DNA of 38,165 nucleotides from Kofleriaceae bacterium (GTDB lineage Bacteria > Myxococcota_A > Polyangia > Haliangiales > Haliangiaceae). The stretch covers positions 1-38,165 of the forward strand of contig JABFXX010000535.1 in the NCBI GenBank assembly GCA_013368795.1, read 5' to 3'. Positions 1-38,165 of this stretch are shown in pieces. Every line of letters starts with the position of its first letter. Position 1 is the stretch's first letter. A program made the translations under genes and the position numbers. The notes under the pieces are model-generated. The model was not told the origin of the DNA and searched no databases. It worked only from the letters and a program-made list of their open reading frames with translations.

Positions 1-174
1 GTGCATGATCGAGTGATGCTCGGCACCGACGAGGCCGAGCACCCACGGCCCGATGACGACACCCGCGATCAGGTAGCCGAGCACCGCGCCGAGGCCGAGC
101 CGCTTCGCGATCGGCACGAAGATGACAGCGGAGACGAGGTAGACGAACGCCTGTGCGAGGACCGAATCGCTCAT
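1..174 (-). CDS. Kef-type K+/H+ antiporter (CPA2 family), N-terminal fragment
   Basis: This is the first 58 codons of a gene that runs off the left edge. The reverse-strand product begins [20 protein letters not shown], and the next residues [20 protein letters not shown] and IGPWVLGL match the first two membrane segments of KefB/KefC-like monovalent cation:proton antiporters (CPA2). These are inner-membrane potassium-efflux systems gated by glutathione adducts. The ATG overlaps the stop of the upstream oxidoreductase gene as ATGA, so the two are probably translationally coupled. A KefF/KefG-like protein directly upstream is the normal ancillary partner and supports the family call. The regulatory RCK/TrkA-N domain, if present, lies outside the window, so KefB and KefC cannot be told apart. 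Confidence 0.85.
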
Positions 175-788
175 GCGACCTCCCGGGGGGCGAGCACGGA
201 ATCGAGCTCGAGTGCGAGGTTCTGGGCACGCGCCGCGGCTTCGATGTCGATCCGCTCGTCGCGCAGCGCCAGGATCAAGCGGCGGTAGTTCTCGCGGTGG
301 GGCGCGACATCGGCTTCGGACCGCACGCGCAGCGAGGCGTGCACCGCAAACGGCGCGAGGTAGCGCATGCCGCAGAGGTATGCGGTCTGATCCCACGGCG
401 CGAGCAGCTCGCGGACCGAGAAGCGGTTGTAGCCGGCGCGCTGGTAAGCAGTCACCGGACCACCGGTCGTGATCGCGTTCATCGTGATCTTGCCGCGCAG
501 CTGCGTGCCGCCCTCGCCGTAGGCCCAGCCGTGCTCGAGCACGAGGTCCTGCCACTCCTTCATGATCGACGGCGACGAGTACCAGTAGAACGGATGCTGG
601 AACACGATCACGTCGTGCTCGAGCAGCAGCGCCTGCTCGCGTTGCACGTCGATGTTCAGCGTCGGATAGTTCTCGTAGAGATCGTGAATCGTCACATCGG
701 CGAGGTCGCTGATGGCCTCGACGAGTCGCCTGTTCACACGCGACCTCTCCAGCACCGGATGCGCGAACAAGACGAGGACTCGGCGCAT
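171..788 (-). CDS. KefF/KefG-like NAD(P)H quinone oxidoreductase, Kef ancillary subunit
   Basis: The product is 205 residues, close to the family length of about 180. It is a flavodoxin-like quinone reductase that binds to and activates a Kef potassium antiporter on the cytoplasmic side. Family signatures are easy to see: [10 protein letters not shown] near the N-terminus, then [19 protein letters not shown], then [17 protein letters not shown], followed by GWAYGEGG and a TTGG segment. The stop codon overlaps the start of the antiporter gene by 4 bases, so this is a two-gene kef operon with the regulator first. The ATG at 788 is the first codon of the conserved beta strand ([11 protein letters not shown]). 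The 79-bp gap to the divergent DoxX-like gene should hold its promoter. Confidence 0.92.
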
Positions 789-867
789 TTCTGACTGCGT
801 ACGTGACCCGGGCGTCGCGTGTCAACTGACTGAAGTGCCAGGCACGCACGCTGCATCATCCGTACGT

Positions 868-1359
868 ATGCATCCCTCGATTGCCGAACGTGCCGCGTAT
901 GGCACTCCACTCGACCCGGTCGCCGACGACACACCGGTCCACCTCGTCCCGCGCTCGGGAACGGCTCTGATCGGACGCATCCTGATCTCGGCGATCTTTC
1001 TCCTCAGCGGATTTGCCAAGTTCACCGATCCGTCGGGCGCCATCGGCTACATGACGGCGCAAGGCATTCCGCACGCCCAAACCCTGCTCTACATCGCCGC
1101 AGCGGCCGAGGTCCTCGGCGGCCTGGCCATCCTGCTCGGATTTTTGACCCGACTGGGCGCGCTCGGCCTGTTCATCTATCTGATCCCGACGACGTACTTC
1201 TTCCACCACTTCTGGAACATGAGCGGCGCCGAGGCCAAGACGCAGATGGTGAATTTCATGAAGAACCTGGCGATCATGGGCGGCCTTTTGACGCTGTGGG
1301 CGCACGGCCCGGGCCGGTTCTCGATCGACCACGCCATCCGCCGCCCGCGCGAGGCCTGA
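868..1359 (+). CDS. DoxX-like integral membrane protein
   Basis: This encodes 163 residues with about four hydrophobic segments. An N-terminal tail of about 30 residues is followed by GTALIGRILISAIFLLSGFA and then KFTDPSGAIGYM, which is the DoxX-family opening. Later segments are TLLYIAAAAEVLGGLAILLG, LGALGLFIYLIPTTYFFHHF and a last helix around AIMGGLLTLWAHG. DoxX proteins are small inner-membrane proteins, some linked to oxidoreductases or thiosulfate:quinone oxidation, but most have no proven role. I chose the ATG at 868; the frame is open further upstream, but that stretch lies across the divergent promoter region and has no membrane character. The stop codon directly abuts the stop of the convergent lipoprotein gene. 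No substrate can be inferred. Confidence 0.8.
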   Translation: MHPSIAERAAYGTPLDPVADDTPVHLVPRSGTALIGRILISAIFLLSGFAKFTDPSGAIGYMTAQGIPHAQTLLYIAAAAEVLGGLAILLGFLTRLGALGLFIYLIPTTYFFHHFWNMSGAEAKTQMVNFMKNLAIMGGLLTLWAHGPGRFSIDHAIRRPREA

Positions 1360-2313
1360 TCAGGGCGTCGTCTTGATGACGAGCACGTAGTCGAAGCGCG
1401 TGTCGACGTCGCGCGCGAGGAGCGTGAGCGTCGTGCTCGGCATCAACGAGGGCGTGCCGGCGGTACTCGCGGTCTGCAGGCCGTAGGTCGTGCCACCGAG
1501 CGTCGGCAAGAACTTGATCTGCTGCGCGGTTACCGACTGGTCGATCTGCATCGACCATGCACCCGTCGGCATCGCGCCGGTGTACGGCGCGCCGGTCAGG
1601 CCGTTGTACGTGCCCTGGGTGGCCTTCGTGATGGCGACCACGCCGCCCGTACCGTCGCCGGCGTCGTAGAACTCGTTGTAGAAGTAGTTGTCGCCGTTGG
1701 TGCCGTTGAAGCCGTAGGCAACCGCGAGCGCGTGCTCGCCGGTGGCGTCGGTCGTGACGATCGTTCCGCCGGTCACGATGCGGAGCTCGCCGGTCATCAT
1801 CGTGAGCTTCGTGAAGCCCGCATTGCCGTTCGACGCGTACGCGCGAAGCGTCTCGCCGACGCGGGTGACCGCGGAGTTGTGCTGCCACTGCGGCAGGTCC
1901 GACGTGAACGGATCGAAGAACACGATCTGCTGCTTCGCGATCGTCGGCTGCGGATCGCACGCGTCGCCAACGCCGTCGCCATCGCCATCGGCCGCCGTCC
2001 CCGCGAGGTGAGGGCACGGGTCGCAGACGTCACCGATCGCATCGGCATCCTCGTCGTGCTGATCGACGTTCGCGCGAGATGGGCAGTTGTCAGTGGCGTC
2101 GTCGACGCCATCGCCGTCGACGTCGCCGGGCGGCCCGTCGACAGAGGGGCTGTCGATCGCGATCGCTGCATCGGGCGTGTAACCGGGCTCGCGACAGACG
2201 TGGTCGATGCACACGAGCTCGCCCGGACACACCGACTCGCATGCGGTTCCCGGCGAGATCGTCGGGCCGTAGCAGCCCGCGAGCGCGACGCCGACCATGA
2301 CCCCGCGATGCAC
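1360..2313 (-). CDS. lipoprotein with thrombospondin type 3 repeats and a C-terminal beta domain
   Basis: The product is about 317 residues starting at GTG 2313 (or ATG 2298). The N-terminus carries a very short signal peptide ending in the lipobox LAGC. A Cys-rich stretch follows (ACESVCPGELVCIDHVC), then an Asp/Pro-rich linker, then calcium-binding type 3 thrombospondin repeats recognisable as DVDGDGVDDATDNCP and DGDGDGVGDACDPQP. The remaining 190 or so residues look like a beta-sandwich (lectin/LamG-like), with no motif I can name. Such proteins sit on the cell surface of myxobacteria and are mostly uncharacterised. The long upstream open frame is antisense or frame shadow of the dioxygenase gene and was not used. 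The gene is 50 bp downstream of the dioxygenase gene on the same strand. Confidence 0.75.
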   Translation of the reverse strand: MHRGVMVGVALAGCYGPTISPGTACESVCPGELVCIDHVCREPGYTPDAAIAIDSPSVDGPPGDVDGDGVDDATDNCPSRANVDQHDEDADAIGDVCDPCPHLAGTAADGDGDGVGDACDPQPTIAKQQIVFFDPFTSDLPQWQHNSAVTRVGETLRAYASNGNAGFTKLTMMTGELRIVTGGTIVTTDATGEHALAVAYGFNGTNGDNYFYNEFYDAGDGTGGVVAITKATQGTYNGLTGAPYTGAMPTGAWSMQIDQSVTAQQIKFLPTLGGTTYGLQTASTAGTPSLMPSTTLTLLARDVDTRFDYVLVIKTTP

Positions 2314-2363
2314 CGACTCAGAATAGACGAGTCGCGAGGCTGGCTCTAGCGATTCTTGAGCGC

Positions 2364-3263
2364 TTAGCCGTAGTGATACGCGGATAGCCGCAAACCCGCG
2401 AACGTGCCGTTGTAGGCGATCGTGCCGCGGTCGTTGCCCGCCGCACCGGCGATCACCATTAGCGGGATCAGGTGCTCCTCGCGCGGATGTGCCGCGCGAG
2501 CCGCCGGCGCCTCGGTCCAGGCCTCGAGCTGACGATCGCGCTCGCCCGGCTCTGCCGTGGCGGCCTGCCGCAGCCACGCGTCGAACGTCTCGGCGACGGG
2601 CTGCGAGCGCGGATCGCGAAACGCGCGCAGGTTGTGGAACGTCATGCCGCTGCCGATGATGAACACGCCCTCGTCGCGAAGCGGCGCGAGCGCGCGACCG
2701 ATCGCGAGGTGCTCTGCCGGATCGAGCCCCGCCTTCAGCGACAGCTGGATCGTCGGCACCTCGGCATCCGGGTACGTCAGCTTCAGCGGCACGAACGTGC
2801 CGTGGTCGAAGCCACGCGAGCTGTCGGTGTTCGACTTGAAGCCCGCCTTCGCGAGCAGCTCCTGCACGCGCGCCGCGACCGTGGGCGAGCCCGGCGCCGG
2901 CCACTGGATCTCGTACGACTTCGGCGGGAATCCGTAATAGTCGTAGAGCATCGGCGGTGCCGTCGACGTCATCACCGTCGGCTGGCTCTCCTCCCAGTGC
3001 GCCGAGATGACGAGCAGCGCCTTCGGCGGCGTCTTCGGCAGCGCCTTCACCGAGCGCAGGTACGCGGCGAGCTCGTCGGAGTCCTTGATGTCCCAGCCGA
3101 TATCGACAAACGGCCAGGGTCCGCCGCCGTGGGGCAAGAACACGACTGGCATTCGTTCGCTGCTCATCTTCGCCTCGCCTTTCTCGCATGCGGATCCGAG
3201 CACCGCGATTCCGGTCGCGCCGAGCGCGGCACCGAGGATCTGTCTGCGGGTCGGTTCCGACAT
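2364..3263 (-). CDS. DODA/LigB-type extradiol aromatic ring-opening dioxygenase with Tat-like signal
   Basis: The product is 299 residues and resembles the YgiD/4,5-DOPA dioxygenase family, metal enzymes that open catechol-type rings. The expected histidines are present: H45 in PHGGG, H89 in SAHW, H154 in DHGTF and H210 in SGMTFHN, corresponding to the three metal ligands and the catalytic histidine of the family. Unusually, residues 4-28 form a signal with twin arginines (PTRRQILGAALGATG) followed by a hydrophobic run and GSAC, so the enzyme looks Tat-exported and possibly lipid-anchored. Family members are normally cytoplasmic. ATG 3263 is chosen because it places the RR motif at residues 6-7; the extra 28 upstream codons read as non-signal sequence. 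The physiological substrate is unknown. Confidence 0.85.
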   Translation of the reverse strand: MSEPTRRQILGAALGATGIAVLGSACEKGEAKMSSERMPVVFLPHGGGPWPFVDIGWDIKDSDELAAYLRSVKALPKTPPKALLVISAHWEESQPTVMTSTAPPMLYDYYGFPPKSYEIQWPAPGSPTVAARVQELLAKAGFKSNTDSSRGFDHGTFVPLKLTYPDAEVPTIQLSLKAGLDPAEHLAIGRALAPLRDEGVFIIGSGMTFHNLRAFRDPRSQPVAETFDAWLRQAATAEPGERDRQLEAWTEAPAARAAHPREEHLIPLMVIAGAAGNDRGTIAYNGTFAGLRLSAYHYG

Positions 3264-3350
3264 CAGCTCATGGTGGTGACCATGGCGTGCAGGTGCAAGC
3301 GAACGCCTCGCTACACACTGTTCGACGCGCTGCCTCGCCGAACACACCGT

Positions 3351-4745
3351 TCAGCGAGCACCTGCAGCCGGCACTCCGACGGAGGCCTCGGCGCGCCTCC
3401 GCGTCGCGCGCAGGGTCGCGTCGGCCTTTGCGACGAGCGCCGCGCGGATCCTCTCCACCCGGTGAGGCGGATGCCGGAAGAAGTTGCGGTCGAGCGCGGG
3501 GTCCGTCGCGTACGCGCGCGCGATCTCCGCTTCGTCCCACGCCGTCGGAAACGCCGGGTACTCGAGCGCCCGCTCGGTGAGCCACCAGCCGGTGAAGCCG
3601 AACCGCTCGTGGTTCTGCTCGTAGACCTTCGTGCCCGGATACGGCACGACGACGCCGCGCGCGTTGAACCCACCCGCGACATCGACCGCGCGATCGAGAA
3701 ATCCGATCGTCGCGTCGAGCTCCTCGTCGGTCTCGTCGGGCCAGCCGAACATCAGGTTGACGACGCTGTGAATGCCGAGCTCGGCGCACCACTCGAGCAC
3801 CTGCATCACGCGCTCGACGGTGACGCCCTTGCCGATCCGGACCAGCATGCCCGGATCCGCGCTCTCCATCCCGATGTCGATGCCCGCGCAGCCCGCGCGC
3901 TTCATGTCGGCGAGCACTTCGCGATCGAGGTGTGCCGGATGCGCGGTGCACGTCCACCACACCGGCGCGCCGACGTTCGCGATCGCATCGCACAGCTCCT
4001 TCACGCGCCGCCGGCCGACGGCAAACGAGTCGTCGAAGAACGAGAACCCGACGCTATCGAACCGCTCGCGCAGATACCCGATCTCGGCGGCGACCGACGC
4101 GGCGCTGCGATAGCGAAACCGTCGGCCGGTGACGTCGTTCGAGCAGAACGTGCACGCGGCGGGACAGCCGCGGCTCGACAGCAAGCCGGCGGGTGGCAGT
4201 GTCGACGTCGCGCCGTACCACGCCGGATCGAACAGATCGAGCGCGGTCAGCGGGGGCGCGAGCCGATCGAGCTCGGTGTTGAACGGCCGCTCGGGGTTGT
4301 GGCGGACCATGCCGCGATCGATCCACGACAGTCCCGCGACCTCCGCTGCCGCGCGCTTGCCGTCGACGACCTCTGCAAGCTCGACGAGCGCGTCCTCGCC
4401 CTCCCCGCGGATCACCCAGTCGAACCCATGCGCGAGCGGCTCTGCCGGGACGATCGTCGCGTGCGGCCCGCCGGCGACGAGCACGAACTCGTCGAGCGCT
4501 GCGGCGAGCGCATACGCCGGCTGCACGTGCAGCGTCTTCAGGTGAAGGCCGACGAGATCCGGCGCGAACGCGCGCACGCGCCCGGCGATATCGGCGTGCC
4601 CGCGCGGCGCGAACGGCGTCGACGCGTCGTAGATCGCGACCTCGTGCCCGCCCTCGCGCAGGGCCGCGGCGAGATGGCAGAACGACAACAGCGGCGTCTT
4701 CACCGGCTCCGGTGACGGCGGATTCACGAGGAAGACGCGCGCCAT
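3351..4745 (-). CDS. B12-binding-domain radical SAM protein
   Basis: The product is 464 residues. Residues 1-130 look like a cobalamin-binding Rossmann domain of the B12-radical SAM class (VFLVNPPSPEP, LREGGHEVAIYDA, VLVAGGPHATIVP, VIRGEGEDALVEL). The radical SAM cluster motif follows as C194, C198 and C201 in RGCPAACTFC. Later strands include FFDDSF, GIDIGMESADPGML and NLMFGWPDETDEEL, typical of the partial TIM barrel. Enzymes of this class methylate unactivated carbons or rearrange substrates in natural-product, bacteriochlorin and hopanoid pathways; this one cannot be assigned a substrate. A canonical DxHx cobalamin-ligating motif is not obvious. Its start is 6 bases after the stop of the methyltransferase fusion gene, so the two are almost certainly co-transcribed. 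Confidence 0.88.
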   Translation of the reverse strand: MARVFLVNPPSPEPVKTPLLSFCHLAAALREGGHEVAIYDASTPFAPRGHADIAGRVRAFAPDLVGLHLKTLHVQPAYALAAALDEFVLVAGGPHATIVPAEPLAHGFDWVIRGEGEDALVELAEVVDGKRAAAEVAGLSWIDRGMVRHNPERPFNTELDRLAPPLTALDLFDPAWYGATSTLPPAGLLSSRGCPAACTFCSNDVTGRRFRYRSAASVAAEIGYLRERFDSVGFSFFDDSFAVGRRRVKELCDAIANVGAPVWWTCTAHPAHLDREVLADMKRAGCAGIDIGMESADPGMLVRIGKGVTVERVMQVLEWCAELGIHSVVNLMFGWPDETDEELDATIGFLDRAVDVAGGFNARGVVVPYPGTKVYEQNHERFGFTGWWLTERALEYPAFPTAWDEAEIARAYATDPALDRNFFRHPPHRVERIRAALVAKADATLRATRRRAEASVGVPAAGAR

Positions 4746-4751
4746 GTCCGT

Positions 4752-7205
4752 CTACGGTAACACCACCGGCTCGAGCGCGAAGCCCGCTGTCTGGTATCCC
4801 GGCGGCGCCGCGCAAATCGCGCGTGCCGCCTCGGGAATCGCGTCGAGGCGGGAGAGCCGCAGGCGGTAGCCGGTGCGCGGTCCGAGGTCGACGAGGATCT
4901 TCCCCGCGACGGATGGCGGCAACCAGTACGACGGATCGACGACGTCGACGTCACCGGTCCTCGGTCGCGTCACCGTGCACCGGCTCGCGTCGATCGTGAT
5001 CGTCGCGCCTGGCACGACGCTGCGGGCGCGGAACGAGCCGGCGACGCGAACGTTGTCGAGGCACATCGCCCGGAGCGCGTCCTCGACGATCGCGCGATCG
5101 GCGACGGCATCCTCGCGCGGCGCGATCTTCAGCAGCGACAGCTCGGCGAGCGCGCCCGGCGTATAGGTCCGGACGTCCCAGCCCGCGGCGACCGCAAACG
5201 CGAGCGCGATCCACGGCCGCGGCGCGAGCGTGTCCGACAGGAAGTGCAGCGTCCGTCGCTTCATCCAGTCCGCCAGGCACAGCCGCTCCGCCGCGTCGAC
5301 GAATGCGGCCGGAAGCACGTCGCGCCAGCGTGCCGCGCCGGTGTGCGCGCGGACGACCGGCGCGATGCCGAACGCACGCACGATCGCCTGACCGATCTGC
5401 GAGAGCCACGGTGCCGCGAAGATCGCGTCGTCGTGTCCCGGCTCGGGATATGCGAACTCCGGCCACACGTGGACGCCGAGCCAGCCGGCGATGCACTCGT
5501 CGAGGTGAATCGGCAGCGCGTCGCGCTCGCGGCCGAAGTGACACAGCTCGTGGATCATCGGCACCGTCAGGTACCGATCGATCGTGCCGTGCACGTCGAG
5601 CCCGAGCTCCGAGCCTCTCGTGCGGAAGTACGCCAGATCCGCCGGATAGCCATAAAGCAGGGGCATACAGGCGCCGTAGTGAGTCCGGGCGTACATCGCA
5701 GCGAGCGTCGGTGTGTTCGCGCGGAATGCGTCCGCGTCGTGAAGTTGGCTTGGATCGAGCACGGGATCGAGCGTGGGATCGAGCACGGGATCGAGCACGG
5801 GCTCCGAGGCGCGTGCGTGATCGAGCCCGTGATCGTGGCCGCGCCCGTGATCGTGGCCGTGCACGTGAACGGGACCGCAAACGTGATCGTGATCGCCCCC
5901 GTCGACGCCCGCCTCGGCGAGCACCGCGTACAGCCGATCGATCGCCGACGACATGCGCGGCAACTTGCTCCAGTCGAGCGGTGCCTCGAGAAACAGCTTC
6001 GCCGCTGGATCGACGCCCGCGAGCTGATCCGCCCGCATGCCCGGCATCAGCTCGAGGTAGTGCCGCTCGACGTTGCCGAGCCGCTCGCGTGCGGCCGCGC
6101 TGCGGTCGGCCCGGTCGAGGCCGATTCCGAACGCGAGCGCGCGCCTGAGCGGTCCCGGCAGCTCGGCGCCGACGGCCGCCGCCCTCTCGACGAGCTCGCG
6201 CTCGATCCCTGCCGTTTCGACGCGCGGCTTCTCCGCGACGATCGCGAACGCATCGGCCGCGACCGCGAGCCGCTCCTCGCGCACGTTCACGAGCCCCGCG
6301 TCGACGAGCCACGCGCCGATCCGCGACGCCTCGTAGACATCGCCTTCGCCCGTGTACATCGCCATGTTGAGCGCGAACAGCAGGCCCTCGATCGGCCCCA
6401 CCCTGCCCTCGTCCATCCGCAGGTCCTTCACGACCACGACGCCGCCTGGCGCGACCGCGCGCGCGGCGACGACGCAGTACTTCGCGCACTGCGCAGGACC
6501 GTGCAGGTGCACGACGTTCGCGAGCAACACCGCGCTGTAGCCCTCGCCGACCTCGGCGACGCTGATCTCGGCGGGCACGTAGCGCACGCGATCGCCAAAC
6601 CTCGCCAGGTGCTGCCGCGCGAGCGTGATCACCTCGCGAAAGTCGACGAGCGTGGCGCGTCCATCGGGATACGCGTCGAGAAAGGCCGCGGTGTACGCAC
6701 CCGCGCCTCCGCCGAGATCGAGCAGCGTCGGTGGTCCGTCGCCCGGACCGTCGCGTCCGTCGCCCGGACTGTCGAGTCCGTCGCCCGGACCAACGCCGCG
6801 TGCGCGAAGAAGCGGTGCGAGCTCGCGCGCTGCCGCCGCGCCCGCCGTCGCGAGATGCTCGTGCATCCGCCGCTCGTGCTCGCCGCCCTCGACGGGCAAC
6901 GCCTTGTCGCGGCGGATCACGTCGGCCATGAGTCCCCACCCGACACGCGGCACGACGGGGCGCGCCGGCACGTCGCCGCGTCCGTAACGATCGCCAACTC
7001 GCACGAGCACGCCGAGCGCCGCGAGCACGTCGAGCAGCACGCGCATCCGCCGCCGCCCCGTGCCGACGCCGATCGCGTCGGCAAGCTCGTCGCAGCTCGG
7101 CGTAGCTGCGAGCGCCTCGACGATGCCGAGCTCGTACGCTGCATCGATCGCGGCGGCGCGCAGGAAGTCGCCGCTCGCGCCGAGCGCCGCGCCGAACACG
7201 TCCAT
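4752..7205 (-). CDS. O-methyltransferase-like domain fused through a His-rich linker to an HExxH domain
   Basis: This 817-residue protein has three parts. Residues 1-325 match SAM-dependent small-molecule O-methyltransferases: a winged-helix dimerisation domain (FLRAAAIDAAYELGIVEAL) and a SAM site at 161-172 (LLDLGGGAGAYT). A second helical stretch, about 330-430, includes LPRMSSAIDRLYAVL. A linker at about 437-490 is rich in His/Asp (HVHGHDHGRGHDHG) and has four LDP repeats. Residues about 495-817 form a domain I do not recognise; it contains HELCH at 552-556 with Glu at 570, the layout of a zinc-metallopeptidase site. The linker and an earlier Gly/Asp stretch near 137-157 are encoded by short tandem DNA repeats. 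It is co-transcribed with the radical SAM gene. The methyltransferase call is firm by motif; protease activity is inference. Confidence 0.72.
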   Translation of the reverse strand: MDVFGAALGASGDFLRAAAIDAAYELGIVEALAATPSCDELADAIGVGTGRRRMRVLLDVLAALGVLVRVGDRYGRGDVPARPVVPRVGWGLMADVIRRDKALPVEGGEHERRMHEHLATAGAAAARELAPLLRARGVGPGDGLDSPGDGRDGPGDGPPTLLDLGGGAGAYTAAFLDAYPDGRATLVDFREVITLARQHLARFGDRVRYVPAEISVAEVGEGYSAVLLANVVHLHGPAQCAKYCVVAARAVAPGGVVVVKDLRMDEGRVGPIEGLLFALNMAMYTGEGDVYEASRIGAWLVDAGLVNVREERLAVAADAFAIVAEKPRVETAGIERELVERAAAVGAELPGPLRRALAFGIGLDRADRSAAARERLGNVERHYLELMPGMRADQLAGVDPAAKLFLEAPLDWSKLPRMSSAIDRLYAVLAEAGVDGGDHDHVCGPVHVHGHDHGRGHDHGLDHARASEPVLDPVLDPTLDPVLDPSQLHDADAFRANTPTLAAMYARTHYGACMPLLYGYPADLAYFRTRGSELGLDVHGTIDRYLTVPMIHELCHFGRERDALPIHLDECIAGWLGVHVWPEFAYPEPGHDDAIFAAPWLSQIGQAIVRAFGIAPVVRAHTGAARWRDVLPAAFVDAAERLCLADWMKRRTLHFLSDTLAPRPWIALAFAVAAGWDVRTYTPGALAELSLLKIAPREDAVADRAIVEDALRAMCLDNVRVAGSFRARSVVPGATITIDASRCTVTRPRTGDVDVVDPSYWLPPSVAGKILVDLGPRTGYRLRLSRLDAIPEAARAICAAPPGYQTAGFALEPVVLP
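5752..5861 (-). repeat. in-frame tandem repeats, 4 x 12 bp and 2 x 18 bp
   Basis: On the plus strand GGATCGAGCACG occurs four times head to tail at 5752-5799; the second copy has GTG in place of ACG at its end. Two 18-bp units, CCCGTGATCGTGGCCGCG and the same with a final GTG, follow at 5826-5861. Read on the coding (minus) strand they give the repeated VLDP/TLDP and GHDHGR/HGHDHG peptides of the linker in the methyltransferase fusion. Both periods are multiples of three, so copy-number change would alter linker length without a frameshift. Confidence 0.9.
6735..6790 (-). repeat. three 14-bp repeats with 21-bp period inside the methyltransferase domain
   Basis: The plus strand shows TCCGTCGCCCGGAC at 6735-6748, 6756-6769 and 6777-6790, exactly 21 bp apart. 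On the coding strand this gives a Gly/Pro/Asp-rich loop (GPGDG, SPGDG, GPGDG) just before the SAM-binding strand. The family normally has a short connection here, so the loop is probably a lineage-specific expansion. Confidence 0.85.
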
Positions 7206-7237
7206 GCGCTAGTCGCCTCCGACCGCGACGACGGCCA

Positions 7238-7582
7238 TCACTTGTCGGGATTGAGATGGATGATCTTGCCGATCGCGACGAGATCGCCGTCCGCGGTGAG
7301 GTTCATGTCCTCGCTGCTCTTGATCTCGACGCGCTTGGACTCGATCTCGACCGACTCGCTCGCCTTGAGCTGCAGGCGCGCGGCGTCCATCTGCAGCACC
7401 GGCCCCTCTTCGGTGAGGCGGATGCGAACCTCGAGCATGCCGGACTCGTTCCGGATCTCGACGAGCTGGTCGCCGTGCTGCTCGCTGACGACGAGCTTGC
7501 GCCCGTTGCGCAGGTAGACCTCGCGCTCCTCGCTCACCTCCTCCGTCGTCGTCTGGAGGTTTTCGCCCGGAGGTCGCGACAT
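7238..7582 (-). CDS. small VgrG/gp5 C-terminal-like beta-repeat protein
   Basis: The product is 114 residues with an acidic N-terminus (residues 1-20) and a body of alternating hydrophobic and charged residues with a period near eight: VLQMDAARLQLKASESV, VEIESKRVEIKSSEDM, LTADGDLVAIG. That pattern matches the triple-stranded beta-helix needle at the C-terminus of VgrG/gp5 spike proteins and related DUF2345-like repeats. No OB-fold or gp27-like part is present, so this would be only a needle piece. It lies 1.1 kb from a PAAR tip gene, which fits a contractile-injection context. It stands first in the minus-strand run that continues into the methyltransferase and radical SAM genes. The function is inferred from the repeat pattern only; another beta-solenoid is possible. 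Confidence 0.5.
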   Translation of the reverse strand: MSRPPGENLQTTTEEVSEEREVYLRNGRKLVVSEQHGDQLVEIRNESGMLEVRIRLTEEGPVLQMDAARLQLKASESVEIESKRVEIKSSEDMNLTADGDLVAIGKIIHLNPDK

Positions 7583-7634
7583 GGATTCAGGCTATCACAT
7601 ACGATGGAATCGGCCGTCGCACGCGGTCGTCACC

Positions 7635-8606
7635 ATGTCGCTGGATCTGCTGGTCTGCCCCGCTTGCCGTACGTGGAGTCCCGAACGGATCGACGTGAAG
7701 ACGATCGAACCGAGCGGCAGCGACTTCCTCGCATGCGAGTGCGGCCGGCGGTATCCGATCGTCGACGGCGTGCCGATCGTGCTGACCGATCCGGGCGGGT
7801 ATCTGCGCTCCGATCCTGCGACCGTGCTCGAGCGCGACGTATCGCCCGAGGTCGCGGCGGCGCTGGTCGCCGACGGCCCGGACGATGCGCCCTACGCGCG
7901 GATGCTCGAGCACGTCTCGATCTACATGGACGCGCACTGGGGCGATCGCGTCGAGCCAGCACCGGATGGACCGGGCGCGGGATTCGGGCTCGCGCCGTTC
8001 GTCGAGCGCATCGCCGCGCTGCCGCGGGTTCCGCTCGCGGTCGAGCTCGGATGCAGCGTCGGGCGGATCGCGGCGGAGCTGCCGGCCGAGCGCGTGATGG
8101 CGGTCGACATGCACTTCGGCGCGGTCCGGCGCGCACGCCGGCTCCTCGCGGGCGAGCCGGTCGCGTATGCGCGGCGCATGATCGGACGGACCTATGCGCC
8201 GGCGGTCGCGAGCGCCGGTGATCGAGCGCGCGCCGTGAAGGTCGTGTGCGGCGACGTACTCGAGCCGCCGTTCGTGCCGGGCGCGTTCGACCGGGTGGTC
8301 GCACTCAACATGCTCGACTCGGTCACCCACCCCAGGCGCCTGCTCGCGGTGATCGATGGCCTGACGAAGGTCGGTGGCGAGATCGTGATCGCGTCCCCGT
8401 ACGCATGGCAGAGCTCGGTCATGCACGAGGACGAGCGGATCGGCGGGGCCGACCCGGCCGCGGCGGTGGCGGAGATCCTGCGGACGGGGCTGTCGAGGCC
8501 GTACCGGATCGAGGACGAGGCGGAACTTTCCTGGACGTTGCGCAGGGATGCGCGCAGCGCGGTCACCTACCAGACCCACTACCTGAGGGCCCGCAAGGGA
8601 ACCTAG
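7635..8606 (+). CDS. class I SAM methyltransferase with N-terminal Trm112-like zinc ribbon
   Basis: The product is 323 residues. The N-terminus has paired cysteines C8/C11 (LLVCPACR) and C34/C36 (CECG), then RRYPIVDGVPIVL, which resembles the Trm112/UPF0434 zinc-ribbon domain found at the front of many methyltransferases. The SAM-binding motif is at about 145-153 (AVELGCSVGR), with an acidic end of strand 2 (VMAVDMHFGAVRRAR), and the motif IV region reads FDRVVALNMLDSV. The ATG at 7635 starts directly before the zinc ribbon. An upstream ATG at 7581 would overlap the start codon of the divergent gene, leaving no room for promoters, and adds residues without domain character. The substrate is unknown. 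Downstream sits the PAAR operon, 34 bp away but apparently with its own promoter. Confidence 0.82.
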   Translation: MSLDLLVCPACRTWSPERIDVKTIEPSGSDFLACECGRRYPIVDGVPIVLTDPGGYLRSDPATVLERDVSPEVAAALVADGPDDAPYARMLEHVSIYMDAHWGDRVEPAPDGPGAGFGLAPFVERIAALPRVPLAVELGCSVGRIAAELPAERVMAVDMHFGAVRRARRLLAGEPVAYARRMIGRTYAPAVASAGDRARAVKVVCGDVLEPPFVPGAFDRVVALNMLDSVTHPRRLLAVIDGLTKVGGEIVIASPYAWQSSVMHEDERIGGADPAAAVAEILRTGLSRPYRIEDEAELSWTLRRDARSAVTYQTHYLRARKGT

Positions 8607-8621
8607 ATGGGCCCAGTCCCG

Positions 8622-8627
8622 TATAAT
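8622..8627 (+). promoter_or_regulatory. -10 element (TATAAT) of the PAAR operon
   Basis: A perfect TATAAT lies 13 bases upstream of the ATG at 8641, in a window where such AT-rich hexamers are rare. At 17-bp spacing the -35 position reads GAACCT, a poor match to TTGACA. A start site about 7 bases after the hexamer would leave a 5' leader of only a few bases. Confidence 0.45.
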
Positions 8628-8640
8628 CGCTGACCACGGT

Positions 8641-9486
8641 ATGCCGGCACCGCAATCATCAGCGATGAAGCAGCTTGCGAGGCTCAAGTTCTCGCAGAAC
8701 AACCTCAGGGTGCCCGACCAGTGGCAGCAGCCAACGGGCGATCCGGCCGGCGACCATTACAACAACGCCTTCAAGCCGGAAGAGAAGTCGACGACGCCCG
8801 CAATGGCCGCGCCGCCGCTGTTCACGGCGCACTCGATGAACAAGTACCACACCGACGTTCAGAAGATGCTGACGTCGAAGATCGGTGGCTACATCGACGG
8901 CATCTGCGACGCGATCTGCTCCGCCTGGAGCACGTGGCAGTCGGCCGCGACGATGGTCGGCGTCGTCGTCAACGCGGTGACCGCGACGGGCGGTCAGGTC
9001 GTCGGCCCGCCGCTCACGCCGCTGATCCTCGCGCAGGGTCCGAAGGCGACCCCGATGGAGCTGAAGTACACGACCACGATCGCGAACGTCATCGGCACCG
9101 CGTGGCTGTCGTACACCGCGACGATCAAGGTGCCCGGCCTGCCGTGGTACCCGGCATTCGCCGCGTTCCCGTCGCCGGTCGCGCCGCCGACGCCGAACGT
9201 GCCCTGCCCCGTGGTCACGCTGACGCAGGTCCCTGTGTCGGTGAAGGCCGCGACGATGAAGCCGCAGATGATCGGTCAGCTCGCCGATCCGCAGGCGCAG
9301 TATCACCAGCAGCTGTTCGACTGCGTCTGCGATGCGTTCGAGAAGGTCCATACGATCTGGCAGACGTCGACGATGGTGACCAACGTGCTCGGCACCGGTC
9401 CCGTCCCGACGTTCGCGCCGCCCTACGTGCCGGTCGGCCCCGTCGTCGGCGGCGTCGGCACGATGACACCCGGAGGCTTCGTGTAA
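8641..9486 (+). CDS. unknown repeat protein encoded with a PAAR tip
   Basis: The product is 281 residues and is not a family I recognise. The first 65 residues are polar and Pro-rich without a signal peptide. The rest appears to hold three related units that begin with an amphipathic helix and end in a Gly/Pro/Val-rich strand: about 83-128 (IDGICDAICSAWSTWQS, then GGQVVGPPLTP), about 145-185 (TTIANVIGTAWLSYTA, then FPSPVAPPTPN) and about 222-268 (QQLFDCVCDAFEKVHTIWQT, then FAPPYVPVGPVV). The stop and the ATG of the PAAR gene share one base (TAATG), so the two are translationally coupled. That suggests a tip-associated structural protein, adaptor or cargo of a contractile injection system. The function is inferred from context only. 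Confidence 0.6.
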   Translation: MPAPQSSAMKQLARLKFSQNNLRVPDQWQQPTGDPAGDHYNNAFKPEEKSTTPAMAAPPLFTAHSMNKYHTDVQKMLTSKIGGYIDGICDAICSAWSTWQSAATMVGVVVNAVTATGGQVVGPPLTPLILAQGPKATPMELKYTTTIANVIGTAWLSYTATIKVPGLPWYPAFAAFPSPVAPPTPNVPCPVVTLTQVPVSVKAATMKPQMIGQLADPQAQYHQQLFDCVCDAFEKVHTIWQTSTMVTNVLGTGPVPTFAPPYVPVGPVVGGVGTMTPGGFV

Positions 9487-9806
9487 TGCCCGGCCAAGGA
9501 CGACTCGGAGACAAGTCGAACGTTCCCATCTGCGCGCACGGCTGCCCGGCGTGTCCGCATCCCGCCGTTGGCCCCGCGATCATCGGCTCGCCTGACGTGA
9601 ACGTGAACAAGCGACCCGCGCTGCGCGTCGGCGACAGGGGCGTTCACGCCGCCTGCTGCAACACGAACACGTGGGAAGCGAAGGCCGGCAGCGGCACCGT
9701 GTTCATCAACGGCAAGGCCGCCCATCGCATGGGCGACCAGGACCAGCACTGCGGCGGCAGCGGTCAGCTGATCGAAGGCTCGACCAACGTGATCGTCGGC
9801 GGCTGA
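9486..9806 (+). CDS. PAAR-domain spike tip protein
   Basis: The product is 106 residues, the usual length for stand-alone PAAR proteins. PAAR proteins form a zinc-bound cone that caps the VgrG/gp5 spike of type VI secretion and related contractile injection systems. Diagnostic segments are GRLGDKS at the N-terminus, CAHGCPACPHPAVGPAIIGS, VNKRPALRVGDRGVHAACC, GSGTVFINGKAAHRMGDQDQ and the closing STNVIVGG. Cys and His residues in CPACPH, HAACC and QHC could bind metal. It overlaps the preceding gene by one base and nearly touches the convergent small zinc-ribbon gene. No sheath, tube, baseplate or ClpV genes are in the window, so it belongs to an orphan tip set or to a system elsewhere in the genome. 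Confidence 0.88.
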   Translation: MPGQGRLGDKSNVPICAHGCPACPHPAVGPAIIGSPDVNVNKRPALRVGDRGVHAACCNTNTWEAKAGSGTVFINGKAAHRMGDQDQHCGGSGQLIEGSTNVIVGG

Positions 9807-10082
9807 TCAGTTCGGCTCGTTCGACACGAGCCGGAACCACAGCGAGCGCGGCGTCGAGCAGTGGCGGCACGTCACGTCGACGCGACGCAGTCCCGACGCC
9901 GGCGCCACGTGCTCGTGCAAGCGATACTCGCCGTTGCACAGCGGGCACGCGAGCGCAGCAGCTCGCACCTCGACGACCGCGGCCGAGGTGACCTTGATCG
10001 GGCGCTCGGGCGAGCCACCCGGCGAAAGCGACGCGAGGAGCTCACGATCCCCGACGAAGTCACGCGCGATGGTTCCGCTCAT
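9807..10082 (-). CDS. small zinc-ribbon-like protein
   Basis: The product is 91 residues. The C-terminal half contains two CxxC pairs (C46/C49 in ACPLCNGEYRLHEHV and C72/C75 in TCRHCSTPRSLWF), the layout of a zinc ribbon. The N-terminal 40 residues have no recognisable motif. Its stop codon directly follows the stop of the PAAR gene on the other strand. A role cannot be assigned. Small zinc ribbons occur as DNA/RNA-binding or chaperone-like proteins, and neighbourhood with PAAR may be chance. GC-rich third positions in this frame support it as a real gene. Confidence 0.6.
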   Translation of the reverse strand: MSGTIARDFVGDRELLASLSPGGSPERPIKVTSAAVVEVRAAALACPLCNGEYRLHEHVAPASGLRRVDVTCRHCSTPRSLWFRLVSNEPN

Positions 10083-10259
10083 ATCTCTTCACGGTAACGC
10101 ACGCGAGATTCCCCGGCACCTCCGCTTTGGGGCAGGTCACTGCGCAGGTGCAGGAGCGGGCGCCGACGTCGTGTCGAGCACGCGCGACGCGAGCATCGCG
10201 CGGGTCTCGGCGAGCTCCGAGTTTCGCCGTGGGCACACGCGATGCACCGATTTTCGAGC

Positions 10260-10988
10260 ATGGGCTACGCGAGATCGGGACGAGACCGACGAGACCTCTC
10301 GAAGCACGAGACCGTCTACGAGGATCCTGACTACGAGAAGCTGCGTGCAGGACAGACGAGACGGCAGAAGGTAACTCGCAACGTGCTCGCCGGCGGAACG
10401 TCGCTCGAGACGCTCGGCGGGCTCGTCGCGATCGTCGTGTGTCTCGTCGGGTTCTCACAGATGCCGTTCCAGATGGCGGCAGTCGGCGCGATCGCGATCG
10501 GCCTCGCGCTGTTCGCGCAGGGCGCCGCGGTCGCGGCGAGGTGGCGAGACACCGTGCGTCGCATCGAAGGCATGAAGCTGCCACCGCAGGAGCTCGCCGG
10601 CGGCGTCAGCACCGAGGTGTTCGGCGGCCTCACCGGCGTCGTGCTCGGCATCCTCGCGCTGCTCGGCGTGAAGCCGCTCGTGCTCCTGCCTGCGGCCGCG
10701 ATCGTGTTCGGCGGCGCGCTGCTCCTCGGCGGCGCGGCCCAGCCGGACCTCGTGTACCTCGCGCCGGAGCGCAACCCGAGGGTCGCACGCCAGACGTACA
10801 GCGCGATCCAGACCTCGGGCGGCGTCATGGTGCTCGTCGGCGTCGCGTCGGCAGTGCTCGGCATCCTCGGCGTCCTGAAGGTCGGTCCGGTCCTGACGCT
10901 GTCGCTGGTCGCGTACCTGGCGATCGGCGCCGCGCTGGTGTTCGCAGGTGGCGCGTTGACCGCTCGCCTGCTCCGCCGGTTCGCGTGA
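10260..10988 (+). CDS. six-segment membrane protein built from three repeats
   Basis: The product is about 242 residues from ATG 10260 (an ATG at 10242 in the same frame is an alternative). A charged N-terminus of about 45 residues (SKHETVYEDPDYEKLRAGQT) is followed by three similar units, each with two hydrophobic segments. They begin LAGGTSLETLGGLVAIVVCL, LAGGVSTEVFGGLTGVVLGI and QTSGGVMVLVGVASAVLGIL. The final residues LLRRFA are cytoplasmic-like. The threefold internal repeat is evident by eye. I know of no named family and see no catalytic motif. It precedes the flavoprotein gene by 20 bp in the same direction, so they may share a transcript. Confidence 0.65.
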   Translation: MGYARSGRDRRDLSKHETVYEDPDYEKLRAGQTRRQKVTRNVLAGGTSLETLGGLVAIVVCLVGFSQMPFQMAAVGAIAIGLALFAQGAAVAARWRDTVRRIEGMKLPPQELAGGVSTEVFGGLTGVVLGILALLGVKPLVLLPAAAIVFGGALLLGGAAQPDLVYLAPERNPRVARQTYSAIQTSGGVMVLVGVASAVLGILGVLKVGPVLTLSLVAYLAIGAALVFAGGALTARLLRRFA

Positions 10989-11008
10989 TCGCGTAGGATG
11001 CCGGCCTC

Positions 11009-12184
11009 GTGACCGAGGTCGATATCGTCATCGTCGGAGGCGGGCCCAGCGGCCTGTCGACTGCACTGCATCTGCAGGCGGCGCGTCCCCAGACGAAGCT
11101 CGTCGTCCTCGAGGCCGAGACCTATCCTCGCGAGAAGATCTGCGCCGGCGGCCTCGGCGCGCGCGGCCTGCGCATGCTCGACAGGCTCGGCGTCTCGGTC
11201 GACTGTCCGATGGTGCCGCTCGATGCGATCGCGCTCCGCGTGGGCGGCAAGGTGATCGTCACCCGCGATCCCGGGCTCGGCGTCGTCGTTCGCCGCGTCG
11301 AGTTCGATCACGCGCTCGCGAAGGCGACGATCGCGAAGGGCATCGACGTCCGCGACGGCACGGCGGTCTCACGCATCGAGGTCCAGGAAGACCACGTCCT
11401 CGTCGAGACGGAGCGCGGCGACGGGTTTCGCGCGAAGGCCGTCGTCGGCGCGGACGGCGTCGGTGGCATCGTTCGTCGCGCACTTGGCTTTGGCCGCGGC
11501 GAGCTGCGCGCGCAGGTCGTCGAGCTCGACACCGAGGATCTGCCGTCGGATTTGCCGCGCGACACGGTCGTCTTCGACTTCACCGCGTCCGACCTGCACG
11601 GCTACGCGTGGGACTTCCCGACGCAGGTCGCCGGCAAGCCGATGGTCTGCCGCGGCGCGTACGTGCTGCACCACCTGGGCCCCGACTCGCCGAAGCAGCG
11701 CATCGCCGCGTACCTCGCGGGTCGCGGACTCGAGCTGTCGCGCTACCGCTTGAAGCAGTTTGCCGAGCGCGGGCTCGAGCCCGACGCCGCGATCTCCAGG
11801 CCGCGCGTGATGCTCGTCGGCGAGGCGGCCGGCATCGACATCGCGACCGGCGAAGGCATCGCGCAGGCGATCGAGTACGGCATGCTCGCCGGCCCGTACC
11901 TCGCGCGCGCGCTCGATCGCGACCGGCTGTCGTTCGGCGACTGGCGCCAGCACATCGACGGCCGTCACCTCGGCACGCAGATGAAGATCCGCCACCTCTG
12001 CTACCGCGTGTTCTATGGTCACCGCCGGCCGACCGTCGAGCGGGTGCTCACGCAGGTGCCATCGCTGATGAAGCTCGGCGTGCAGGACTTCGCCGGCCAC
12101 CCGCTGTCGAAGCTCGCGCTCGCGCGCGGTGCGGGCCAGTTCCTCGCCGCGATGGTGCGCGAGGGCATGCGCGCGCCCGAGTAG
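11009..12184 (+). CDS. geranylgeranyl-reductase-family FAD oxidoreductase
   Basis: The product is 391 residues, a usual size for the family. The FAD-binding beta-alpha-beta is at the N-terminus (DIVIVGGGPSGLSTALHLQA), followed by the substrate-side motif YPREKICAGGL, in which Cys-Ala-Gly-Gly is characteristic of geranylgeranyl reductases and related flavoproteins. Further FAD contacts are AVVGADGVGGIVRRAL near 147 and RVMLVGEAAGIDIATGEGI near 270. Family members saturate isoprenoid double bonds or act on polyketides and aromatics. The start is a GTG at 11009; a TAGGAT hexamer ends 10 bases upstream and could be a -10 element, but the gene could also be read through from the membrane-repeat gene. 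The isoprenoid substrate is not determinable here. Confidence 0.85.
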   Translation: MTEVDIVIVGGGPSGLSTALHLQAARPQTKLVVLEAETYPREKICAGGLGARGLRMLDRLGVSVDCPMVPLDAIALRVGGKVIVTRDPGLGVVVRRVEFDHALAKATIAKGIDVRDGTAVSRIEVQEDHVLVETERGDGFRAKAVVGADGVGGIVRRALGFGRGELRAQVVELDTEDLPSDLPRDTVVFDFTASDLHGYAWDFPTQVAGKPMVCRGAYVLHHLGPDSPKQRIAAYLAGRGLELSRYRLKQFAERGLEPDAAISRPRVMLVGEAAGIDIATGEGIAQAIEYGMLAGPYLARALDRDRLSFGDWRQHIDGRHLGTQMKIRHLCYRVFYGHRRPTVERVLTQVPSLMKLGVQDFAGHPLSKLALARGAGQFLAAMVREGMRAPE

Positions 12185-12244
12185 CTCGACACTCTCTGTA
12201 GGACACGGGCGCACGTTGGCGGGAGCTCCTGCTCCCGGCGGCCA

Positions 12245-12300
12245 GGAACAGAAGCTTTCTGCGCCCGGTTGCGACTTCCGGGCCGGGTGACGGCGTCACC
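12245..12300 (+). promoter_or_regulatory. possible ECF-type promoter and 15-bp palindrome upstream of the sigma gene
   Basis: GGAAC at 12245-12249 is the usual -35 core of ECF sigma promoters. GTTG follows at 12268 after an 18-bp spacer, slightly longer than usual. A perfect 15-bp palindrome, GGTGACGGCGTCACC, lies at 12286-12300, 21 bases before the chosen sigma start. Together these suggest autoregulation plus a repressor-type operator. The sequence is seen; the function is inferred. Confidence 0.35.
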
Positions 12301-12321
12301 TGTTTGGAGCTCCTGACCGAA

Positions 12322-12888
12322 ATGACCGACTCGACCCACGACTGGCAGGACCTGTTCGAGCTCCTCGGCCCGATCCACGATGACGTGCAGCTGTTTGCGC
12401 GTCGTATCGCGAGGTCGAACGCCGAGGGCGACGACGTGTTCCAGGAGGCCGTATTACGTGCCGCGCAGAAGCTGTCATCGCTGCGCGACCGCACGCGGTT
12501 CAGAGCGTGGATGCACAGCATCGTCGTGTCGGTCCACCGCACGCGTTGCCGCCGCGCGTTCTGGCGGCGGCTCACCTCGAGCGACGAAGCCGACATTCCG
12601 GACCCGGTCGGTGACGATGGCTCGCAGTGGGCCGACGAACGCGCGAGCGCGACGCGCGCCGCGAATGCCCTCGCCACGCTCCGCGCTCCGCAGCGCGAAG
12701 CGATCGTTCTATTCGAGCTACACGGCTACTCGATCGACGAGATCGCCGAGATCCAGCGCACGTCGCTGTCCTCGGTGAAATCGCGGTTGACCCGCGGCCG
12801 AGAGCGCCTCCGGCGCTACTACGCCGAGCTCGACAAGCCTGTATTCGATGATCCCAAAGCCCTTACCAACGAGGCGTGCCGTGGCTGA
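12322..12888 (+). CDS. ECF-type RNA polymerase sigma factor
   Basis: The product is 188 residues with the two-domain ECF layout. Region 2 covers about residues 25-80 (DDVQLFARRIARSNAEGDDV, FQEAVLRAAQKL, TRFRAWMHSIVVSV), including the D-D/E-FQE core-binding segment. Region 4 covers about 130-180 (LRAPQREAIVLFELHGYSID, EIAEIQRTSLSSVKSRLTRG), the helix-turn-helix that reads the -35 element. ATG 12322 is preferred because GGAG lies 11 bases upstream; an in-frame TTG at 12304 is the alternative. The stop codon overlaps a tiny ORF (12881) by 8 bases, the position where an anti-sigma gene is usually found. It probably controls the secreted protein downstream, but the signal is unknown. Confidence 0.9.
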   Translation: MTDSTHDWQDLFELLGPIHDDVQLFARRIARSNAEGDDVFQEAVLRAAQKLSSLRDRTRFRAWMHSIVVSVHRTRCRRAFWRRLTSSDEADIPDPVGDDGSQWADERASATRAANALATLRAPQREAIVLFELHGYSIDEIAEIQRTSLSSVKSRLTRGRERLRRYYAELDKPVFDDPKALTNEACRG

Positions 12889-12988
12889 TCCATGGACCAA
12901 CGATCTTGCCGCTCTCGCACCGGCCTTTCGTCGCTCGCGACGACACGCGCCGCGCTTCACCAACAATTCACCGAGAAGAGAGAGCTGA
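12881..12988 (+). CDS. tiny ORF (35 aa) overlapping the sigma factor, anti-sigma-like N-terminus
   Basis: A GTG at 12881 inside the last codons of the sigma gene opens a 35-codon frame ending with TGA at 12986-12988. Its product starts MADPWTNDLAALAPAFRR and ends in an Arg-rich tail. The 8-base overlap is typical of translational coupling between ECF sigma and anti-sigma genes, and the first residues resemble the start of anti-sigma proteins. It has no membrane segment of its own; one appears 2 bases later in another frame at the start of the next gene. It could be a genuine micropeptide, a remnant of a frameshifted anti-sigma factor, or not expressed. Confidence 0.4.
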   Translation: MADPWTNDLAALAPAFRRSRRHAPRFTNNSPRRES

Positions 12989-12990
12989 AC

Positions 12991-13551
12991 ATGCGCTTCT
13001 TCAAGCAACGTCCTGTGCTCGCTACCCTCATCACACTCTTGACCCTTGGACTGTTCGCGCCGCTCGCATATGCGGTCGTCGATCGCGTGTGGATCTCGAT
13101 CGACACGTCGAAGTCCGAGTCCGACCTCGCGGCCGACGTGAAGGATCAGCTCGAGGCTGCCGGCTACACCCCACGCAGTGTCGAGATCGAGAAGTCCCAG
13201 GACCAGATCGTGATCCGCGGCGAGTTCGGTTCCGACGCAGTCCAGTTACCCAAGAACGCGAAGATCGTCATCGACGGCGTCACGGCAGACTTGCCCTCGG
13301 CCGCGACGATCCGCCCGCTGAAGGCCGACCTGAAGTGCGCCCTCACCGATGCGCAGCAAAAGCAACTGACAAGCGTCATGTCGAGCAAGTCTGTGGTCGA
13401 TGTCATGGTCGACCGCATCACGGACGAGATCGATGATGCGGGGCTCGAGGCAGCGCTCACCGGGGCGCTGTCCGACGGCGGCTTCCGCGATGTCGTGGTC
13501 CACGCCGGCGCTCACGAGATCACGGTCACCATCAAGTCACCGCCTCGCTGA
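12991..13551 (+). CDS. secreted or membrane-anchored protein of unknown function next to the ECF sigma gene
   Basis: The product is 186 residues from ATG 12991, which has a purine-rich GAAGAGAGAG ribosome site ending about 7 bases upstream. Residues 1-29 form a signal peptide or anchor (MRFFKQRPVLATLITLLTLG, then LFAPLAYA). The mature part has alternating strands and helices (VWISIDTSKSESDLAADVKD, ITDEIDDAGLEAALTGALSD) with one Cys. I recognise no domain; the repeated pattern of a strand followed by an acidic helix hints at two small alpha/beta units. The position directly after the sigma gene suggests it is a target or a regulator of that sigma factor. If the upstream tiny ORF is the detached cytoplasmic part of an anti-sigma protein, this could be its membrane and periplasmic part. 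Confidence 0.65.
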   Translation: MRFFKQRPVLATLITLLTLGLFAPLAYAVVDRVWISIDTSKSESDLAADVKDQLEAAGYTPRSVEIEKSQDQIVIRGEFGSDAVQLPKNAKIVIDGVTADLPSAATIRPLKADLKCALTDAQQKQLTSVMSSKSVVDVMVDRITDEIDDAGLEAALTGALSDGGFRDVVVHAGAHEITVTIKSPPR

Positions 13552-13573
13552 GCATGAGCGCTACGATGCCGCC

Positions 13574-13966
13574 GTGAGTGAACCGCGGTACGCGAAGCAA
13601 GTGATCGTGATGCGCAAGGACCTCGGCATGCGCAAGGGCAAGATGATCGCGCAGGGCGCACACGCTTCGCTCGCGGTGCTCGTCAACGCCGGCACGATCG
13701 ACGACGGCAGGTTCACGCTGCCGCTCGATCCTCCGACGCAGGCGTGGCTCGGCGGCAGGTTCACGAAGGTCTGCGTCTCCGTCGACTCGGAGGCCGCGCT
13801 CGACGAGGTCGTCGCCCGCGCCCGCGCCGCCGGCGTTCCGGTCGCGCTGATCACCGATTCGGGCAAGACCGAGTTTCACGGTGTGCCGACGAAGACGTGC
13901 TGCGCCGTCGGTCCCGCATGGACCGAGGACGTCGACGCGATCACGGGCGAGCTGCCGCTGCTCTGA
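13574..13966 (+). CDS. peptidyl-tRNA hydrolase, Pth2 family
   Basis: The product is 130 residues, close to the usual 115-130. Pth2 cleaves peptidyl-tRNA released from stalled ribosomes and recycles the tRNA. The family signatures are present: KQVIVMRKDLGMRKGKMIAQ followed by GAHA at the N-terminus, a central KVCVSVDSEAALDEVVARAR, then LITDSGKTEFHGVPTKTCCA and VGP, matching the conserved D-x-G-x-T and TKT-x(n)-GP elements. Pth2 is standard in archaea and eukaryotes, while most bacteria rely on the unrelated Pth1; bacterial Pth2-like proteins are patchy. The start is GTG 13574; a nearby ATG at 13566 is out of frame. The last 26 bases overlap the 3' end of the convergent octaheme cytochrome gene. 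Confidence 0.85.
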   Translation: MSEPRYAKQVIVMRKDLGMRKGKMIAQGAHASLAVLVNAGTIDDGRFTLPLDPPTQAWLGGRFTKVCVSVDSEAALDEVVARARAAGVPVALITDSGKTEFHGVPTKTCCAVGPAWTEDVDAITGELPLL

Positions 13967-15716
13967 GCCATGCGTCGGCGGCGCGCGCGACGTCAGACGC
14001 CGGTGCGCCGACATCGATCGCGACCGGGTCGCCGGTGATCCGCTGCAGCGCGCGCTGCGCGTAGTAGCGGACGAGCGGATAGTCGTGCGACAGCATCGGC
14101 ACGAGCGCGGCGACCGCGGTCTTGTCGCGAGCCTCGCCGAGCACGCCGATCGCGGCGGCCTGCTCGTGCGGCTTGCCACGTGCGAGCGTCGCGCGGATCG
14201 CGTTGACACCGAGGTCGTCGCCGTACAGCGCGCGCAGCGTGGTGCGGTCGTACTGCTTGCCCCACCAATCCTCCATCGTCGACACGATCTTCTCGACGCT
14301 GTAGTCGGCATGGCACAGCGCGCATTCGAGCGGCCGATCGGCGGTCACGCGCCGCGTCTCCGTCGGCGAGCCGATGCGGTGGTAGCGCACGAGCCCGTAG
14401 TCGAGGCCCATGTTCTTCTTCGCCATGTGACAGGCGATGCAAGCGGTCCCTGCACTGCCCTCCGCGTGATGCGTGTGGAGCTCGATCGCCTTCGCGGTCG
14501 CCATCTGCTTGTGGCAGCCGGTGCACAGCTTGTTGCCGGCGGGCGTGCCCATCGCGGCGAGCTTTGCCGGCGGATCCTCGACGTGCGGATCGTGACAGCC
14601 CGTGCACGCGAGCTGCGTCGAGCAGCCGCCGAGCTGGAAGTCGCGGCCCTCGCCGGAGTTCGTCGAGCTGCCGCCCGGATGCTGGTCGCGCCGCCCCGCG
14701 CCTTCCCACGTCCACTCGTACTGCGTGAACAGCACGGTGTGACACTTCGCGCAGATCCGATTGATCCATTGCGAGCGCGTGCCGGCGTGGCCCTTCGGCG
14801 GCGTGATGCCGACGAGCGGGCTGCGCGGCTCGAACGACGGCACGATCGACGAATCGATCGAGTGCTCGCGCGCACCGTTGTGGCAGGCCTCGCAGCCGAC
14901 GCCGAGCTCGACGAGATGCGTGCCGTCGAGATAGCGGCGCATCGCGTTCGCGGCCGCGGGCAGAAACGCCCGCAGCCCGGTCTCGTCCGGCTGGGCGCCG
15001 CCGAGGAAGCCGATCTCCGACGCGAGCTCTTTCTCGAGCCCGGTCTCGTCGAGCGCGTGCGCGGGCCACGTGCGCGACGGTGGCAGCACGCGATCGGACA
15101 GCTTGCCCTGATAGCCCGGCAACCCCGGACCGTAGAGCTCGTCGTAGAGCATCGTCACGTACGGCAGCGTGTTGTGACAGGGGATGCACTCGCGCGACCA
15201 CACGCCCTTCCACGACATGCGCGGGCGCTCCTTCACCATCACCGAGTAGCCCTTGTAGCGCCACGACTTCGTCGCGAACACGTACGTCGCGGGCAGCACG
15301 TGCTCGAGCCCGTCGCCGCCGTCCTCCTTGCCGATGAAGTCCTCGCGATAGCGACCGCCGACGACCTTCGTGATCCGGAAGCGGTGCGTGCCGGTCGCGT
15401 CGACGACGCGCATCGTCCGCTTGCCGTCGACCATCTCCATCGTCGCCGTCTCGCTGCCGACGTGCAGCGTCGCGCCATCGAACGGCGCACGGATCGTCGC
15501 GGTCGACGCATCGCGCGTCATGTTGCGCATCGGCGATGCCGCCCACTTGTCGTAGATCTCGTGGTGGCACTCGCTGCACGCCTTCGAGCCCGCGTAGTCG
15601 GCGCGCACGATGTTACTGGCGATGACGCCGCCGGCCGGCGTCGCGCGGGCGGGCGCCGGAGGAGGCTGGCCACACGCGGCCATCACGATCACGCACGCGA
15701 CGAGCGCCCGTTCCAC
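13941..15716 (-). CDS. octaheme c-type cytochrome lipoprotein with C-terminal HEAT-like repeats
   Basis: The product is 591 residues from a GTG start. A short signal peptide ends in MAAC (lipobox, C15). Eight CxxCH heme sites are visible: CSECH, CIPCH, CEACH, CAKCH, CTGCH twice, CIACH and CALCH. The first, in ADYAGSKACSECHHEIYDKW, has the form of a cytochrome c554/NrfA-like tetraheme domain, and extra histidines (HTHH, HHE) could be distal ligands. After the last heme, about 90 residues form HEAT-like helices (AIGVLGEARDKTAVAALVPM, VRYYAQRALQRITGD). It is probably an outer- or inner-membrane-attached periplasmic electron carrier. Similar proteins are annotated as multiheme cytochromes or nitrite/hydroxylamine-type reductases, but no catalytic CxxCK site is seen. 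Its 3' end overlaps the Pth2 gene. Confidence 0.9.
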   Translation of the reverse strand: MERALVACVIVMAACGQPPPAPARATPAGGVIASNIVRADYAGSKACSECHHEIYDKWAASPMRNMTRDASTATIRAPFDGATLHVGSETATMEMVDGKRTMRVVDATGTHRFRITKVVGGRYREDFIGKEDGGDGLEHVLPATYVFATKSWRYKGYSVMVKERPRMSWKGVWSRECIPCHNTLPYVTMLYDELYGPGLPGYQGKLSDRVLPPSRTWPAHALDETGLEKELASEIGFLGGAQPDETGLRAFLPAAANAMRRYLDGTHLVELGVGCEACHNGAREHSIDSSIVPSFEPRSPLVGITPPKGHAGTRSQWINRICAKCHTVLFTQYEWTWEGAGRRDQHPGGSSTNSGEGRDFQLGGCSTQLACTGCHDPHVEDPPAKLAAMGTPAGNKLCTGCHKQMATAKAIELHTHHAEGSAGTACIACHMAKKNMGLDYGLVRYHRIGSPTETRRVTADRPLECALCHADYSVEKIVSTMEDWWGKQYDRTTLRALYGDDLGVNAIRATLARGKPHEQAAAIGVLGEARDKTAVAALVPMLSHDYPLVRYYAQRALQRITGDPVAIDVGAPASDVARAADAWLRAAAARP

Positions 15717-15736
15717 CCGTCGTGCGTATCACGGTC

Positions 15737-16375
15737 TCAGGCGGTCCGACGATGCTTCTTGTGCTCGACCAGGCCCTCGGCGGTCAGCGCCGCGTCGACG
15801 GAGGGCCGCCCCTGGAGACGATCGTAGTAGTCCTCGAGGTTCGGCCAGATCTCGAGATCGATCTCGAACCGGTCGCACCAGCGGAGCAGCGGGACCATGT
15901 AGCAGTCGGCGACCGTGAACGTCTCGCCCATCAGATACGCGCGATCGACGAGCGACTTCTGCACGAAGTTGAACCGCTCGCCGATCTTGCCGCGCAGCCG
16001 CTCCTGCGTCGGCACCGGCGTATCCGGCGCGAACAGCGGGCTGAACTGCTTGTGGATCTCCGAGCCGATAAACCCGAGCCACTCCTGCAGCCGGTAGCGC
16101 GCCATCGTTCCGTTCGGCGGCGCGAGCTCCTTGGCCGGCGCGAGGTCGGCGATGTACTGCAGGATCGCGACGTTCTCGGTGAGAATCTCGCGTCCCGCGG
16201 TGTCGAGCTGGAGAGCCGGGACGTAGCCCTTGGGATTGATCGTGTAGTAGTCAGCGCCAGTCGCCGTGTGGTGCGAGCGCAGGTCGACGCGCTCGAGGTC
16301 GAACCCGCGTTCCGCCTCGATCAGCGCGACATGCGCTGCGAGTGCGCACGAACCGGGGGAGTAATACAGCTTCAT
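15737..16375 (-). CDS. glutathione S-transferase, beta class
   Basis: The product is 212 residues. Beta-class GSTs conjugate or reduce substrates with glutathione in the cytoplasm, and the N-terminal MKLYYSPGSCALAAHVALIE is almost diagnostic, with the catalytic Cys10 of the class. The glutathione-binding segment TINPKGYVPALQLD and the SNAIL-equivalent ILTENVAILQYIADL follow. The C-terminal helical domain carries GETFTVADCYMVPLLRW, the N-capping/hydrophobic staple region. The ATG at 16375 is used because it starts the first beta strand; a longer upstream frame adds residues with no homologous character. It lies 20 bp after the octaheme cytochrome start on the same strand, with GST upstream. 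Detoxification is the likely role. Confidence 0.92.
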   Translation of the reverse strand: MKLYYSPGSCALAAHVALIEAERGFDLERVDLRSHHTATGADYYTINPKGYVPALQLDTAGREILTENVAILQYIADLAPAKELAPPNGTMARYRLQEWLGFIGSEIHKQFSPLFAPDTPVPTQERLRGKIGERFNFVQKSLVDRAYLMGETFTVADCYMVPLLRWCDRFEIDLEIWPNLEDYYDRLQGRPSVDAALTAEGLVEHKKHRRTA

Positions 16376-16449
16376 ACAGCCTCCGTAGCCTGACGGAGCA
16401 TCGGTCGTGCCATGCGGATGTTTCGCAGCGCGAACTACGGGCATGGGCG

Positions 16450-17511
16450 ATGCACAGCTCGCTGTGCGTGGCGGGCAATCGGATCATCGAGGGCGTAGAC
16501 GTTCATGTTTGCAAGCTTCCAGCTTCCTCCTGGGCGATGACGATCGTGGAGGTGCGCGCCGACGGCACCATCGGTCTTGGCTACACGTACGAGCCACGCG
16601 CAGCCAGGTTGGTTCGCGCCAGTCTCGCGGATCTCGTGTGCGGCCAGGACGCGCTCGCGCTGGCGACGATCCACGGGCGGATGGTCGAAGCGGTCCGTCG
16701 TCTGGATCCCGAGCTCGCAGCCGCCGCGATCGCAGCCGTCGACATCGCGTTGTGGGATCTGAAGGCGCGTCTGCTCGGCGTTCCGCTGGCGTCACTGCTC
16801 GGCGCCGAGCGCGAGCAGGTCGTCCTCTGCCCGTGTGCGGGTTTCACGTCGCTCCGCCCCGACACGCTCGCCGGCGAGGTCGCCGAGTACGCCGTGCGAG
16901 GACACCGGCGGATCGCGATCGCGATCGATCCGATCCATGCGATCGAGCGCGTCGACATCGCGCGCGATGCCGCAGGCCCCGATGTCGAGCTCGTGGTCGA
17001 TGGACGGGGCACGTTCGGCGCCGACTCGGCGCTCGCGGTCGCCGATACGATCGCGTCGCATGGCGTGACCTGCTTCGTCGATCCTGTTCCTCACGACGAC
17101 ATCGACAATCTGCACTGGCTGCGCACGCGCTCGCCGCTCGCGATCGCATCCGGCCGTGCGTGCGTCGATCCGGTCGGGCTCGCGCGCCTGCTCGAGGCCG
17201 GCGCGGTCGACGTGCTGCTCGTCGACGCCACGCGCTGCCGTGGCATCACCGGATTCCTCGAGGCGGACGCGCTCGCGGCCGTTCACGGAATCCCGATCGC
17301 GAGCTTCGGAGCTCCCGCGGTTCACGCCCACGCCGGTCCCGCGTCGTCGCGGCACCTACATTTGTCGGCGCCCACCGAGCAGGCGCGCTTCGAGGCGCTG
17401 CTCTTCGATCACCTCGCGACGGTTCGCAAAGGCAGTGTCATGTTCGACGCAGGTCGCGCGGGGCTCGGCATCGAGCTTCGTCGCGACGAGATCCAGTGCA
17501 TGGCTGCGTGA
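16450..17511 (+). CDS. enolase-superfamily (mandelate racemase/muconate lactonizing-like) protein with lost active-site residues
   Basis: The product is 353 residues, the size of MR/MLE enzymes. The capping domain and the first barrel helices are clear (AAVDIALWDLKARLLGVPLA followed by SLLGAE). The barrel strands that carry catalysis are degenerate. The K-x-K on strand 2 is replaced by RRIAIAID, the first metal ligand is kept as D184 (LVVDGRG), and the second Glu is replaced in FVDPVP. The IAxGE third ligand reads IASGR (Glu to Arg at 236), D259 remains (LLVDATRCRGIT), and the last His becomes SFGAP. This looks like a pseudoenzyme or one with changed chemistry. ATG 16450 is the first codon before the capping domain. 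It is divergent from the GST gene, 74 bp apart. Confidence 0.72.
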   Translation: MHSSLCVAGNRIIEGVDVHVCKLPASSWAMTIVEVRADGTIGLGYTYEPRAARLVRASLADLVCGQDALALATIHGRMVEAVRRLDPELAAAAIAAVDIALWDLKARLLGVPLASLLGAEREQVVLCPCAGFTSLRPDTLAGEVAEYAVRGHRRIAIAIDPIHAIERVDIARDAAGPDVELVVDGRGTFGADSALAVADTIASHGVTCFVDPVPHDDIDNLHWLRTRSPLAIASGRACVDPVGLARLLEAGAVDVLLVDATRCRGITGFLEADALAAVHGIPIASFGAPAVHAHAGPASSRHLHLSAPTEQARFEALLFDHLATVRKGSVMFDAGRAGLGIELRRDEIQCMAA

Positions 17512-17644
17512 CGTCGACGCATGGTTTGCGCGTGTCGGAATCGCCCGCCGTGCGCGATTGCCACGAGGTGCCGCGAATACTTCGAGATCCGTTCGCGTGT
17601 TGTCGCGTACGTCGGCGGCACGTCCGCTGCAAACCGCGACAGCC

Positions 17645-18196
17645 ATGCACGGCTCGACCTCGGATCGCCGCCGCCTTCTCGACAAGCTGTTGCGCGAGCT
17701 CGTTCGCTCCGAAGCACAGGCCGTCGAGCACGCCCCTCGCGAAGCGAAGCGGATCGGCGAGACGCCGCCGGTCGACGCGCTTCGAGATGTCGCCGCTCAC
17801 GCCCTCGCGATGCGGCCACGCTTCACGCAGGTGCTCGATGGCCACGGCCTGGCCGCGGGGCGCGGTGGCATCAGTGCAACACTCGCGACGCTTCGCCAGC
17901 TGGTCACCGAGCGTATCCACGATTCGGAGCGCGCGTTCCGCGCGGCGCTGCTCGATCTCCGGCACGGCGTCGACGTCGTGCGCGTGCTCAGAGAAGTCGC
18001 TCGGCTCGAGGAGCTGTTCGCACTGATCCGGTGGTGTGATGACTGGCTGATCGCACGTCGCACACTCGTTGCGCGCGTCGAAGCACAGCTGGGATGGTTC
18101 GCAGAGCGGCCGGCTGAGCCTCTGCCGCCGCCGACGCCCCAAGCGCGCGAAGATGCGCCCGGCGAAGACCCTCCGGCATTCCTCGACGGTATCTGA
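17645..18196 (+). CDS. helical protein of unknown function
   Basis: The product is 183 residues, almost entirely predicted helix by eye: DRRRLLDKLLRELVRSEAQA, ATLRQLVTERIHDSERAFRA and LREVARLEELFALIRWCDD. The Pro/Glu-rich tail at about 155-183 looks disordered. There is no signal peptide or membrane segment. It could be a four-helix bundle (ferritin-like or rubrerythrin-like without obvious metal motifs), but I see no E-x-x-H pairs and make no functional call. It lies 133 bp downstream of the enolase-like gene in the same direction; that gap has no gene I can support. Confidence 0.55.
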   Translation: MHGSTSDRRRLLDKLLRELVRSEAQAVEHAPREAKRIGETPPVDALRDVAAHALAMRPRFTQVLDGHGLAAGRGGISATLATLRQLVTERIHDSERAFRAALLDLRHGVDVVRVLREVARLEELFALIRWCDDWLIARRTLVARVEAQLGWFAERPAEPLPPPTPQAREDAPGEDPPAFLDGI

Positions 18197-18510
18197 CGCG
18201 ACGAGACCGCCTGGCACGTCGATCGCAATACCAAACATCGGGCACACCAAGAATCGAAACTACGAAATGCGAAACGCAAACGGAGTTTCGAATCGCGGCG
18301 ACGAGGTTCACGCGAAGTGGTGATTCACGATGGCGAGGTCACGGAGGATCCCACGCTTGGTTGTGCCTTCCTTTTTCGCCGGCGCGGACTGAACACGTTC
18401 GCGCCGGCGCCGTCTTTGTGGGCGTGACGCACGAATTATCGTCGAGAGAGACCGCCGTTAGGCACGCAACCCACGGCCCCCGCACGAAATTCTTTCGGTA
18501 GAGTGCCCAC
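18197..18510. other. 314-bp intergenic region with inverted repeat, no protein gene
   Basis: No convincing coding frame was found. The part at 18235-18300 is clearly less GC-rich than its surroundings. It contains an inverted repeat of 11-base arms with one mismatch: GAATCGAAACT at 18251-18261 and AGTTTCGAATC at 18284-18294, with a 22-base spacer. A GC-rich hairpin with a weak T-run follows at 18377. A short frame of 20 codons (ATG 18330) has no support. The region could hold a small RNA or an operator plus the 3' end of the upstream transcript. Just before the next gene is TAGAGT at 18499-18504, a possible -10 element 6 bases ahead of the ATG. Confidence 0.5.
18377..18415 (+). terminator. 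candidate intrinsic terminator hairpin
   Basis: CGCCGGCGCG at 18377-18386 pairs perfectly with CGCGCCGGCG at 18400-18409 (10 bp, 13-base loop). It is followed by CCGTCTTTG, a weak T-run. A CTTTTT run also lies just before the left arm. The hairpin is 180 bases after the stop of the helical-protein gene and 95 bases before the trehalose gene, where a terminator would be expected. Confidence 0.5.
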
Positions 18511-20700
18511 ATGCCCGCCGAGTGGCAGAACCTCGCGTCGGCGGCCTCGATCATCATCGCGCTCGACCTCGACGGCACGCTGATTCCCTTCGCGCCGACG
18601 CCGCAGGACGCAACGCTCGATGCGCAGACCGAGGCCCTCCTCGATACACTTGCAGGCGCCCCCGGCGTCACGCTAGGCATCATCTCCGGCCGGCCGCGCG
18701 ACCTCGTCGTCGATCTCGCCGCGCGCTTCCCGAACATCGCGTTCGCGGCCGAGCACGGCGTCTGGCGCTTCGCCCACGGCGTGTGGGAGTCGGCCCTCGA
18801 TCCGGTCTCCCAGCTCGACGAGATCGAGCGCGCGCTGACCGGCCTCGCGAAGCGCTACGCCGGCGCGCTGGTCGAGCGCAAGACGTGCTCTGTTTGTCTC
18901 CACTGGCGTCGTGTCGCCGAACCCGCTCATCACCGCATCGCAGCTGCGGCCGAGGTCATCGTCGACGAGTGGCTCGAGACCCAGCCCTCGCTCGAGCGCC
19001 TCCCCGGCGTCGAGATGCTCGAGGTTCGCCACCGCGCCGCCCACAAGGGCTCCGCGCTCGCATGGCTTCGCGGTCATGGTCCCGCGGGCTCGCGCCTGCT
19101 CGCGATCGGCGACGACATCACCGACGAGGACATGTTCGTCTCGCTCCGCGACACCGACGTCGGCATCCTCGTCGCGGCCTCGCCGCGCCGCACGCAGGCC
19201 GGCCTGCGCCTCCCGTCGATCGCGGCGGTCCATCGCTTCCTGCGCTGGATCATCGACGCACGCACCGCGCGTCCCGATCAGACGAACCCGAACCTCCACG
19301 GCATGCCCGACGACGTCGTTGTCGCGCGTCCGCCTCGCCCTGCCGCTCCGGCGCAGCTCATCGTCGCGAGCAATCGCCTGCCCGCCGCCCCCACCGGCGA
19401 TCGCGCACGCGAGGTCGGCGGTCTCGTCTCCGCGCTCCTGCCCGCGCTCGAGAAGACGCAGGGCGTATGGCTCGGCTGGTCCGGTGCCGAGCGCGATCCG
19501 GGCCTCAAGCTCCGCGTCGAGCCGAGCGAGTCGTTCGTGCGCGCGCAGTTCGACTACCCGCTGACGTGGCGCCAGCGCTTCTACGCCGGGTTCTGTAACC
19601 GCTGCCTCTGGCCGCTCCTCCACGGGTTCCCGCGCGTTCATTACGCCGACGACGAGTGGAGTTGCTACGTCGACGCCAACCGCGGCTACGCGAAGATGCT
19701 CATGGAGCTCGGCAGCCCCAACGCCGAGATCTGGGTGCAGGACTTCCACCTGTTCCTCGTCGCGCGCGAGCTGCGCCGCTCCGGCCATCGCGGCCGCCTC
19801 GGCTTCTATCTCCATGTCCCGTTCCCCGCGCTCGACGTGATCGAGACGATGCCGTGGGCGACCGAGCTCATCGCCGCCCTGCTCGACTTCGATCGCATCG
19901 GCGTCCAGACCCAGCGCTGGGCCGAGAACCTCATCGCGACCGCGCGCGGCCTCCTCGGCAGCGAGGCCGAAGCGCGCGCACGCAGTCGCGTCCGCGTCAT
20001 CCCCGTCGGCATCGATCCCGATCGGTTCGCCTCCGCCGCCCAGTTCAAGGGCAACCCGAACGAGTCGACGAGCCTCGGCCTCGAAGCCATGCTCGGCGGC
20101 CGCAAGCTCATCCTCGGCGTCGACCGACTCGACTACTCCAAGGGCATCCCCGAGCGCCTCGAGGCCTATGCGCGCCTGCTCGAGAACTTCCCCGAGTGGC
20201 GCAACCAGGTCTCGTTCGTCCAGGTCTCGGTCCCGACGCGCTCCGACGTCCCCGAGTACGGCGAGCTCCGCTCGCGTGTCGAGGCGCTCGTCGGCCGCAT
20301 CAACGGCGCCTACGGCGAGGCGGACTGGGTCCCGGTCCGCTATCTCTATCGCTCGTACGAGCAGGAGACGCTCGCCCGCCTCTATCGGCAGGCGGCGGTC
20401 GGCCTCGTCACGCCGCTACGCGACGGCATGAACCTCGTCGCGAAGGAGTTCGTCGCGGCCCAGGATGTCGAGGATCCCGGCGTCCTGCTCCTGTCGAAGT
20501 TCGCCGGCGCCGCCGAGCACCTGACGCTCGCCCTGCTCACGAACCCGTACCACCCCGACGGTCTCGCCGCAGACCTCGATGCGGCGCTGCGCATGCCGCG
20601 CGAAGAGCGCATCACGCGAAACAGCGCGCTCAAGGCGATCGTGTGGCGCGACACCGCCGCGCGCTGGGCCGAGCGCTTCCTCGACGAGCTCCGGGGATAG
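18511..20700 (+). CDS. bifunctional trehalose-6-phosphate phosphatase/synthase, phosphatase domain first
   Basis: The product is 729 residues with two complete domains. Residues 13-250 are a HAD-type trehalose-6-phosphate phosphatase: DLDGTL at 19-24, SGRPRD, KGSALAWLRG and GDDITDEDMFV supply the four HAD motifs. Residues about 285-729 are a GT20 trehalose-6-phosphate synthase (OtsA-like): LIVASNRLP, VQDFHLFLVARELR, LGFYLHVPFPALDVIETMPW, GVDRLDYSKGIPERLEAY and LVTPLRDGMNLVAKEFVAAQ. It makes trehalose from UDP-glucose and glucose-6-phosphate in the cytoplasm, an osmo- and desiccation protectant. The order phosphatase-synthase is the reverse of plant and fungal fusions. All key motifs are intact, so both activities are expected. 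ATG 18511 gives a 12-residue lead to the phosphatase domain. Confidence 0.95.
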   Translation: MPAEWQNLASAASIIIALDLDGTLIPFAPTPQDATLDAQTEALLDTLAGAPGVTLGIISGRPRDLVVDLAARFPNIAFAAEHGVWRFAHGVWESALDPVSQLDEIERALTGLAKRYAGALVERKTCSVCLHWRRVAEPAHHRIAAAAEVIVDEWLETQPSLERLPGVEMLEVRHRAAHKGSALAWLRGHGPAGSRLLAIGDDITDEDMFVSLRDTDVGILVAASPRRTQAGLRLPSIAAVHRFLRWIIDARTARPDQTNPNLHGMPDDVVVARPPRPAAPAQLIVASNRLPAAPTGDRAREVGGLVSALLPALEKTQGVWLGWSGAERDPGLKLRVEPSESFVRAQFDYPLTWRQRFYAGFCNRCLWPLLHGFPRVHYADDEWSCYVDANRGYAKMLMELGSPNAEIWVQDFHLFLVARELRRSGHRGRLGFYLHVPFPALDVIETMPWATELIAALLDFDRIGVQTQRWAENLIATARGLLGSEAEARARSRVRVIPVGIDPDRFASAAQFKGNPNESTSLGLEAMLGGRKLILGVDRLDYSKGIPERLEAYARLLENFPEWRNQVSFVQVSVPTRSDVPEYGELRSRVEALVGRINGAYGEADWVPVRYLYRSYEQETLARLYRQAAVGLVTPLRDGMNLVAKEFVAAQDVEDPGVLLLSKFAGAAEHLTLALLTNPYHPDGLAADLDAALRMPREERITRNSALKAIVWRDTAARWAERFLDELRG

Positions 20701-20826
20701 CCGAAGGCGTAGCGACACAGGCAGCGGTCGAGTTCCGCGAGGACGCGATCCGCCCCGCTCTGCTGTCGCGTAAGAATTCGATACCATTATCATTTCGAAC
20801 CGTGGCGGAATGTCGCTGATTCGGGC

Positions 20827-20855
20827 TTGCGCCGGACGAAAGTGAAATCTATTTT
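20827..20855 (+). promoter_or_regulatory. possible sigma-70-type promoter of the mono-heme lipoprotein gene
   Basis: TTGCGC at 20827-20832 and TATTTT at 20850-20855 are 17 bp apart, each matching the housekeeping consensus at 4 of 6 positions. They lie in an AT-richer stretch (20776-20866) that contrasts with the surrounding GC-rich DNA. The predicted start site falls only about 5 bases before the ATG at 20867, so translation would be nearly leaderless. Confidence 0.35.
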
Positions 20856-20866
20856 CAAACTCGTTC

Positions 20867-21163
20867 ATGCGCCGAGTCGTCCTGGGCCTCCTGTTCGCGT
20901 CCGCCGCGGCATGCACGCCGCGCACGCCACCGATGGCGACCGCCAGTGATGCGTCGCGCGCGAACGTCGAGCTGGCTCAGCTTCAGGAGGGCCGCAAGCT
21001 CCTGCTCGGCAAGTGCGCGGGCTGCCACAAGACGCCGATGCCCGACGAGCACAGCGCCGCCGAGTGGCCGAAGATGATCGACGAGATGGCTGATCGCTCG
21101 AAGCTCGATCTCGCGCAGCGTTCGCTCATCGAGAAGTACCTCGTCGCGATGTCGACGAAGTAG
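20867..21163 (+). CDS. small mono-heme cytochrome c lipoprotein
   Basis: The product is 98 residues. Residues 1-16 are a lipoprotein signal (MRRVVLGLLFASAAAC). The mature part carries one heme-attachment motif, C50-A-G-C53-H54, followed by KTPMPDEHSAAEWPKMIDEM. The Met residues after the heme site (M58, M70 or M74) are candidate axial ligands. This is a common form of small periplasmic cytochrome, about half the usual 100-residue core plus signal. It would shuttle electrons in the periplasm while anchored to a membrane. No partner enzyme is adjacent; the octaheme cytochrome lies 5 kb away. The stop is followed by a tandem hairpin repeat that may end the transcript. Confidence 0.85.
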   Translation: MRRVVLGLLFASAAACTPRTPPMATASDASRANVELAQLQEGRKLLLGKCAGCHKTPMPDEHSAAEWPKMIDEMADRSKLDLAQRSLIEKYLVAMSTK

Positions 21164-21170
21164 CGCGTTG

Positions 21171-21255
21171 CTCGCGACCAGCGTCGCGCCGGATCGAACG
21201 AGCTCGCGACCAGCGTCGCGCCTCATCGAACGAGCTCGCGACCAGCGTCGCGCCG
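21171..21255. repeat. 32-bp tandem repeat, 2.7 copies, each with a hairpin
   Basis: Three units start at 21171, 21203 and 21235, exactly 32 bp apart; the first two are full and differ at two adjacent bases, and the third stops after 21 bases. Each unit contains CGCGACCAGCGTCGCG, a 6-bp perfect stem with a 4-base loop. The block sits between two converging genes (stops at 21163 and 21284), so it may act as a bidirectional transcription barrier or be a local slippage expansion. There are no spacers of unique sequence. Confidence 0.9.
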
Positions 21256-21283
21256 GCACCAGGTGTGCCGAGCGCAGCGCGGC

Positions 21284-23029
21284 TCACATCGAGATCGAGC
21301 CCTTGCGGAAGTCGGTGTTGCGCAGGTGGATGTTGATGCACACGGGGCGTCCCGACTTCGCGATCGCCTTGGCCTCCGCGAGCGTCTGGTCGACGCGCGC
21401 GGGATCGGTGAGCACGAGGCCGACGCCGCCGTAGCCCTCGGCGACCCGGTGATAGTCGCTGCGGCGCAGGTCGGTACCGAGAGACGTGCCGAGGACCTCG
21501 ACCTGCTCGCGCGCGATCTGCATCCACGACGCGTCGTTGCCGATGAGCGCGATCGGCGCGACGCCGTGGCGAACGTACGTGTCGAACTCGGCGAGCGTGT
21601 AGGCGCTCGAGCCATCGCCCCAGACGAGCCAGACCTCCCTGCCCGGCCGCACGAGCGCGGCACCGAGTGCGAAGCCGCCGCCGACGCCGAGCGTGCCGAA
21701 CACGCCGGGATCGAGCCAGGAGAGCGGCGCGCGCGGACGGACGATGTAGCTCGCGGTCGCGACGAAGTCGCCACCGTCGACGACGAGCACCGCGTCGTCG
21801 GCCATCGCCTCGTCGAGGCGCGTGAAGAAGTGGATCGGATCGACGAGCTCGCCCTTGGGCGCGGACTTGGCTGCGATCTCGGCGTCGCGCGTGCTCTCGC
21901 GATCGCGCAGCGCCCTGAGCCAGTCGGCGCGGCCGTCGGCGCCGGCGCCACCACCGACACGCTCGGCGAGCGCGACGAGGAAGTCGCCCGCGTGCATCTC
22001 GAGCGCGATGTCGGGACGGCGGTTCTTGCGCAGCTCGTGCGACGAAAGGTTCGCGGCGATGAGCGTGCCCTGCTTGTTGATGCCGCGGCCGTAACCGAGG
22101 CGGAAGTCGAACGGGAAGCCGCACACGATCACGCAGTCGGATTCCTTGAGCGCCTGGCCGCGGTTGTGGCGGAGCTGCAGCTCGTGCGTGCGACCGAGGA
22201 GGCCGCGCGCCGTGCCCGCGAGGTAGACCGGCGCGCCGATCGTGCCGATCGCGCGGGCGAGCCGGCCCGGATCCTTGACGCCGACGAGCGTCTGGCTGCC
22301 GATGACGATGACCGGCTTCTTCGCGGCGCGCAGTGCCTCGGCGGCCTTGTCGATCGGGCCCTCGCTGCGAAGCTTGGGGAGCCTGACCGGGATGTCGAGC
22401 TCGGGCATCGTCGGCGCGCGGAACTGACGGTAGAGGTGACCCTTGATGTAGAGCTCGAGCGCCTTGGCGCCGATGCCCTTGGCCTTGCCGAGTCCGGTCT
22501 CCTTCTCGTACCAGGTCCGGACGATCGCTTCGGGATAGAGGATATCGACCGGAACCTCGACGAAGACGGGCCCCGGGACACCCTCGGTCGCGATCTCGAT
22601 CGCGCGCTCGACGGTCGGCCCGAGCGCGGGGACCGTCTTCACCGTCGTGGCCCACTTCACGAGCGGCTTCATCAGCGTGAGCTGATCGATGTCCTGGAGC
22701 GCGCCGCGGCCCTTGAGGAGCGTTGCCGTCGCGCCGCCGAACAGGATGATCGGCGACTGCGCCATCTGCGCGTTCTTGATCGCGGTGATCGTGTTCGTGA
22801 CACCAGGCCCCGCGGTGACCGCGGCGGCGCCGATCGTGCCCGTCATGCGCGCGACCGCGTCGGCGGCAAAGACTGCATTCCCCTCGTCGCGGACGTCGAC
22901 GACCTTGATCCCGCGCGCTTGAGCGCCGGTCAGGATCGGCGAGATGTGACCGCCGCACAGCGTGAACAGGTGCGTGACGCCATGTCGCGTCAGGACGTCA
23001 GCAATGATGTCTCCGCCATGTTGGGGCAT
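21284..23029 (-). CDS. thiamine-diphosphate 2-hydroxyacyl-CoA lyase, HACL2/ILVBL type
   Basis: The product is 581 residues with the three-domain ThDP fold. The best match I recall is animal ILVBL (HACL2) rather than acetolactate synthase: [74 protein letters not shown] and [11 protein letters not shown], then [20 protein letters not shown]. The ThDP site ([30 protein letters not shown]) and the C-terminal [10 protein letters not shown] are also ILVBL-like. HACL2 cleaves 2-hydroxy fatty acyl-CoA to a one-carbon-shorter aldehyde and formyl-CoA. Glu29-equivalent chemistry is kept in the DEGN segment. The gene is divergent from a fatty-acid-hydroxylase-like gene with only 45 bp between, consistent with a shared alpha-oxidation role. 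Confidence 0.85.
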
Positions 23030-23036
23030 GGCGCGT

Positions 23037-23069
23037 ACTATAGTGCGGGCAAATCAGCGTTGAGCTGAT
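23037..23069. promoter_or_regulatory. shared divergent promoter with palindromes (HACL2-like / hydroxylase-like genes)
   Basis: The 45-bp gap between the two start codons holds ACTATAGT at 23037-23044, a palindrome that provides TATAGT (5/6 match to TATAAT) on both strands. It also holds ATCAGC-GTTGA-GCTGAT at 23053-23069, a perfect 6-bp inverted repeat. On the minus strand TATAGT ends 7 bases before the lyase ATG, so that message could be leaderless. Such a compact arrangement suggests common control of both genes. No clear -35 is seen on either strand. Confidence 0.4.
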
Positions 23070-23074
23070 CTGAT

Positions 23075-23941
23075 ATGTCGAATCTCGTTCTCTACGCGAT
23101 TCCTGCCTTCATCGCGCTCATCGTGCTCGAGGTCCTCTGGGCACGCCGAGCCGGTGGCGCCGATGTCGTCGGCTACGAGCTGCGCGATACGACGGCAAGT
23201 CTGTCGATGGGACTCGCGAACGTCATCGTGTCGGCGGGCGCGAAGCTCGTCTCGATCCCGTTCTTCGCGCTGCTCTACGAGCACCGCATTGCCGACCTCG
23301 GTCAGCCCGCGATGGCGTGGTCGTGGCTGGTGCTGCTCGTCGCCGAAGACTTTTGTTACTACTGGTTCCATCGCACGCACCACGAGGTGCGTCTGCTGTG
23401 GGCCGCGCACGTCAACCACCACTCGAGTCAGCACTACAACCTGTCGACCGCGCTCCGGCAGGCACTGCTGACGCCACTGACCGGTCCGATCTTCTGGGCA
23501 CCGCTGCCGCTGCTCGGGTTCCCGCCGTGGATGGTGCTGACCGCGCAGGCGTGGAGCCTCCTCTATCAGTTCTGGCTCCATACCGAAGCGATTCGAAATC
23601 TCGGTCCGCTCGAATACGTTCTCAACACGCCGTCACATCACCGCGTGCACCACGGCAAGAACGTCCGCTACCTCGACAGGAACCACGGCGGCATCTTCAT
23701 CGTGTGGGATCGCCTGTTCGGCACGTTCGAGCGCGAGGGCGAGCGCGTCGTCTATGGCCTGACGAAAGACATCGGCACGTTCAACCTCGTGAAGATCGGA
23801 TTTCACGAGCTGTCGGCGATCGCCGCCGACGTGCGCCGCGCTCCCGGGTTGCGCGCCAAGCTCGGCTACATCTTCGCGCCGCCCGGCTGGAGCCACGACG
23901 GTTCGACCAAGACCGCCGGCCAGCTGCAGAAGATGCTTTGA
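23075..23941 (+). CDS. fatty acid hydroxylase/sterol desaturase superfamily membrane di-iron enzyme
   Basis: The product is 288 residues with about four to five membrane segments. The di-iron histidine clusters of the family are complete: H99, H102 and H103 in WFHRTHHE; H112, H115, H116 and H120 in HVNHHSSQHYN; and H188, H189, H192 and H193 in SHHRVHHGKN. The motif NHGGIFIVWDRLFGTF after the last cluster is typical of the alkylglycerol monooxygenase/ERG3-like branch. Members insert one oxygen into lipids or fatty acyl chains using O2 and electrons from a reductase. Positioned head-to-head with a 2-hydroxyacyl-CoA lyase gene, it may make the 2-hydroxy lipids which that enzyme cleaves; this pairing is inference. 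Confidence 0.9.
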   Translation: MSNLVLYAIPAFIALIVLEVLWARRAGGADVVGYELRDTTASLSMGLANVIVSAGAKLVSIPFFALLYEHRIADLGQPAMAWSWLVLLVAEDFCYYWFHRTHHEVRLLWAAHVNHHSSQHYNLSTALRQALLTPLTGPIFWAPLPLLGFPPWMVLTAQAWSLLYQFWLHTEAIRNLGPLEYVLNTPSHHRVHHGKNVRYLDRNHGGIFIVWDRLFGTFEREGERVVYGLTKDIGTFNLVKIGFHELSAIAADVRRAPGLRAKLGYIFAPPGWSHDGSTKTAGQLQKML

Positions 23942-23948
23942 GCTGCAA

Positions 23949-24731
23949 CTAGTTCGGCGGGCGCGCGAACACCAGCGCGTCCTTCGGTGTGCCCGGGAGC
24001 TGCGACTCGATATAGTGATCGAGCTTGTCGAGCAGGTACCAGGTGCCGAGCGGGTTCGCGTGGAGACCGTCGATCGCCATGAGCTCGGCCGCTGGCTTCT
24101 TCTCGCCACCGGGCAGCGTGATCTCCGCTCCCGCGCGCAGCGGTGCGGTCCACTCGCCCAGCGGCACGAGGATCACGTGGTCGCGCGCGGCAAACGTCCG
24201 GATGCGTTCGTTCGCGGCATCGAGCGTCGCCTGAGACGGAATCGCGTCCTTCGGGAGCAGCATCTCGCTCGCGGTCGTGATCAGCGGAACATCGGCGATG
24301 ACGATCCACGCACCGCCTGCCCTCGCCTGCTCGAGTCGATCGAGCGCGGTCGTGAGCGCCTGGTCGTGCCACGCGGGATCGCTCGATCCATAGACATCCC
24401 AGAACAACAGATCGAGCGCGACGATCGTGGTCGGCTTGAACGCGACCGCCTGATCGAGCTGGCGCTTGGTGTCGCCCATCGGGTCGCGGAACATCATCAC
24501 GTTCGCGGCGGTGTCGACCTTCGAGCGCTTCGCGGCGGCCGTGAACGCATCCCCAAACGGTGTCCCGCCGAACCCGGCCGACACGCTCGCGCCCACGATG
24601 GCGATCCGGTCCAGCGGCAATGACGGGCCCTGACCGGGATGCGACTGACCACCGCTGCCGCAGCTGGGGGCGAAGACCACAAGCCCCAGCCACAAGACGA
24701 GCCCCACCTGGGACCACCGAGATTCACGCAT
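23949..24731 (-). CDS. SGNH/GDSL-family hydrolase lipoprotein
   Basis: The product is 260 residues from ATG 24731 (an in-frame ATG at 24749 adds six residues). A signal peptide ends in APSC with lipid Cys24. The nucleophile block is VGASVSAGFGG with Ser49, replacing the usual GDS by GAS, and the second catalytic block is IDGLHANPLG near residue 227, giving Asp and His. Block III appears as LDLLFWDVYG without the canonical GxND. The protein is therefore an exported lipase/esterase or carbohydrate-esterase-like hydrolase whose substrate is unknown. Its 3' end is 7 bases from the convergent hydroxylase-like gene. It is divergently oriented to the di-heme operon, with a 247-bp gap rich in palindromes. 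Confidence 0.8.
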   Translation of the reverse strand: MRESRWSQVGLVLWLGLVVFAPSCGSGGQSHPGQGPSLPLDRIAIVGASVSAGFGGTPFGDAFTAAAKRSKVDTAANVMMFRDPMGDTKRQLDQAVAFKPTTIVALDLLFWDVYGSSDPAWHDQALTTALDRLEQARAGGAWIVIADVPLITTASEMLLPKDAIPSQATLDAANERIRTFAARDHVILVPLGEWTAPLRAGAEITLPGGEKKPAAELMAIDGLHANPLGTWYLLDKLDHYIESQLPGTPKDALVFARPPN

Positions 24732-24794
24732 ATGGTTGATGTTGCACATTCTGGACTCGTATTTTCAATTACTTAACGAGTGGGCACAGTTGAC

Positions 24795-24840
24795 CCCAGC
24801 TGGGGGTGGGGACCTCATGGCGGGATCTGACCCCACCCCT
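24795..24840. repeat. overlapping palindromes in the divergent intergenic region
   Basis: CCCCAGCTGGGG at 24795-24806 is a perfect 12-bp palindrome. Its right half overlaps GGGGTGGGG (24804-24812), which pairs perfectly with CCCCACCCC at 24832-24840 across a 19-base loop. The two structures share bases and cannot form together. The block lies between the hydrolase gene and the promoter proposed for the heme operon and may be a protein-binding site or part of an RNA leader of the hydrolase gene. Confidence 0.7.
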
Positions 24841-24870
24841 GTAGTGCACTGGGTTTCACCTAGTTAGAGC

Positions 24871-24914
24871 CACTGTACAGCCTGTGCACAGTGGCATCGA
24901 CGTTGCTGTAGGAT
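24871..24914 (+). promoter_or_regulatory. promoter and overlapping inverted repeat of the heme/DUF1501 operon
   Basis: TGCACA at 24886-24891 (4/6 match to TTGACA) and TAGGAT at 24909-24914 are separated by 17 bp and could be -35 and -10. An inverted repeat with 10-base arms and one mismatch, CCACTGTACA (24871-24880) and TGCACAGTGG (24886-24895), covers the -35, as expected of a repressor or activator site. The ATG codons at 24913 and 24922 would then lie within or at the start of the transcript, which favours the downstream start at 24979. Confidence 0.45.
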
Positions 24915-24978
24915 GCGCTTCATGCTGGGTGGTCTCATTGCAAACAAGGGCACCGGGGCTCTCAAGTCCCGGAAGGCC

Positions 24979-26181
24979 ATGTTGGACACCCTCATGAGGC
25001 ATCTCCCTATGGTTCGACTGTCTGTGGGGGCCTTCGTGGCCCTGGCTCTGGTGGGCTGCAGCGGTCTCATTGACGACGGTGGGGGCGAAACCCTGACCGC
25101 CGAGGAGCAGGCCGCGCGCACCCTCTTCTCTCAGAAGGCAAAGCCGGTGCTCGATACCAGCTGCGCCTCCTGCCACTCGGGCTCCGACCCGACCGTCGCG
25201 TTCCTCCAGGGTGCAAACCCGATGGAAGTCCGCGAGAAGCTGATGTCTTTCGACCCGCAGGTCGTGAACCTCGAGGCTCCGACCTCGTCGCGCCTGCTCA
25301 CGAAGGGCGCTCACTCGGGTCCCTCGCTGCTCGCGACGCAGGCCTCGGACCTGCTCGAGTGGATCAGCGCGGAGCGCGACGCGGCCAACGTGACGGGGAA
25401 CGGAGACACCAGCCTCAAGACGGAGCCGTTCACCCCGCTCCTCTGCACCGCGGGCGTCCCGGGCGACCCGACGTGCCCGATCAACCTCGTCGACATCAGC
25501 TCGCTCGTGGAGGGCTGGGCCGGCGCGAAGATCAAGTTCGTCGCGCAGCCGCTGTCGCAGGACCTCTACCTGACGAACCTCGCGATCGAAGGCGGCACCG
25601 AGGGCGTGTACCTCGAGCACCCGCTGTTCGTGTCGGTGCCGCTCGACGGCCAGCCGATCCCGGACACGCTCGACCGCTACTTCGACGTGAAGATCAACAT
25701 GAAGGCCGGCGACGAGCCGCAGCCGATCGGTGGCGGCAGCGCGGCGTTCATCAACTTCACGCCCGGCAACCGTCTCGCGATCCACTTCAAGGTCGTCGAT
25801 CGCTATCGCGACGAGGGCGGCATGGGCGGCGGCATTACCGGCGCGACCGGCTGCAAGAAGCTCGCGGAGTTCAAGGCCAACGCGAAGACGCCGCTGCAGA
25901 ACAGCTGCGGTAGCTGCCACGCGAACGCCGGCAACGCGAACGCGCGCGGCGCGATGGACATCACCGGCGTCAACGCGACCGACGATGCGACGCTGCAGAA
26001 CGTCTGCAACCAGGTGCGCACTCGCATCAACTTCACCGACACGAATCAGAGCGGTTTCTTCATCGCCCCGAACCCCGCGCAGGGAACGAACCACCCGTTC
26101 AAGTTCCCGGCGCAGGGCAACTTCGACACCTTCAAAGCGGCTGTGGATGTTTGGGTCCAGGCCGAGAAAACTGCCCAGTAG
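24979..26181 (+). CDS. di-heme cytochrome c-type lipoprotein, first gene of an export operon
   Basis: The product is 400 residues from ATG 24979. Earlier in-frame ATGs (24913, 24922) would give an overlong signal peptide, and ATGs at 24994 and 25012 are also possible. The signal ends in ALVGC with lipid Cys27. Two heme motifs are present: C62-A-S-C65-H66 (DTSCASCHSG) and C310-G-S-C313-H314 (NSCGSCHANAGN). About 245 residues of beta-rich sequence lie between them (VYLEHPLFVSVPLDG, FINFTPGNRLAIHFKVVD). The heme contexts resemble planctomycete-type cytochrome domains that accompany DUF1549/DUF1501 proteins. It would sit in the periplasm or on the outer membrane and pass electrons to or from the next gene's mono-heme protein, 20 bp downstream. 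Confidence 0.82.
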   Translation: MLDTLMRHLPMVRLSVGAFVALALVGCSGLIDDGGGETLTAEEQAARTLFSQKAKPVLDTSCASCHSGSDPTVAFLQGANPMEVREKLMSFDPQVVNLEAPTSSRLLTKGAHSGPSLLATQASDLLEWISAERDAANVTGNGDTSLKTEPFTPLLCTAGVPGDPTCPINLVDISSLVEGWAGAKIKFVAQPLSQDLYLTNLAIEGGTEGVYLEHPLFVSVPLDGQPIPDTLDRYFDVKINMKAGDEPQPIGGGSAAFINFTPGNRLAIHFKVVDRYRDEGGMGGGITGATGCKKLAEFKANAKTPLQNSCGSCHANAGNANARGAMDITGVNATDDATLQNVCNQVRTRINFTDTNQSGFFIAPNPAQGTNHPFKFPAQGNFDTFKAAVDVWVQAEKTAQ

Positions 26182-26201
26182 TTCCGCGTAAAGGAGCACC
26201 C

Positions 26202-27404
26202 ATGAAGAGGATCTCAGCACTGCTTTTGGCTGCCGCGTGTGCGGTACCGGCCTGCAGCTCCGACCCCGGAGACAACGGCATGGGCTCCGGCTCTGGTTCC
26301 AACAACGGATCCGGCAGCGGAGACGAATGGGACCAGCAGCTGTCGGCTCGCGAGCTCGACTACAACGCTGCTCTTCGCATCGCCGCGCTGCGCCTGACCG
26401 GCGCGCTGCCGACCATGGCGGAGATCAACGAGATCGCGACCGCGCCCGACGACGCCGGGAAGAAGACGGCGTACGAGGCACGGATCGCCGAGTACATGGG
26501 CCGCCCGACGTTCTCGACCCAGATGTTCCTGTTCTGGCGTGACACGTTCAAGATGGGCGAGACCGCGATGCTCGACACCGCGCCGGCGTTCGCCGCGCGC
26601 CTGTCGGTCAACAACGGCTCGTACATGGACATGTTCACGGCGGGCTCGGACAACTGCCCGACGTTCGACATGGGCACCGGAACGTTCACGTCGGCGGAGT
26701 GCACCAACGGCGGTCCGAAGGCGGGTCTCCTCACGAACCCGGGCATCCAGGCGCACTACTTCGGCAACCTCGCGTTCCGTCGCTCGCGCTTCTACCAGGA
26801 GACCTTCGTCTGCACGAAGTTCCCCGCGGAGATCTCGGCGACCCCGACCGACGTCGGCGGCGCCGCGCCCTACACCGGCGTGTGGCCGTTCGACTCGATC
26901 GCGAGCCCGACCAACGGCGGCGGTCGCATCAACTTCCAGGACACGTCGGCGGTCATTTGCGCGAACTGCCACTCGACGCTGAACCACCTGACGCCGCTCT
27001 TCGCGTACTACGACGATCAGGGCGTCTACAAGCAGGCCATCTCGGTGCCGACGCCGCTCGACGGCGCGCCGCTCGCGAAGATGTCCGACTACCTGCCCGA
27101 CGGCCAGCAGACCGCGTGGCGCCAGGGCGTCCCGGCCACTGACCTCCCGGCGCTCGGCACGGCGATGGCCGCCGACCCGGCGGTCGCCGAGTGTGGCGTC
27201 GCGCGCATGTGGAACTGGGCGATGGGCAAGACGGATATCGTCGACACCCTCCAGGAAGTCCCGCACGAGACGATCGCGGCGCAGATCGATGCGTTCACCG
27301 CGAGCGGCTACAAGATGAAGGACCTCATCTACGGCGTGTTCACCGCCGATGACTTCGTGAAATTCTCGAAGGCCCCGGGCGCCCCCGGCACGGGTACGAA
27401 CTGA
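26202..27404 (+). CDS. mono-heme DUF1549/DUF1592-like lipoprotein
   Basis: The product is 400 residues. ATG 26202 has a good ribosome site, AAGGAG at 26191-26196. The signal peptide ends in VPAC with Cys18, followed by a Gly/Ser-rich spacer (25-40). Residues 50-120 (AALRIAALRLTGALPTMAEI, KKTAYEARIAEYMGRPTF) resemble the start of DUF1549/DUF1592-type domains of planctomycetes and myxobacteria. A single heme site is at C253-A-N-C256-H257 (ICANCHSTLNHLTPLF). The C-terminal 90 residues contain MWNWAMGKTDIVD and GYKMKDLIYGVFTADDFVKF, also seen in these families. The biochemical role is unproven; they are thought to be surface or periplasmic redox-linked degradative proteins. Co-operonic with a DUF1501-like Tat protein, the usual partner. 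Confidence 0.78.
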   Translation: MKRISALLLAAACAVPACSSDPGDNGMGSGSGSNNGSGSGDEWDQQLSARELDYNAALRIAALRLTGALPTMAEINEIATAPDDAGKKTAYEARIAEYMGRPTFSTQMFLFWRDTFKMGETAMLDTAPAFAARLSVNNGSYMDMFTAGSDNCPTFDMGTGTFTSAECTNGGPKAGLLTNPGIQAHYFGNLAFRRSRFYQETFVCTKFPAEISATPTDVGGAAPYTGVWPFDSIASPTNGGGRINFQDTSAVICANCHSTLNHLTPLFAYYDDQGVYKQAISVPTPLDGAPLAKMSDYLPDGQQTAWRQGVPATDLPALGTAMAADPAVAECGVARMWNWAMGKTDIVDTLQEVPHETIAAQIDAFTASGYKMKDLIYGVFTADDFVKFSKAPGAPGTGTN

Positions 27405-27415
27405 GGAGGACGACC

Positions 27416-28078
27416 ATGAGCCGCATTGGATATACCCTCGCAATCCTGGCTTCGTCGGTCTTGGCCTCCGCCTGCACCGATGACATCAACGCCCCCGTCG
27501 ATCAGCCGGCTGGCTCGACCGCCGGTAACGAAGAGTCGACCTTCGACCACGAGAACGACTACATCTCCCCATGGGAGCTGCTCGATCGTCTCGCGAAGGA
27601 AGGCCCGCCGCGCTACACGTCGCGCGTCCACTCCTGCCCGAAGATTCGCTACCGCACGATGGGCGAGGTCCTCAAGGGCGTCGGCATCAACCCGGCGAAC
27701 ACGGCGGCCGTCTCGGCCGGTGACCTCTACCGCAACGGTATGAACGCGCTCGGCGGTCCGAACTACGCGAACCGCATCCGCGAGAACATCGCGGTCACGA
27801 CGTCGGGCGCCTCGCGCGCGTTCGACATCTACGCCGCCGGTGCAGACGAGGTCATCACCGCGTTCGCGAACAACACGATCGCGCGCTGCCCCGGCGCGCA
27901 GCTGTTCGACGCGTCCAACGCGTGCCGCCCCGAAGGCATCACCTGCCTCCTCGGCGTTCCGGCGACGACCCGTCACCTCGAGTACTGCAACCTAACCGTT
28001 AACGGCGCAACTGATACTACCGTCGGCAAGCGTCTTGCCGTCGCGGCTCTCCTGGCCGCGGCCAACACCTGCGAGTGA
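27416..28078 (+). CDS. Cys-rich lipoprotein of the heme/DUF1501 operon
   Basis: The product is 220 residues. A strong ribosome site (GAGGAGG) precedes ATG 27416, only 11 bases after the previous stop. The signal peptide ends in LASAC with lipid Cys20. The mature part has six further cysteines, most near the C-terminus (ARCPGAQLFDASNACR, ITCLLGVPATTRHLEYC, ANTCE), suggesting disulfides. I recognise no domain. Segments such as YRTMGEVLKGVGIN and GGPNYANRIRENIAVTTSGA are distinctive and should make homologue searches easy. Its place between the mono-heme protein and the Tat-exported protein suggests a structural subunit or chaperone of the same exported complex. Confidence 0.7.
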   Translation: MSRIGYTLAILASSVLASACTDDINAPVDQPAGSTAGNEESTFDHENDYISPWELLDRLAKEGPPRYTSRVHSCPKIRYRTMGEVLKGVGINPANTAAVSAGDLYRNGMNALGGPNYANRIRENIAVTTSGASRAFDIYAAGADEVITAFANNTIARCPGAQLFDASNACRPEGITCLLGVPATTRHLEYCNLTVNGATDTTVGKRLAVAALLAAANTCE

Positions 28079-28089
28079 GGAGACCCACC

Positions 28090-29472
28090 ATGGCCAAATC
28101 ACCATTCTCCAAGCGTGACGAGCAGCGCGACATTACCCGCCGCGCGCTCATCAAGTGGAGCGTCGCAGCGGGCGCGGCTCTCGGTGTCTCGCGTTCGAAG
28201 GTCTTCGAGATCCTCGAGCGTACCGCAGGCAAGGACCTCGCATTCGCAGCGGCCGAAAACCCGACCACCCGCTCGGTCCACATCATCGCCGGCAACGGCG
28301 GTAACGCGTGGTTCCAGCTGCTGTGGCCGCACAACGACATCGCGGCCGCGAACAACCCGAACTTCGCCTGGCACCGTCCCGGCGAGTCGTCGCTGATCCC
28401 CGGCACCGACAAGCCGCTCACGAAGGGCCCGGACACCCCGTTCCAGGACCTCCCGGCCGCGCGTCAGATGACGGTGTTCCAGTGCGGCAACAACGAGACG
28501 CACACGGCGAACCCGACGTCGGTGCTCACGCTCAACGGCAACAACATCATCTCGGTCGCGAGCGCGCTGCAGTCGACCTCGCCGTCGGTCATCCCGATGA
28601 TCTCGATCGGCGGTGTCGATGCCGGTACCGCTCCGGGCGCGGCTCGTCCCGCGGCCGTCGGTAACGCGGATGGCGTTGTCGGCCTGTTCAACTCGGCCGC
28701 GTCGCGCGCCGGCGGTCTGCTCTCCAAGGCGGAGGACGCCCAGCTCTACAAGGCGCAGTACGACGCGTTCGCCCAGATGAACCGGGTGAACTCGACGACG
28801 AAGAGCTCGTACCAGACGGCCTCGAGCGCCGCGCAGTTCCTCGGTACGAACCTCGCCGCGAAGCTCCAGATCACGAACGAGGACCTCACCCGCTACGGCA
28901 TCGACGGTACGACGCGCGCCAACGTGCGCGACATCGGCCGCGCGCTCATCGTCGCGGTGAAGGCGTTCAGGATGGGCCTCACGAACTCCGTGTCGCTCCC
29001 GGCCATGCGCGACGATCCGCACGGCGCGTTCGCCGACGGCTCGGCGATGTCGGTCCCGCCGATGCTCCGCAAGGTCTTCGACGGCTTCATGAACGACCTC
29101 AAGAACACCGTCGACGACAACACCGGCAAGGTCCTGGCGGACGACACCGTCATGACGATCACCGGCGACACGACGAAGAACCCGCTGCAGCGCGGTGGCT
29201 GGCCGGACGGCACTCCGAATAACTCGAACGTTGTCTGGGTGTACTCGGCGGGCCACCTGATGTCGGGCTGGTTCGGCGGCACGCGCCGCGACGGCACGGC
29301 GCAGGGCTTCGACGCGAACGGCGCGACCGCGGCCTACAACGGCGCGAACACCGCTCGCTTCGCGATGGCCTCGATCGCGTACGCGATTGCCAAGCGCGAT
29401 GACCGCGCGATCACCAACTTCGCGAACGGCGTGAAGATCGGTGGCGTGTTCGGTCGCCTGAAGGACCTGTAA
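28090..29472 (+). CDS. Tat-exported DUF1501-like protein
   Basis: The product is 460 residues from ATG 28090, with GAGGAGA 6-12 bases upstream. The N-terminus has a twin-arginine signal: DITRRALIKWSVAAGAALG. The body shows the general plan of DUF1501 proteins (alkaline-phosphatase-like fold): a start strand SVHIIAGNGGNAWFQLLWP, a central DIGRALIVAVKAFRMGL, and a late segment VMTITGDTTKNPLQ followed by NNSNVVWVYSAGHLMSGWFG. The usual EFGRT motif of DUF1501 is not present, so the call is a remote one. Tat export implies folding with a cofactor or partner in the cytoplasm. It closes the operon; a clear intrinsic terminator follows 23 bases after the stop. Confidence 0.7.
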   Translation: MAKSPFSKRDEQRDITRRALIKWSVAAGAALGVSRSKVFEILERTAGKDLAFAAAENPTTRSVHIIAGNGGNAWFQLLWPHNDIAAANNPNFAWHRPGESSLIPGTDKPLTKGPDTPFQDLPAARQMTVFQCGNNETHTANPTSVLTLNGNNIISVASALQSTSPSVIPMISIGGVDAGTAPGAARPAAVGNADGVVGLFNSAASRAGGLLSKAEDAQLYKAQYDAFAQMNRVNSTTKSSYQTASSAAQFLGTNLAAKLQITNEDLTRYGIDGTTRANVRDIGRALIVAVKAFRMGLTNSVSLPAMRDDPHGAFADGSAMSVPPMLRKVFDGFMNDLKNTVDDNTGKVLADDTVMTITGDTTKNPLQRGGWPDGTPNNSNVVWVYSAGHLMSGWFGGTRRDGTAQGFDANGATAAYNGANTARFAMASIAYAIAKRDDRAITNFANGVKIGGVFGRLKDL

Positions 29473-29494
29473 GCGCAAAGCTTGCGACTCCGCG

Positions 29495-29527
29495 CCGGCG
29501 CCTCGAAAGGGCGCCGGTTTCGTTTTT
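29495..29527 (+). terminator. intrinsic terminator of the heme/DUF1501 operon
   Basis: CCGGCGCC (29495-29502) pairs perfectly with GGCGCCGG (29510-29517) around a 7-base loop TCGAAAG and is followed by TTTCGTTTTT. This is a textbook rho-independent terminator 23 bases after the stop of the DUF1501-like gene. Confidence 0.9.
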
Positions 29528-29545
29528 CGGCTACGCTCGACCCGC

Positions 29546-30181
29546 GTGCTGCGCGCGGTGCTCGTCTGCCTGGTGTTCGTCCTGTCGTCCTGTGAAAAGA
29601 AACAAGGCGGAGGCGAAGCCGTGGGCTCGGGCTCCGCGGTCGTCGACGAGTACGAACACGAGCAGGCGCGGTTCGACGCCGAGCGCCGGCCCGACAAGGT
29701 CATCGAGGCGCTCGCCATCAGGCCGGGCTCGCGCGTCGCCGACGTCGGCGCCGGATCGGGCCTCTTGACCGTGCATCTCGCACGCGCGGTGGCACCGAAC
29801 GGCAAGGTGGTGGCGACCGATGTCGACGGCACCGTGCTCGGATTACTGGCGCAGCGGCTAAAAGCTGCAAAGCTCGATGGTGTCGTCGAGACGCGCGTCG
29901 TCGGCGCCGACACGCCGGGCCTCGAACCGGCGTCGTATGACGCGATCCTGCTTGCCGAGGTCGACCATTACTTCACCGATCCAGCCGCGTGGCTTCGCGA
30001 GGCGAGCAAGGCGCTCAAGCCGGGCGGTCGCATCGTGATCTCCAATCGCATCTATCACCGCGCCCAGACGATGGCGTCGGCGAAGAAGGCCGGGCTCGAG
30101 CTCCTGAGCGAGTCGACGCCGGTGACGACGCATTTCATCGCCGTGTTCGTGGTCCCCCAACCGAGTGAGCCGAAGAAATGA
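29546..30181 (+). CDS. lipoprotein with class I SAM methyltransferase domain
   Basis: The product is 211 residues from a GTG start. Residues 1-16 are a lipoprotein signal ending in VLSSC. From about residue 45 a complete class I methyltransferase domain follows: motif I VADVGAGSGLLTVHLA, motif II VVATDVDGTV, motif IV YDAILLAEVDHYF and a post-motif LKPGGRIVIS. S-adenosylmethionine is not known to be available outside the cytoplasm, so an exported methyltransferase is puzzling; similar lipoprotein methyltransferases are annotated in other proteobacteria without a proven role. The stop overlaps the start of the next lipoprotein gene as ATGA, so the two are coupled. TACGCT 8 bases upstream of the GTG is a possible -10 element. 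Confidence 0.82.
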   Translation: MLRAVLVCLVFVLSSCEKKQGGGEAVGSGSAVVDEYEHEQARFDAERRPDKVIEALAIRPGSRVADVGAGSGLLTVHLARAVAPNGKVVATDVDGTVLGLLAQRLKAAKLDGVVETRVVGADTPGLEPASYDAILLAEVDHYFTDPAAWLREASKALKPGGRIVISNRIYHRAQTMASAKKAGLELLSESTPVTTHFIAVFVVPQPSEPKK

Positions 30182-30705
30182 AATACGCCCCTCTCCTGCT
30201 CCTGGTGCTCGCGGCCTGCCCCGGTGACGACGGCGGCGAAGGCAACGCGCAGACGCTCTGGCTCGCGCCCGACAAGATGGAGACGCAGGTCAAGCTCGTC
30301 GAAGATCGCCCTCCTCCGTTTTGAGCACCTGGCGTGGGGGCCGGTGGCTCCCAGGAGGCCGAATACGGCCTGAAGGCAAGCGTGCCTTCGGGGACGTACC
30401 ACTTCGTCCTCGATTCGATCATCATCTCGCCCGTCGACGTGACGTTCGACCTGGTGTGGCGGCACGGCGGCACCGACACGACGCTCGCGAGCTGGACGAA
30501 GCACTTCGAGCCGCTCGGCGGCGCGAGCTTCGACGCGCAGGCCTACGAGGTCGACATGGACTGCCAGGCGATCACCTTCGCGCCCGGCGACGAGCTCGTG
30601 TTCCGCTACACGGGCGCGAACACGCAGTCGCTGCAGGCGTACATCCCGAACGGCGACGGCGAGCTCTCGCACGGCCGCATCCCGAACATCACGCTGCCCA
30701 GGTGA
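30178..30705 (+). CDS. lipoprotein gene with one in-frame UGA at codon 49 (selenoprotein candidate or nonsense-disrupted gene)
   Basis: ATG 30178 starts inside the stop of the methyltransferase gene (ATGA). The first 48 codons give a lipoprotein signal (MKYAPLLLLVLAAC, lipid Cys14) and a short mature part ending EDRPPPF. TGA follows at 30322-30324, and the same frame then continues without another stop for 126 codons to a TGA at 30703-30705. The downstream part (QEAEYGLKASVPSGTYHF, FAPGDELVFRYTGANTQSLQ) is beta-rich and strongly GC3-biased like a real gene. Its only cysteine is in VDMDCQAITF. A GTG at 30334 could restart translation but would lose the signal peptide and has no ribosome site. 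The options are selenocysteine or other readthrough, a recent nonsense mutation, or a sequencing error. I do not recognise the domain. Confidence 0.6.
30306..30362 (+). promoter_or_regulatory. RNA structure around the in-frame UGA, SECIS-like hairpin
   Basis: Eleven bases after the UGA, GGGGGCC (30336-30342) and GGCTCCC (30346-30352) form a 7-bp stem with one G-U pair and a GGU loop, a 17-base hairpin. Outside it, CCTCCT (30310-30315) can pair with AGGAGG (30353-30358), extended by TCG/CGA after one mismatch, enclosing the UGA. The minimal E. coli fdhF SECIS is, from memory, also a 17-base hairpin 11 bases after the UGA with GU in the loop; that one has a bulged U which is missing here. Confidence 0.4.
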
Positions 30706-30717
30706 CGCGAGACCGTG

Positions 30718-30740
30718 ACGCGTCGATACGCGTTATAACG
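30718..30740 (+). promoter_or_regulatory. twin ACGCGT sites and -10-like TATAAC before the dikinase-like gene
   Basis: ACGCGT occurs at 30718-30723 and 30728-30733, exactly 10 bp (one helical turn) apart. The second copy overlaps the perfect palindrome CGTTATAACG (30731-30740), which contains TATAAC (30734-30739). The ATG at 30746 is 7 bases after that hexamer, so a message starting here would be leaderless. The motif spacing suggests an operator on one face of the helix. Confidence 0.35.
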
Positions 30741-30745
30741 GTCCT

Positions 30746-32641
30746 ATGAAGCTCATCGGGGTCGTGCTTGCGGTCCTCGTCGCATTCGCGCAGCCAGCGC
30801 GCGCAGACGAGCAGCGAGCCTGGGTCAAATCGATCCCGGATGCGAAGACGTGGAAGGCCTACTCGCGGACGGTCGGCAGCGACGAGTTCGGCAAGGCTGT
30901 CATCGACGTCAAGACGAACGACATCTACTTCATCGACGTCAACCTCTTCAACATCCACGCCGATTTCGTCCTCGGCGTGCTGCTCAAGCAGCCTTGGACC
31001 GCGCAGAACATCCGCGAGTACAACAAGAACTACGAGCGCGTGAAGCCGCGCTTCATCCTCTGCTACCTGACGCACCACCTGAAGGTCGACAAGTGGACGT
31101 TCTCGTTCTGGGAGGGCGACAAGATCGGCCCCGACGACGTGATGCGCGTGAAGAAGCGGTTCACGGAGACGTTCTTCCAGAAGGACCTGCCGTTCCGCCC
31201 GGACTCGCCGATGCAGCAGAAGGTCGCCGTCGAGGTGAAGAAGCGCGGGCTCGCGACGATCACCAACGACGAGATCTATAACGCCGCCGAGTTCCAGGCG
31301 TTCCACAAGGGCAAGGCCGTCGGCAAGCTGAAGATCGTGCCGGTCGGCACGCCGTTCGAGTCGCTGACGTTCGATCGCCACGACATCGTGCTGCTCCAGG
31401 AGAGCTATCCAGACATCACGCCGGTCGCCGGCATCATCGCGACGCAGTTCTCGACGCCGCTCTCGCACGTCAACCTGCGCGCGGGCGCGTGGGGCATCCC
31501 GAACGCGGGTGACAAGAAGGCGCGCGAGAAGTACGGCAAGCTCGACGGCAAGGTCGTCTACCTCGAGGTCACCGACACCGCGATCACGCTGCGCGAGGCG
31601 ACCGCCGCCGAGGTCAAGCAGCTCGAGGACAAGATCTACTCGACGAAGCACGTCGAGCTGCCACAGGCCGACACGACGACGCCGCGCCTGCCGATGCTGA
31701 CGCGCATCCGCGCGAAGGACGTGCTGCGCTACGGCACGAAGACGTCGAACCTCGGCGAGATCGTGACGGCGAACCTCGAGGGCGTGCGCGTGCCGCCCGG
31801 CTTCGGCGTGCCGTTCTTCTATTACGTGCAGCACATCCAGCAGGCGGGGCTCGACAAGAAGATCGACGCGATGCTCGCCGATCCGAAGTGGAAGACCGAC
31901 GCGGCGTGGCGCAAGGCGACGCTCGAGACGCTGCGCAAGGCGATCGTCGATGCGCCGGTCGATCCGGCCGCGCTCGACGTCATCTACAAGCGCGTGCGCA
32001 TCAAGCTCGGCGGCAAGGGCGTGTTCGTGCGGAGCTCGTCGAACTCGGAGGACCTGCCCGGCTTCAACGGCGCCGGCCTCTACGACACGGTCGGCAACGT
32101 CGTCGGCAAGAAGGCGCTCGGCGACGCGCTCAAGACGGTGTGGGCGTCGCTGTGGAACCTGCGCGCGGTCGAGGAACGCACCGCGTTCGGCATCGATCAC
32201 AAGCAGGCGTACATGGGCGTGCTCGTCCAGGTCGGCGTCAGCGCGACCGCGGCCGGCGTGCTCGTGACGAAGAACCTGTGGGACCCGGGTGACGACCACA
32301 GCTTCACGATCAACTCGAAGTGGGGCCTCGGCGAGCGCGTCGTTCAGGGTCAAAAGCTGCCCGAGCAGATCATCTTCGACCCGACCAACGACGGTACGAA
32401 GATCATCTCGCGCGCCGACGACCCGGTCATGCTCGTGTTCGACGAGAAGGGCGGCATCAAGGAGATGCCTGCTCCCGCGGGAGCGGGCGTGATCCTGAGC
32501 GAGGAACGTGCGAAGAAACTGTCGAACATGGTCGAGAAATTCATCCCGGTGTTCACGCACGGTCAGCCGCTCGACGTCGAGTGGGTCCTCGAAGGCGAGG
32601 ACGTGTGGATCGTCCAGGCTCGCCCGTACGTGGGGTCGTGA
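30746..32641 (+). CDS. exported PEP-synthase/glucan-dikinase-like phosphotransferase
   Basis: The product is 631 residues. Residues 1-20 are a Sec signal peptide (MKLIGVVLAVLVAFAQPARA, cut before DE). Residues about 30-185 are unrecognised. Residues about 190-285 form a phosphohistidine swivelling domain with H241 in FSTPLSHVNLRAGAWGIP. Residues about 325-630 are a PPDK_N-type ATP-grasp domain: GTKTSNLGEI, VRVPPGFGVPF, VFVRSSSNSEDLPGFNGAGL and the closing WIVQARP. The order His domain then ATP domain is that of glucan water dikinases; PEP synthase has the opposite order. No PEP/pyruvate TIM barrel is present. An exported ATP-dependent dikinase is unexpected because ATP is scarce outside the cytoplasm. 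The stop shares one base with the next lipoprotein's ATG. Confidence 0.82.
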   Translation: MKLIGVVLAVLVAFAQPARADEQRAWVKSIPDAKTWKAYSRTVGSDEFGKAVIDVKTNDIYFIDVNLFNIHADFVLGVLLKQPWTAQNIREYNKNYERVKPRFILCYLTHHLKVDKWTFSFWEGDKIGPDDVMRVKKRFTETFFQKDLPFRPDSPMQQKVAVEVKKRGLATITNDEIYNAAEFQAFHKGKAVGKLKIVPVGTPFESLTFDRHDIVLLQESYPDITPVAGIIATQFSTPLSHVNLRAGAWGIPNAGDKKAREKYGKLDGKVVYLEVTDTAITLREATAAEVKQLEDKIYSTKHVELPQADTTTPRLPMLTRIRAKDVLRYGTKTSNLGEIVTANLEGVRVPPGFGVPFFYYVQHIQQAGLDKKIDAMLADPKWKTDAAWRKATLETLRKAIVDAPVDPAALDVIYKRVRIKLGGKGVFVRSSSNSEDLPGFNGAGLYDTVGNVVGKKALGDALKTVWASLWNLRAVEERTAFGIDHKQAYMGVLVQVGVSATAAGVLVTKNLWDPGDDHSFTINSKWGLGERVVQGQKLPEQIIFDPTNDGTKIISRADDPVMLVFDEKGGIKEMPAPAGAGVILSEERAKKLSNMVEKFIPVFTHGQPLDVEWVLEGEDVWIVQARPYVGS

Positions 32642-33090
32642 TGCGCGCGCTTGCCTTGCTCGTTCTCCTCGCGGCATGTGACATCCAGCCGCCGCCGAAG
32701 AAGCAGCCGCCTCCGGCGAGCCCGACCGCGCCCGAGTCGCCGAAGTTCGTCGCGCCGGCGCCGCCGCCCATGCTGCCGGAGCAGCCGAAGACCGAGACGA
32801 CCGCCGAGTGCATCGACGTCGGCAAGCACGTCGCCGCGGTGTTCGTCTCGAGCGTGACCGATCCGGCGCAGAAGAGCGTGTTCGAGCAGGAGCGCACGAA
32901 GATCGTCAAGGCGACCGCCGAGGCCTGCACGACCCAGGCGTGGTCCGCCGAGGCGCGCGCATGTTACATGGGCGCGGGCGCGCCGGCCGACATCAAGGCG
33001 TGCGAGGCAAAGTTCCCGCCACCGGCGCCCAAGAACGTGCCGACGACGAAGTCGAACATCCCGCCGGGCACGCCGGCAGACCAGCTATAG
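32641..33090 (+). CDS. Pro-rich lipoprotein coupled to the dikinase-like gene
   Basis: The product is 149 residues. The signal peptide ends in LLAAC with lipid Cys13. Residues 16-60 are a Pro-rich spacer (IQPPPKKQPPPASPTAPES). A small helical domain follows with four Cys (TAECIDVGKHVAAV, TAEACTTQAW, ARACYMGAG, IKACEAKFP), probably two disulfides, and a Pro/Thr-rich tail. I recognise no family by name; small Cys-containing helical lipoproteins of this layout are common in myxobacteria. The ATG overlaps the upstream TGA by one base (TGATG), so it is translated with the dikinase-like enzyme and may anchor or assist it. Its last 6 bases overlap the convergent membrane-protein gene. Confidence 0.75.
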   Translation: MRALALLVLLAACDIQPPPKKQPPPASPTAPESPKFVAPAPPPMLPEQPKTETTAECIDVGKHVAAVFVSSVTDPAQKSVFEQERTKIVKATAEACTTQAWSAEARACYMGAGAPADIKACEAKFPPPAPKNVPTTKSNIPPGTPADQL

Positions 33091-33546
33091 CATCCAGGGA
33101 ATCGCGACGAGCACAGCGAAGCGCAGGACGCGGCCGGCGAGACCGATCACGCAGAACAGCGTGAAGTTGATGCGCATCGCGCCGGCGGCGAACGTCGTCA
33201 GATAGAGCGGCGGCAGGCCGACCGAGGCCGAAGCAGCGTAGATGAGATACGGCTGCTTCTCCCACTTCAGCATCTTCTGGCGGGCGCGCTCGAGCTTCTC
33301 TTTCCAGCGTCCTTTGGGGACCTGGAACATGCCCATGCCGGCGTAGTAGAGGATGACCTTCGCGAGCATCTGACCGATCGCGGCGAGCGCGACGATCATC
33401 GGCAGCTGGTGAGGCGAGTCGACGAGCTTGGCCGACGCGAACACGAGGAAGACCTCGGCATTCACCAGCGGCACGAGGCCCGCGATGAAGCAGACGACGA
33501 GCGTCGCACCGTAGAGCCCGATGCTGTGCAGGAGCTGCTCGGTCAT
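33085..33546 (-). CDS. VTT/DedA-like small membrane protein
   Basis: The product is 153 residues with about four hydrophobic segments. The segments SIGLYGATLVVCFIAGLVPL, LPMIVALAAIGQMLAKVILY followed by YAGMG, and IYAASASVGLPPLYLTTFAA, then GAMRINFTLFCVIGLAGRVL, follow the pattern of VTT-domain (SNARE-associated/DedA/YqaA-like) proteins, including the conserved G-x-x-x-G near the first pair and GLPPLY in the re-entrant loop region. Larger members are thought to be lipid scramblases. The short length resembles the YqaA-type branch. It stands alone, convergent with the lipoprotein gene, and no operon partner is visible. The region 33547-33617 downstream of the next gene carries nothing recognisable. 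Confidence 0.7.
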   Translation of the reverse strand: MTEQLLHSIGLYGATLVVCFIAGLVPLVNAEVFLVFASAKLVDSPHQLPMIVALAAIGQMLAKVILYYAGMGMFQVPKGRWKEKLERARQKMLKWEKQPYLIYAASASVGLPPLYLTTFAAGAMRINFTLFCVIGLAGRVLRFAVLVAIPWML

Positions 33547-33617
33547 CCCCGAGCCGCCATGGTGACCGGTGATCCGTGCACAGGCAACATCACGAGTGAC
33601 TCACCTCGTGGTGCTCC

Positions 33618-34430
33618 CTAGGAACACACCAGAGCGGCGACCAGATGGGCGAGGACGACCAGCCAAATCCCGGCATAGAGCGGCACGAACTTCTTCCGGC
33701 GCTGCAGGTGCTCGGGATGGAGGATCGGCTTGCCGGCGAACTTGCCGCGCGGCTTGTTGGGGAAGAAGAACGTCTTGTAGGTCTCGATCGACGCGACCGT
33801 GAAGCCCTCGGCGGCGATCGCGATGATCGCCCACGACGACGTGAAGTTCGACACGACGAACGCCCAGCTCGCGGCGACGCCCGGGCTGCGGAAGAACTTG
33901 AACGTCTCGAAGCCCTCGACCGGCGCATCCTTCCACGCGCCGCCGAACGCCGAGATCCAGCCGAAGAAGCTGCCGACCGTGACGACGACGAGCCAGCGCG
34001 GCCAGTGCGCGCCGTAGCTCTCCTCGAGCGCGCGGATCGCGAAGAACACGCCGAAGCACGCGATCGCGACGATGACGCCGATCGTGATGCGCTTCTTCGC
34101 ATCCTTCATCGGCTTGCCCATCACGCCGAACTGCATCGGGATGAAGTACTTGCTCTGGTCTTCCTCGCGGATGAAGTACTTCCAGAACTCCGTCGCGGCG
34201 CGCTCGAGGCAGTAGATGAGGCCCCAGTAGACGAAGCGGAGACCGGCGTCATGCGCGAGGTCCCACTGCACGAAGTACTGCGTGGCCGCGCCGAGGATCG
34301 TGCCGACGACCGCGGAGCGGAAGTACTTCGGCCAGGTGAAGCCTTCGTGCGGGGCGTCCTTGTACATGCCCCACGTGCAGGTATGGAGACCTGCAAGGAG
34401 ACCGATGAGCGTCGCGATCGCGTAATTCAT
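33618..34430 (-). CDS. membrane protein with two-fold internal repeat, coupled to the Gfo/GMC operon
   Basis: The product is 270 residues with about six membrane segments. Two halves align by eye: CTWGMYKDAPHEGFTWPKYF followed by RSAVVGTILGAATQYFVQW, and FGGAWKDAPVEGFETFKFFR followed by SPGVAASWAFVVSNFTSSW. The KDAP-x-EGF-x(3)-K-x-FRS motif sits on a loop in each half and could be a binding site. I know of no named family. The ATG overlaps the stop of the dehydrogenase gene as ATGA, making it the last gene of a tightly coupled three-gene operon with two oxidoreductases. It may be a transporter or anchor for their substrate or product. Confidence 0.65.
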   Translation of the reverse strand: MNYAIATLIGLLAGLHTCTWGMYKDAPHEGFTWPKYFRSAVVGTILGAATQYFVQWDLAHDAGLRFVYWGLIYCLERAATEFWKYFIREEDQSKYFIPMQFGVMGKPMKDAKKRITIGVIVAIACFGVFFAIRALEESYGAHWPRWLVVVTVGSFFGWISAFGGAWKDAPVEGFETFKFFRSPGVAASWAFVVSNFTSSWAIIAIAAEGFTVASIETYKTFFFPNKPRGKFAGKPILHPEHLQRRKKFVPLYAGIWLVVLAHLVAALVCS

Positions 34431-35365
34431 GAAACACCTGCGGTGGCGTAGGCCTCTTCGACAAGCTCGAGGTCTTTGCGCGCCTGGGCCAGGGTCATAG
34501 CGGGTTCTTTCCCCGTCTTCCAGGCCTGGACGAAATCTGCCCACATCGCGCCGTACCCCGCGAGATCGCGAAGGCCGGGGATGTAGATGCGGGTCTTCTT
34601 GCCGTGCAGCAGGACCCAGAGGCCGTTGGTCTCGAACGTGATCGATCCCGCACGGCCGTAGATCTTCGACAGGCGAAGGCCCTTCGCGGTCGCGGGGACC
34701 TCCCACGAGTACGACAGCACGCCGACGGGCCCGCCGCCGTACTCGAAGCTGACCATCATCGAGCGCTCGGGCGTCACGGCGGGTGCGGGCCGGTGACCGC
34801 GCACGGCGGCGACCGGCAGGCCGAGGCTCGCCATGAAATCGATCCAGTGAATGCCGCCCTCGTAGAGCGCGCCGTAGCTCGCCCGCCAGTCCTTCGCGCC
34901 GTCCTGGTACTTGATCGCGTTGACGTGGACGAACAGGACGTCGCCGATGAGACCGTCGGCGAGCAGGCCGCGGATGCGGCGCAGCAGCGGCTTGTACTGG
35001 TAGTTCTCGGCGACGAACACCTGCTTGCCCGCGGCGGCGGCGGCCTCGGCGATCGGCGTGAAGTCGGCGGCGCGCGGCACCGGCGGCTTCTCGAGCACGA
35101 CGTGCTTGCCGGCGGCGAGCGCGCGCAGCGCGAGGTCCTTGTGCGAGTCGGGCGGCGTGACGATCGCGACGGCGTCGACGTCGGCGGAGCCGAGCGCGTC
35201 CTCGTACGTGCCGAACGAGGTACCGCCGCACTCCTTCGCGAACGCGTCGGCGCGCACAGACTCGCGGCTCGCAAAGCCGACGGTGACGTCGGCCTTGTGC
35301 TTGCGCAGCCGCTTGGCGTGCGCCTTCGCGATCTTGCCGCAGCCGAGGAATGCGAGGCGGATCAT
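34427..35365 (-). CDS. Gfo/Idh/MocA family NAD(P)-dependent dehydrogenase
   Basis: The product is 312 residues. The NAD(P) site is at the N-terminus (RLAFLGCGKIAKAHAKRL), then VDAVAIVTPPDSHKDLALRA and the family signature LAAGKHVVLEKPPVP, with the catalytic Lys of the EKP motif. The C-terminal alpha/beta domain includes YGALYEGGIHWIDFMASLG with the conserved Gly-Gly-x-His. Members oxidise or reduce sugars, inositols or related polyols. It overlaps by 4 bases both the upstream GMC gene and the downstream membrane-protein gene, so all three are co-translated. A pathway that oxidises a sugar or cyclitol by two different enzymes is a reasonable guess; the substrate cannot be read from the sequence. 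Confidence 0.9.
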   Translation of the reverse strand: MIRLAFLGCGKIAKAHAKRLRKHKADVTVGFASRESVRADAFAKECGGTSFGTYEDALGSADVDAVAIVTPPDSHKDLALRALAAGKHVVLEKPPVPRAADFTPIAEAAAAAGKQVFVAENYQYKPLLRRIRGLLADGLIGDVLFVHVNAIKYQDGAKDWRASYGALYEGGIHWIDFMASLGLPVAAVRGHRPAPAVTPERSMMVSFEYGGGPVGVLSYSWEVPATAKGLRLSKIYGRAGSITFETNGLWVLLHGKKTRIYIPGLRDLAGYGAMWADFVQAWKTGKEPAMTLAQARKDLELVEEAYATAGVS

Positions 35366-36900
35366 CGCGCGACCATCGCGGCGGCTGCGCGCAAGGCGTT
35401 CGCCGCGATCGTGAGGCTAGGGTTCACGCCTGCCGACATCGGCAGCGCGCTGCCGTCGGTGATCCACAGGTTCTCGACGCCGCGGAACCGACAGTCGCCG
35501 TCGAGCGGCGAGGTCTCAGGATCGGTGCCCATGCGGAGCGTACCGACCGCATGCGAGAACGTCTTCACGCGATGCGTATACGACAGGAGCGCCCCCATGT
35601 TCGAGAGGATCTGGCGGGCGCGGCGCGCGAGCACGTCGACCGCGAGGTCGTCGCGCGCGGTGTAGCTCGTGTCGATCACGAGCTGCGGTAGGCCGTAGCC
35701 ATCGCGGATCGACCAGTCGACGGACACGCCGTTGTCCTTGCGCGGCTGATCCTCGGCGATGCAGAGCAGGCCCGTCAGCTGCTCTGTGAACCCGCCGAGC
35801 AATGTCTTCGTGCCGAGGGGCAGGTGCGCGCGCACGAGCTCCTTCGGCGGCGTCATCATCTGCTGCACGCCGCCGAGCTTCGTCAGGTGCGCGCCCTCGG
35901 CGGCGCCGGGGTCGCCGAAGTACCAGTCGTGCAGCGCGACCTGCTTGTGAAACCTGCGCGTCGGATCCGGCCGCTGCGGGAACACGCCGAAGATCATCGC
36001 GTTGTCGTGGCGCATCAGGTAGCGGCCGACGGCGGCGCGCGCAGGTGACAGCTCGTCGAGCTTGCTCGCGAGCACGAGGTGCGGCGAGCCGAGCGCACCG
36101 GCGGCGAGCACGAAGCGCTCGGCCTCGACGGCGAGCTCCTCGCCGGAGTCGCGGCGATGGACGACGAGGCGACGGACGGCCGTGCCTTCGGCCTCGAGCC
36201 GCAGCGCGACGGTGTTCGTCCACAGCGTCATGCCGCGCTCGACGAGCGGGCGGATCATCATCGTCGCGACGTCGTTCTTCGCCTCGATCGCACACGCGTA
36301 CGTGTCGCACGTGCGGCACGCGACGCACTTCTGCCGCGCCGCGGATGCCGTGTGGTTGATCGCGAGCGGCAGGTGAAACGGCGACAGGCCCATGTCGACC
36401 GCGGTCTCGACAACGCGCATCGAGATCGGCGCGAGCTCGCCGGGTGGAAACGGGAACGGCCGCGACCGGCGAGGTGCCGTCGGATCACCGGCATCGTCGC
36501 CGGAGATGCCGAGCAGGCCCTCGGCCTCGCCGTAGAACGGCTCGATCTCGTCGTAGCGATAGGGCCAGGCGGCGCCGGAGTCCGCGACGACGTCAGCGTC
36601 GCCGACGAAGTCGAGCTCGCGAAACCGGAACGAGACGCAGCCGTAGTACACGGACGGCCCGCCGACGCACGCGACGGCGCCGATCGTCGTGCCGTGGCCG
36701 CCGCGGTCGCAGCGGTACGGGATGTCCCGCGCGTAGCTCGGCGTCAGCTCGAACGAGGCCTCGGGGCGCCACGCTGCTTCGCCGCGCGTGACCCAATCGC
36801 CGCGCTCGATCATGAGCACGCGTGCGCCCGCGGAGATCAGCCGGTGGGCGACCATCGCGCCACCGAAGCCGCTGCCAACAATCACGGCGTCCCAGGTCAC
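35362..36900 (-). CDS. GMC-family FAD oxidoreductase with CxxCxxC-x4-C cluster
   Basis: The product is 512 residues from a GTG start. The FAD-binding motif is VIVGSGFGGAMVAHRL at 6-21 and the second family motif region is CVGGPSVYYGCVSFRF near 78-93. The C-terminal block SHAVGTLRMGTDPETS followed later by LWITDGSALPMSAGVNPSL is typical of GMC enzymes; a His-Asn-type pair is plausible there. Between them C192, C195, C198 and C203 (KCVACRTCDTYACAIEAKND) form a four-cysteine cluster found in a bacterial GMC branch; it could bind metal or an iron-sulfur cluster. GMC enzymes oxidise alcohols, sugars and sterols. It is the first gene of the three-gene operon. No signal peptide is present. Confidence 0.88.
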   Translation of the reverse strand: MTWDAVIVGSGFGGAMVAHRLISAGARVLMIERGDWVTRGEAAWRPEASFELTPSYARDIPYRCDRGGHGTTIGAVACVGGPSVYYGCVSFRFRELDFVGDADVVADSGAAWPYRYDEIEPFYGEAEGLLGISGDDAGDPTAPRRSRPFPFPPGELAPISMRVVETAVDMGLSPFHLPLAINHTASAARQKCVACRTCDTYACAIEAKNDVATMMIRPLVERGMTLWTNTVALRLEAEGTAVRRLVVHRRDSGEELAVEAERFVLAAGALGSPHLVLASKLDELSPARAAVGRYLMRHDNAMIFGVFPQRPDPTRRFHKQVALHDWYFGDPGAAEGAHLTKLGGVQQMMTPPKELVRAHLPLGTKTLLGGFTEQLTGLLCIAEDQPRKDNGVSVDWSIRDGYGLPQLVIDTSYTARDDLAVDVLARRARQILSNMGALLSYTHRVKTFSHAVGTLRMGTDPETSPLDGDCRFRGVENLWITDGSALPMSAGVNPSLTIAANALRAAAAMVAR

Positions 36901-36935
36901 GACGGGCGGGACCCTACCATGCCGCCCCTTGCTCG

Positions 36936-37214
36936 CTAGCGCTCGGGATCGTCGAACTCGTCGGTCGTGCGCGGTGCCGCGGCCAGCTGTTCATCGAGCG
37001 ACTGTCGGTAACGGATACACCCTCGCAGGAACTGCGGCCACGCCGGTACGGAGGGCTGCGGATCACTGCGCTCGGGCAAGAGCCCCCACAGCTTCGGGTG
37101 GTGCCAGCAGAGCTCGTGCCCCGTGCTGTCGCGGTGGTCGCGAATGCCTGCGCGGAGCTTCTTCACCTCTGCGATCAGCTGCTCGCGCGTCAGCGCGTCG
37201 AGATCGTCGTCCAT
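36936..37214 (-). CDS. small conserved protein of unknown function
   Basis: The product is 92 residues. A helical N-terminus (LDALTREQLIAEVKKLRAGI) is followed by RDHRDSTGHELCWHHPKLWG, then LLPE and later PAWPQFLRGCIRYRQSLDEQ. The segment HELCWHHPKLWGLLPE with two Trp and three His is distinctive; I recall similar short proteins in many bacteria, none with a defined function. H-x(4)-HH and the Cys could bind a metal. It is flanked by the GMC gene (35 bp) and the cNMP-binding gene (18 bp), all on the minus strand, so it may be part of a longer transcript, but the gaps are not diagnostic. Confidence 0.65.
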   Translation of the reverse strand: MDDDLDALTREQLIAEVKKLRAGIRDHRDSTGHELCWHHPKLWGLLPERSDPQPSVPAWPQFLRGCIRYRQSLDEQLAAAPRTTDEFDDPER

Positions 37215-37232
37215 CGACGAGTATACGGCGCC

Positions 37233-38165
37233 CTACCCGCTGCGGCTCGCGAGCGGCGAGCGGTAGCTCGCGTCCTCGGCCTTGCGGGCACGCTCGCCGA
37301 GCGCGCGGCACACGGCGGAGGCGAGGCCGGGCACGTCGTCGACGAGCTCCTCGAAATCGACGCGCTCGAGCCGGATCATGCGCGCGCCACGTACGACCGC
37401 AACGTCCGTGGATGCCGCCGCGGGCGCGACGCACGCGAGCTCGTCGACGACCTCACCCTTGCCGATCCGGCGGTCGCCGACCGAGAGCTCGCCGTCCTCG
37501 ACGACGATCAGCGCGTCGATCGGATCACCCGCGGTGACGACGATCGAGCCCTCGCGTGCGGTCACCCAGCGTGCACGTTCGGCGACGTCGGCGAGCTGGC
37601 GCGTCGACAGCGAGGCGAGCAGCGGGACGCGGCCCAGGGCGATCAGTGTCTCGACGCGGCTCGGCATGTCGGTCGTTCCTTCCTCGACGTCGTCGTCGAC
37701 GGCTTCGGTCAAGCGGCGGAGTAGATCGGTCGCGCTGGCGGCGAGCGCCTCGGCTTGCGCGGCCTGCGCGATCGTGTCGCGATGTGCGCTGCGCCCGGCG
37801 GCGCCAAGCGTGTGGAGGACGAGTGCGCGCGCGAGGCGATCGCGGCCCGCGAGCTCTGCGCGGTTCGCGATATCGCGGCTCGGCAGCTCGATGCCAGCGC
37901 GCGCGAGGGCCGCTGCGCGATCGGCAGGCGTCAGATCGTCGACCGCCTCGACGAGGCGACCGACGAGCGCGCGCGGCAACGCGGCTTCGATGACCGCGAG
38001 TGCGCGTGCCCGCTCCTGCCCTGCGCGGGCGTGACGCCACGCGACCGCAGCACGTGCGATCGCGCGCGACCGCCGCTGCGCCGACACGAGCAGGAGCACG
38101 GTGTGGGCGATCTCGCGCAAGCGCTCCTCGAGGCGGCGCACGAGCAGCTCGTCGCCGGGCTCGCC
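37233..38165 (-). CDS. cyclic-nucleotide-binding-domain protein, C-terminal part
   Basis: The frame is open to the right edge of the window, so this is a partial gene of at least 310 codons; the GTG at 38141 is probably internal. About residues 1-165 of the visible part are helical and HEAT-like (LVRRLEERLREIAHTVLLLV, LARALVLHTLGAAGRSAHRD). A cNMP-binding beta-roll follows: LASLSTRQLADVAERARWVT, GSIVVTAGDPIDALIVVEDG, GELSVGDRRIGKGEVVDELA. The layout resembles myxobacterial ADP/ATP-carrier-like or MFS proteins that end with HEAT repeats and a cNMP domain, in which case the transporter lies outside the window. The roll's phosphate-binding cassette (usually FGExxL-x-RA) is weak, GKGEVVDELACVAPAAA, so nucleotide binding is not certain. 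Confidence 0.75.
   Translation of the reverse strand, partial: GEPGDELLVRRLEERLREIAHTVLLLVSAQRRSRAIARAAVAWRHARAGQERARALAVIEAALPRALVGRLVEAVDDLTPADRAAALARAGIELPSRDIANRAELAGRDRLARALVLHTLGAAGRSAHRDTIAQAAQAEALAASATDLLRRLTEAVDDDVEEGTTDMPSRVETLIALGRVPLLASLSTRQLADVAERARWVTAREGSIVVTAGDPIDALIVVEDGELSVGDRRIGKGEVVDELACVAPAAASTDVAVVRGARMIRLERVDFEELVDDVPGLASAVCRALGERARKAEDASYRSPLASRSG

Follow-up and report, generated by a model that had tools for sequence, protein, structure and literature searches.

An in-frame UGA interrupts a lipoprotein gene at codon 49 in the window examined here (the whole 38,165-nt stretch of Kofleriaceae DNA that was analysed), and the question raised by this locus is whether the codon ends translation or is read as selenocysteine (Sec). 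An earlier reading of the sequence alone had proposed a possible new selenoprotein. The analysis supports that proposal, and only one part of it, a lower helix enclosing the UGA, failed. The gene is very likely (about 0.95) a real, conserved selenoprotein of a new family with Sec inserted at the UGA. This figure covers Sec insertion and the conserved family, not the reaction catalysed, and Sec incorporation is inferred, as there is no peptide, 75Se or reporter evidence.

The gene and its lipoprotein signal

The source assembly is MAG-like (9.8 Mb over 723 contigs), and the relatives that carry names are MAGs of Kofleriaceae and other Myxococcales. The open reading frame starts at ATG 30178, reaches TGA at codon 49 and continues for 126 sense codons to a terminal TGA at 30703-30705 (Table 1). 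Its lipoprotein signal is MKYAPLLLLVLAAC, with the lipobox Cys at position 14. The signal, the position of the UGA and the 126 further in-frame codons, all claimed in the sequence-only reading, held when the sequence was read again. That reading had also remarked on unusual A/T-ending codons around the UGA; the GC3 values are 0.81 5' of the UGA and 0.94 3' of it, similar to those of the neighbouring genes.

Table 1. Features of the locus, in window coordinates.
Feature	Position	Strand	Basis
Partner lipoprotein, class I SAM-methyltransferase fold	29546..30181	+	Pfam Methyltransf_12, 62.9 bits against a cut-off of 30
Selenolipoprotein gene, read through the UGA	30178..30705	+	175 aa with inferred Sec49; homologues full-length in 35 of 318 class genomes
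Lipoprotein signal peptide, lipobox Cys14 (LLVLAAC)	30178..30219	+	Sequence; Cys14 invariant across the 25-member alignment
Inferred Sec-UGA, codon 49	30322..30324	+	Motif EPxP[FYW]-U-[AG]PGVG (here RPPPFUAPGVG); TGA in 38 of 38 homologues
Spacer between UGA and hairpin, 11 nt	30325..30335	+	Length constant in 32 aligned members; possible weak 3-bp mini-hairpin in some homologues
SECIS hairpin, 7-bp stem, GGU loop	30336..30352	+	18 nt from UGA to apical loop; covariation

Conservation of the UGA codon

A search with the protein in which UGA was read as Sec revealed homologues in 25 of the 35 genomes of the order, each with an internal UGA. The UGA falls in the same column in all 25 aligned genes, within a motif that shows slight variants, e.g. 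UAAAVG in L015. Of the 318 genomes of the class, 35 gave hits to a profile, with 36 genes in total; a broader profile raised the count to 37, each gene had one UGA, and the homologues that carry it range down to 22% identity. The codon is kept as UGA in all 38 homologues read, i.e. 37 genes from the 35 class genomes and one from a further MAG (L088), and among these neither Cys, nor another residue or sense codon, nor UAG or UAA was found at the site. At their 3' ends, the 25 genes from the order use all three stops (13 TGA, 11 TAG and 1 TAA).

The alignment of homologues runs on across the UGA with an unbroken frame in all 38, and dN/dS is similar on the two sides (0.50 before and 0.49 after), though these values rest on distant, partly saturated pairs. 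In a diverse 26-row alignment, the Sec column is among only seven invariant columns. Genome G129 carries three divergent paralogues (L067 on contig C27, L096 on C82 and L130 on C45), all with the UGA and the hairpin. L096 sits after a secreted-protein gene, the product of which has a C-terminus that by eye resembles a MYXO-CTERM sorting tail.

Two short peptide patterns run against 84,980 species recovered 19 relatives, all with the UGA; a scan of this kind detects close relatives only. No Cys form was found in the 318 class genomes or in a phylum sample of 379, other phyla having been probed by the short patterns only, and the family had no match in plasmids and viral contigs. Every named member comes from a MAG or an uncultured assembly. 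Weak profile matches without a UGA were rejected: alignment did not support L092, L131 and L132 as relatives, and L133 leaves the Sec site uncovered and resembles a different protein.

The hairpin downstream of the UGA

The hairpin, GGGGGCC-GGU-GGCUCCC, begins exactly 11 nt past the UGA; all seven pairs form, and the folding energy of the 17-mer is -11.5 kcal/mol. Its position, stem, loop and spacing had been given in the sequence-only reading, and all were confirmed. Published limits for the bacterial element (bSECIS; PMC13188914) require 3-9 nt in the loop and 4-16 bp in the stem, a loop that opens with two G, a distance to it of 16-37 nt and an MFE no higher than -7.5. The hairpin meets every one of them (3 nt, 7 bp, GG, 18 nt and -11.5). 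The 11-nt spacing recalls the minimal E. coli fdhF element.

Such a hairpin (spacing 11, loop beginning with GG) follows 3 of the 771 TGA trinucleotides on both strands of the window. The hairpin alone is uncommon but not decisive, and therefore conservation, not the hairpin itself, must carry the argument. The MFE of the 39-nt stretch is ordinary for its composition (z -0.5). The Rfam SECIS_1 model gave no match here, a result that is uninformative, its control being silent everywhere as well.

In 31 distinct sequences, stem pairing is maintained in 92.6% of cells, and changes on both sides occur at four stem pairs, in 22 cells in total. The stem covariation score is 0.425; shuffled alignments give 0.193, with none of 500 reaching the observed value, and sliding the partners gives no more than 0.123. 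The loop across homologues is GG(U/C/G); in 12 sequences the pair closest to it is open, which gives a loop of 5 nt there. In two homologues (L069 and L011) the hairpin is not the favoured structure in minimum-energy folds.

The second helix claimed in the sequence-only reading, CCUCCU (30310-30315) with AGGAGG (30353-30358), is present in this sequence. Its conservation failed: the same positions pair in just 42% of cells in 25 homologues, and a lower helix enclosing the UGA was rejected as a conserved element.

As to the spacer, the 3-bp mini-hairpin is 81% paired, with the middle pair formed in 17 of 31 sequences. A weak co-change is seen there (GCA..GGT versus GCG..GGC), and the mini-hairpin is unpaired in many members. 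Despite high GC3, none of the 25 order genes uses GCC for the Ala that directly follows the UGA.

Selenocysteine machinery of the host

The same genome includes matches to selA (542 bits), selB (630 aa, 309 bits, above its cut-off) and selD (325 bits, with an in-frame UGA) and a tRNA-Sec (selC) with the anticodon UCA (66.9 bits). These genes lie on other contigs, and hence the sequence-only reading saw no sel genes in the window. In the host selD (L094, G000:C54:10063-11025, minus strand), the in-frame UGA is followed after 11 nt by CCGGCTC-GGT-GAGCTGG. Thus, selD is an independent positive control for the SECIS layout of this host, which is common to at least two unrelated genes.

Within the class, tRNA-Sec was detected in 31 of the 35 genomes that carry the gene and in 107 of the 283 others (Fisher P 6e-9; the test ignores shared ancestry). 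It was not found at E 1e-8 in the carriers G028 (94% complete) and G124 (99% complete), where binning gaps are the probable cause, although this has not been shown. The other two carriers without it are G002 (73% complete, with selB above its cut-off) and G125 (60% complete).

Four outcomes had been named in advance as refuting the proposal. A disruption unique to one strain and a genome lacking selB and selC are both contradicted, the former because genomes assembled independently of one another have the UGA in 38 of 38 genes and the latter because selA, selB, selC and selD are present. A base error, to be recognised in raw reads, is untenable because of the same 38 of 38. Homologues without Cys or Sec at the site would also have counted against it; no Cys form occurs, but all homologues carry the UGA and the covarying hairpin, which is the pattern of Sec.

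Protein family and predicted fold

None of the 25 members has a Pfam or NCBIfam match above cut-off; the best E-values below it, 0.1 (NCBIfam) and 0.013 (Pfam lipoprotein attachment site), are reached by one or two members each. A PDB sequence search with the profile gave chance-level matches only, none of the 119 prokaryotic selenoprotein families and subfamilies catalogued in Table 1 of PMC13188914 matches, and the literature searched for myxobacterial selenoproteins held nothing relevant.

AlphaFold2, run with 20 UGA-containing homologues, predicted a beta-sandwich (mean pLDDT 93, pTM 0.87) that is almost all-beta, with one 4-residue helix. In this model Sec is residue 35 and is predicted to lie in the long loop that joins the second strand (24-27) to the third (44-50). 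The lipobox Cys is the sole invariant Cys in the 25-member alignment, and neither this alignment nor the diverse 26-row one includes a conserved second or resolving Cys. The absence of a CxxU-type motif, noted in the sequence-only reading, holds: there is neither CxxU nor UxxC, and the protein has neither a thioredoxin fold with such a motif nor a GPX fold. The best structural neighbour of the model is the C-terminal jelly-roll domain of 8yzo (PaL; Z 13.9 over 145 residues, 2.7 A), followed by the C-terminal jelly-roll domains of X-prolyl dipeptidyl aminopeptidase and CocE-type hydrolases (Z about 8.5-11). These neighbours indicate the fold and not the function.

The neighbouring methyltransferase gene

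The partner gene lies immediately upstream, and its stop overlaps the start of the selenoprotein gene (ATGA), as it does in many homologues. Its product has the motif I (GxGxG type) sequence VADVGAGSG and a lipoprotein signal of its own, so that it is apparently exported. Its scores against arsenite and UbiE-type models are all below cut-off, and neither type is favoured. A methyltransferase gene adjoins the selenoprotein gene in 18 of 19 named loci and is also found beside distant members in other families. The one adjoining the divergent paralogue on contig C45 of G129 has a signal-peptide-like start without a lipobox, and none was found next to L134, L135 or L137. Because the pair of exported proteins is conserved, a joint function is probable, with export itself inferred from the signals.

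Other genes nearby are recorded as side observations. A cluster at 24913-29472 encodes a haem-binding-like lipoprotein, a DUF1549/DUF1585-like protein, a small lipoprotein and a TAT-signal protein; the gene for the last of these stays beside the methyltransferase gene in most Kofleriaceae loci. At 30746-32641, an apparent signal peptide precedes a pyruvate phosphate dikinase ATP-binding domain (PPDK_N), which is odd for an exported protein, and a PPDK_N-domain gene lies downstream of the selenoprotein gene in close relatives. Small genes at 7238-9806 resemble, by eye only, a type VI secretion spike set (gp5-like and PAAR-like proteins).

Alternative explanations

If the UGA were an ordinary stop, the locus would encode a 48-residue lipoprotein followed by a second open reading frame, and one such frame (GTG 30334-30705) does exist mechanically. 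This is very unlikely, as that GTG reads GTC in 5 of 25 homologues, the residues flanking the UGA are among the most conserved, the site is never UAG or UAA although true terminal stops are mixed, and the frame is unbroken in every homologue, with a hairpin that covaries. A pseudogene, a point mutation or an assembly error might be suspected in a MAG of 723 contigs; conservation already refutes these and all but excludes them, since more than 30 independent assemblies share the same UGA, in 38 genes in all, and both halves are under similar constraint. Reading of the UGA as a residue other than Sec, by opal suppression, as Trp or by programmed readthrough, can be entertained insofar as Sec has not been measured directly. 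It too is very unlikely: the Sec machinery is complete, the SECIS-type hairpin covaries and the same layout follows the UGA of the host selD, UGA terminates other genes here, and the site is never occupied by Trp or a different sense codon in the homologues. It could further be argued that the selenoprotein is real and a diverged branch of a known family with Cys homologues outside Myxococcota, given that the profile search covered one phylum only and the 84,980-species scan reaches close relatives only. We consider this unlikely, as Pfam and NCBIfam contain no match to any of the 25 members and PDB sequences none to the profile, and the family is absent from the 119-family catalogue, plasmids and viral contigs.

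With regard to function, two proposals can be weighed. The Sec protein may bind a soft metal(loid), or serve the partner methyltransferase at the envelope by accepting or presenting a group, a possibility for which there is no ligand-binding evidence. The conserved, usually overlapping pair of genes for exported proteins, the lack of a conserved second Cys and the precedents of selenoprotein methyltransferases (arsenite methyltransferase, MduS) speak for it; against it, the partner is no closer to arsenite than to UbiE-type models, all below cut-off, and the methyltransferase linkage is missing in L134, L135 and L137. No supply of SAM beyond the cytoplasm is known, which also counts against this proposal. 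Alternatively, Sec may carry out redox chemistry in the envelope as a nucleophile, of the peroxidase type or another, and be reduced by an external thiol or nearby c-type cytochrome-like proteins. Redox enzymes make up the majority of selenoproteins that have an assigned or presumed role, and haem-binding-like and DUF1549/DUF1585-like genes lie upstream in the window. This role, likewise possible, is opposed by the absence of a thioredoxin or GPX fold and of a resolving Cys, and a linkage to cytochrome-like genes has not been shown outside this lineage.

Proposed mechanism and significance

In the selenoprotein reading, the hairpin would recruit SelB with Sec-tRNA(UCA), and Sec would be inserted at position 49, as inferred from the conserved UGA, the covarying SECIS and the complete machinery. 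The precursor would, to judge from its signal, be exported and receive a lipid at Cys14 to give an envelope-anchored beta-sandwich with Sec in the long loop, as in the predicted model, which probably works with the co-encoded methyltransferase-fold lipoprotein. Since no second Cys is conserved, a lone selenolate is favoured as a hypothesis: it may serve as nucleophile or soft metal(loid) ligand and not as half of a dithiol or selenenylsulfide pair. A peroxidase-type role is about as likely.

The family is thus very likely one of previously undescribed myxobacterial cell-envelope selenoproteins with the UGA in every copy examined. According to a 2025 study (PMC12013277), all known selenoproteins seem to have Cys homologues, and the present family may be an exception. 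A bolder reading, to which we give slightly less than an even chance, is that it is the first bacterial selenoprotein family with obligatory Sec and no Cys version at all; the chemistry of an exported, cysteine-independent beta-sandwich and its methyltransferase-fold partner would then be impossible with sulfur. Obligatory Sec is a strong lead and not a proven property, because the absence of Cys is established for the class and the phylum sample, and elsewhere by short patterns only.

The fixation of Sec in this family, which spans several myxobacterial families, challenges the view of PMC12013277 and provides a test case for what selenium can do and sulfur cannot. Methods that pair UGA genes with Cys homologues are blind to selenoprotein families without Cys forms, and more selenoproteins may be hidden as 'truncated' lipoproteins in soil Myxococcota MAGs. 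The family also links Sec to a putatively exported methyltransferase-fold protein.

Comparison with known systems

The C-terminal domains of 8yzo, X-prolyl peptidases and CocE share the general jelly-roll fold with the predicted model, but they are parts of larger hydrolases with about 10-15% identity, and the likeness is one of fold only, without a sequence match. Some of the families in Table 1 of PMC13188914, e.g. arsenite methyltransferase, have a short UxxG motif; none is described as a lipoprotein of this kind or with UAPGVG, and there is no NCBIfam match. MduS and the methyltransferase/UXPK-star double selenoproteins (NF047649) similarly tie Sec to a class I methyltransferase. In those systems the methyltransferase itself bears Sec, whereas here it is encoded by a separate neighbouring gene without a UGA, and the partner scores 43 bits against NF047649, far below the cut-off of 460. 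In comparison with the SelB/bSECIS selenoproteins (formate dehydrogenase, SelD), the family differs in being new in sequence, an envelope lipoprotein beta-sandwich without CxxU or UxxC, and one for which no Cys form was found. It shares with them the in-frame UGA, the SECIS hairpin just downstream inside the coding region and the complete sel machinery, and with the host SelD also the layout of 11 nt, 7 bp and a GGU loop.
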